Shown here piece by piece: positions 1-57,231 of a stretch of DNA of 57,231 nucleotides (its first letter is position 1; the number at the start of each line of letters is the position of its first letter). The position numbers and the translations under genes are program-made. Below the pieces are notes generated by a model that made no database searches, had not been told where the DNA came from, and worked only from the letters and a program-made list of their open reading frames with translations. Source of the DNA: Chromera velia (lineage: Eukaryota > Sar > Chromeraceae); assembly GCA_018398765.1 (NCBI GenBank), contig JAHBMJ010000096.1, positions 1 through 57,231 of the forward strand. The letters are read 5' to 3'.

Positions 1-190
1 CTCTGCTGACTTTTGTTCTACCTGCCTGTGATGTGGAACGATCTTCTTTGAGTTTTTGCTGGTCTCCTTTTCTCTCTATTTGCTGTTTGACAATTTAAAA
101 TTTGCCCATAGACCTAGCTATTGACTCTTTGTCAATTTATACGTACATTTTTTAGTATTGCCTCACATCTACCTACAGAATCTGATCTCC

Positions 191-1083
191 CTAGCTTCCT
201 AGGTGCATCCTGGTAACTTGGTAGTCAGCCAGAAATAGGGGGGTGGTTACCAGGTTGGCCGGAAACCTGGCCGGCCGAGTCGCGGCGGCGCCGCGGGCCC
301 GCGCCGCGGCCCGATCGACGTTCGTGCGGCCCCCGCGCGGCCTTGGCGCAATGGGGGCCGCCGCGACCACGCCCGGCGCGTCAGGCATGCTTGCGATACC
401 CGTGCGCACCTGTATGCAGTCTCCTCTCGCAATTGAATATGATCGTTCAGTGATGCAAAGGTCAGTCACTTTCTTATGTGGAAACGTCGCGACCCTGTGT
501 TGTTGAAACGTTAGTTTTGCTCTTGATTGAGCAGTTGTTCCCCAAAGAAGCTAAACTTAGAAGTTTCAAGATGTCGAAAGGCAAACTGTTCACACAGATT
601 CCAGCTGTCATTCTTCCTTTACAGGGCGGTGCAGAAGTTGGATCGCAAAAGCCCAGAAAATGTGCATTCTGTCAGTTGCATGTCGTCAATACCAAGAAGA
701 GTCTGAAAAGAGGCGCTAGATAGAAAGTATCTGCGCAAATCAGTTGATGGATCAAAATCCCTCAACTGGTTTTTGTTCAGATACAGCTATCGCGTCGAGT
801 TGACTGTGCATGTGTTTCATGCATGAAAGAAAAACAGTTTTAGAATTTAAAAGTTTCCGCGTCTTTCGAATGCGGCCAGATTTTTTTTTAATTTTTTTTC
901 TATAATTTTTTTTTTCTATATTTTTTTTTAATTTTTTTTTCTAGATTTTTATTTTTTTTTTTTTTTTTAATTATATGGCCGGTAAACCGGTAACCTGGCC
1001 ATTATTAAAAAATTGGTCTAGCCCGGCCAGGTAACCGGTTACCCGGTAATTACCTGGCCATCATGCAACTAGGCCTAGCTTCC
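191..1083. mobile_element. possible small inverted-repeat element
   Basis: Near-matching ends face each other: CTAGGTGCAT at 199-208 and its imperfect reverse complement at 1063-1072, both followed inward by versions of an ACCTGGCC/GGTAAC motif (211-275 and 976-1061). CTAGCTTC occurs just outside both ends (191-198 and 1075-1082), as a target-site duplication would. The interior has a very GC-rich patch (270-370), a weak reading frame (540-723) with one C-x2-C pair, and T-rich tracts (880-970). No transposase is visible. It could be a non-autonomous hAT-like element or chance similarity of CCGG-rich sequence. Confidence 0.3.
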
Positions 1084-1227
1084 AGTATCTCTCTCTCTCT
1101 GTTCACTTCGCTGTTCTCGACTCGCCATGTCTTTCAGCTGCCCATCTTTCTCTTCACTCCTTTGCATATTTTTCTTTTTAAACAGTTTTAGTCTCAATTT
1201 TTTTGACCGTATGCGTGTGCTGTGCAG

Positions 1228-2396
1228 AAGAAAGGCCAGAAGAACGCCAAGAAAGTGGAAAACATCACAACCCTAGTCAAATGGCTCAAGGGCGGCTCTT
1301 GAGCAGGACTTATGGCGCTCGATGAGGCCCACAAGGCAAAGAATCTGGAGGGACCGAACGCGTCTAAATCTGGTCAGTGATCAGATTCTTTGAAGTTCGA
1401 TGACGAGAAGAGGAAGTAGTTTTTCTGAGAAAGGCAGACAGACAGACAGACGGACGGACGGACGGACGGATAGAAACAGACAGACAGGCAGGCAGACAGA
1501 GAGACAGACAGGCAAGAAAACAGATATGGATACAAACTGAGTCTTACTCATCAAAGCTGCACAAAAAGAGTTACATTTATAATGCTATTAGGTGTCTCCT
1601 GAATTCTGTCTATGATCCCTCCTCTCATTGAATGCTTCTTGTTTTTCCTTCTTTCTTGGTTTGATCAAATGACTGCATGCCTTCTGTGTTCACCTTTGTA
1701 CGTGGACCGTCTTCAGCAAGAGTGCCGTTGCTGCCCTGTAAGTCCATCCTCTATTTGTTTTTCGCTTAATTGCCGTAGTTTAATTACATACAAATCTTTA
1801 TGAGAGAGAGAGGAGCCTGAGACTGCATGCTCAATTTTCTGTGCGATATGCTTTGAATTATGAAAGTTCCCCCTCCGTTCCTGGTTTCTCACTCTCTTTT
1901 GGCTCCTTTCTATCTATTGGGTGCACACACTTTGGCTAGTTCGTTTCTCAGTCGATCGCTGTATACTCTCTCTTTCATTACTGCCCTCCTTTTTCCTCCT
2001 CTTCGCTTTTTCCTCTTGACATGTTTGAGTCATTCCTTGTTCGTACTCTTTCTTACTTTCTTGGGCGTCGAACCTTTTCCTAACATCAATGTTCGAGATA
2101 CTCAAACAAACTGAATGGCCTATCCTTCTTTTCTCCTCTTTCTCTTTTCTCCTCTGTGCCTTCGTCACTCACAGGTTCTTTACTCCTCGGCGACTGGAGG
2201 GTCCGAGGTGTAGCACATCAGTTACATGCGGCGCCTTGGCCTCTTTGGGGAAAGATATCCCTTCAAAGATGCCGACCATTTCCAGAAAACGGTAGAACAG
2301 TGGAGAGTGGGGGCGGTGGAGGCACTGGCCCTAGCACTGGCCTCCAAACTCAAGGCAGAGGGAAAATTTGTCGCAAGATCGCTGTCTTTATAATGG
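1228..2396 (+). pseudogene. strawberry-notch-like helicase relic
   Basis: Two exon-like blocks match consecutive signatures of the strawberry notch (SNO) superfamily-2 helicase family. Block 1228-1372 lies between a TGTGCAG acceptor and a GTCAGT donor and carries the Walker B-type box LDEAHKAKN. Block 2175-2396 starts after a CTCACAG acceptor, has the SAT motif (YSSATGGSE) and the family's RLGLFG and ARSLSL segments, and ends at GTCAGT. SNO proteins are nuclear regulators, and related helicases occur in phages and mobile DNA. Stops break both blocks: TGA 1300, TAG 2211 and TAA 2391. I could not place the exon expected between them; a short stretch at 1707-1720 is the only candidate. Upstream and downstream helicase motifs are absent, so this is a fragmentary relic. 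The family call is fairly secure. Confidence 0.55.
1436..1520. repeat. (ACAG)n/(ACGG)n microsatellite
   Basis: Imperfect tetranucleotide tract of ACAG, ACGG and GCAG units, in the presumed intron between the two helicase-like blocks. Confidence 0.85.
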
Positions 2397-3378
2397 GTCA
2401 GTCGGCGGATGTGATTTGAATCATCTACACTTATACTTTAGCCTGTCAGGTCTCTCTCCTGTTAAGTTTGAGAGTGGGCGAGAATTCTATTGAGAAATGT
2501 AGCAAAAAAAGAAAGTCAAAAGACTTTTGGGTGTGCAGACAATGCCTTGTGAGACCTAACAGAGTTCGTGACTGTCAAAAGTGCATGAAAAGACACTGTA
2601 CATAGGTCCGCTTCGAAGCCGCTGGCTTCATTAAAGATCAAATAAACTTTAAGGGCTTTTCGTCGTCCAAAAGCTTTGAATGGAAGCAAGTGAACAAGAG
2701 TATGAAGCAGTATGAGTTGCATACTGCCCGCACAAAGTTGACAAAAAAAGTCAGAGCAGTCTAGAAAGCCCTCGGAGTGCGTGTGTACAGAAATTATGAT
2801 GCCTCTATTGTTTGCAGAAAAGCTCAGGAAGTCGTTCCCGGTGTTTCGGGCATCCGAAGACCTCCTTAGCATATGTTTGGAGGGATTTCAAGGCTTGAGA
2901 CATTTTAGGGCAGCCGGGGGGGCTTAAGACATTTCAAGTCATCGGTACCCCCTCAGACTGGGATCACCCATCCTACCATCAACCCTCCTCTAGGATTCTT
3001 AGGAGCGAACACTGGAAGAAGCACCTCTGGTGCTCATTTCACCTTCTACGCTATTCTACACTACCAACACCCAGAACTCAACTACTACAGGTGACCAGAC
3101 GACGACCAGGTTCCCCTCAAATGCAGTCATGGGCCCCTGCAATCCCTCTCCAAACTTGAACCCCCCTCCTCCCCCAAACTCTCCGCCCCCCCGGCCTTCA
3201 GACAGAATTCCAGATGATCCCTCCCCAAAATATATTTTTGGTGTAGCACCAAGTGTTTGTTGCACCTATGAACATGTTTTGTCACTCATCCACACCCACA
3301 CAAATCCTTCCCACTCTTCCTATGCCTAAGCGCACACATCTTATGCAACTCTTTTTCTTTTGCAGAGAGAGAAAGAGC
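2397..3378. other. no recognisable gene
   Basis: Mostly non-coding. The plus strand near 2529-2604 could encode a short Cys/His-rich peptide (two C-x2-C pairs and a terminal H-C) but stops at once. Around 3090-3230 there is a C-rich, Pro-coding stretch with no sign of selection. I see no known domain. Confidence 0.5.
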
Positions 3379-3649
3379 AGTTGATTTGATCGCAATGCAT
3401 GCACTGTATCTTTGAGTCATTCTGAGATAAGCTGATTTATGTTGAGCATGCCATTTGGGGTCCATTGCTTTCAAAGTGCAATTAACCAGTATGATGGACT
3501 AAGCAGAAACGGTTCGATCCACGAAGGGATCTCACTGCTAGACTATGCATTAGCCTCGGGCTCCTGCCCCGGCCTGGCTCCGTCATAGCTATTGTCTTTT
3601 CATTGATATACTCAGGCACTAAGCTAGGAAGGTATACACAAATTTCAAT
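3379..3649. repeat. dispersed 0.27 kb repeat, copy 1
   Basis: Direct copy of 8396-8670, differing by scattered substitutions and one 4 bp GATC duplication. Both start TTGATTTGAT and end AATTTCAA. On the minus strand each copy has an A-box-like TAGTCTAGCAG (TAGTCCAGCGG in copy 2) followed by a B-box-like GATCGAACC, as in tRNA-derived SINEs, though the boxes are closer than in a tRNA. Alternatively the pair are short LTRs of a retroelement with no coding capacity. Confidence 0.8.
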
Positions 3650-6600
3650 TGCGGTCACCAGCCGCAACCTCGATCAATCCATGTTCACTTTTTTTTTCTC
3701 TAGTGTTCGTTGGGTAGCTCGCTAGTGCTTTTCTATCCTGAGTACTATCTTTGAGAAGTACAATTTTGATTTCTCTTACGTATGTAGTGCTTGGCTGCTG
3801 CAGCAGAATGGTTGTGAGTCCAATCTTCTTCTGTACGCTCTCTGAGTGACTTATCCAGATTTTGTTGACCCTCCTGCCTGCCTTGTTGAAACGTCGTCGT
3901 AAAGATTTTGTCTCCAAGTGTCAGGCAAGTCAGAGGTAAGTCTCTGTGTCTGGCTGCAAGTGCATGCCATAGCAGATTCCTGTAGAGGGAAGGTAGGACA
4001 ACGTTTTATTCTTTCTGTCGTCTGTGTTAAACTTTTTGTTTGACTTCGTTCTTTCTGAAAAAGCCACTGCCTTCTCATCTCTATGAATTACCGTCATCTC
4101 CGTGAACAGAAAAGGAAAGTTGGGAGGGGAAAAGACATCTGCTTAGCTTTCCGTGCGTCTCTTTCTTTTTGGCTTTGTCTGAAACAGAGCTCCTCTCTTA
4201 TAGAGCGCCTATGTAACACAAGCCACAGAATGAAGGAACGATTTGGTTAAGCAATGGCTGTGTTCTTTCTTTCTCCCATCTCTCTGCATAACTGTGTGTC
4301 ACAAGAAAGAATGTGCTTATCTTGGTTGTCCTCGCTGTCCATCTATGCGTCTGTCAACTTCTGAAGAAAGCTTTCCGTCGTGCCGTCCTCTCCTACTGCC
4401 CGTATCGACCTTTTCCTTCCTTTGTCTACTATGTTTCAGTGTTGTTCAGTCTGGTTCTTTCTCTGCCTTCTTCTTCTTCTTTTGATCCATTTTTTGGCTT
4501 GTCTCTTTTCAGCTTTCTGGCGGGAGGCAACTGGTTTTGAGAAAAGAAGGGGTGGTGTTTGAGCTTCTGTTCGCACTAAGCAACTTTGTGTACAGAAGAA
4601 CGAAAGAGAGGAAATGGGGGGGTTGTGTAGGTCTGTGCATGCAGGGAGGGATTCACACGCTTGCTTAGACTAAGTCTTTTTTGGACGAGACGGAAGGCTT
4701 TGGGGATAGGGGGGGGTGTTTCTTTTGATGTATCTTATCGATTGACTTGCTTTGATGGTCTTGTGTCTGTTCTTTGTCTCCGTTTCCTTGCATGTCAGAA
4801 ATCAGAATTGAAGATACCTTCAAGAAGGAAGGGGGAGGGGACGTTGAAATAAAGCTACATGAGCTTGGCCCTTGTCTGTTCTTCTTTTCTTTCTTGTTCT
4901 TTCTTTCCTTTTTCTGCACTCTCTGCTTGCTTTGCCCACAAAGGGCAGGGGGGGAGGAGTGAAAAAAGAAAAATGAGGAGGTGTGAGGAGCGGGGGGGGT
5001 TGTGTTTATCTTTCTTTTCTTTCTCTTCCTCTCTCTCTTATGCCGTCTCCATACCTTTCTCACTTGGTTATGCTTTTTGTCTGCATATCGGAAGAGGAAG
5101 GCGAGCTAAGGGGGGTTGGGTTGCAAAGCAGAAAAGCAGATGATGAGACAAACTTAGGAGGGTGAACTCAGCTAACAAGCCACAGATTTGGGGGGGTCTG
5201 TGTCATGTCACTGCTCGATCAATGGTACGTTCGAGTTCATATGCCTGAATAAGTGAGTTCTGCAGAGCAGCCTGAATGCATGATGTGGATTGCATTTCTT
5301 TCTTTCTGATTGTGTTTCTTCTTCTGTTTTCTGACGTCCTCTGGCTGTCCTGAGCGGTCCTGAGGAGGCATGATGAAGTGGAAGGCGGGAAGACAGACCT
5401 GTTTGCAGAGAAGAGAAGAGCTGTTGAGTGGTATGGTTGTTTTTGCTAGTTTATGGAGCACCAGCGTAAGAGACGCCATCAGGAAGTAATGAAGTCGGTA
5501 AACGAAAACTCGGGAGAGAAAGAACCTGAACGCAGAGAAAGAAATGAGCAGCGCTGCCAGGATTATGACCTGAAGGAAGTGTGCTCGTCTTTCTTCTATA
5601 TGAGTGCATAGTCTGCGTGCAGCGATAAGTGTGCACTAGCTGCTGTATCTGCATATAAAGATTTGACTTTCAAGCATCCAGCAAGGCTTGCACTCTTTAT
5701 CCGTCTCATTCAAATGATTGACTGGCATTGTATTGTGTGTAGCGACTGGGCTGTGGGGGACTCACGTGAGTTGAAGAAGTTAGGTTGGTCGCACGTCAGA
5801 CTCTTCCTCCGTCTCCACAGTGATTGCTGAGAAGGAATGCTCAAGTGCATGATGAGCGCCGACATGCTCTGTGCAGAACGGAGCAGAGAGAGTGTATGTC
5901 TTTTGTTTTGTTGCTTCCTTTTGCCACCTGGCTGGATGAATGTTCTTCTACTATTGGAGCGGCAAGCCCTTTCAAACTTGTTGATCTGGTTTTCAACTTG
6001 GTCCTTTATTAACTTGCACGCGCGGGCGACGGTAGTCTCTGTTTCTCTCTTCTGTCTCTAGCTTCTGTCTTCTTCATAGATCTGTACACGTCTCTCTCTT
6101 TCCATCCGTCTCGCCTGTCAATCGTTTTCCTTTTTTGTTCTTTCAAGCGTCATGCACATGCACATATGTAGTTATATGTTGTGTAGCAGCTTTGATCTGA
6201 AATGAAGAATAGAAATCTGAGAGCAAAAAGAGATTGTGGGGGAAGTAGTTTGGCTTGTCGTGTATTTATATAAAGACGAACCTCCTCAAGTCTGTTCTCA
6301 CTTCTTTTTCTGCTTTGGTCTTTCTGCAATCTATTGTGTGTTTCTTGTTTTCGCTTCAGCGCTGCCCGACTTCGCTTTGCTTGTATCAAGGTTTGACTGC
6401 TCGGCAGGAAGACCTTAGTCACATTTGTGTAGTGGAGATAGAGGTGTTGGTAGGGGACACTCTCAATGAGCTCGCTCATTGAACAGTGTAGATAGACTGA
6501 ATAGCGGCAAGAGAATTCTTTTTGTATGTGTGAGTACTTCTGTTTCTCCTTCTGTCTCTTCACTTCTGTTTTCTTTTCTTTCTGTCTTTTATCTCTTCTT

Positions 6601-8395
6601 TCTGCCTTGTTCCTTCACTTTGCTTTCCAGGCTTTAATTTGTCTGGGGAGAAATGTGTTTGACCAAAGGAGGTAGGAAGCAAGCGGCAAGGCAAAAGGAA
6701 ATCAAACAGTGTGCGGATGTATGAAAGAAGGAAACATTTGTGCTTGCGAAAGAAGAAAGGAACAGAAGCGTGAGGAAGGGATGAAGAGTTGAGAATAGAA
6801 TGAGCTTCCTGCTTAGCAAATGATAAGAGCACACAAGCATTTGATGCATGTTCAACCAGAAAGCTTCCAACTCTCTTTCCTGATCTGCCTCGCCTGAAGC
6901 AGACACATTTTATGCTTTGCCTGGTCTGAGAAGTAAGATCAGAGAAAGGTCTGTGTGCCTTGCTTCCGTCGCTTTAGCAAAGCGGACAAGAATCACACAC
7001 AAAGAAAAAAAACGAAAACAAACTAAAGAAAAGAAAAGAAAGGAAAAGAAATTTGAAGTCTTTGCCTGTTTATCTTTCTTTCTTTCTATCTCTGTTTCTT
7101 TTATTCAATTCATTTTTATCTCTTTCGTTTTCTTTCTCTCACTTCAACTTACTTCTTCTTTATATGTTCAAAATCCCTGATAAGTCCACAGATGGAGGGG
7201 GGGCATCCAAATTCTCTTCGGGCGAGTTTTTGTTTGCGTTTCGACCGCACCACCTCCGACCAACTCCTTTTTCTTTATGATTGGTTGTTTAGCCGGTGAT
7301 GCGTCTGAAGGGGGAAATGTTGTACGAGCGTTACAGTGAACAGAGAGGAATGATCTTATCCGTATCTCTGACACTGCTCGCTTCTGCTCTGTGGTTTTTT
7401 CTTCTAGTTGTACATCTTTTCTTTCCGCCTTTGCATGTCCTCATCCTTCAGATTCCTTCTGTCTTCCATGTATATAGATCTGACCGTCGTCTCCCGTCTT
7501 GATCGTTTCCCACTAGTCTGATTCTCTATGCCCGACCAACAGTCTTTCGTCTCATTTGTCTCTACAGTCTTTCTGTCTGTAGTTTCTTACCTTGTCTTTC
7601 TTGCTGTCTGTTCAGTGAACCAAACAGTCCAAACCACTCACAATGAGTACGACAACTATCATTATGTTTCATCTATGTATGAATGACCGTCTGTACGCTG
7701 TTTGCTTCTATGAGTTCTTGTCTCACTGATTGTCTCTTCTGTTTGTCTGCATCTCTCTTTTCTCTTTTCCATCCTATCAATTCATATAGAGAACAGCCAT
7801 ACATAGTGATTTCAAGGGGACGAGAAAAAAGTTGAGTCAGACTGACAGAGTGTATGCTCATGCATACATTCCTTCAAAGAAGACCCCCACCGTTTTACAT
7901 AGTAGTTTGGTCTTACCTTACTTTTGTGGGCGAACGTCAGTCAGGGGAGTGCCATTGGGAGGAAGTCTACTTATATAAGTCTGTATCTCATGTGTGAGAT
8001 CAGCTCTGATTTTTCAATTTCTTTTATGCGCTCTTCATGAGTTGAAGCCTTGTTTATTTTGCTTCAATCTATTGCGCTTTTGCAGTTTGAGTTGCTTTTA
8101 ATCGAAGTGAGGGACATTAAATGAAGTGGATATTGATTTGATCAAATGATCTGGAGCTTTGACATGCACGAACATCCATCACTATATTGTGAGTGTGTCC
8201 GCTGTCTTGTTTGCACTGTTGTCAACACGAGTAAACGCGAATGTTCTCAGTATTCTTTACAATCTGAGTGCCCGTCCGCTCTGTCCATCTCTTAGCAATG
8301 CTTTGTTTTTTCACTGCTGCTGCATTGACTGCTGCATATTGGTACATTGTTTTGAATTGCCTGGTTACGTCCAGTATGCTTCCGGCCAAGGGGGG
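3650..8395. other. 4.7 kb without a recognisable gene
   Basis: Pyrimidine-rich plus strand with many CTTTCTTT runs, G-runs (for example 4615-4640, 4706-4716, 4990-5000) and short reading frames on both strands that translate to low-complexity Ser/Phe/Leu or Lys/Arg sequence. No motif, intron pattern or long frame supports a protein. It lies exactly between two direct copies of a 0.27 kb repeat, so it may be the inside of a non-autonomous element, or simply intergenic. Confidence 0.5.
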
Positions 8396-8670
8396 AGTTG
8401 ATTTGATTACAATGCATGCACTATATCTTTGAGTCATTCCAAGATAAGCTGATTTATATTGAGCATGCAATTTGGGGTCCATTGCTTTCAAAGTGCAATT
8501 AGCCAGTATGATGGACTAAGCAGAAACGGTTCGATCGATCCATGAAGGGATCTCACCGCTGGACTATGCATTAGCCTCAAGCTCCTGCCCCGGCCTGGCT
8601 CCATCATAGCTATTGTCTTTTCATTGGTATACTCAGGTACTAAGCTAAGAAGGTATACACAAATTTCAAT
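8396..8670. repeat. dispersed 0.27 kb repeat, copy 2
   Basis: Partner of 3379-3649 in the same orientation, about 5.0 kb downstream. It contains the extended GATCGATC where copy 1 has GATC, and the better A-box match on the minus strand. It ends about 100 bp before the hAT transposase relic. Confidence 0.8.
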
Positions 8671-8766
8671 AGCTGCAGGATGGAAAGAACCCGATAGGAC
8701 TCGCGCTCCCTATTCTGGGGCGGCACCGTACAGGCCTCCCGGATTAAGACGCCATCTTGGCATGGC

Positions 8767-10196
8767 ATGGCGACCAAAAGGCCTCTTTGTGAAGATGAGC
8801 TTTATTGCAGACTTGTCCGGATGGAGCCGACTTCCTATCTGACCGTGAAGGACTTAATATTCAAGGTTTCTTACCTCGTTGAACAGAAGATCAAGGCTGA
8901 AGTCACTGTGGCCGACATTGATGTGCGCTACCTCCTGATGGATGGCTGAGAAGGTGCTCAAAGCACTCATTACCTTGGTGTCTTTCTCCGATACGTCGTG
9001 AAGGGCGAAGACGGGAAAAATGTCACCCAGTCACCTCTGGTTGGACTGGCGCTTCACCTTGATGAGACAGAGGCAGACACCGAAGCGCACATCGACCTCG
9101 TCAAAGCCATCCTTTGGCTTTATGACCTCAACCTTTCCGATCTAAATGCAGTGGCTGCCAATAATACTGCATTGAACAAGAAGTTTGCCAGAGAGATTGT
9201 GCGTCCGTTCCTTGGCTGCAACTTGCACCGCCTCAATCTTGCAGTAAACGTCCTTTTTCTGCAGTATAATGACATCATCGAGAAAGTTCGGCAGATCATG
9301 TTCCACTTCAAGGGCCAGAAGGCCAGGGCGCACCTCCGAAAGCACATACCCCTTACTCCCGTTGTGTCCAATGCCCCCCGGTGGACAGTGAAATTCGCTA
9401 TGGTTGAGAGGCTGCTGAAGATCTACAAGCATATGATTGGTGATGCAACCCTTCGTAGAGAAATCAATACCAAGGGTCTGGTGCTTACTTCAACTGAGGA
9501 GGAGACGCGCTGCACGCACTCATGAACCATTGGTTCATGTTTTGGTCATGAGCTACCAAAAATTCATTTGTAGGCAAAAAGTCTTCTTTTGAGGGGCAAA
9601 AACCCCCCTAAAACTACGCTAAAACCCCCTTTAAAAACCATAAAATTCACTTTTCAAAGAGGCTATACCAAAAATTCAGGAGTGTGTGCAGCGTGGGAGG
9701 AGACACTGAAACGTTTTCACAGTGTCTTCAGGAAGCTTCACGATGTTACGACTATCATGCAGGTGCGCACTTTTTTTTTATTTTTTCTGTTTTTCACTTT
9801 TCAGTTTTTATGTCTGCATATTTTCTCTTCCCCCTTTATACTTGTATGCAGGGGGATGACATTGACCTCGACAAGGCCAGAACATTGCTAGACTCCTGCA
9901 TTTAGCTTGTCAACCAGTCCGACCTGTTTACTAACGACACCAAAAAGAAGTTTGAACCGTACATTACCTCTGACAGCTGAAAGAACGACTACGAGGATCC
10001 TCATTTTGAGACGACGATCGTGAAAGTGATCAACCAGAGAGGTGGAGCAAGTGTTATATTTACCAGAGCAGAGAAAGAGGCCTTGAACAAGGGCCACTGG
10101 CGTTTCGAGGATCGTTCCGATGCCGACGACGAACAACCCGCAGGTCCACGAGGCTTTGTTGAGAGCGATGAGGGCAACTTTGCTTTCCCTATCAAA
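8767..10196 (+). pseudogene. hAT transposase relic, N-terminal and central part
   Basis: One frame runs 8767-9525, broken by TGA 8947. It holds the hAT RNase H-like core, with a divergent DNA-site motif (VAANNTALNKKF) and then GCNLHRLNLAV, which matches the family's C-x2-H-x-L-N-L-A box. A further block ends at 9762 at a GTGCGC donor, and the frame resumes at 9852 after TATGCAG. Stops TAG 9903 and TGA 9978 follow. hAT transposases cut and paste DNA through a DDE active site. The frame runs into the inserted element at about 10195, and the missing C-terminus lies at 13048-13391 beyond it. A perfect 9 bp palindrome around 9522-9540 follows the first block. Clearly inactive. Confidence 0.75.
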
Positions 10197-10480
10197 TTGA
10201 GACAAATGGGATAAGAAAATGGTTAAAAATTAACCATTTAGGTCTCAATTTTCATTTTTGGTACACCTCAGTTTCATGAAAAATATTTATCATACAAGTC
10301 TCAAAACTAGTGCACCTAACTCAATTTTAATAGTTTAATGTTATTACTAACTTTGAAGCTCTTAGAAAAAAATTTTTTCATACTTTTTACCATTTATTAT
10401 TTTTGGTAATTAAAAAAAAAAGAATTGGTACATAATTTTTTCCTATACAAAAAAAATGGTGAATCTATTTTCTTTTTTGT
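10195..10480 (+). repeat. left long terminal inverted repeat
   Basis: Pairs with 12736-13046 on the opposite strand. Both arms have the same order of landmarks: TTGAGAC, TTAACCATTT, GGTACACCTCAG, a CATACAAGTCTCAAAACTAG block and ACCAATTC-type ends. Confidence 0.85.
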
Positions 10481-10983
10481 ATGAATTGGTAATCATTTTT
10501 TTTTTTATGGGTTTAATTGTTCTTTAGGCTTCTAGTGAGTGGACAAATATAGAAATAGTAAAAAAAGATATATGTCACTAGAAAAAAACAGTATATCAAA
10601 CATATTTTTTAAGAAATTATAAGTATATATATAAGTAATAATTGAAATAAATATACTTTGATTTATACGTATTGTATGACGTTATCAAACAATCAATCAA
10701 CAGTGTTATATTGCACCTTTAAAGTATTCTTCTGCGGAAAGGCACAAAACATACAGTACAAATGAAGGAGGGGGTCCAGAGAGAAGCCAAATTTGTATAT
10801 ATGAAACTGTATAGTGATATTTGGGCCAATTGGTCCCGTCCTCCTTTCTATAAATACACAGATGCAGATGGTTTTGAACATGAATCTCCTTATCCTGGAT
10901 TTTATCTTCTGTGTAATTTGGTTCGAACTCTAAAGGAAGAGGAGGAGGAAGACGAGGAAGAGGAGGGAGGGGGAGAAGAGAAA

Positions 10984-11584
10984 TAAGAGCAGAGGGAATG
11001 AAGTTAACGTTTCCTTGCATGCATGCTTCTATACAAAATCTGATGCCTTCTTGCATCTTGGTTGCAATGCACTTGTTCTTTTATGAAGCCCCTCTTTTCT
11101 GCCCTTCTCTTTGTTTGTTTCGGCTTCTGCATTCGTTCTTTTGTTAAGTCTCTCTTCTTTTTAAAGAGGCTTCTACTAATTCAGGAAGAGGAGGAGGAAG
11201 ACGAGGAAGAGGAATATACACTGCCATACAGGCATATTTTTTTCACGGAACTGATAAGTTATAATTTTATATATATATTTTTTTAAATTTTTGAAACACA
11301 CATCAGAAATGTTCTGATAACTATTGTCATGAGAAAAATGATCAGAAGAGAAGTAAGTCAGTGACTTAGTGAGGAACCCTAAGAGGTTAACTTCAAATCT
11401 TACCTCAAATATCAAATATTTGAGGTTGAAGCTCAAATCAAATCAAATCAAATATAATCAAATCAAACATGGTCACTAGCTTCACAAAAGAACGAGTGTA
11501 TTGCAACCAAGATGTAAGAAGACGTCAGATTTTGTACAGAAGGATATATATAAGGAAACGTTAACTTCATTCCCCCTGCTCTCA
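10984..11584. repeat. internal inverted repeat pair, ~105 bp arms
   Basis: Arm 10984-11088 is the approximate reverse complement of 11480-11584; both hold GAATGAAGTTAACGTTTCCT and a TTGGTTGCAAT block. The spacer has a repeated acidic-coding GAGGAGGAGGAAGACGAGG tract, also found at about 10938. Confidence 0.75.
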
Positions 11585-11742
11585 TTCCCCTTTTTCCCCC
11601 TCCCACACTAGTCACTGAGACTCACTCTAGTACTAATAGAGATTAAGAACGTAAAATTGATAGATTTGAAATTGCATATGACTTTTTGTTGATACGATAA
11701 AGTTAGAGCACGTACCAAAATTGAGGTAATAATCACTCAGCT

Positions 11743-12393
11743 TTATGGCACTTCCTTTTCCTCTTCTTCATGATCACTTTCTTCAATGTGAATCGAATCG
11801 ATCGGTGGTGGGAGCTGCTGAGAACTTTTTCTCTGGCTTTTCGGCTTTTCAGGAGTGGGTACTCCTAGGCTTCTATTCGGTTGCGAAGAGATGACAACGG
11901 GGTAAGACGGAGAACCACGCACACGTTTGCTATTGCTGTTAGTGTTGGAACCGTCCTGTTTCTGGGTAGCTAAGCATCCAGAGTTGGTAAGTTCGGCTAC
12001 TTTCTATGCCGCACCAGGGCCGACAACAAGCCCCTTGTGTTGGAGGTGAATATAGAGAGGTTGGTAGCCTTCCTCACCCGGAGTGATGACTTTCTCAGGA
12101 GGGGGAAGTTTTCCCACAGCCTTCTCAGCATTTGCGTCTGCGGCCGCCTCCTTTAGTTTCAAATTGGTCCTCCTGCCAGGCCCTGCAGGAGCGTCCCCCC
12201 CTCCAGTACTGTCAGCAGCCCCCCCATTGCCTTTTCCCTTGCCTTTCTGGAACTGCTCCACACCGACAGGGAATGTGGTCGCAGCCTTTCGATGCTCGGG
12301 GTCAGGGGCATGCTGCAATCTCTTGTGGTTCACATCTAAAATATCCCAGTCATACAGCATGTCTCCGGTGGCGAATCGGTCAAAAGCATGCAT
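11743..12393 (-). pseudogene. unknown minus-strand gene, one in-frame TAG
   Basis: An open frame from an ATG at 12393 runs 129 codons to TAG at 12004-12006. The same frame then continues about 85 codons to TAA at 11743-11745. The first part is rich in Gly, Lys and Ala; the second is Ser/Pro/Lys-rich and ends acidic (EEEEKE). No domain is recognised. An in-frame stop just upstream (about 12430) suggests a lost or spliced 5' end. It may be the cargo or DNA-binding protein of the surrounding element. Continuation past a single amber codon suggests recent loss or readthrough. Confidence 0.4.
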
Positions 12394-12735
12394 GACAGAT
12401 CGGTACTTGTAAAATGTTTTTCGGGACCTTCATATTTGAGGTTGAAAGTCATATTGATCAAATATTTGATCGTATTTGATAGGTCTTTAAACACTAGGTC
12501 CTCCCTGACTGGATATTTGATTTGAGCTTAAGCCCTACCTTAAATCAAATCAAATCAAATCAAACATGGTCACTATGTGAAGCCTCTCTTTTCTGCCCTT
12601 CTCTTTATTTGTTTTGGCTTCTGCACTTGTTCTTTTATTAAGTTTCTCTTCTTTTTAAAGAGGCTTCTACTAATTCAAAGTGCCCGAAAGCGCTTGGCAC
12701 TTCTAGAATGCTTCAAACTCTTCTAGTTTTGATAC

Positions 12736-13046
12736 AACAAAATTGAGACCTAAATGGTACGAAATGGTACTAAATGATATGAAAAATCATACTTTTTAAC
12801 TAAAAAAAAATATGTACCAATTCTTTTTTTTTCGATTACCAAAAATGGTAAATGGTAAAAAGTATGAAAAATCTTTTCTCTAAGAGCTTCAAAGTTAATG
12901 ATAATATTAAACTATTAAAATTAAGTTAGGCGCACTAGTTTTGAGACTTGTATGATAAATATTTTTTATGAAACTGAGGTGTACCAAAAATTAAAATTGA
13001 GACCTAAATAGTTAATTTTTAACCATTTTCTTGTCCTATTTGTCTC
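12736..13046 (-). repeat. right long terminal inverted repeat
   Basis: Inverted partner of 10195-10480. The outer end GTCTCAAT meets the hAT C-terminal coding block two bases later. Confidence 0.85.
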
Positions 13047-13047
13047 A

Positions 13048-13391
13048 ATGAAGCCGCTCAAGCGGACCACCGAACAGCGCAAGGAGGCACTGGAAGCCTC
13101 ACGATCTCTGTACAAGAACCCGATCTTTCTGCCTGGAACCACTTACATCGTTGAGCGTCTGTTCTCGGCCGCGAAGTTGATCCAGTCTGACAAGTGCACC
13201 TCTCTGGACCCTTCCACTTTTGAAGTGATTGCCTGTCTCAAGGTCAATAGGAGCTACAGGGATATTGAGGCAGTGGCCACAGCAATGAAGACCGAGATGC
13301 CTGAGCGTGTCGGTTCTGAACAGTTTCACCAACGTGCTTATTGGGAGAATAAAGAGGCGTCTCTCTATCGTTTTATGAAAATCAATTGAAC
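13048..13391 (+). pseudogene. hAT transposase relic, C-terminal dimerisation block
   Basis: The 113-residue frame holds the hAT C-terminal dimerisation signature: PGTTYIVERLFSAAKL, then a SLDPSTFEVIACLK segment, at the expected spacing, ending in TGA. It is the missing end of the frame that stops at about 10196. Its apparent ATG start is an accident of the insertion junction. No later hAT terminal repeat was found. Confidence 0.8.
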
Positions 13392-14314
13392 TTGATGTCA
13401 AGGCTTAACTGCAACAGAGCCTGCCTTCATATTGTATTCATCTGCATCCATTGTTATGAAATTGTATGCCTTGATACGTTTCTTTGATTCATGAATGATA
13501 CTGAGTGGTGCACAAAAATGTTGTAGCATTTGTGTCTTCTCGTTTCTGCTATTGTATGATCGATTGCATGGATGTTTTCGTGGATATGGCTCTGTTTGCA
13601 TGTAGCATACTCACAAAATTGAAGTACTATACGCGCCAGCAGTAAGTTTTTACTGCTTATACGTACAGTTGCGGAATTTTCATGTTATGAACCGTACACG
13701 AAAGTGTATTCATATTGTTCATCATTCATATTGAATTCTAAGTTTATATTTTCTGTGTTAAAAAATAAAAATAGTTATTATTGAATATATTACAGGTATT
13801 AATACCAAGTAATAGCTTAGCAATAAGTTGTATAACTTAGTATAACTCCTTTCAAAGATTTTCAATTCATTTATATGAGTATTAAAATACTGTACATCAT
13901 ATTAAATATGTATAAAAAAACATAAAAATGTTATTAATAGTCCTTTAAACACCCTAGAGCACCTAGAAAAAATTAAATTTTTGTTTTATAGGCAATTATT
14001 GGCAATTAATTGCAACTATTGCAATAATTGTTTGTATCAAACTGGTCAAAGCAATTTATTTGCAATTTATTTGTTCAATGCGCTGCTTGCCGCCAAGTTC
14101 TAGTAGACCGAAGATTCTCTCCCAAAGCAGGTGGAGGGGGGTTTATAGGAGAGATTGAGGAAGCTGTTGCTGAAAAATCTCGTCTATATCCTAAACGTCA
14201 TGCGGTGCTTCCCGTGGGGGTTGGCGGACAAAAAGGAGGGGGATGGAAGAGGGTTGTTCGTCTTTTGTAAGAAAGTGGGAATAGTGGGGCAAGAATTAAG
14301 TGTACGAGTGCACT
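13392..14314. other. AT-rich, no recognisable gene
   Basis: 3' flank of the hAT relic and AT-rich spacer, with frequent TTGCAAT-type repeats around 13990-14070. Two overlapping short plus-strand frames (14028-14379) have no recognisable domain and run into the foldback arm. Confidence 0.5.
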
Positions 14315-14877
14315 CTAATGAATTGGGAGTTGAATTGGGCGTCGAATTGGTAGTACTGCCAATTTTTTATCGCCAGTAACTCCCAATTTTGAAAAATTGC
14401 TACCTAGTCTAGTGAAAGAAGTACATGGAGTTTGAAGCTAAAATTTTGTGTACGGGCTAGACAGCTAGGCTAGACAGGGGCTCACGAGTCTCTAGCCACA
14501 GTCATTAGACTCTAATTCATTACTAGAAACAAATTCTATGAACACTTAGAGTCACCTAAAAATTGGGAGTTACCAATTTTTTTCTAGGATTTTCTTAAAA
14601 ATTGGTACTTAGTCCTAGAAAAAAATTGGTAACTCCCAATTTTTAGGTGACTCTAAGTGTTCATAGAATTTGTTTCTAGTAATGAATTAGAGTCTAATGA
14701 CTGTGGCTAGAGACTAGTGAGCCCCTGTCTAGCCCGTACACAAAATTTTAGCTTCAAACTCCATGTACTTCTTTCACTACTAGACTAGGTACCAATTTTT
14801 CAAAATTGGGAGTTACTGACGGTAAAAAATTGGTAGTACTACCAATTCGACGCCCAATTCAACTCCCAATTCATTAG
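14315..14877. mobile_element. foldback (MITE-like) element
   Basis: Near-perfect palindrome: left arm 14315-14589 and right arm 14613-14877 around a loop of about 23 bp. Ends read CTAATGAATTGGGAGTTGAA and its complement. The single strand would fold into a hairpin of about 265 bp. No coding capacity. The last ~94 bp of the right arm recur at 22648-22741, so this is a family. Confidence 0.9.
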
Positions 14878-15310
14878 GGAAGTTGGTTACTCCTAACAGC
14901 ACAGTGTATTCGTTGGAAACAAAGATGTGATCAGATTGTGATGAGAGATAATTAGCTTTAATTTAATAGCTTGCTAGGATTCGATGTATACAATCACTTT
15001 CAAGTTTATCTAACGATCGATATGCATTACATACATTTAACAGTTCCTTCCGTTAATTGCCTACATTAATTACTAGTGACTTGGAATGGAAATGTATGTA
15101 GGACCCGGCCTAGCTACAATGAGATCGCTGCTGCATGTATAGGCATACTGACATATATGTATCTATGAGCTAATTAAGTTATTTTCTAGCTGGACCATGT
15201 TTCCTACAGCAACTTGAAAGGAAAATTCTCAGTATTTTAACTTCTTTGCAAAAATTCTAATCGATTGCTCTCAGTTTGGACTGTAAGACCCGTAGTATAG
15301 CATAGCATAG
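14878..15310. other. AT-rich spacer
   Basis: No frame or repeat beyond a short GCATAGCATAG run directly before the 7.3 kb transposon. Nothing is recognised here. Confidence 0.5.
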
Positions 15311-15338
15311 TCTATGGGCTAAAAGTTGGGGTAGAATA

Positions 15339-15590
15339 GTCGGAATAGTAAGAATAGTCCACTATTCCTACTATTCCACTAGCAAAAACCCACTATTCCC
15401 ACTATTCCACTAGTAAAAACCCACTATTCCCACTATTTTTCTAGTGAAAATCCACTATTCCCACTATTGTTCTAGTACAAATCCACTATTCCCACTATTC
15501 TATTAGTCAAACCTCACTGTTCTAACTATTCCAGTTGAGAATAGTCAAAATAGTAGACTATTCACTATTCCAACTATTCCGAGGTTACTT
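15339..15590. repeat. left subterminal ~30 bp repeats
   Basis: About five units built on CCACTATTCCCACTATT plus a variable CTAGT-AAAA spacer. Likely transposase-binding sites by analogy with CACTA elements. Confidence 0.85.
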
Positions 15591-15699
15591 CATAAATCAT
15601 ATAGCATCGAAGTCAATCAGTCCACTGGCACATCATGCAAATAGATCAACTCAACGCCGGCGTTGAATACCAGGTTTATCAAGTGATGTACCAATGGAC

Positions 15700-18600
15700 C
15701 TAGAAACGATATTCAACGGTATCGCGCTGGGGCTCTTCACGCCTTTGCGACTCCTTCCAGTTATAAATCACATCTGGCATCAATAGAATTCGATCAACAA
15801 CGTGATGGGCAAAGATCACTTGGGATTTACGATTGTAAAAAACATACTTTGCATGAAGATTCTCGCTATATGAAGGATAAGCATTATCTTCTGCTTCCTC
15901 CAATTCCTCAACCAAAATAAGCTTTTCGGACAACACATTTGTCCACCTCTGGCGCAACGCAGGAGGGGTAGAGTCACGCAGATTTAAGGAAAAAAACAAA
16001 GATGCAACGCCAAAACAGACCTTCTTCTCGGCCTCGAAGTCGTCTGTAGACATTTGAATATCTGCAGAGTGAGGAGGATTATACTCACCGTCCCTCCACT
16101 GCGCACGGACAGGAGAAAAAGCACGAAAGTTCCCATGCTCATGTGGAGGAGAGCTTGCCACCCGTCTATCCCCCCCCTGCGGCCATGCATGCACAATAAA
16201 AAGGGAAGAGTCCTCCACATTAAACTGCTCAGACTCGTCACGGAAGTCACTCTCCTGCAGCATGAGCTTTCTAAATTTTTTGACAGAGGAAATATACATT
16301 CTTTTATAAACAGAGACTTCTCCATGCTGAAAAAGCACATCACGAATCGAATTCTGTTTCTCAGTCGCTACACCAGGCACGTTGCGGTCGTCATCATACA
16401 AATGTACATGCATGTACAAAAGCTGAACAAGCTTATTTAACAGACGACTGGAGAAGCGGATCTCAATCAATTCGTCTCCATTCTACACCTCTGAAAGTTT
16501 CACAGTTCTGACAAAACTATCAAACTTCTTCTGGAGTTTCTCACGAAACCTTGTCACTTGTTTCTCCTCTTCCACCCTTCTCTCTTCCTCAAAAACTGCT
16601 GCAATTCTCTCCATTTCTTCAAGATGAAGAGTCAGTGACCGCAAAAAAAAACGGCGTGTAATGCACGACAGAAGGGCATTTACTGCTTTGTGCGCTCTTT
16701 CAAAAGGCTCAGTGGAAGTTCCAATCAAAGACCCGTGTTCTATGATTTGCCCGATTGAATGCTCAGAAATTTCATGTGTTTTCATGAAATTTGAGCATTC
16801 CCGCCCACATCCCTCCAACACCCCAACAAACTTCTTGATTGTTTCACAAATCAAAGTGCCAAGAGTATCATTTGCCACATTTTCATCTGATCCAGCAGCT
16901 CCACGGAGCAACATTCTTAACCCCCAGAACTCTTGGCGAAGAAGACAGCCAACATACGCAACGTTAGCGAACAAGTCGATCAACTTTGGGTCAACGCCGT
17001 TGCAAGCAAAGGCAAAAGGAAGCACCTGCAATGCATATCGAAACTGGGTGCCTGTCATTTTGGGGACTTTCAAGAACCCGCTCGATGAGAGATGCGCCAT
17101 CTGAGAGGGAAGCACAAGCTCTTTGCAGTAAGCTTCACACGCTACTAGTTGTGCCTTTGTGCCAAAGCGAGATTCATTGTCTTCATAAAAAAAGTGCGTC
17201 GACAACATGTCAACACATCTTTTTGCAACCCCGAGGTCCCAGTTGTGCAAAAGACAAAAGGGAAAACATGAAGGCTGAAAGAAACGAAGAGAGAAAAAGG
17301 GGTTGGGCTTGTCGTAGTGGTGCATCGAGAACAGCTTCCGCTTTGCAGCATACTCATTTTGCTCCCGTCTCTTCTGTTTTTTCTTTTCTGCTTGAAGGAC
17401 GGCAAGTCCTTTCTGCATTTGCTTCTTTGTTTTTCTGGGAAAACGACCCCATGGCGACGTTCCTTTCCCAAATTTTTTGAGTTGAGACCCCCTCACCCAA
17501 CAAAACCGATAAGGAGATTCGAGTAGTGCGCTTGCTTTTTCAAACACTCTTGCCGTAAACTGCGCAAACGGTCGGTCAGACAAGTAAAGGTGAAAAAAAA
17601 AATGCAGCTTCCATTCGCGGCTCGATCCACGTTCCCCCACACCGGTGGACTGCGCATGAATCACCAGTTTGAAAGCTGGAGTCGGATGCTTCTTCTCCGC
17701 CTTCGAAATGCTACCCAGAATGACCCTCAAACAATCCATCTTCATCTTTCGGAGTGCCGCAGTCTGCAATGCACGAAGGGAAGCAGAGAGAAAACGAGTG
17801 CCACTGGAATCCAGTATAAAGGGATGGTGAGGTGCATGTGAGGGAGACAGGTGAAGCAAAGAAGAAATGGGGGAGTAGAAAAGGGGGAGGAATGAAAAAG
17901 AAAGGCAGTGCGGGAAATCGGGAATGAACGAGAATGAAATGAGTGGAAGGAGCAAGAAAGACTTCTTACCTGCTTTTCAGTCGCATCTTGGTTGCTGAAT
18001 AATTTCCACCTGGGAAGAAACCCCACAAGCATCTTTCCTTCATTCGACTTAATAGTTTTTCAGGTGGTCAAAGTGAGGAAAAGGTAGACGGGTGTGATGA
18101 AGGTTGCTGTAGTATCAGCCGAAAGGCTAATTCCAATCACACCGTGCTCCTCTGCATCAAGCCCTGCCCCTTCAATCAACTCAGCATACGCATCCCTAAA
18201 GTACTTGCCGGTGCAGAAGTGGGGGCCCACTTTCCTTCCCATTCCAACGGGGCCTCCCTCTGTTAACTGCTTTTTGAGATGAATGGTACGCTTTTGGCCG
18301 GCTAGCTGTGTGAGCAAACGCTTTGCAACCACTATCGGGTCACGATAGAAGAAATGGAAATTCGCTGGCGGAACACTAGGATGAGCCCCGTCTGGAATGC
18401 TTGGATCGGAAAATACTTTCCGTTCGAACTTTGGAAAGCTTGGCAACCTCTGTTCCTCCTCCCACATACCATACTGCGACAAAAATCTTTGCCGCAAATA
18501 TTTGATTGTCGAAGGGGACTCTCCCCGAGGGAGAGTTGCTGGGTCAAAAGAGGGGTGCTTCATTGCTTTCAGAAAGATAGAACCCTTCCGGTTGTTTGTT

Positions 18601-19016
18601 TGGGTTAATGTGAGCGTATGAAGGAAAATGAGCTCGGAAGCAGAAAGCTTCTCTGCAGTGTTCAGGAGGGACTCAGTGCTCTCTGGTTCGGCCAGAATGA
18701 AATCCTCGCCTGCGAATGGCGCTGCCTCTCCCTCCTCTTCACCTTCAACAACTGCCTCCATCTCTCCCTCTTCGCCTACATCAATTGCCTCCACCTCTCC
18801 CTGAAAAGCTTGTTCTCCGGCCAATCCAGCCTGTGCTTCCATATGGCTCCTTCGAGGTGAATCTCTGTGAGAAAAAGCTTCGAGACGCTCTACTTTTCCG
18901 ACTGGGATTCGGGGGTGGTCTCTTGTGTGCGCAAAGTGTTTGTACTTAGTGGCAACATCATCCTTCAAGACTTTTTAGCATATTGCACATCTCCAACCCA
19001 GTTTCCGCTTCACCAT
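15700..19016 (-). pseudogene. Plavaka/CMC-like transposase, stop-interrupted
   Basis: From ATG 19016 the frame gives a basic start with a C-x2-C pair (WRCAIC), acidic linkers, VIGISLSADTTATF and PVYLF, then MLVGFLPRWKL at about 18000. An intron follows (GTAAGA donor near 17967, TTGCAG acceptor near 17768). The second exon opens MDCLRVILG and contains HNWDLGVAKRCVDML and a HSIGQIIEHGSLIGTSTEPF-ERAHK block. The PVYL, L-V-G-F-L-P, CLRVIL and terminal H-x-I-x(6)-G-x(4)-TE-x2-ER-H order is that of fungal Plavaka-type transposases in the CMC superfamily. This match is from memory of the family, so the subgroup is tentative. In-frame stops: TAA 18975, TGA 18060, TAG 16483. The frame is otherwise continuous, so decay looks recent. 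Confidence 0.55.
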
Positions 19017-19552
19017 ACTGCTAGAATGAGAGAAAGGATGTGAAGATTGGGCAAGATCGGGCTATGGGGAAAAGATTGCGTTTATGAGAATATCCTTGCC
19101 CACTGTGTCTCAAAGTTTCCACCGCTTGGTTTATTTGCTTAACTTTCTTATCACAGAAGCGCCTTGGACGTTGTGAATCCTCTTCTCACACATCTGGTTG
19201 CTGCAAGAGATCCACCTCTTCTGGAAGCGGCTAGGGAGACGGTGGGAGACGGCTCAGTCGGCCAGGACTGATTAATATAAGCATGCCGCGGCCATGCTGG
19301 GGCCTCCATGCATGCATGCATGCCGTCTTGCTTTTGAAACAAAATTTCGACCGCTGCCTCGGCTTCTGTGATGGCGACTCGGGAAGTGAAGCACTGTGAA
19401 GGTTCTTGTTTGAACAAAATAGGGACAGCGATAATTTTTTTTTGCTCAAAAGGGTCACAAAAGCATACAGAGACTTGTTTGTACTGGATTGGGAGTTCTG
19501 CTTTTGTCACTTCTTTGACTTTCAGGTGTCAGTGTTGTGGGTTTTTCTCTCA

Positions 19553-22190
19553 ATGGGTGACAAAAAGAAGGGCAAGGGCTGCCGTGGGCGCCCCCCAAAA
19601 GAAAAGGCCGAGTCAAAGGCTGAGAAGAAGCCCAAAAATGCAAAGAAGGGTGCAGGTGAGGAAGATGATGAGGAGATGGATACTCCTGGAGCACTCAAAG
19701 CATTGAAAGGTTAGTGACGGATTTGGATACACTCGCGTCTTTCTACAAAAATTCATTGTTGCAGTCTCTCCTGGTCTCTCCACAATTTTTCCACTGTGTA
19801 CAGCAAGTGATCTTTGCTTATTGCTGTTCATGGCTTGCTTCCTACAGGTGTGAAAACTCTGAAGGACGATGACGAGGATGACGAAGAGTCTTTCGAAGAA
19901 GACGACATCCCCAGAGGCAGAGGGAACGGGAAGATGAGACTCAAAAAGTGTCCCCCCGAGTCCGAGTCAGAAGATGAGGAGGATGAAAAAGAGGAAGAAC
20001 CTGTTAGAAGAAGGAGAAAGAGTGCCAAGACAGGCGAAAAAAAAAAGGGGGAAAAAGAGGAAGAAGAGGGCAGAGATAAAGAAAAAAAAGGAAAGGAAGA
20101 GGGCTAGGGAAGAAGAGAGGAAGGAAAGGAAGGAAAAGAAAGAAAAAGAGGAGGGAGGGAACAAAGAGAAGACCTCACAGGAAGAGAAGAGGGAAAAGGG
20201 AGACGCTGCCAGTAGCAGCCAGGAGAAAGAAACAGAAAAAGAGAAGAAGGCGGAGAGTGATGGGGAGGAGACGCTTGATGAATGGGCCTCCCTTGTAGGG
20301 AACACAGGGTTCGAGCGTAAGCTCGTGAAAGCATTCCGCGTCTTCGCCGCCAAGTACGACAAACGCCTCAAGGCACTCGAGGACGGTGTTGAGAAAGGAA
20401 GGAAGAAAGGGAAGGCAGGAGACGGGGAACAGAAGGAAAACGAAACAGATGCCTCGATTGATAAAGTTCCTCTGGACAGGCTTCGCCTTTTGGTGGGGTT
20501 TATCAATCGGTCCGTCTCGCTTCCACTCTTTGTCCTCACTTGATTGTAGACTCGGTTCTCTCCTCTTGCTTTCTCCTTTTATTTTTTTTCTATCTCCTCC
20601 GGTCTTCTGTCCATTTCTGTCCGCTTTTTTTTTTCGTTTGACAATGTTTCTCCTTTTCGCTCCCTTCACTCCTTCCTCCGAGTCACCCTCTTTATTTCTC
20701 ATCCCCTTTTCCTCTTTTGATGCTGCAGCATTAATCTGGGGGATATGACGCAGGAGGATCCGTCTTATCCGTAGTACTGGGCTGTCATGATCTGCGGCCT
20801 CCAAAGCTTTGACACGGTGGACAAAACCCCAGATGAGCTGTATGAACGTTTCTGGCTGAGGGCAGGAGATCTCTACTCGAAGGCAGTTGGGGGGACGGGG
20901 TGGTTAAAGGGCTCAAATGTTGCAGCGCAGCGCATGAGCCCCTACAAGAACCTGACCTTTGACCTCCTTGGTGTTCCACCTGCACATCTGGGCAGGGTGA
21001 AAGGCAGTGGGCAGATCAAGTGGGAGGTGACACAGGCAATGGGTATAAAGAACCCAAAGATCTTCACCCCTTTGTGCAACCACCCCGCCCTTGCACAGGA
21101 AAGGACGAAGAGTCTTTTGGCCCCCGCTGATGCACAGGTACTAGTTGTTTCTTTTTCTTCTCTTTTCCCCTCATTTTCGTTTCTTCTCCTCAACTTTCAG
21201 GCTCTTTGAAGCTGTGTTCTTTCTCGTTCTTTCTGTGAGAGACTGAGCGCGTTTACTTTCATTGTTTCTCTTGAATCTGAGACTCCCCCATTGTATTTTT
21301 TTTTATTTTGTCCAGAATTGTCTTTAATATACAAATGTTCACGTGTTTTTGTCTTGCAGAAAGTACAGACACTGCAGGGTGGGGGTCGACTGCCCCGCGA
21401 TTTTGATGAAGGAGAGGGAGCACCCATGGAGTTTTTCACTTTTGTATTTCTCCAGAACCCCTCTCTTCTTGAGCTCTCTACCCTTTGCTCTGTAGTAGCG
21501 CTCGCCCCCGCCCTTCGACCTGTCTTCGCAACTGACAGAAAAGATGCAGCAGAAGTGTTTGTTGGGGAAGCTGCTGCAGAGACCCAAAAGAAAAAAGGGA
21601 CATGGTATTCGAAAAAGGGGGACTCTGCAGGGTTTGTGTGGGCCAGGCCCACTAAGGGTGAGGCATCAGGAGAATTCACACTCACAGCAGCAGACGTCTT
21701 CGACCTTGTCTTCCCGTACACGACCTTGCAAGAGCTCGCTTTTTTTCTTGCTATGTTTGAATTCATCGCAAACAAGAACAAAACCTTTTCCCCCTCTGCA
21801 GTTCGCCGCCGGACAAAGGCATATATCCCCATTGTTGAGTTTTATTATGCTAATGGGGCAGAGATCACGAGCAGGGGTCTGCAGACCTACAGTTTGAAAA
21901 CAAAGATGCTGAGGGAGGAGGTGCAGAAACAGATCCGACAGATGCGAACCGAAAAAAAAATTGATCCGAGAATTGCATCCCCTTTTGCAGACACGAGAGA
22001 CTTCACTCTCGACTGTCTTGGTCGTTGCGGAGTTGTTCTTCCTAGTGTCCCCTCTCTTGTGAAGAGTGGAAGTGGGGGAAACCAGAACGAAGAGGGGGGG
22101 GACATTGACGGCGTGGAGGGTGCAGGAGAGGGCAACTCCGAGGTAGATGGGTCTTCTGACGGGGAGGCAACGCTGGAGGCGGATCTTTAA
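19553..22190 (+). pseudogene. AT-hook accessory protein of transposon
   Basis: Four exons: 19553-19709, 19848-20509, 20729-21137, 21360-22190, all GT-AG with matching phases. The N-terminus has an AT-hook core (RGRPPK) and long acidic/basic runs; the rest has no recognised domain and ends Gly/Glu-rich. Two lesions: exon 2 must change frame near an A-run at 20038-20046, since the upstream frame stops at TAG 20105, and exon 3 has an in-frame TAG at 20772. It lies head-to-head with the transposase gene inside the same inverted ends, so a transposon DNA-binding partner (like TNPA of EnSpm) is a reasonable guess, not shown. Confidence 0.55.
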
Positions 22191-22289
22191 GTGGTGCCAG
22201 TATTCACGGTTTGGGGAGGGACAGTTCCGAATCCAACTTTGAAGTCTCTTCATCATCACTCGGATGTCTCCTCTGGGTCGAATCTTTTG

Positions 22290-22560
22290 TTGACTGTATT
22301 TTGAATAGTGAGAATAATCACCTTCGTTTTGGCAGGAATAGTGAGAATAGTCCGGAATAGTCACCTTCGTTTTGGCAGGAATAGTGAGAATAGTCACTAA
22401 AACGTCGGCAGGAATAGTGAAAATAGTCATTATTTTCAAATAAGGTTAATAAATGTCAGAATAGTAGGAATAGTCTAGTATTTTTTATAATTGGAATAGT
22501 GAATAGTCACTATTCCCACTATTGACTATTAGGGGATAGAAATAGTGGACTATTCCACTA
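22290..22560. repeat. right subterminal AATAGT repeats
   Basis: Units of GGAATAGTGAGAATAGTC, several preceded by CACCTTCGTTTTGGCA, in inverse orientation to the left array. Confidence 0.85.
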
Positions 22561-22647
22561 TTCCACTATAATTTTAGCCCATAGATGTATATATGATGAT
22601 AGTAGTATGATATGATGATGATAAGTAGTAGTATATGATGATGATAG

Positions 22648-22741
22648 TAGGTATCAATTTTTTAAAATTGGGAGTTACTGGCGGTAAAAAATTGGTAGTA
22701 CTACTAATTCGATGCCCAATTCAACTCTCAATTCATTAGGG
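22648..22741. repeat. solo end of the foldback family
   Basis: Closely similar to the right-arm end of the foldback element at about 14787-14880, in the same orientation. No partner arm is nearby, so it is a truncated copy or the far end of a larger composite. Confidence 0.85.
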
Positions 22742-23782
22742 TGGGGAATGGACTACGAGTTCTTCGTTCTGTTGAAAATGCTGACAGAAGGGGCTAACAG
22801 AAAGGGAGAAGGGGAAGAAGGAGGAAAGGAGGATTAAAACACAAGCTTTCCGGTCTTCTCTACCGTAGAGAACGTGCTGAAGGCCTCTTTTCAAAAAGAG
22901 CTCAAAGTAAAAAAAAGACTGACAGAGAAGGCCATAGCATGAAAGAGGCGCTGCAGACTGAGGTAACACAACAAGCTAACCATACTTTGAGGACATGTGG
23001 GGCCGGTCCCATATTTTTTTCAAGTTAGCCTGTGACAAAAGCTACAATATAGCTCCAAACAGAGCTGATTCAATATAAAGAGGGACTAACATATAGAAAC
23101 TCTCTCAAGTTGTTTAGCAAGTTATGAACATATTAACTTTATTTGCATGATTATTAAATTGTATCATAAAATTAACAATATTACTTGTAAAAAATATATT
23201 TTGTTTTCAATATTTTTTAATAGTTATACATAGTGTATTATTCTTTTTTCTACTCAGGCTGATAAGTTGACGGATACATATTACGCATATGTAAACACAA
23301 TATACATAGATTAAATATAAATCTAGATATGAATTAATAAGGGTTTAAAGTCTAGTTTACAGTTTTTAGTCTTTTGAAGATTTTAATACCATGTCTAGTA
23401 CCATGTGCACTACTAGGTGCACTATTTAAATTGCATTGATCAACTGTATTTTCTGACTTCCATGCACCCTGTCAGACGTTTGCGGAGTGTTAGCTTTCAA
23501 CATCCTCTGCAGGAGGCGAAAAGATCGAGCGGTTTCGATCCAAAGGGCCTGCATGTGAATTGTCGAAATCATAGGCAAAGTCCATATTAATCTCGGATGG
23601 CCTATGCATGCTAACTCACACAAATGCATGCCAATGCCACAAAAACAAATGCATGGCACGCCGCGGCGGCGCGGACGAAAGCAAAACAGAGGCGCATGGT
23701 GCACGCCCGCCCTTCACCATGCGCCAACCGACATAAAATTGCAGCCGTCCTAAGTGTAGCTACAAAACTCAAATTCTCTCTT
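22742..23782. other. no recognisable gene
   Basis: Purine-rich DNA to about 22980, then strongly AT-rich sequence to 23420, then a more GC-balanced stretch with repeated GCATG motifs (23600-23720). Short minus-strand frames lack any domain. Confidence 0.5.
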
Positions 23783-24298
23783 TCAAAGCCGATCGCGAAG
23801 GTGACCAAGACCGGCTGCTAAAAGCAAACCAAAAGTGATGCGATGGATGTCACGCAAAAGAAAACCGCACTCCTGCAATTCTTTCCACATACCACACAAA
23901 ACTGCAATAAACAAAGAATCGGGACATAATAAAAAAAGAAACGCACGCAAAATATGAGAACGCAAAGTGTCAAGAAGACGATGTGCAGGAACAGCTGATC
24001 GCGCATGAGCGTAGCGAGGAAAGAGAAGAGGAGCCTTCACTCCACCAGCTAGCAAAGACACACGATAGCGATTGGGGTCCTTCGGCAACAAAAACAAGCG
24101 GGTACAGCAGTCGCATGGACGAAGCTCGAACTGCAGAAAAGTGTTCGAATTTTGCTCCTCAAGCACACATTCAACAGCATAAAAATCCTCCCTACGAAGA
24201 CTTGCACATATGTGATCTTTTTCTAAAGCAAAGGGAAGGCGAGCAACCAGGAGCCGATCATCCATCCATCTTCGCACCACACGCTTACTGCCTGACAA
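23783..24298 (-). CDS. hypothetical frame, possible exon
   Basis: A 171-codon minus-strand frame without an ATG at its start; a TTGTCAG acceptor-like site near 24291 would fit an exon. The peptide has a C-x-C-C cluster and a hydrophobic middle. No family is recognised. It lies downstream of the channel gene on the same strand and could be an unrelated exon, 3' transcript sequence or chance. Weak support. Confidence 0.2.
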   Translation of the reverse strand: MSGSKRVVRRWMDDRLLVARLPFALEKDHICASLRREDFYAVECVLEEQNSNTFLQFELRPCDCCTRLFLLPKDPNRYRVSLLAGGVKAPLLFPRYAHARSAVPAHRLLDTLRSHILRAFLFLLCPDSLFIAVLCGMWKELQECGFLLRDIHRITFGLLLAAGLGHLRDRL

Positions 24299-24615
24299 GG
24301 AGCTAAACTAATCAAAAAATAAATGAAACTGTATATCTAGCTACGCATGCAGTTTACTGCAAAGTCAAACAGTGTACCACATTTTACTATCTTACTGCTC
24401 CAAGCCCTAGTCCAAGCCATCTATGAGCGATGTTGTGACCCACCAAATGACTCATAAGCAGGTCACCGGTTTTCAAAGTTTCATGATGTACTATTAAAAC
24501 GCAACATCAATATATTTAGATAAACAACGCTGGCAATCATTAATTTTTTAAAAATTATAACACGTATAAGCCAAAACGTCGTTAAGGACGTTTTCAATCA
24601 ATCACGCACGGCGCG
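24299..24615. other. 3' flank of the channel gene
   Basis: AT-rich; on the minus strand this follows the channel stop codon and would hold its 3' UTR. No clear polyadenylation signal could be assigned. Confidence 0.4.
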
Positions 24616-26846
24616 TTACGCTTCCGTGTCCGACTCCTCTAGCAGCCATCTGTGTCCAAAAGAATCCATACGAGAGAGCTGCTCGCCAACGGAGAGCTCT
24701 AGGGAGGATGAAAATTCAAAGTTTGAATCCTGCAAGGAACTCCCTAAGAATTGATGCTGCTGATGAAGGAGAGGAAGCTGCTCTTCCACTTGACGGTTTT
24801 GTGCAACGGCCCCAGGAGCAGCCTGAGAAGGGGGGGAGGCTTCCGACCTCCCCAGACCTAGATCTAAACTCCGTCTCCCTTCTCTCACCGAATTCACTCC
24901 GGAAGATTCCCCGACAGATTGCAGAATCGAACTGCTCAAATGACGCCCGTGGAGAGATGAGATGTCCACTTGATGGACAGGAGATTGCCCCCCTCTCGAG
25001 CTGTCTGTCGCCTGCATATTCTGTGCAGTCACTGTAGCAGTCTCTGCATCCTGACGGTCACCATCAAGGATGTCCGTCTCTGCCATCACGTTGCTCCCGT
25101 CTCCTATCAGTGCACTGGCTGAAGTTGGGGGAAGCAGCTGTTGAGGCCTTCTACTTGCCCCAAAGGCAGCCGAGGCCGTGGCTGCTGCGGGAAGCATGAC
25201 AACCCCACGACCGGCAGAATAATTCGAAAACGTCTCTAAACCCTCGAAATCAGTCGTTCCCCCCCCTACACCTGTGTCAAGCCCCAGAAGTGCGGGGGCA
25301 GATGGAGCGTTGGGTAGACCCGAATTCCCCCCTCCATTTCCCTGTCCCTGGCTTGGCTGCTCATTTTCATTTGGAGCAGCTGTCCGCCTTTCCTGTCTCA
25401 TCGGATAGGGTGGAGGACGGGATCTCCACGTCTGCGTTGTCTGCTGCTGGGCAAGCGTGGGGCCCTGGGGGGGGGAGTCTTGGGACCTGGGCCCGCCGTC
25501 TTGTGGTGAGAAGGTGAGGATGGAAGTGGACTGTTCTCCCTCGTGGGCGTAGAGGGAGGACAAAACTGCTCCTGTGTGGTTCCTGTCTCCCTGTATGTTT
25601 TGGGATTGGGGCCTCATGGAGTGCTGCCAGTGGAGGGCCATCATCTGTTGCTGCCTGATGATGAGAATCCGCAGAGCGTCCATCTCTCTTTGGAGGTTCA
25701 TCTGACGAGCTAGAACCTCCTGCATGTCTCGGGATTTCGCTCCTCCCTGCATGCGTGACGCAATGAGGCATGCAAGCAAGAGAGGATGAAAAGGTGGATT
25801 TAGGTAGTTTGAAACAAATGTGCACAAATTCTACGACTTTGTTGACTTCCTTCTGCGTGTGTGGAAATTTGTGGATAGATGCGATGACCCCTGTAATTTG
25901 GTTGGCCGTCATTCATTCATTCATTCATTCATTCATTCATTCATGTAGCCAGTCAGTCATAGAAACTCGATTGCGGTCGACTGAAGGTGCAGAGAGGTAG
26001 CAGAAGGCATCGGCATGATCGAGGCTTTGCACGCATGGAATGACAACTCATAGAGAACATACAATTCCCACCATTAAGTAGCGAAGAGTCTGAAGATACA
26101 CATCGTTCTGTCTTGGTCCTCCCCTCTGTGACAAGTGCGAACACTTCGATTGTCCTTTCTCCTTCTTTCTTTGCCAGACTGACTGTCAAAGGACAGGTCG
26201 GTCGGTCGGTAGGTCGGTCTGTGTGCCTATTGGTCTATCTATCTATCTGTTTAAGTGACTGACTGACCTTCATTTCCTGCATCCGATGAATAAGCTCGTC
26301 CAGGTCCACACACAAAGTCCTCTCAGCTGCCGCCATCCCCGCAGGGCCCAGAGTGGCCGGACCTACAGAGGACCGCCGTCTCATCGACAGTCTCGAATCC
26401 TCTATGCCCGTCTCTAGGGCCTGCATCTGTATCAGCTGGTTTTGGGGATTGTACAGAGACTGCATTGACATCAACCCACCAGACCCTGGCCCCGCACTGG
26501 CACTCGCACGGAGTCCCGTGGCTCGTGTGCTGTTCCTCGGGGTCCCCTGGTTGCCCCCTCCATGGTGGTCGTGTTCGTGCACAGTCGGGAGCTGCTGGGT
26601 GGGTTGTGTCTGCATTGGGGGTGACCCTTGTGCTGCGTCGTTTTGGCCTCCTGAGGGTATCACTTCGGGGGCACTCTGTGAACGGGGGGGGCGTGCATCT
26701 GGGGGGATGAGGTCCGATATCCTGACCTCTTGTGCGAGCATGTAGAAGAGCCAGTCGAGATCGCTTGATCTGATCTTGTAGACCTCCATGATGCGCTGCA
26801 CCCACACACATGCACAAGAGGGGAATTGGATGATTGGAGAAAAGAA

Positions 26847-26877
<31 letters not shown>

Positions 26878-29800
26878 CCGTGTTTTGAATTCTCCGGTCA
26901 ACAATGGGCCCCCAACTCCATGATCTACTATCATCCATATGAAAACCAATAAACGCTTTGTCTATATACATTCGCAAAGTGCAAACAGACCGAAGAATTT
27001 TATGTCCTCAGACACACACACCGATTCAAAAAAGGGGATGCCTGACAGTGAAGTCTGATTAGATCAAAAGGGTTCCATCACCACAAGTTCATAGCCATTT
27101 CTTCTAACAGTCTAAAAAGGCAGCCTTCCATTGAATTAAGGGCAATCGACCTGAGCTTTGTACTCGATTCCTCTCCTATCCAACCACTGCAGGAGACGTA
27201 CCTGCATAATGTCCCATTTGCGTATTTGTCTCAGTTGGCTTTCCACCACGACGAATCGAGGAGGTTTCGTACGCGCAGCAGGGGGTGCCTCTGCCCCAGT
27301 GGCACCGATACCGACACCGACGGCTGCCGCAACACTCGCAGGAAAACCGGACCATGATCCTCCTCCTGCTCCTCCCCCCCCTCCCCCACCTGTTGCTCCT
27401 GAAGCAGCCCCGCCTGCCTCTCCCGTTCTCTGTCTTTGGAAGAGTCCCCCTACCCCTCTCACAGCCCACCGGCCCGCAGAACTAACGGGAGAGAAGATAT
27501 CCATGATGCCCCCACCCCCCCCTCCACCCTGTGGTCCTCCCGGATTTGCCGGGGCACTTGCATTGGGCGTCGCTGACGGTGGGGGCCCGGAAGTGCCGTC
27601 TCCCTGGGTGTCTGTTGGGCTCTCAACGTTGATATTGGGAGACGGTGAGGGACTGGGGTTGGGGTTGCCTCTGGGGGGGGACCTAGGTCGTGTGAGGGAC
27701 CCGGCACGCCTCGCTGGGGAAAGGGAGAGCCCCGATCTTGGGGGGCGTCTGTAAAGGAGGTGGCCGTATTGGGAGATCAGATACTTTCGAAGTTTCTTCA
27801 GCTCTCTGCGCTTCTCGAGGGCAACCAACTCCTCGTTCTCCCTTGCCAACTGCAGGCAGGCAGGCAGGCAGGCAGGCAGGCGACACAGAAAAAAGCTAGT
27901 GGAAGTTTCGCTTCAGAAAAAGAAGAAGATAATATATTCACTCTTTGTACAGGAAACTGATAACTTTCCTGTCGCAGAAGGAAAAGAAAAAGTGGACCGA
28001 AACACACAGCAGAGCAATGCATCGACTGGAGGGGTGCACTACGCTCCAAACTAAGGAGGGCAGGCACGACTTCACGATGGAGCGCTCCTGGTTGGTGCCT
28101 TCCTCCACCTGCAAACTCTTTTTGAGCCGACACAAGAAGAACCTTTCTGTCTCTCCACATTTTGTACAGTTCCAACTGTCAATTAACTGACCATGACTGC
28201 TGACTCGACCAGCACGGCAGTCAGGAGGTTGCCGAGTGCGTACACGACGAACCAGATGTACGCACAGAAAAAGAACCACATGTACGGGTTCACGTCCAAC
28301 ACAGGCTGCACGACGTCCGGCCACCCTTCCAGCGTCATGATCTGAAACAGAGATTGGATGCTGTACACCAGAGACCCGAAACGGGCCTGCAAGAAGAAGA
28401 ACAGACAGACAAGCAGGGAGGCAGGGAGGCAAAGAAACAAAAGACCGGAAGGAAGCGATACAGAATGGAGGTATGCAAGTATATGCACAGTAACACAAAC
28501 CCCTTTGCGCAAGCAACAGGGCGCACAACCCCCCCCAACAGACACAGAAAACCTCGCTCAGAGAGGGACAGAAAGATGGCAGGCACGTTTACAATACAAC
28601 GACGCGAGTGGATGCTCTCACCGGAATAGGCAGATAGAAAAGCTTGCCGACAGAAGCACACGAAGCGCTGGAGTAAGACAGACACACAGATACAAGCAAC
28701 AGAACGACAAACGAACGTACGTGAGGGGAATTGATTCCATCGTATCCCGTCTCGCTGTCGCTGTATGCCCCGTCCTGTCCAATCACGGTAGTGGCTGCAC
28801 ATGTACAGACATTCATTTAGGGAACTAGGTAAAGAACGACGACGTTCCTTGCACAGCAACAGGTTGCCTGCCGGTTTGTACTGATTGTGAACCAAAAGAG
28901 CAGAACGGTGGAGGCGACAGAAGGTTCAATTGCTTTGTTGACATCTCTGTGCTTCTCGTGTTTGTCAACAGATTAACTAGGGTTGTGTGCCTCGAGGAAA
29001 ACAAACAAAAGTGTAAAACGAAAAAGAAAGATGAAGTCACAAAGCCCACACGAGAGGGTCACACCTTTGGCACAAGCATTTGGAACAGTGTGCACACAAA
29101 TAAATAAATGCAATCCCTCGACAGACGGACCGAAGATTGCAAATAGAAAGATGATCAGGAACGATATGGAGACGCCCCACATCAGCGTCCTAAGAGAATA
29201 CAGGAGCCCCCGGACCAACAGCCAGAGCTCGAAGAAGAACGGGAAAACCGAAATCACACGAACTGCAGCAGCTAGCCGAAGAATCTGCAGACAGAAAAAC
29301 AAAATCACAACAGTCACCCTCAGCAATGCTAAAAGGAGGTCTTGCGGGGCACACAAAGACACGAATCTTTCCCTCAGTGTCTGGCACTCAGTCGGAAGAA
29401 AGAAATCAAAGCTCCGTTGTCTTCCCCCACCCCTCCCCCACTGACCCTCAAAGAGCTGATTTTACGACAAGCTGACGCCCCAGGAGAGCGAAACCCTGAA
29501 ACACTTCCCGCAAGAACATACGAGAGGGAAGCCGTTACCACTACAATGACGTCCAGTCGATTGTAGACATCCTGAATGTACTGCCTTCTCAGAACAACGC
29601 ACTTGATGGTGATCTCTGTCACATACAGGATCAGACATGAATCCTGTATCCACAGCAGACTAGATAGTGCCGAGGGCGTAAGTCTTTGCCGCAATTGCGA
29701 CGTCTCCACAATTGTGGCGATCGCATTGAGGCCAATGATCACCCAAATGATCAACTCTAAGGTCCAACTGATTAAGAAGCGCCGGAGTTTTCTGGTCTCC

Positions 29801-30090
29801 TGCGCATTCTCAAATTCCTGAAATGGGTCTTCATTCAGTTTTCTCCGAATTTTCTGATACACCCTTGGATCGTCTGTCTGTCGGGGCGTTACAGCGTCTT
29901 GTGGATTGTTTGGAGCAGAAGCCTGTCCAGCTTGTGGAGGCGGTGCAAGCGTGCCGACTGGAAGCTCCACCTCCGTGATCTGCACACTCTGTGCGAGGGA
30001 GGCCCGGCCGTCCGCAGGGTCCCCTCCCAGGCGGGAAGAGACCCCGCTCGGGTACCTGGAGAAGGAATTCTGCGGTCCTACCGCTGCCAT
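24616..30090 (-). CDS. single-domain voltage-gated cation channel
   Basis: Seven exons: 30090-29446, 29284-29131, 28794-28721, 28386-28192, 27849-27202, 26795-26268, 25746-24616. All have GT-AG sites and consistent phases; about 1,124 residues. Cytosolic N-terminus of ~115 residues; S1 (LIIWVIIGLNAIATIV), S2, S3 (NRLDVIVVV), S4 with Arg every third residue (SLRILRL then VRV) split by intron 1, S5 (SISFLIIFLFAIF), pore with selectivity motif TLEGW and S6 (CAYIWFVVYALGNLL). One domain implies a homotetramer, like bacterial NaV or EukCat channels. The Glu suggests Na+ or Ca2+ passage. The ~750-residue cytosolic tail starts with a Lys/Arg-rich helix, has Pro- and Gly-rich linkers, two possible helical segments and a Gln/Met-rich coiled coil. 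Start is the first ATG of the frame. No lesions seen. Confidence 0.85.
25912..25944. repeat. (ATTC)n microsatellite in intron 6
   Basis: Eight ATTC units upstream of the exon 7 acceptor of the channel gene. Confidence 0.9.
26853..26880. repeat. (CTGT)n microsatellite in intron 5
   Basis: About seven CTGT units close to the exon 6 acceptor of the channel gene. Confidence 0.9.
27850..27882. repeat. (GCCT)n at exon 5 splice acceptor
   Basis: On the gene strand, GCCT units run directly into the CTGCAG acceptor of exon 5, so the repeat itself supplies the polypyrimidine tract. Confidence 0.85.
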
Positions 30091-30784
30091 GCTTCCAAAT
30101 TTGAGACTGCCTCTGTTGCCCGCATTGTCTCCACTGGTAAATTGACGAGTGAGAACGAGACTTTGGTACAGAGCGATCTTCTTCCTGTGCCCAGGTCAGT
30201 ACATACACCTGTTCTTTTTGATCGCGTGTCGGAGGATCGATGGAGAAGTTCAGTTTGGGCTGCATGGTCGAAATAAATGGAAATTCGTATGATAGCGGAC
30301 CGAAGTTTTGATGGATATATGCGTACACAATGATGCATGCACCTTAATTTCTGAATGGCTTTTACTGTACCTATAACTGATATATATATATATATGCAGG
30401 ATGCCACTTCCACAGGCTCCAGTGTCATGCCGGGGCCCAGCAAAAAATCGTCTCGACCAAAGCCTCTTAGTATTAATCCTCAGGGCCGTCTTACAAAAAG
30501 ACTGTCTGGAGTCTGGACGATGAAAGTGGAAAGACTATCATGCAAACAGACAGAAAGATAGAAGTGGCGAGTTCGTTATTCAATTAAGCACGAAAGATGA
30601 AAGTGAAGAGAAGTTTAATGTTTGTGTGTTTATCTTCATATATAGGAGTTCTGGTTTGTTCTTATACTATTCCATAACCATTCATAACTATTCAAACCAT
30701 TTTAAGTTCTATCATTTTTTTTTTTCAAAGTTCTTTATCTTTTTTTGTCAAAAGTATTCAAAATTTGGTAAATTACCCATAGTG
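30091..30784. other. 5' region of channel gene and spacer
   Basis: Upstream of the minus-strand channel start. It holds an (AT)n run at 30379-30396, a lone minisatellite-like unit at 30520-30570, and at 30590-30655 a sequence repeated at 33076-33138. AT-rich after 30650. No other gene. Confidence 0.45.
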
Positions 30785-31204
30785 GTATACCAAGACCAAC
30801 TCAATTTGGCAAACCCATACAGCCAATTACGATTGTGATTGCAAGTGTGAAAAATATTTTTATCGCGCAAACATTTTTTTGAGACTTGCAACATGTTTTT
30901 GATAATATTCGTGAATTCTGTGCAAATTTTCAAGTTCGTACACGCGACACATTACGTTTGCAAAAAATATGAAAATTTAAAATCGGGACTCAATTTTTTG
31001 GGTTTCTGGGGCCGCCTGGCTTTAAATTTTCATATTTTTGGCAAACATAATCGGTTGCGCGTACGAACTTAAAAATTTGCACAGACTTCACAAATATTAT
31101 CAAAAACATGTTACAAGTCTCAAAAGACTGTTTGCGTAATAAAAATATTTTTTATATTTGCAATCGCAATCGTAATCGTGCCAAATTGAGGTGGTCTTAG
31201 TATA
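30785..31204. mobile_element. second foldback element
   Basis: Inverted arms of about 190 bp (30785-30982 and 31020-31204) around a GC-richer loop. The outer parts share CCAAGACCA/ACTCAATTTGGC-type sequence; the inner parts share ATGAAAATTTAAA. Unrelated in sequence to the foldback at 14315-14877. No coding capacity. Confidence 0.85.
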
Positions 31205-31930
31205 TATAAATTATAACTAAAATTACGTAAGTTTACATATTTTTTTTTCCTTTGTTTCTATCTCTAATTTTATATGTCCAGCTACAAATGGGGCTTTAAA
31301 TAAATGCAAGTCTTTTCGGTTTTTCTACTAAGTCTGTCCCCAACAAGAATTTTACAGAAACGTAAACTCACAATGTATTACTATGGTGAATATTAAAAAT
31401 TCTGCTAGAAATTCCTTGTGAGGAAGTCTTTGTTGTTTTTTGTTCAAATATTGTAAACTCCATCCTCCATCCTCTTCCAAATGATTCTGCTTTAAATTTC
31501 ATATTTTAGGAAGGCAAAAACATTCTCTGTGGTCCAGGAAAAGCCAGCATCCAAGCATATGAAAACAGAAAAGAAAACCAGAGAAATGAAACTGGAACAG
31601 ACGTCAGCTTTTGTACGGAATTATCAACCAGACAAGATTTAGAGCATATTGTTTGTTCCAATGAGGGGTCATACATACAGACAGACAAGAAAGATGAAGA
31701 CTAAAAGGTCGTTATATGACGAGACAAGGAAGATGAAAGTGAAGCGGACTTTCTGCAAGTAGACGGGCTAGCAGATAGGATGAAACTGGAGAGGCCCTTA
31801 ACACGCAGGCAGGAAAGATGGAAGCTAGCGGAAAGTAGTCATGCAAGCCGGTAAGATAGATAAAAATGGAGAGTCGTCATGTTCGACAGCGTACGACAGA
31901 AGAAAGTAGAGACCCATCAAGCAAACAAAA
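31205..31930. other. AT-rich DNA, then degenerate minisatellite
   Basis: No gene. From about 31670 the sequence takes on GACAAGAAAGATGAA-type motifs that look like old, diverged units of the minisatellite that follows. Confidence 0.5.
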
Positions 31931-33080
31931 AAGAAAGATGGAAATATGAAAGTGGAGAGGCCGTCGTGCAAGAAGAAAGAAAAAAAGATGGAAGTGGAGA
32001 GGCCGTCATACAAACAGACAGAGAGACGGAAGTGGAGAGGCCGTCATGCAAACAGATAGAAAGATGAAAGTGGAGAGGCCGTCGTGCAAGAAGACAGAAC
32101 AATTAAAGTGGAGAGGCTGTCATGCAAACAGACAGAAAGATGAAAGTGGAGAGGCCATCATGCAAACAGACAAAAAGATAGAAGTGGAGAGGCCGTCATG
32201 CAAACAGACAGAAAGATGGAAGTGGAGAGGCTGTCATGGAAACAGACAGAAAGATGGATGTGGAGGGGCCATCGTGCAAACAGATAGAAAGATGAAAGTG
32301 GAGAGGCGCCATGCAAACAGACAGAAAGATGAAAGTGGAGAGGCGCTATGCAAACAGACAGAAAGATGGAAGCGGAGAGGCTGTCATGGAAACAGACAAA
32401 AAGATGGACGTGGAGAGGCCGTCGTGCAAACAGACAGAAAGACGAAAGTGGAGAGGTGCCATGCAAACAGATAGAAAGATGAAAGTGGAGAGGCGCCATG
32501 TAAACAGACAGAAAGATGGAAGCAGAGAGGCGCTATGCAAACAGACAGAAAGATAAAAGTGGAAAGCCCGTCATGCAAACAGACAGAAAGATGGAAGTGG
32601 AGAGGCCGTCATGCAAACAGACAGAAAGACAAAAGTGGAGAGGCTGTCATGCAAACAGACAGAAAGATGGAAGTAGAGAGGCCGTCATTGCAAACAGATA
32701 AAAAGATGGAAGTGGAGAGGCCGCCATGCAAACAGACAGAAAGATGAAAGTGGAGAGGTTGTCATGCAAACAGACAGAAAGATGAAAGTGGAGAGGCGCC
32801 ATGCAAACAGACAGAAAGACGGAAGCGGAGAGCCGCCATGCAAACAGACAGAAAGATAGAAGCGGAGAGGCGCCATGCAAACAGACAGAAAGATGAAAGT
32901 GGAGAGGCGCCATGCAAACAGACAGAAAGATGGAAGTGGGGAGGCCGCCATGCAAACAGACAAAAAGATGAAAGTGGAGAGGCTGTCATGCAAACAGGGA
33001 GAAAGATGGAAGTGGAGAGGCCGTCATGCAAAGAGACAGAAAGATGGAAGTGGAGAGGCCGTCATTCAAGCAGGAAAGGT
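31931..33080. repeat. 38 bp minisatellite, about 30 units
   Basis: Head-to-tail units joining ATGCAAACAGACAGAAAGAT and GAAGTGGAGAGGCCGTC, with point variation (CCGTC, GCGCC, CTGTC variants) and a few short units. 38 is not a multiple of three, so the array reads through all frames with few stops on either strand, giving long spurious peptides. There are no unique spacers, so it is not a CRISPR array. Strong purine strand bias. Confidence 0.95.
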
Positions 33081-33371
33081 GAAAGTGGAGAGAAGTTCAA
33101 CGTCTGCGTGTTTATCTTCATATAGGACTTCTGGCCTGAAGATTTGATCCTCTCACCACGTGTCCAGACAGAAGCTTGATTGAACTGTGTATGCAGAGTT
33201 CGTAACAAGGTCAGTCAAAAAGCTGCTGCTTAGCTGTACGCACAGACGCAGGATTGACTGCAAATTTGGACCTACTGGTGGGCCTGTTACCTCCATCCTC
33301 CAGATGTACAGGAGAATATGCAGCTATGTCTGTCCCATACCAGTTCTTTTTTGCCATCGAAGATAGGTGAG
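33081..33371. other. flank between minisatellite and retroelement
   Basis: Starts with a copy of the segment found at 30590-30655 (TGTTTATCTTCATATA core). The rest is unremarkable, with no gene. Confidence 0.5.
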
Positions 33372-33590
33372 TTCAACTGGAGTAAATGCGGAAGTGTGAA
33401 CTGATGTTCAGCTGGAACAAAGGTCACAAGTTGAACCGAGGAGACGGCTAGCGGAAAGTGACCTCATGCATATTTTTTTTTCCCTATGAAAAACCGAAAT
33501 TCTGAACCCCTCAAATTGAAGTAATATATATGTGCGTACTTGGCCTAGCGTATACTAGATATAGGCTAGCAAAAAGTCAAATTTTCGACT
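33372..33590 (+). repeat. split direct repeat A1
   Basis: 219 bp, starts TTCAACTGGAG and ends TTTTCGACT. Matches A2 with about a dozen substitutions and no length change. Confidence 0.95.
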
Positions 33591-33873
33591 TTGCTACCCT
33601 AGGTTCCTGCAGAGTACCTGCGGAGCGGCCTTCGGGTCTACAAGCAAACTAAAGACTGAGTCGCACGGTGTGCGCGCGGTCTTTTAAAAGCCTGAAAAAT
33701 TTTTGGCACAGTAGTTGCCAGCTAGTTTGCTAGAGCTGAAAGTTAAGACCCACAGTGTGGGGACAGCTCAGGATGTGCATTACTAGACCTTACGAGGCAA
33801 CTCTGCGTCTTCAGGCCTGAAAGGCTATCATTTTTGCAAGTCAGTGCAGCGCCTAGTACCCCAAAGGGCTGCA

Positions 33874-35704
33874 ATGTCGGAAAATGGAGAGAGAGGCCAT
33901 GTGAATGGCGAGGAGGAAAGAGAGCTCCAGCACGAGGAGCAGGAGGTTGCTCAAATACAGGTACGTACTTAGCCTGTGCGCAAACTACGGTGCAATTGAG
34001 AATTTATAAAGCGCAATCACATATGTGTGCTCTCTTACCCTCCGAATGCAGAACGGTGAAGAGGAAGAGAAACAGTCGGACGCGAACAGTGATAAAGGAG
34101 GTGCTGGAGTGGGCATTGAGGCGCTGCTCGCTGCAGTGAGTTCCAATGGTGACCTGCCGCTCGAATGGCGGCAAGCCCTTGCGGGCTTGTCCGCCGAAGA
34201 GAGGCTCAAGTTGCTGGGACTAGACCCGAGGGAATATCGGGTTCAAAAGCAGCCTACCGGGTCTGAAAAGCGGAAGGACCGGCGTGACCAGCAACAACAG
34301 CAGGCATCAAGCAGTAGCAGCAGCAGTAGTAGTGCCGCCGCTGCCGCAGCGAGCAGTACACAGGCTCGCAGGCCCAGCACACTTCTCTCCTCCCTCGTGA
34401 AGAAGTCTGACATCGGAAAGAAGACCTTACCGGCTGAAGCGGCATGCGCAGCGGCCCTCAAGGAGGGGTTGAGAGTGTCGTTGAAGAGAAAAGGGCCCGA
34501 GACCAGAGCCCCAAGCCCCCCTGCGAAGGAGGGCCGTCGAGAGACCGCCGTAGACGTGTCCGACGAAGAGCCCAACTACGACCCACCGGACGATGGTCAG
34601 TTCTCCAGTTCCGAGCCCGATGAGACTGCCCCTTTGCATCTCACACTCGTCCGACAGAAACCTCGTCCCTCCCCCCAGGAAGGGGAAATCCCCACCCTCA
34701 GAGAGCCTGAAGTGTTCTCCATGGGTGATGTGCCACAGAAGTCACGTGACCCAACATGTCTCATCCCCTCCAACGCTGAGGTCGCAAAAGCACTCCTGAT
34801 GACGGCCAAAGCCAATGGCCCCCCACAGCCGATCAACTTTGAGAAGTGGTCGGTCGACGATGTGGAAACGGAGTGGCACAGCCTGGTCGAGCAGTACCGC
34901 TCCGAGCGTGAGAAAGCAAGGAAGGGGAAAGACATCGACCACGCCAACTTCTGCGCAGACGTGATGGATGCCGGAAACGGGCTTATTCGAGCTATCCGAC
35001 AGATTCGAGCCCTGTTCACATCACAGAAGCGTCTCATCAAGTTGATGCAATTCAGTTCGGATGACACAGCCAGCAGCAGTAGCAGCAGCAGCAGCACCGA
35101 CAACCCCCGCGCCGAAGAGGCAAAGAAAGCAAAGAACGCGCAGACCAATGCGGTAGTGGCTGCCGCGTTGAAGACCACAGTCGCCATTATGGCACGCGAA
35201 TTGAAGCGGGTGTCGATCAACCTCCAGACTCATGAGTTTTCGGACGTGGGGAATGCCATCAACTGGAACTCCCTGCTGTTCATTGTGAAACTCAAGCAGG
35301 ATGCCATCACCATGCATCGTCAGCTGAAGGACCTGACGAAAGAGGTTGATAAGCTTAAGGACATCGTCGCGGGCCTGAAGGCGAGAAGCAAGGACCGGGG
35401 GGGGTATGATTGTGATGGGTTTGCAATCCCTGAGCCTATCAGGTGCTACGACTGCAACACTCTGGGCCATCTATCCCCTAACTGCCTGAACGCGTGCAAG
35501 GTCTGTCAGCAAATCAAGCGCCTAACAGGCAGCACCACCCTCAATGTCCTCCACTCCCCTGAGGACTGCCCGAAGAAGGCCACTGACCCTGACACCTGGG
35601 CAGCCCTTCAGGCGCAGGTCTTGAAGGGATCGAGAGGGGGCGGTGGCGGCCCGTATGGCGGCCGTCGTCAAGGAGGGGGAAGGGGGGGAAAGAGTCGCTG
35701 GTAA
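33874..35704 (+). CDS. Gag-like protein with zinc knuckle
   Basis: Exon 1 (33874-33960, ATG start) and exon 2 (34052-35704) join in phase across a GTACGT-TGCAG intron of 91 bp, giving 579 residues. The N-terminus is acidic. Then come Ser/Ala homopolymer runs (AGCAGC codons), a central charged helical part, a second Ser run, and near the C-terminus a CCHC knuckle (CYDCNTLGHLSPNC) and further C-x2-C/H-x4-C residues, followed by a Gly/Arg-rich tail. This is the nucleic-acid-binding structural protein of the retroelement. It has no internal stop, unlike pol downstream. It ends at TAA, with 17 further codons to a TGA. Confidence 0.8.
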
Positions 35705-36189
35705 GAGAAGCGATGTGGCTATGTGGCGCAGGGTTATGCGCGACTCGCAGCGTGAGAGAAGAGGCACAAGTAGGGAAACGGGGGCGTGATACGCGTTCAC
35801 CCATTCATCCACTCACCCGAGTCATCCGCATGCAAGAGAGAGCAATTGAGAAGAGCGGGACCCGTATACTGGTGGTTGAAGCAGTGAGCGTGATACGCGT
35901 TTGAGTGTTATGGGTGGAGGCCTGAGAGAGGCACCAACCATGTGAGTGCACGTTGAGTTACAGTTGCGCAGTAAGCAGGTCTGAAGGCTGGGTACAGCAG
36001 TGCAGTATGACCGGTCCGAACTGACTAAGTGATCAGTCTAGGGCAGGCGCACTGACTTGTGCATGGCCAAAATCGATTGAAAGCGCATAAATGAGGATAG
36101 ACGCTTAGCTGTATGGTTCAAAGTGTAAGACTCAACGCAATTATAGGACCATTAGCGCAATTTAGTAAGGATTTAGCCTGCAAACTAAG
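35705..36189. other. gag-pol spacer
   Basis: No long frame. In the pol frame the stretch 36025-36189 has only TAG and TAA stops, the nearest TGA being at 36022. It may be leader, intron or eroded coding sequence. Confidence 0.4.
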
Positions 36190-38525
36190 GTGCACAGTCA
36201 CAGTACCAACAGAAGTAGAAAGCAAGATATAATTAGTACATCATTAACAGATGGATGCTTGACTACAGGAAGAAATGACGATGAGGGTAGTGAGGAGGCA
36301 GACGAGCATGGGCAGAACCAACTCGAAGGTCAGCTGATGCTGCAGTACTACCTAGCGATGGATGTATCACCCCGTCCGCCTCTGCCCCCGCTCACCTCCA
36401 AATGGCCGATGGGCCTAGAGGACTGGACAGTCCCAGCCCCGTCCGTCTCCCCACCAGCAGGATGGAAGACGCCAGAGAAGTGGTCGAAAAGACCATGTCT
36501 AGATGCCGTTGCAGCCCGGAGGCTAGGCGTAGATGAGAAGGTGGTAAGCATTATGGAGGACGGATTGCGGCTGCCGCTAAACAGATGGCCGTCAAAGGTG
36601 TCACTAGGAAATTACTCCTCGATCTTTGTAGCAGACCTCCCAGCAAAAGTAGCAGCCGAATTTCATCGTCTGGAAGCAGAAAGGTTCATTAAAAGGGTTG
36701 AAACGCAACCAGCAGTCGTATCGCCCTTAGGTGCAGTACCAAAGCCAGAGACGGGAGAACCGCGCATCATTGTTGACATGACTGCGTCTGGAATCAACGA
36801 TGCGACGGCTGACACAGTCATGGGGCTTCCGACAGTGCGTCATGGCGGCCTCAAACCTGGCTGCTACTTAGCAAAGCTTGATTTAAAAGACGGTTATTTC
36901 TATATTCGGGTCCATCCCGATCATGTAGACCTCCTCGGATTCTTTAACCCATTTAATCAGTCATAGTATAGGTACCGAGTCATGTGTTTTGGTTTGAAAG
37001 TCGCCCTCTTTGTGTTCCAAGGAGTTATGGAACATATGCAAGCCATGTTCCGCCAGCACGGGTTGAACAGTGCAATAGTCAGCTCGCTGACGTACATAGA
37101 TGACTTTTTGATTGCAGCTGATACGGAAGAGGAGCCCTTGAACTGGTGTAATCGTTACTACGCGCCCTCGGTTGGAAAATTAAGGACTCCAAAATAGTGT
37201 TACCAACCACAGCCCTAGAGTTCACAGGAATTGGCATCGACACCGATCGCCTCCGTCTGTATATCCTGTTATAAAAGCGGGAGAAAGCGGGGAAGCGAAT
37301 TGACGTACTCCTCAACGAAACGTGTCCCGCGCTCGGAGCCCTAAGTAGCACCATAGGGCTTCTAGGGCATCTGCGCATGGTCATGCCCCATGGAGGGCAG
37401 CGGCTTGCGGCAGGATGGGAAATTTTGGGGAAGGTCAAAATGATAAAAAGAAATTGGCAATGGCAGAAAAAGGGCTTCACGATGGTTCCCGAATTGAGAG
37501 AAGGGCTAAAATGGTGGAAAGACAGGCTGCAAGGTTGCTCGACATGCAAGCTCTGGGTTAACCCAGAAGGGCGGCTAGATATTTGGGCTGGTGACTGGCT
37601 GAACAGTTGGAGAGATGAAGTACCGGGCATTGAACGCATCACGACTGACGCAGCGGCCCCGGGAGGAGGAGGTTTTGGGGGTGGTCTAGCAACCCTCTGG
37701 GCCTGGTTGGGTGCCCAGACGATAGCATCGAGCAACTGGAGGGAGTTGAAGACCGTGCCTCTCGCCCTCCGGGCGATCATTTCCACAAATAACCTAGTAT
37801 GGCGGGGCAAGCGTATGCTGGTCATGTCAGACAACTCCACCGCGGTTCGTATCATCAACAAACGTCACTCGACCGCCCAAGCACTTGGCCAGGTACTGGA
37901 AGAAATCCAAGCATTGGAACCGTTACGGCGCTTCGATATTGAAATAGCAGCGGTACACATCCCGGGTATAGAGAACACCATAGCTGACGCGTTGTTCCGC
38001 CTTCCGGGCGAGGCCCACTGTAGGAGAACCCTCACAGCAGCAGTCACGCGACACCTCCAGCACTAATGGCAGAGAGTATCGGGGCTAGAAAGCCCACTGC
38101 AGATCGTTTGCCCCCCCGCAGACCAGTATGAAAGCAGTATTAGGCAGGCACACCAGCAAGGAGGGGTTATCGTGATGCCAGCTGTCCAGAAACCGGCGTG
38201 GGAGGCCATGCTGAGAGGTGCACGAACATTGCAGAGATGGGAAGTAGGATCAAGACTGTTTGACCGCGAGGTTCAGTGGATAGAGTCGATCGCAGGGCCA
38301 GCAGGCACTCCGATGTAGGCGATAGCACGAGCTGAGGCTGTGATTAGGGAAGGGTGGTACGCTTTAGCATTTATGAGATAAAATCGACCTGAATATGGCT
38401 ACGAGTCATTAAACCTCAAACAGTTAGTAGCATGCCTAGACCGGCCTAGACTTAGTGTGTAGTATATCGATGTCATGCACAATAACCAGGCCAGCGATGC
38501 ATTATACAGGAGAACTAGGCACTAA
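36190..38525 (+). pseudogene. reverse transcriptase-RNase H, stop-interrupted
   Basis: The RT has LDLKDGYFYIRVHP (first catalytic Asp), then RVMCFGL and the YIDDFL catalytic box. RNase H follows with Asp in TTDAA, Glu in NWREL, Asp in MSDNSTAV and a last Asp in ENTIADAL, the DIRS-type arrangement. One frameshift lies near 37130. In-frame stops are TAG 36964, TAA 37149, TAA 37272, TAA 38064, TAG 38316, TAA 38379, TAG 38460 and TAA 38523; none is TGA. Sequence between stops keeps good RT/RNase H character, so the stops are recent or tolerated. Copies retroelement RNA into DNA. Confidence 0.8.
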
Positions 38526-38543
38526 GGCAGTTTGGGGGAGTAA

Positions 38544-39626
38544 ACAATACGTGTCTGCGCTAACGTGCATGCAGGTACAGTAGGCGTAACGAGCACCAAA
38601 AAACGGAAGGTGCAGCTATCCGTCCGGGCACGGGAAGCAGGACTAATGGATGCTCAACACCCAGGCCTGCTGGAACAAAGCATAGGCCAAGTAGACAAAA
38701 ATGAGCTGGCTGCTAGAGCCACAGTGATCGAGGGCAGAGCGCTGGAAAAGAGTACAAAGGCCAGATACCAGAGCGCCATCAGCCGGCTAGACAGAACGTG
38801 CCCAGGCCTACTACCCGTATACTCCGCGGAGGGCATAAAAAAAGCATTTACGTCATGTATGGGCCTGAAAGCATATCAGGTTGGCTTGCTCAGGGGCGCG
38901 TTGATGTGGTAGCACCATGAAAACGGACACCCACCGCCGCCAGTTGATAACCCAGAGCTTCGCCTCTTTTGGAAGGGCCTCGACAAGTCTGTATCCCATG
39001 TGGTAAAAGAAAAAGAAGTGCTTACAGCAGCGCAGTTCCGTAAAGTCATTGAACATTGGGTCAAGCTAGGCACCCGCGATGCGCTGCGCAATGCGGCCAT
39101 CGCAATGCTCGCCTTCTACCCCGCCAAGCGCATTAGCGAGGTTCTGAGCCTGCAACGCGCAGACCTGCGCAGTGAAACAAAGAACCAGATTGAAATGCTG
39201 ATCGTCGCAATCCACAGGCAAAAGAACGACCAGCGGGGCAGAGGCAAGATGTGTCCTCTCCCTATGGTGACGAAAGCAGGGGAATCAGTGGGTCAAGTTG
39301 TTGCCAAATTTTTACGGTCGGCCCCCACGGAAGGGCCATTGTTCCAGACCACTAAGGCATACGAAAACCAATAGACGGGCGCTGCAATCATGAGAGACGC
39401 CTTCCAGAAGGCCCTGCAGAAAGCAGTAGTAGCAGCACTACCCAACATCAGCAGCAAAGCGTACACCACCCACTCACTCCGGTGCAGTGGTTTTTGCGCT
39501 GCAAAACGGGCTAACATCTCACATAACCTGGCCGTGGACATCATGGGCCACAACAGCACGAATGCATGGCTGGCCTATTTCCCTCCCAGCCTGCCGGACA
39601 TCGCCGATGCGATTGCGTCTATCTGA
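38544..39626 (+). pseudogene. tyrosine recombinase, two in-frame TAGs
   Basis: N-terminal SAM-like helices (STKARYQSAISRLD), then a catalytic domain with Arg I in AKRISEVLSL, HxxR in THSLRCSGF, the second His in IMGHNST and the nucleophile Tyr in WLAYF. All tetrad positions are present at normal spacing. It is in the same frame as RNase H upstream, after TAA 38541. Two ambers (TAG 38910, TAG 39372) interrupt it, and the end is TGA 39624. Integrates the element's circular DNA by site-specific recombination without target duplication. Confidence 0.85.
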
Positions 39627-39678
39627 GGGGCCCGCGCACCGGCACCTACCCGGGTACGGACCCCTTCTTCTTCCCTCT

Positions 39679-39713
39679 GGGGGTTTGGGGGGTTTGTGGG
39701 GGGTTTGGGGGGG
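39679..39713 (+). promoter_or_regulatory. G-quadruplex-type G-tract
   Basis: Four G-runs of 5, 6, 6 and 7 separated by TTT, TTTGT and TTT, between the recombinase stop codon and B1. It fits the four-stranded motif very well. It would form on plus-strand DNA or on the element RNA; its function is unknown. Confidence 0.7.
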
Positions 39714-39902
39714 AGCAGAGCAAAGGAGCTGCGCTAGCGCAGGAGAAAGCGCGGCGAGCGGAGATGCTCTGCAACCACGACTGCGTCACTAGAAATGGGG
39801 CACAGGCGATCAAGTATGAAACCCGTAGAGGCCCGCCTGTATTGGCCTGTGTCAATCTGGACGTGCGTAAGGGAGGTAACGAGGTAGCCTGTGCAAGCTG
39901 AA
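39707..39902 (+). repeat. split direct repeat B1
   Basis: 196 bp, GGGGGAGCAGAGCAAAGG to GCAAGCTGAA. Matches B2. Confidence 0.95.
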
Positions 39903-39909
39903 AGATGAC

Positions 39910-40128
39910 TTCAACTGGAGCAAATGCGGAAGTGTGAACTGATGTTCAGCTGGAACAAAGGTCACGAGTTGAACCGAGGAGACGGCTAGCGGAAAGTGAC
40001 CTCGTGCATGTTTTTTTTTCCCTACGAAAAACCGAAATTCTGAACCCCTCAAATCGAGGTAATATATATGTGCGTACGTGGCCTAGCGTATACTAGATAT
40101 AGGCTAGTAAAAAGTTAAATTTTCGACT
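39910..40128 (+). repeat. split direct repeat A2
   Basis: 219 bp, the 3' partner of A1, starting about 8 bp after B1. Confidence 0.95.
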
Positions 40129-40250
40129 CTTCCCTCCCACCCCAGCGGTACGCTGCTGGGTTCCGCCACCATAGGCGGCGCCCAAATATGCGGCAGTACA
40201 GCTGGTCTGGGACTGAGCCCGGCTCGCCGGCCTCACATGTAATCACGTCA

Positions 40251-40446
40251 GGGGGGGAGCAGAGCAAAGGAGCTGCGCTGGCGCAGGAGAAAGCGCGGTG
40301 AGCGGAGACGCTCTGCAACCACGACTGTGTCACTAGAAATGGGGCGCAGGCGATCAAGTATGAAACCCGTAGAGGCCCGCCTGTGTTGGTCTGTGTCAAT
40401 CTGGACGTGCGTAAGGAAGGTAACGAGGTAGCCTGTGCAAGCTGAA
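40251..40446 (+). repeat. split direct repeat B2
   Basis: 196 bp partner of B1 and right end of the element. The A2-B2 spacer (40129-40250) includes a hairpin CCCAGC-GGTAC-GCTGCTGGG near 40141-40160. Confidence 0.95.
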
Positions 40447-41212
40447 CCTATAGCTTAATTAATTAAATACATTGGCGTGGCCGAGATCGATCTTGTGCCA
40501 TGCACTGGCGTCCCGCACATATTGCTTGAGGAGCACGTTTCTCTCTGCATGTTGTGCGGAGGGATGGATTGTTTCCTCGCGACCGTTCGCACGGAGCCCG
40601 CCATGCGTGACGGATGGGTGTCGCGATCAGGCTTCACTCGCGCGCGTTACCCGTTGACCCAGGTCGCGGGGGTATATAGAACTAGACAAGAACCGAGGCC
40701 CTGGGCCCCGGCATACTTTAATTAATTGATTAATTAATTTTTAAAATAGTATCAACATTCGCGAATACACAGTGAGGGCTTACTGCATGTATATATGTAA
40801 ATTAAATCATTAAATTTTAATTAATTAATTAATTAATTGATCGATCGCAGAGTCTATAATCTGTATGTGTGAGTGCGCAGGATCCGTGAAAGAGAGGAAA
40901 TGCCCAATAGTCTGAGGCAGAATTAAAAATGTGCCCCTCAAGCTGCGCTTTACGGGGCCAAGACATCACAATTCGCGCAGTCATGCAGCTTTCTTCTCTT
41001 GTCTCGTGCAGAATGACCTGAAATCTCGAAAAGCCCGAACACATTCTTTCCCTGTAGACAGAAACTCGAACAATAATGACCTGTTCTTCTGGAACTGCAG
41101 CAACGCAACGGCTGATGGACAATGGAAGTTTGACATCCAAAGCGATTCAGTCAGTCAATTGACTTACCTGAGTAATTGCGCCTGACAGTCTCTGTGTGAC
41201 TGATCAGAGACC
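40447..41212. other. spacer with TTAA runs
   Basis: TTAATTAA-rich tracts (40455-40468, 40719-40740, 40818-40840) bracket a GC-balanced 250 bp segment whose short plus frame (40477-40725) has no known domain. At 41012-41185, after a GTGCAG acceptor-like site, a short frame with WNCSNATADGQW precedes the big gene, but it ends in TGA before that gene's ATG. Confidence 0.45.
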
Positions 41213-42043
41213 ATGAGAATAATTCCAGCATCCCTCTGGGGTGCAGTGGGAGTTGCCTCCTTCAGTAGTCTTCGAGGAGTGCAAACTGAAAACTCAGACA
41301 GCGAGAGTCCTGTGTGCACCATTCATTTCAGTGGGGAGACTTCCCTTCCTTCTTGTGCAGGGACAACCGGAATTTTCCCTCAAATGACGAAGCAGGTCTT
41401 TGAAATGGTTCCCTCTCCCGAGGGCGAAAGCGTGGCTTATAAAAGAAAAGAAGGGAGCACTCTTCTCAGATCCGTCTGTGACGAAGAGCAAATGGAAAAG
41501 CTCATAAAGGCCTCTGAGGCGAGTGAGCAGGCAGACTTCCTCTATGAAGAGGTCTTCTGTCTGTGGGAAATTGCAGAGCCCTGGGGTGACCAGTATGCTG
41601 TCACCTCTGTAAAGCACTTCGAGGAGGTCATGATGCCTCCCGCCTTTGCAAGCTGGACGTTGTGTGGTGAACAAGTCGATATTGAGATCGAATGCACTGG
41701 TCAGTTTGGGCATTCAATTCTTCGGCACCCCTCTTGTACATTTGACTGACCTTGTTTTCACTCATGCTTCTTTGACCTTGTGTGTTGCTGCAGCACCCAC
41801 CTACATTGGACATGGGGAGACGGGGCTGGAGGGGGATCTCTGCACACTTCTGGGGGACTGCGACGAGGGCCTGTTCTGTGTTCAAGAGGCAGATGCGTCG
41901 ATTGTTAGTCAGTGCATGGGGCAGATATACAGACGTATGGATAGATAGATGGAAGGATGAAGAACTGGGCAGACGTACAGATAGACAGACAGAGAGACAG
42001 ATCGATCAATCGATCGATAGATAGACTGACAGATAGATAGATA

Positions 42044-42079
<36 letters not shown>

Positions 42080-45000
42080 CGGACAGACAGACAAGCGGTC
42101 ATACCTGTCTCTATTGTTCACTCTGTTTTCTTCTGCTTTCTCTTCCACCGCTTCTAACCACATCTCACAGTGAGTAAAAACTGAATGGTACTTTTTTTCA
42201 CGAACTGTTGCATTTCTCCTATGTGCAGTTCAAGAGAACGTGCATGCGCGAGGTGCCGGAGGGCGGGCTTGTGGTAAAGGGATCCCAGCCTGCTCCCCCC
42301 TGGGGCAACTGTCACTGGGCACCGCCTGAGCAGAGGTGTGCAGTGGAGGGATTTCAGTGTTACAAGAACACCCAGTGGGCCGACTATGCTCAGTGTCGGC
42401 CTCTGGGTGATTGTCCAAAGCCGAGCGCCAGGACTTTATACAACCATCACATGAATGGGGGGAATGGGGGAGTGCAGGGTCCTCCTGAGAGCGCTCACAG
42501 GAGGCTGACAAAGGCAGCGAGGACAGCAGAAGCAGCGGGGTTTGGGGGGAAAACACCTGGGGAAAGAAGGAGACGGCTAGCAGCATTGCAACAGTGCAAC
42601 AGTGCAGTGCAGGCTGCCGTGGGTAGTGGAGCGTTTGACATTTCATCGAGTGCCGCCGAGGGTGCTCACGTAGTCCCTGCATTGATTCAAGAAAAGTGCC
42701 CAGATGCCTTCGACACCTCCACTCCCGGGAGTGTTCCCCCCTGGGGTCCTTCCTCCTCCTCCTCTTCCGACAGCACTCCCGCAGAGCCCAACTTGGCCCT
42801 GGGGGCGCGGAACCTCCCTGCTGATATGATTGGGGTAGATGATGGGTGGAGTCTAGGATGGGTGTGCGACGCTTCCATGGGCCCTGTGGCAACAGTCGAA
42901 GGGGGAGCGATGAGTGCGTGCGAGACGAGACGGCAATTGGATGGGACAGGAATTGAACCCGCAGCAGCCGTTCCGTTCAGTGTGGGAACGCTGTGTGAGG
43001 AGGAGAAACTGTCGATGCAGACAGCCGCAGCGCATCTGCAGAGGCGGTTACAGGCAGTTGGGGAGATGTTCGGGGACAGCGGTGCATCTTTAGAGGAAGC
43101 AGCAACACCCCCTCCCCCGGTGAAGCTTTCACCCTACTTGGTTGATGTTGCGGAAGCCGTCATTGCGGCTGAGCAGCCAGACCTCCCCCCCCGTCTGACT
43201 CGCAGGTTGGTAGATTTCTTCAGTGGAATGACAGACGATGATTTCTTCTCAGCCGCGGATGAGCTCTCGGCTCTGTCTGCTTCCGAAAAGACCTCTTGGT
43301 TTGTGGACAGGGGGGTAGATCTTCGTCTAACTCGGATGGAGATTGAGGCAGCTGTGTTTGAGCATCAGCCTCTGGTCGGCAACCTTCCAGTGGCAAGTCA
43401 GAACAAGCTCTTTGACTTTTTGGCGTCAATGGACACCGTCTCCTTCTCTGCCCTTATGGACAACCTCCAGACAGATCCCTCTTCCTCCAACATAGCATTC
43501 CAGCTCCAGCAGCAAAACGTCGACATCAGACCCACATCCGAACAAATGGAAGCCAAACTCAAAAAAGAATTCCCCCAACTCACAGAAGTGGACCGTCGTC
43601 AAATTGCAGCATCCCTTGTTGCCACGACCCTCGCAGAGTTCCTCTCCAATTCAGAGGAAATCTCAGAACTCCAGACGGCTGCCGAGCTAAAAACATGGGC
43701 CGAGTCCAACGGGTTCTCTGACGCCCCTGTAACAACAGAGGCCAGCACCCTGCCCACCACCCTTCCACCCTTCCTTGTGGACGTCGCTCGGGAGGTCGTG
43801 AAGGCCGAGCAGCCGACCTTGCCCGAGCGTTTGCGTCAGAAGATCGTTGATTACTTCTCCAGCCTTACGGAAAGTGAGTTCTTTGAGGCCGTGGGGGAAG
43901 TGCAGGGGGTGGGTCCTGTCGAGAGTGCGCAGTACTTTGCAGACAGGGGGGTGGACTTGAAGCCCAACCGCACAGAGCTTGAGACCATGACTTTTGCAAG
44001 CTCTCCCGAACTCCGTGGCCTTCCCCAGTCATCTCAAGAGAAGCTTTTCTCCTTCCTCAGCACCCTCTCGCAGGTTGAGTTGGCAGAGAGTCAAGAGATT
44101 GGAAACGACCCCGCAGCCTTCGGGGCTTTCCTTGAGGCTCGGGGAGCAGATATCACCCCGAGTCAAGAGGAGATGGAGGAAGTGATTGCAGATGAAAGGC
44201 TCACGCCAGCCATCCGCTCGGCCACAGCCACTCACCTCATTTCTCTCGGGCCTGCCGATTTCCTCGTCCAGCTCGGGGGTCTGGCCAACGTCACATCGAC
44301 TCAACAATTCTTTCTGTGGGTGTCGAAGAATCAGGTTGATCTCACCCCAAGCCCCCGCCCCTCATCTGACCCATCCCTTCAGGCAATGCAGGCCTCTAGT
44401 GACCCACAGACCCTCACCGACGGTCAAGCAGGAGAAGCAGGAGAGCAGCCGTCTCCTTCTGCCCCCCTTCCTTCTTTCCTTCTGGACGTGGCACGAGACG
44501 TGGTGGAAGTAGAGCAGCCGACGATGCCTGAACGTCTCCGCGGTAAGATCGTTGACTATTTCGCCTCGCTCACGGAAGATCAGTTCTTTGAGGCCGTAGG
44601 AGAGGTGCAGGGGGTGAGTGCGGTCGAGAGTGCGCAGTACTTCGCTGACAGGGGGGTCGACCTGACTCCTAATCGTACCGAGCTTGAGACCATGACTTTT
44701 GCAAGCTCCCCAGAGCTTCGCGGCCTTCCCCAGTCTTCTCAAGAGAAGCTTTTCTCTTTCCTCGGCACTCTCTCACAGGTTGAATTGGCAGAGAGTCAGG
44801 AAATAGGCAACAATCCCGCAGCCTTCGGGGCTTTCCTTGAGTCACGAGATGTTGACATCAAGCCGACTCAGCAGGAGCTCGAGGCCACCATCGGAGCCCA
44901 AGATGACAGACTCCCCCCCGCCATCCGCACAGCCACAGCCACCCATCTCCTTTCTCTGGGGACTGCCGACTTCCTCGTTCAGTTGGGAGATCTGGCAAAG

Positions 45001-48000
45001 GTCACGTCCCCNNNNNNNNNNNNNNNNNNNNNNNNNNNNNNNNNNNNNNNNNNNNNNNNNNNNNNNNNNNNNNNNNNNNNNNNNNNNNNNNNNNNNNNNN
45101 NNNNNNNNNNNNNNNNNNNNNNNNNNNNNNNNNNNNNNNNNNNNNNNNNNNNNNNNNNNNNNNNNNNNNNNNNNNNNNNNNNNNNNNNNNNNNNNNNNNN
45201 NNNNNNNNNNNNNNNNNNNNNNNNNNNNNNNNNNNNNNNNNNNNNNNNNTCCCCCCCCCTCCGCCTCCCCCCCCGCCGCCGACTCTCGTCTCCCCCCCCG
45301 GTGTAGCTCCGCCACCGAGCAGCTCAAGCCCCCCCGCTGAAGAATCTGCTCCCCTTCCCTCCTTCCTTTTGGACGTGGCACGAGACGTGGTGGAAGCAGA
45401 GCAGCCCACGATGCCTGAGCGTCTCCGCTACAAGATTGTTGAGTACTTCTCCACCCTCACAGAGGATCAGTTCTTTGAGGCCGTAGGAGAGGTGCAGGGG
45501 GTGAGTGCTGTCGAGAGTGCGCAGTACTTCGCTGACAGGGGGGTGGATCTGACTCCTAATCGTACCGAGCTTGAGACCATGACTTTTGCAAGCTCCCCCG
45601 AGCTTCGCGGTCTGCCCCAGTCGTCTCAAGAGAAGCTCTTCTCTTTCCTCGGCACTCTCTCACAGGTTGAATTGGCAGAGAGCCAAGAGATTGGCAATGA
45701 CCCTGCAGCCTTCGGGGCTTTCCTTGAGTCACGAGATGTTGACATCAAGCCGACTCAGCAGGAGCTCGAGGCCACCATCGGAGCCCAAGATGACAGACTC
45801 CCCCCCGCCATCCGCACAGCCACAGCCACCCATCTCCTTTCTCTGGGGACTGCCGACTTCCTCGTTCAGTTGGGAGATCTGGCAAAGGTCACGTCCCCTC
45901 AGGAGTTTGCTGCATGGGCTTCCGAGAACAGCGTCAACCTGCGTCCCTCCCCCCCTTCCTCTGAGCCCGACACTCTGACACCCGAGGAAGTCCCTGTGTC
46001 TTCTTCCACGACCACCACCACTCCCAGCAGCACAACTGCCGCTGCAGGAGAAGGCGAGTCTGATGGTTCCCCTCCCTCAGACAGCTCGGATGCCCCCATT
46101 CCCTCCGTCCTCCTGGATATAGCACGGGATGTGATTGTTGCAGAGCAGCCCGATCTCCCAGAGCGCCTCCAGGGAAAGATCATTGACTATCTGTCGACCC
46201 TCTCAGAGACAGAGTTCTTCGATGCCGTTGATGAGCTGCAGGGGGCCACTCCAGTCCAGAGTGCACAGTACTTTGCAGACAGGGGGGTAGACCTGACTCC
46301 CAACCGCACAGAGCTGGAGGCCATGACTTTTGCAAGCTCCCCAGAGCTTCGGGGCCTTCCCCAGTCATCTCAAGAGAAGCTCTTCTCCTTACTCAGCACT
46401 CTCTCGCAGGTAGAGTTGGCCGAGAGTCAGGAGCTCGGGAAGGACCCAGCTGCGTTCGGTGCTTTCCTTGAGTCGCGAGATATTGACATCAAACCAAGTC
46501 AAGAGGAGATGGAGGAAACGATTGCGGCGCAAGATGACAGACTCCCCCCCGCCATCCGCACAGCCACAGCCGTTCACCTCCTGTCTCTAGGCACTGCCGA
46601 TTTTCTCGTCCAGCTCGAGGGACTATCGAAGGTTGACTCTCCCCAGAGCTTTGCGGCCTGGACTAGAAAGCACGATGTCGATTTGAGTGGAAGGCCGTCT
46701 GAGTCAGCTGGTGATGAAGACAGTGCGTTCCCTGCTCCAACCAACACGACAGAAGGCAGAGAGACGGAGACAGCAGATGGAGATGAAGAAGGAGGTTCTT
46801 CAGAAGGCATTCCTCCCGTCCTTCTCTCCATTGCAGAGGACGTGATTGCCTCGGAGCAGCCTGATCTGCCTGATCGGTTGCGTCAGAGAATAATGGATTA
46901 CTTGTCGTCTCTCAACGAGACAGAGTTCTTCGACGCTATTGACTCATTGCAGGGGGTCACTCCAGTCGAGAGTGCACAGTACTTCGCTGACAGAGGGGTA
47001 GACCTGACTCCCAACCGCACAGAGCTCGAGGCCATGACTTTCGCAAGCTCCCCAGAGCTTCGCGGCCTTCCAAAGTCATCCCAAGAGAGGCTTTTCTCCT
47101 TCCTCAGTACTCTCTCACAGGTAGAGTTGGCAGAGAGCCAGGAGCTCGGGAAGGACCCCGCAGCCTTCGGGGAATTCCTGGAGTCTCAGGACGTTGACAT
47201 CAAGCCCAGTCAAGAGGAGATGGAGGAGGCAATCAGATCACAAGACAGCAGGCTCCCCTCCTCTGCTGTGTCTGCTGTAGCCACTCATGTCCTGTCCCTC
47301 CCAACGAGCGGGTTTCTCTCAACCCTCTCGCAGTTGGAGTCAATTTCAGATCCTGCCGAATTTATCAAGTGGGCGTCGGATGAGGGGATTGAGTTGGGGC
47401 TTCCAGAGGGATTTGACCCCTCAATGTTGGGAGAGTTGGGGGGGGGGAACGGTACAGAAACCAACGGAACGCTTCCGGATGCCCTCCTTTCCCTAGTGGA
47501 GAGTCAACTCGACTCCGAGAGTCCCCCTCTGCCCCCGAGTGTGAGAAAGAGGGTGATGAATTGGTTTGCAGGACTCGAGCAAGACGAGTTTTTCGATGCC
47601 GTCAGTGAGCTTCAGGGGGTGAGTGCTGTAGAAAGAGCGAAGTATTTTGAGGAGAGGGGGGTGGATTTGAGGCCCACTAGGGCAGAGCTTGAGGAGGCAA
47701 TTGCTTCAGAGAACGCTGACGTGAAGCTTCTCCCGAAGTCGTCCAAGAAGAAGCTCTTTGATTATCTTTCCACTCTCTCAGCCGTGGAGCTTACGGAATT
47801 GCAGGCTTCAGGCAGCACGAGTGAGGCTCTGGGGAGCTTTTTGGATTCGAGGGACGTTGACATTTTGCCCACGTCGAGAGAGATGGAGAAGATTGTCAAG
47901 GAAAGAGACAGCCGTATCACCACTGCCCAGACACGAACGATCGTGAACTATCTTCTCTCGCAGAACAGTACTGGCTTCCTGACTGAGTCAGAGACTCTCA

Positions 48001-51000
48001 ACAGTCTTTCAACCCTTCCCTCAATAGGCAGGTGGGCAGACGAGAGAGATCTGGACATTCGTCTGGGGAGGGGAGATTTGATGCGGTTGATGGCGACGCA
48101 GTTGACAGCAAGTGGAGGGTCGGGGGGGGCCTCCAATGGGACGAGTGCGGGCGGAATGACTTCTGCTCAGTTGTTGAGCACTTTTCCGCGTTTGATTCAA
48201 AATTTCCTTGCTTACTTCACTACTCTTGAGACAAATGAAGAGCAGTTCACAGAGCTGGAGAGTCTAGAGAAACTCACAGAGGGGGGGAATCCAGATCCGA
48301 TTGCATTGGCAAAGTGGGCAGAGGAGAGGGAGATTGAGGTGAAACCCAACAGATCCGAGTTGAGAAATGCGCTCTCTCGTCAGAGTGCCGACTTCAAGTT
48401 GCTCCCAAAATCTTCCCAAGACAAATTGTTGGATCACCTCGAGTCTCTGTCCCTCACCGAGCTTGTTGAATTCACAGTCGCATCTCAGGCTGCAGGTACC
48501 AGTCCAGAGAAGTTCGGGGCTTTCTTGGACTCACAGGGAATTGACATTCTCCCCACGCGAAGAGAGATGGAAGAGTTGGTTCAGGCAAGAGACAAGAGAA
48601 TCACCGCCCGACAGAAGAAAACAATAGTCGATTTCCTGCTTTCCCAAAATGCTGAAGGGTTCCTCGTTGAATCGAAACGACTCAACGACTCCACGTCCCT
48701 TCCTGAAATAGGCAAGTGGGCAGACGAGAAAGGATTGGACATCAGACTGAACAGAGGAGAGTTGATGAGAGTGATGATGAGTCAGTTGACGGCCAGTGGC
48801 GGCACAGGGGCGTCGGGGGGGGCGTCAAATGGGACAAGCACAGGCATGAGCACTTCCCAGATGCTCAGTACGTTCCCCCGTTTGATTCAAAATTTCCTTG
48901 CTTACTTCACCACCCTCGAGACAAACGAAGAGCAGTTCACAGAGCTGGAGAGTCTAGAGAAACTCACAGAGGGGGGGAATGCAGACCCGATTGCATTGGC
49001 AAAATGGGCAGAGGAGAGGGAGGTAGACATGAAGCCGAACAGAGCAGAATTGAAGAGAGCGATGGAGTCACAAAGTGCAGACTACAAGCTTCTCCCCCCT
49101 GTCTCTCAAGACAAGCTTCTAGACTATCTGGAGGGCTTGAAGCTTACGGAGTTGATTGAGTTTCTCCTGGCTCTGCAGAAGACTGAGGGGAATGCAAAGG
49201 CGTTTGGGGATTTGTTGGATGAAAGAGGGGTAGATATCAGGCCGAGTAGGTCTGAGATGAGCAAAATTGTGAAGGAGCAGGATGATAGACTGACAGAGAG
49301 ACAGTTGGGTGTCCTTCTTGACTACCTGTTTGGTCTCAGTCAGGGAGAGTTCTTTGCAGCTTCGCAGGAACTGCAGGCAGCGAAGACGTTGGAGGAGACG
49401 GGTGAGTGGGCAGACAAGCACGGGGTGGATATGAGGTTGACTGAGAGTGAGATGAGAACAATGATGCTCTCACAGAACGGCACTGAGGCGCTTGCTGCAT
49501 TTCCCCGTCTCGTTTCCAATTTTGTCTCTCACATTGCGAACATCACAACGAACAGAGAGCAGTTTGCTGCCCTCGAGAAGATCGAGGCATTCCTCATGCC
49601 CAAAAATGGGGGTTCTCAGGATCTTGCAGGTTTCGCGAAGTGGGCGGAAGAGCAGGGCATTGACCTGAAACCCAACAGAGAAGAGATGGGGGCAGCATTG
49701 AAGGCTCAAGTGGGAGAGGATTGGGACAAATTGCCCAATAGTTCCAAACGAAAGCTGTTGGATTACCTTGAGGGTCTGAGCACAGCAGAGCTTTTCGAAC
49801 TTCTCGATGAAGGTCAAAAGATCGAGAGGACGCCTCGAGCATTTGGTGCCTGGTTGGAAAAGCGGGGTGTGGACATTCTTCCTGACAGATCTGAAATGGT
49901 TGGGTTGGTCCGGGCAGGGGATGAGAACGTGACAGACCGTCAGATCGGAATTATCCTCGAGTATCTTTATGGCCTCGACCAAGGATCGTTCTTTGCCGAG
50001 TCTGCCGAGCTACAGGGATTGACGACTTTGGGAGAGAGGGGACGGTGGGCTGATGAGAAGGGGTTGGATTTGAGGATCACAGCCCAAGAATTCAGAGAGA
50101 TTCTCCCGAGAGTCGACACAACCAGAATGAGACAATTCCCCAGAATCACCAACGAAATCATTGCCTACTTCATGACTTTTGAAACCAATGAGGGTCAGTC
50201 ATTCAACTCTCTTCCTTTCTTCCTCCCTTCCTCCTTTCTCCCCTTCTTCGATTGGTTTGCACTGTTTTTGCTTTCCGATGCTTCTCTCCCTCTTGTTCTC
50301 TCTTAAGGTTCCTTCTGTGGGCCCTTCTCTCTCTCTGTTTCACTATTCTTTCTCTGCCCCTCCACGCCACTCAAAGCCGTCTCCAGTCCTTTCCCATTGG
50401 ATCTTTGTCAACAAATTCAGACAGCCCGCACATATTCTTTTTGATTTCCTCTCACATCCTTCCTGTCTTCTGCCTTTCTCTCTACTTGCTCCCTCCCCCC
50501 CCCCGCAGCTCAATTCACAGAATTCGACAAGATCCTCAAGATGACCAACGAGGAGAGGGCCTTCTACTTCCACAGCCAGGGTATTGAAGTCATGCCCTCA
50601 AAGAAGGAAATTATGGACTCCATGCCCACCATCATTGCAGAGCATGAGGCCGCCACAGGGGAGGAGTGGGATGTCATGAAGAAGGGCACACAGCTGATGG
50701 TAGCAGGCACCTTCTCTCGCATGTCGTTTGAGGATCAGGTCCGCGTGGCGTCCCACGAGGGTGACCTCGGGGTGGACACCCCCGCCGCCACAGAGTTCAT
50801 GGCAAGGGAACTGAAGCCCCATATGATTTTCCTCTGCAGAGACGACATCAGAAACGCCAAATCCAGAGCCGGGGCCCCAGTGTTAGTCCTAGCACCCCTT
50901 GTGCTCTGTGCCCCTTCCTACGCCTACGCTCCCGTACTTCTTCTGGGTCCCACCTTTATCATGGCCCCCTCTTTCAACGTTGCGCCTGTAGCCAACCTGG

Positions 51001-52235
51001 GTGTGACAGTCTTTCTTGCCCCCTCTTTCGTCATGGCCCCCGCAATCAACCTAGGCTTCAACCTCGCACTCGCCCCCTTCTGGATTCTCGCCCCTTCCGT
51101 CCAACTCGCATCCCTCGTCACACTCGCGCCCTACGTGGTGGCCCTTCCAATCGTCAACCTCTTTCCAATCACTGTCGTCACACCATTCGTTCTCGCCCCT
51201 GCGGTTTTCGATGATGCGATCTTCAAGAGGAAAGACTTCGGACCATTGAAAGTCAAGAGGTACGATGACAAGAGGGTGGAGCCCAAGGAGGGGGTGAAGG
51301 ACCTTAAGTGGGCATCCGATCTTGTTGCAGCTCCGTTGTTTGCCATTGCAAATAGCAGTGCAGACAAGTTGCCGAATGGCACGGCGATCCTGGAGAACAG
51401 CACTGTCTATCAGGACTCGAAGATTGCGGAAGAGTTCGGCCTCCGTCCCTCTCGTGCGATGGACTTGCAGTACCTTGCAGCCAACTTGGATCGTGCGAAT
51501 GTCATCGGACCGAGTATTATTTGCCCTCGGTATCTGTACAAAACCCCAGAGCAGAGAGAAATAGAGCGAGTGAAGGTCTTTTTCGTCTATCTGTGGGATT
51601 TGATACCTGCCATTGAGGGGTTGTTGTCGAATGACTGCGTCGTTCCGTATCCGTCTGACGTGCTTCGGGACATTCCGTTCTTGCCCAAAGAGGCTAAGGT
51701 GGCAATCAGGGCACTCGAAACAATGGAGAACGCTCTGCCGCCTCCACTGAAGATTGCAGCCAATCAGGCACTCTCACTCACGCAGGTTGTGGCAGAGGGG
51801 CAGATTCCAGATTTCTCTGCGTGGAAGAGGGTCGAGTGGGATCCGTTCACTTTCAAGTTTGAGGTACCAGAATTTGATTTCGATTTTCTCAAGGGGGGGG
51901 ATGACAAAGAGGGGGAGATGGGGAAAGAAGGAGAGCTGGAAGGCTCTGAGTCAAAGGGAGGGGAAGAATCTGGAGACTCTGTGTGGCCTCTGGATTCGTT
52001 GTTCTTGAAGGGGAGCGTGTTGGGATTGTCAAAAAAGGAGGAGGAGAATTTCATGGGAGACGGCTTGCCGGTAGTTGGGGGACTTTCACTAGAAAGGGAA
52101 AAGGGTGACAAAGAGAAGGACTCCTCGTATTCAACTTTTGGGTCTCTCTTAGACGTGAAAGGAATTCTTTCGGGTTTGTCAAAAAAGAGACCGACAGGGG
52201 TGCTCTCAAAGAAAACTGGGGGAGGGGGTGATTGA
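41213..52235 (+). CDS. giant secreted tandem-repeat protein
   Basis: Exons 41213-41699, 41794-41903, 42229-50193, 50509-52235; phases match. About 3,400 residues, length uncertain through the gap. The start (RIIPASLWGAVGVASF) looks like a weak signal peptide. Exons 1-3 give a Cys-rich head (LCTLLGDCDEGLFC; then CYKNTQWADYAQC, resembling a CBM1-type cellulose-binding motif). Then come about 29 helical repeats of 55-70 residues, each ending in a G-[VI]-D-[LI]-x-P-[NT]-R-x-E-[LM] signature, arranged in groups of three (~190 residues). The end has a hydrophobic stretch of [AGLT]-P-x4 hexads (50868-51206), a globular Cys-poor part and a Lys/Glu/Gly-rich tail to TGA. I know no family with this architecture. 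Probably cell-surface or extracellular; binding role unknown. Confidence 0.75.
41936..42085. repeat. GATA/GACA/GA microsatellite in intron 2
   Basis: Compound ATAG, ACAG and (GA)n tract within intron 2 of the repeat-protein gene. Confidence 0.85.
45012..45249. other. assembly gap (238 N)
   Basis: The gap lies inside exon 3 of the giant repeat gene, between two near-identical modules. The reading frame differs by a non-multiple of three across it, so the stated gap length is an estimate. A C-rich, Pro-coding linker follows directly. Confidence 1.
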
Positions 52236-52864
52236 AAACAATAGGGTCAATCAGACCTGGCTGATCTCTGGGGGTTTCCTTCTGGTCGAAATGATTGTAA
52301 TGAATGGAGAAACAATTAGTGAAGTATAGCCAGAGACAAAGAATTGTTGCAAGGCTTCTTCGGTGACAACACGACTGATCCTAGAACTGATCGAATTTCA
52401 ATCATTTATACGATTCATTATTTCAATGAAAGAGTCTGACCGACAACGAACTGCGCACAAAAAATCTATATTTTGTACTAGTATAAACTAAATAAAACTT
52501 TTAGGAAACTGACAACTAGACTCATGAGAATAATAACTGAGAAGGAAGTTATCATGAAACTTACTTTCTTAGTCCTATGACCTTCCTATATTTTCAAATA
52601 GTTAATAGAGATTATTTAGCAAATCATATGTAAAAATAGGGGGAAATATTAAAAAGTTGAATATTATGAGCTCAAATTTTCAAATATTTCAATGCTGAAC
52701 ATTACTTTTTTATGACATTTTTGACATTTTGTCAGCAGTTGTTCTATCAATTTTCAATTGTATAATTAAGAATTTAAGAATGAAAAGTAATCAAATTTAA
52801 GTAAAATATAGACTTTAAGTCGTACTAGAAGTCGTATCTTAGAAAAAATTATCATTATTTTGCT
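52236..52864. other. AT-rich spacer
   Basis: 3' flank of the giant gene, then very AT-rich DNA to 52864. No gene, no clear terminator or polyA signal. Confidence 0.5.
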
Positions 52865-53941
52865 ATGGGTTTGTGCGTATCAATAGGGACGCTCTCCCCA
52901 CATAGTCGTATGTCCCTCTTCAGGGGGATATGGGAACCCGCCACCACTTATTCCCTTGAAGCCCTCCCGATTCGAGAATCTGACATCCAATGCTTAGACT
53001 CTCTTCAGCTTCGTTTTGTGCATTGGTCTCTCCGTCTGCCCTGGAATTCTTTTGTCTTTCTCACCTTTGCAGCCGTTGGGCTGAGGCTTATGAGAGAGAT
53101 TCTCAGTGTCAGAGTGGGGGGGTATTTGAGAAGTCTTTCCCTTGCACGATTGGCTTTGCCTCAAGCGCTGTGGGCATGCCACAGGAGGGGGGAGCTTAGG
53201 GCGTGGTCGGGGTCGGCAAAAAGGCTTGTGCAACCCATCAGTTCTGCCCTTCTTGAAGGTGAACTTGATGAGGTTGATTTTAGAACCTCAGATAGCAGGC
53301 TGAGAAGGGGGGCGAGAAGCAGACAAGTCAACGAATGGTTGGGAGACTGGGCAAACCCGGTCTCCGTGATGGAAAAGAGAGGGGGGAGACAAGGTAGACA
53401 AGGAATGCATGGCGTGTCTTTTCCTCCGTCTGCCTGCCTGACTGATTATCAGAAGGAGAATAGAAGCAGCCAACGCTTTGCAAAATTGGTTTTCGGAAGC
53501 TTGGTGGAGGGGAGGGGAGGCTCATGGTCTACTTTGGCGGAACCTCTCCCCAAGCAGTTCCTGGCATCCCCCGGGGCAGTTTTCCGCCCTGTGTTGTGCG
53601 CCGTTGTTAGAGGGGAAGCAAACCATGGGGGGAAGGTTGAATCAATTTGTAAGGCCTGTGAAGAGAAAACTTGTGAGAAACTGATTGACAACCCGATTCA
53701 CTGCCTGACAACTTGTGTTCGAAAGGAAGTGCCGCGGGGGAGACTGAGCGATCTCTGGTATACGCGACTGGAGCGTATGTCGATAGAAGAAGCGTGTGAG
53801 CACAGAGAGAAATAGGAGGCCCGAAGGAGTAGAGGGTTGGGGCAGGCCGAGGAGCGTGTAAGGCGGTACTTCTCGCTTCTTCTTCAGAGGGATGCCAGAA
53901 AGGCCAGTGCCCTCATTGCTGCATGCCTAGGACCAGACTGA
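52865..53941 (+). pseudogene. 3' end of a non-LTR retrotransposon ORF
   Basis: A 316-codon frame, then TAG 53813, then 41 more codons in the same frame to TGA 53939. It resembles the region after the RT of LINE-type ORF2 proteins: a WEPATTYSLEALP segment where others have the Y-G-x-E box, repeated Leu/Arg helices, and a C-terminal C-x2-C ... H-C-x3-C cluster (CKACEE ... HCLTTC) followed by Arg. No RT catalytic motif lies upstream, so this is a 5'-truncated copy, as such elements usually are. Upstream sequence is AT-rich spacer. Confidence 0.5.
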
Positions 53942-54591
53942 TCGATCCTGGGGAGCAGCGCTTTGCTAGCTAGTAGTCTTAAGGTTCGGCCGCTTTAGGC
54001 AAGCATTCGCTAGCGTGCTCCTAGCTTGCAATATGACATGAATGCTCACAGACTGCCCTTTGCCATTGGGATACGATGGCTGGCGGGTTTAGTCACATCA
54101 TTATCATCATCATCATCAGTACATACTAGTATGATAATAGACAATAATCTGCACAATAATATTAAAAGACATCACCAAGTATTTACTTTGTTTCCATTAT
54201 CTGCCATACATACATCCTCATGTGTACTGAATAACAGACTTTTCTCTAGACTTTTCTGTATAATGGTATACTTCCCTTTTTTTAAAGACGTTAAAAGAAC
54301 CGATCACGTTGATCCTTTAGGCTTTAGTGGAATAATACAAAACTCACCTTGAGTCACTGCCAGTGGCATTCTCTGTTAACTTGATCTCCTTCTGAGTTAA
54401 TATCTAGGATCATGTGCAAGAAAAGGATGTCAGGGCAACTAAAGAAACGTCTCTCTGGGGGGGCTCTGATGTTTCTTGGAAGGAGGATCGAGTCAGGCGG
54501 TCACTAGCAAGTGCAACCAAAGAGTGAGACAGTGCCACTCAGCTGCCATTTTTGGGGGCATTCGTGATGCGGGAAAGTTGTACAATGAAGC
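53942..54591. other. spacer with ATC repeats
   Basis: Non-coding. A short ATC/ATT trinucleotide run at 54098-54118. The end is the 3' flank of the minus-strand gene. Confidence 0.5.
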
Positions 54592-57177
54592 TCAGCTGCT
54601 CGATCCAAATGGACTTGAAATTGGTCCCTCTGCAATTGGGCGTCTGTTTGCTTCCTTTGTGGCATCATCCAACATGTCTGCGGTCACCCTTTTCTTAGTC
54701 TTCCTCTCATCGGCAATTCGCGCCCCCTCGCTGGACCTCTTCTGAGTCAGACGTGCCTGTGCGGCCGTGCCCTGAGTGGACTGACAGAGAGTAAACCGGA
54801 AGATTCCCGTCCCTGCATCCTCATCCTTCCCTCTCGTCAGCTGCGCAAATAAGTCGGAAGAATCCTTCAGTGTGTCGTGCACCGGAAAGACCAGGTAGCG
54901 CACATTGGTGGACTTAAAGCCGAACAGCTTGACCTTCTTGTCCTTCAACACAGGCACCTGCATCTGATCCAGAGAGGTCTGCGCGAGGTCACGGATGTCG
55001 GTCCATTTCTGCCCTGGGAAATCTTTTCCCATCACCCACGAAGCCTGCATTGAGCAAATGAGACCATGAAACCCCTGTTATTGAGTGCATTTACTATGAA
55101 GCCACACGGCTTAAATCCATGCATGGGATTAAATTCTGCGTATTGAATCCCATGCAGCTTTCTTGCTTCACACCTTGACTTCAATTAGCTTTTCGTTGAA
55201 AAATGATTTCTTCTGTCTTCTCCCTTTCCATATGAATCTTCCGACGCAACTGAACAGTTCCCCCACTGACATGCAGTGTCCCACTTCGCCTTTCTTGTTG
55301 TTTTGTGCTTCTGTCGCATGAAGCTGCATTTTGTGCTTTTACGAGTTTTCGCTTGCAGGCAGTCAATGGCCCATTCTTTCCAACAGTAAGAGACACGCGT
55401 ACCTTGATACAGAGGTCTGACGCCCCCAGCATGATCGTCCCAGGATCCCTGGCATGTGCAATGACGCCCTGACTCTTCTGCATCTGCAAGCACGAGCAGA
55501 GGAGCGAGGGAGGGAGTCCACTCGTGTGGTACTGAACTGACCATTCATTGTTCATGTTTATGCTGCCAGCCTCGAAAAGGGTTGAAAGGGCGGTCTGGTC
55601 CGAAGTACCTGCAAAGAGCTTATCAACAAAGCTTGCATGCACTATCGTCTTCCTGAATGTGTAGGCTTTCTTATGTGTTGGGCCCACCACTTCCCCCCCC
55701 AGACAGCGCACTCCCTGCTGGTGTCAGCATGTCTGGCCCTGGGTGCCAGGAAGGTTAGGGTTGCAGTGGGGTGTGTACGTCCGTCCACGGCCAGTCATGG
55801 AACACAAACAGAATCGGTCAGCCCATTGGTTGCGTATGTGTAGGCTTTCTTATGTGTTGGGCCCACCACTTCCCCCCCCAGACAGCGCACTCCCTGCTGG
55901 TGTCAGCATGTCTGGTCCTGGGTGCCAGGAAGGTTAGGGTTGCAGTGGGGTGTGTACGTCCGTCCACGGCCAGTCACTTAGATGCGTCACACAGTACATA
56001 CGGAAACAAATGCGGCCATGCACACAGTCTGAGGGGAGCATGAGTGCAGGACAGCTAGTCATGCTGCTGGGTGGCACTTCGAATCCCTCCCGTGCACGAG
56101 GACCCGTAGATCATCATGATGGCGCCTGTACGACGTGGATGTTCGAAAATCGCGCTGCAGTGAGGGAACAACGGGAAGGGGCACGTTCAAACATTTGATA
56201 TTGAAGGAGAGCAGAACCCACCTCTGTTTTGATGGGGCCTTGAATTTCTCCGTGGTGATCGTGTTGCCTCGCATATACGGCCTGCAGGCAAAAGACAGCG
56301 CACCATAGAGCAGTTGTGCATAGTATCATGCATATATACGCATGTATACACACATGAACACACGCACACACAGAGGCGGAGGGGGAGAAAGAAACGCTTT
56401 ACGGGAGTAAAATTGCACGTAGGGAACATAAGACAGACACTGGCTCGGCAATTCGGTTCATAAAGTGGTTGGAGGGTTTAAAAGACTAGCTGGAACTAAG
56501 GCTTCATTTGCGGACGGCCGTTTTCTTTCCTTTGTTGCTACTTCTTCAATTTCATTTACGCTTCACGTCTCTCTTCTTTGCAGCCGTGTTTTCCTGACCA
56601 TGCTTCTGTCTAGCTTTGCGTCAAAGAAAAGGCCTTTTCAGCCATCAGTGGTGACTGACCCCTTTCTGCTTCCGTAGATAACGACCCTCAGCTCGTGTGG
56701 GCAGAGATGTCATCGTAGTCAAGTCTGGCAGTCCTTCCCCCTTCGGAGTCGCTGTACTGTAACCTTCAGTTGTGTACTCCTGGGCCACGCCTTGAAGTTG
56801 GGGCTCGGAAAGTGCCCGCATGGCGAAGCGGAGAACGAGGGCATCTTTCTCTTCAGTGGTGATAAGCCCGGACTGAAAAAGAGCACAGCACACCAGCGCG
56901 CTCTTCTTTCTCATATTTGAAAGCAAAATAGAGGCTTGCAGGGAATGCCACGAGTAACAAATCGCCTGGCTGCACTTATAGGTCGTTGAGGCAGCCATGA
57001 AAAAGTTTTTTTCCCACCACGCAACCATTCCCTTTGTGTCCGAGGATTGCAGGTCTACTCCAGTCATCAGGTGCTGAACCTCAGAAAGGACGTGCTTTTG
57101 GTGCAAGGAATACGCCCTCGTGTCTTCAGGAAACCCCAATGCAGCGAGGATCTCGTCAATCTCATCTTCCCTTCCAG
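54592..57177 (-). CDS. unknown multi-exon gene, 5' end outside window
   Basis: Exon-like blocks on the minus strand: 57177-56660 (TCCCAG acceptor, GTCAGT donor), 56281-56222 (20 codons, phase 0), about 55610-55403 (left edge not resolved; GTACGC donor) and 55044-54592 (last exon). The first block begins acidic (EDEIDEILAALGF) and is mostly helical. The third has GTIMLGASDLCIK. The last is basic, with a Thr/Arg/Lys-rich end and a KTKKR nuclear-signal-like motif. No domain recognised. The junction between exons 2 and 3 does not keep phase with the sites I can see, so one small exon may be missed. Nothing shows it to be broken. Confidence 0.45.
55657..55975. repeat. 179 bp tandem duplication
   Basis: About 140 bp starting ATGTGTAGGCTTTCTTATGT recurs with a 179 bp offset (55657-55796 and 55836-55975), nearly identical. 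It lies in intron sequence of the minus-strand gene. Confidence 0.9.
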
Positions 57178-57231
57178 CTGGGATCGAGGGAGGGGGGGAG
57201 AGACCCGAAAAAGAAAAATGCGTGTTCGCAT

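Follow-up and report, generated by a model that had tools for sequence, protein, structure and literature searches.

Split-repeat elements with a tyrosine recombinase (YR) are already known from Symbiodinium (PMC5890265), Cafeteria (PMC8547959), Ectocarpus (PMC12477816) and green algae (PMC4157794, PMC3266345). The Ngaro elements described from Cafeteria burkhardae, fungi, zebrafish and Ectocarpus have the structure A1-[ORFs]-B1A2B2 and encode gag, reverse transcriptase (RT) with RNase H, and a YR (PMC8547959). They are characterized as lacking a methyltransferase and as having the internal repeats downstream of the YR (PMC4157794, PMC3783388), and 15 Ngaro families are reported from Ectocarpus (PMC12477816). 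The PAT-like elements (PAT1, TOC3, Kangaroo and the PAT-like elements of Ectocarpus) also combine split direct repeats with a YR and are known in algae, but they are defined by a methyltransferase; TOC and Kangaroo are described without a zinc finger in gag, and the YR of Kangaroo is inverted (PMC4157794). In the VIPER/TATE group, reported from kinetoplastids, VIPER likewise has A1-B1-A2-B2 repeats and no methyltransferase (PMC6681497, PMC4157794). The described SymbioDIRS-Dnmt3 elements of Symbiodinium, a dinoflagellate and thus an alveolate, have the repeats in the order A-coding-B-A-B, an RT and a separate YR ORF, with a Dnmt3 domain in pol and a shuffled order of the pol and integrase ORFs (PMC5890265); DIRS elements without Dnmt3 are described from Symbiodinium as well. 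YR elements in Chromera were not reported in any of the literature matches listed, which included a wider alveolate search and covered mainly papers outside subscription journals.

The window analysed here is the whole stretch of 57,231 nucleotides of Chromera velia contig JAHBMJ010000096.1. It holds, on the forward strand at 33365-40446, an element of 7,082 bp running from AGGTGAG to GCTGAA. We read it, with a probability of roughly 0.86, as a decayed full-length copy of a low-copy, Ngaro-like YR retrotransposon of a photosynthetic alveolate. The host as a photosynthetic alveolate is supported by profile matches in the genome, 58 to light-harvesting proteins and 11 to alveolin (IMCp), all above cut-off, although one of 14 control genomes (Caulobacter) also matched the alveolin profile; this agrees with the probable alga named in the preliminary description of the locus. 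A RuBisCO search and an 18S pattern search both came back without a match. The parts of the element follow in the order A1, gag-like ORF, RT-RNase H, YR, B1, A2, spacer and B2, with coordinates as given below.

33205-33364, forward strand: left flank, part of a dispersed host repeat, ending in GAT (empty-site comparison)
33365-40446, forward strand: whole element (termini common to other copies; empty site)
33365-33590, forward strand: A1, left terminal split direct repeat, with a 219-bp core from 33372 (repeat search, alignments)
34046-35704, forward strand: gag-like ORF, 553 aa from the first ATG, open, with a CX2CX4HX4C zinc knuckle at 35444-35485 (ORF and motif)
36334-37415, forward strand: reverse transcriptase, YIDD at 37093 (motif; Pfam RVT_1 in other copies)
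37630-38066, forward strand: RNase H, D-E-D-D in ITTDAA at 37638, NWRELK at 37734, MSDNST at 37824 and ADAL at 37983 (motifs by eye)
38547-39623, forward strand: tyrosine recombinase, KRIS at 39126, HSLR at 39471, GHNS at 39546 and LAYF at 39570 (motifs; Phage_integrase in relatives)
39707-39902, forward strand: B1 (repeat search, alignments)
39897-39909, forward strand: B1-A2 junction, putative recombination site, with the order of a B2-to-A1 circle junction (copy comparison)
39903-40128, forward strand: A2, with a 219-bp core from 39910 (repeat search, alignments)
40129-40250, forward strand: unique spacer of 122 bp between A2 and B2 (copy comparison)
40251-40446, forward strand: B2, right terminal split direct repeat (repeat search, alignments)
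40447-40606, forward strand: right flank, rest of the same host repeat, beginning CCTATAGC... (empty-site comparison)

The repeat search of 32800-41000 gave two long direct pairs, 33362-33590 with 39900-40128 (94%, ungapped) and 39707-39902 with 40251-40446 (96%), and found none in inverted orientation that reached 30 nt. Aligned with each other, A1 and A2 have 10 differing positions out of 219 (95.4% identical) and B1 and B2 have 8 out of 196 (95.9% identical), so that the A1-B1-A2-B2 split direct repeats described earlier are real. The earlier order of parts is retained, but the start at 33372 is replaced by 33365 and A2 is not contiguous with B2. Both termini were set by comparison with other copies, the left as AGGTGAG at 33365, 7 bp before the former start, and the right as GCTGAA with its last base at 40446. 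The spacer between A2 and B2 is 122 bp in the window copy and in copy L001 and about 133 bp in copy L002, and a spacer is found in the same place in five other elements of the genome with a full repeat set. At the B1-A2 junction GCTGAA is joined to AGATGAC in the window copy and to AGGTGAG in L001 and L003, the sequence expected from a circle closing B2 onto A1. A short tandem array is also present in 32800-41000.

The coding regions are recognisable but degraded. The gag-like ORF matched no Pfam gag family, and the label is given because of its position and zinc knuckle. In the window copy the RT is broken by three stops (36964, 37149 and 37272) and by a frame change near 37128-37134; the first RT ORF of this copy gave no Pfam match. 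The open RT stretches of L001 and L002 match RVT_1 (2.3e-23 and 9.5e-21), and the nearest solved relatives are retroviral and Ty3 RTs. All scores of RNase H against RVT_3 are below the cut-off (0.09 for the window, 0.0019 and 0.00031 for family III). The YR is interrupted by stops at 38910 and 39372, yet the R, K, HxxR, GH and Y residues are all readable, as first stated, and they are conserved in most families of this genome. The match of the window YR to Phage_integrase is weak (0.032 with two ORF pieces run together, 0.01 in a second scan), and that of the open YR of L001 (2.9e-4) is below the Pfam cut-off. Family III has a homologous YR that passes the cut-off with 7.3e-10, and the YR call is made partly because of this match. 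Compared with solved structures by phmmer, the YR gave one chance match at 0.6, and an AlphaFold model of the read-through YR (mean pLDDT 44.6) was uninformative and was discarded. No rve integrase was matched by Pfam profiles in the element ORFs scanned. ORFs, motifs and Pfam matches in relatives, with RNase H by motif, place gag, RT-RNase H and YR in the order originally claimed. The window copy is dead and not coding-competent. It is complete by layout and not by coding capacity, given the stops and the frame change in the RT and the stops in the YR.

In the genome search the A repeat matches at least 12 places in at least seven contigs, the window included. Contigs C3117 and C3881 carry the whole collinear element at 95% and 91% identity. 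Because these are unlinked loci that both hold the collinear 7-kb element, chance is excluded as the source of the layout. All three full-length copies, including that of the window, have broken ORFs. A short deletion derivative (C3551) consists of about 60 bp of A1 joined to the last 1.27 kb of the element, with both ends kept, and C2396, C1271 and C640 hold fragments. The left end is AGGTGAG or a one- or two-base variant of it in all six loci that keep that end (AGGTGAG in four, AGGTTAG and AGGCTAG in one each), and the right end is GCTGAA in all four intact copies of B2. The expectation that other copies would have the same termini was thus borne out.

The flanks of the window copy, when joined, match at 40 listed places in the genome, with 98% identity along the full 320 nt at the best of them. 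In the best 20 of these 40, which were aligned, the empty site reads GAAGAT up to the junction in 20 of 20 and continues with CCTAT in 19 of 20. The left flank retains the GAT of the target, and the element terminates at its right end in GAA, as does B1. The target is otherwise without loss or repetition beyond this 3-bp GAT/GAA overlap, which is of the size typically left by recombinase exchange within a 3-bp core. The left flanks of the six loci end in GAT, GTT, GAA, GTA, GAA and GAA, that is GWW in every case, which agrees with the GAA that ends B in the element itself. Once the GAA of B2 is set aside, three of the four copies with both ends have no target duplication, and the fourth has a 2-nt coincidence. 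Insertion without target-site duplication, as in YR retrotransposons, is therefore seen when GAA is assigned to the element, and depends on that assignment; the left flank also ends in GAA in three of the six loci, and in L002, where both ends are known, counting GAA as target gives the appearance of a 3-bp direct repeat. The exact unoccupied sites are direct evidence for recombinase-type insertion with a short exchange region of about 3 bp. Among the other families, C62 resembles the window, with left GAT and right GAA, and the three loci of the clade with inverted RT have ATG at both ends. In C1367, of another family, the right trinucleotide is GAA but the left one is ATT, a misfit to GWW.

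The published structural keys (PMC4157794, PMC3783388) assign split repeats without a methyltransferase to Ngaro (or Viper) and split repeats with a methyltransferase to PAT. The element combines RT, RNase H (by motif) and YR with no rve in the ORFs scanned, as in the order DIRS, and has A1-B1-A2-B2 split direct repeats with the internal repeats downstream of the YR, as in Ngaro-like elements. The inverted terminal repeats and internal complementary region of DIRS1-like elements are lacking (0 inverted pairs of at least 30 nt). The methyltransferase that PAT-like elements have between RNase H and YR was not found in the pieces scanned: Pfam profiles detected neither Dam nor any other methyltransferase in pol pieces from the decayed copies of families I and III and of the inverted clade, and the stretch separating pol from YR, read in three frames for the window and for family III, gave no such match either. 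Because neither inverted repeats nor a methyltransferase were found, the keys point to a Ngaro-like rather than a PAT- or DIRS1-like element. This is a structural assignment, and the PAT and DIRS1 assignments were likewise rejected on structure and not on phylogeny. From the PAT/Ngaro type proposed earlier, the YR split-repeat type of a full-length element and its termini stand, while the PAT half is the less likely one, as no methyltransferase was found and the internal repeats are downstream of the YR.

The element could also be PAT-like, from the TOC/Kangaroo branch of green algae, with a methyltransferase that has been lost or is too diverged to detect. PAT elements too have A1-B1-A2-B2 repeats and the TOC3 type occurs in algae (PMC4157794), the published RT trees fail to recover the PAT-like elements as one group (PMC6681497), and the 255 codons between the last RNase H motif and the YR core leave room for a small domain. 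The missing methyltransferase match in the scanned pieces of families I, III and the inverted clade and the position of the internal repeats speak against it, as does the zinc knuckle of the gag, which TOC and Kangaroo are described as lacking (PMC4157794), and we regard this origin as unlikely. Much less probable still is a Gypsy-type LTR retrotransposon with repeats seemingly split by nested insertion or rearrangement. The retroviral and Ty3 affinity of the RT would fit such an origin, but the split layout recurs in unlinked copies and in other families, the empty site has no duplication beyond the 3-bp overlap, and a YR is present with no rve in the ORFs scanned, whereas three Gypsy-type control elements have rve and H2C2 domains. 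The RTs are also separated from the Gypsy-type RTs at 100/100, and neither the empty site nor the other copies are compatible with the LTR explanation. There are gaps in the assembly, including one near 45 kb of the window, but an assembly artefact as the origin of the repeat layout is ruled out by the 4-8% divergence of repeat pairs within the three full-length copies and by three contigs that give the same structure, and hardly merits consideration.

The Ngaro-like element is accordingly a new family of an already known kind, set beside the known elements by their descriptions. Compared by description, it differs from Ngaro in its host lineage and may differ in the 122-bp spacer between A2 and B2, and it differs from VIPER/TATE in being found in a photosynthetic alveolate rather than in kinetoplastids. 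The Dnmt3 domain of the described Symbiodinium elements was not matched in the pieces of this genome that were scanned. What the locus contributes is a complete family of split-repeat YR retrotransposons from a photosynthetic alveolate, together with its resolved pre-insertion site.

In the same genome the YR query gave 68 reported matches and the RT query 112 scored matches among 378 candidates, many of them of other RT types. RT and YR lie within 6 kb of each other in 40 contigs, on the same strand in 37 and on opposite strands in three; this count was collated from RT and YR match positions with the weaker RT rows left out, and includes one contig (C156) with a marginal YR match. A complete A1-B1-A2-B2 set is present in 5 of the 13 loci fetched (C62, C1367, C2303, C1287 and C2710), and in the other eight the fetched stretch contains at most one long direct pair. 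In C3307 a 410-nt inverted repeat accompanies the direct pair. In the RT tree (19 rows, midpoint root) the 16 RTs of this type are apart from three Gypsy-type RTs, identified as such by their rve and H2C2 domains, with 100/100 support. The RT tree and the YR tree (15 rows) both recover families I, II and III and the inverted clade with starred support; the trees contain only elements of this genome, and several of the deeper joins are on long branches and are unsure. Scans of viral contigs and of genome contigs confirmed no relatives there.

The inverted clade (C2303, C1287 and C2710) has the order A1, gag-like ORF (forward), RNase H-RT (reverse), YR (forward), B1, A2, spacer and B2. In C2303 the RT matches RVT_1 at 3.1e-12 and the YR matches Phage_integrase at 0.0041, below the cut-off, while Pfam matched neither its gag-like ORF nor its RNase H part, for which the calls were made from position and motif. 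The HxxR box is YCLR in all three loci. Between C2303 and C1287, which represent two families, the RT-RNase H is identical at 401 of 683 residues (dN 0.40, dS too high to compute) and the YR at 143 of 239 (dN 0.33), and C2303 has one internal stop in RT-RNase H. The antisense RT-RNase H and the YR of this clade thus appear, from these comparisons, to be under purifying selection. It is reasonably probable that the window element is one member of a local radiation, in a chromerid-like alga, of YR retrotransposons with split repeats and no methyltransferase, and that this radiation has an ambisense branch, in which the RT would be made from a transcript opposite to that of gag and YR. In the published descriptions of inverted or ambisense YR retrotransposons that were retrieved, the YR and not the RT is inverted, as in Kangaroo and in a Daphnia PAT element. 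The shuffled ORF order described for Symbiodinium (PMC5890265) could include a similar arrangement. With 40 contigs that combine RT and YR, three of them on opposite strands, the genome is useful for testing split-repeat replication under rearranged coding order.

A model of split-repeat replication has been published and is described in PMC6681497. In a model of this kind, the RNA of the element would be copied inside particles formed by gag, and the lost termini would be restored through annealing between repeat copies, with the internal B1-A2 block as template. This would yield a double-stranded circle with a B-A junction, which the YR would recombine with a GWW target over about 3 bp. The stops would be later than the insertion and due to C-to-T change, chiefly at CpA and CpG. 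Homogenisation of repeats within a copy was considered and rejected. In A, private states are shared within a copy in 5 of 9 cases, as homogenisation would predict, with 1.8 expected by chance (3 of 15 pairs), but the numbers are small; in B, with L002 excluded, the figure is 2 of 4. In several cases a repeat is more similar to that of another copy than to its own partner. There is thus a slight excess in A and nothing in B, from too few sites.

The differences between repeats within a copy are almost all transitions (81 of 82, in seven repeat pairs from four copies). Among the three full-length copies, most changes private to a single copy are C-to-T or G-to-A, with the two strands about equally represented, and these changes affect 7.4% of CpA and 9.2% of CpG vs 2.4% of CpC and 2.7% of CpT. 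Such symmetry between the strands is evidence against deamination of single-stranded cDNA. RIP-like mutation would fit the strong C-to-T bias at CpA and CpG, but there is no strand clustering, the runs numbering 49, 52 and 113 vs 51.3, 51.2 and 99.1 expected. The host repeat that served as target shows this context bias too (CpA 4.5%, CpG 3.9%, CpC 1.2%, CpT 1.9%), with a weaker transition to transversion ratio (120:40). Since strand runs are lacking and the host repeat has the same bias, methylation-linked deamination is the simplest candidate cause, and deamination of methylated cytosine may explain the decay at least as well as RIP-like mutation. In the other YR families the transition to transversion ratio is between 7.3 and 9.7 (five pairs).

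Three related tyrosine recombinase (YR) retrotransposons in the same genome carry the reverse transcriptase (RT) in antisense.

C2303, 8500-20196 (L013+L024): inverted-clade YR retrotransposon
C1287, 14000-28000 (L025+L014): inverted-clade YR retrotransposon
C2710, 49000-63000 (L026+L015): inverted-clade YR retrotransposon

In all three, A1-B1-A2-spacer-B2 repeats enclose an antisense RT-RNase H, a YR and a gag-like ORF, the latter two being opposite in strand to the RT-RNase H, and ATG stands at either end. The elements form two families with a nucleotide identity of 63-70%, counted over alignable parts only. The antisense RT is apparently under purifying selection.

The substitution pattern was analyzed in the window element (33365-40446), its full-length copies L001 and L002, families II and III and the inverted clade. 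Differences between paired repeats show an extreme transition bias (81 of 82), and the ratio of transitions to transversions between the window element and L001 is 318:15. On either strand of the element copies, C-to-T changes are enriched at CpA and CpG sites.

Derivative and variant elements were found on three other contigs.

C3551, about 65186-66524, minus strand: L003, deletion derivative
C1367, 20500-30499: L016, split-repeat YR element
L010 (on C3307), positions 6832-7241 and 7550-7959 of L010: inverted repeat

The short L003 (about 1.34 kb) retains both termini and is possibly a non-autonomous form. In L016 the RT match begins only about 260 bp after A1, thus leaving little space for gag upstream. 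The 410-nt inverted repeat of C3307 (97.8%) lies next to the direct repeat pair belonging to an element of family III, and is perhaps a second fragment in opposite placement.

Other features belong to the window itself.

42178-52235: long open frames that contain repeated blocks
31950-33100: tandem array, 37-38-bp unit
33205-33364 and 40447-40606: host-repeat flanks of the window element

The stretch of open frames includes an assembly gap near 45 kb, and its first 874 amino acids gave no match in a Pfam search. The tandem array, with an ORF at 31950, lies directly upstream of the insertion, the target of which is a dispersed host repeat (40 matches listed).
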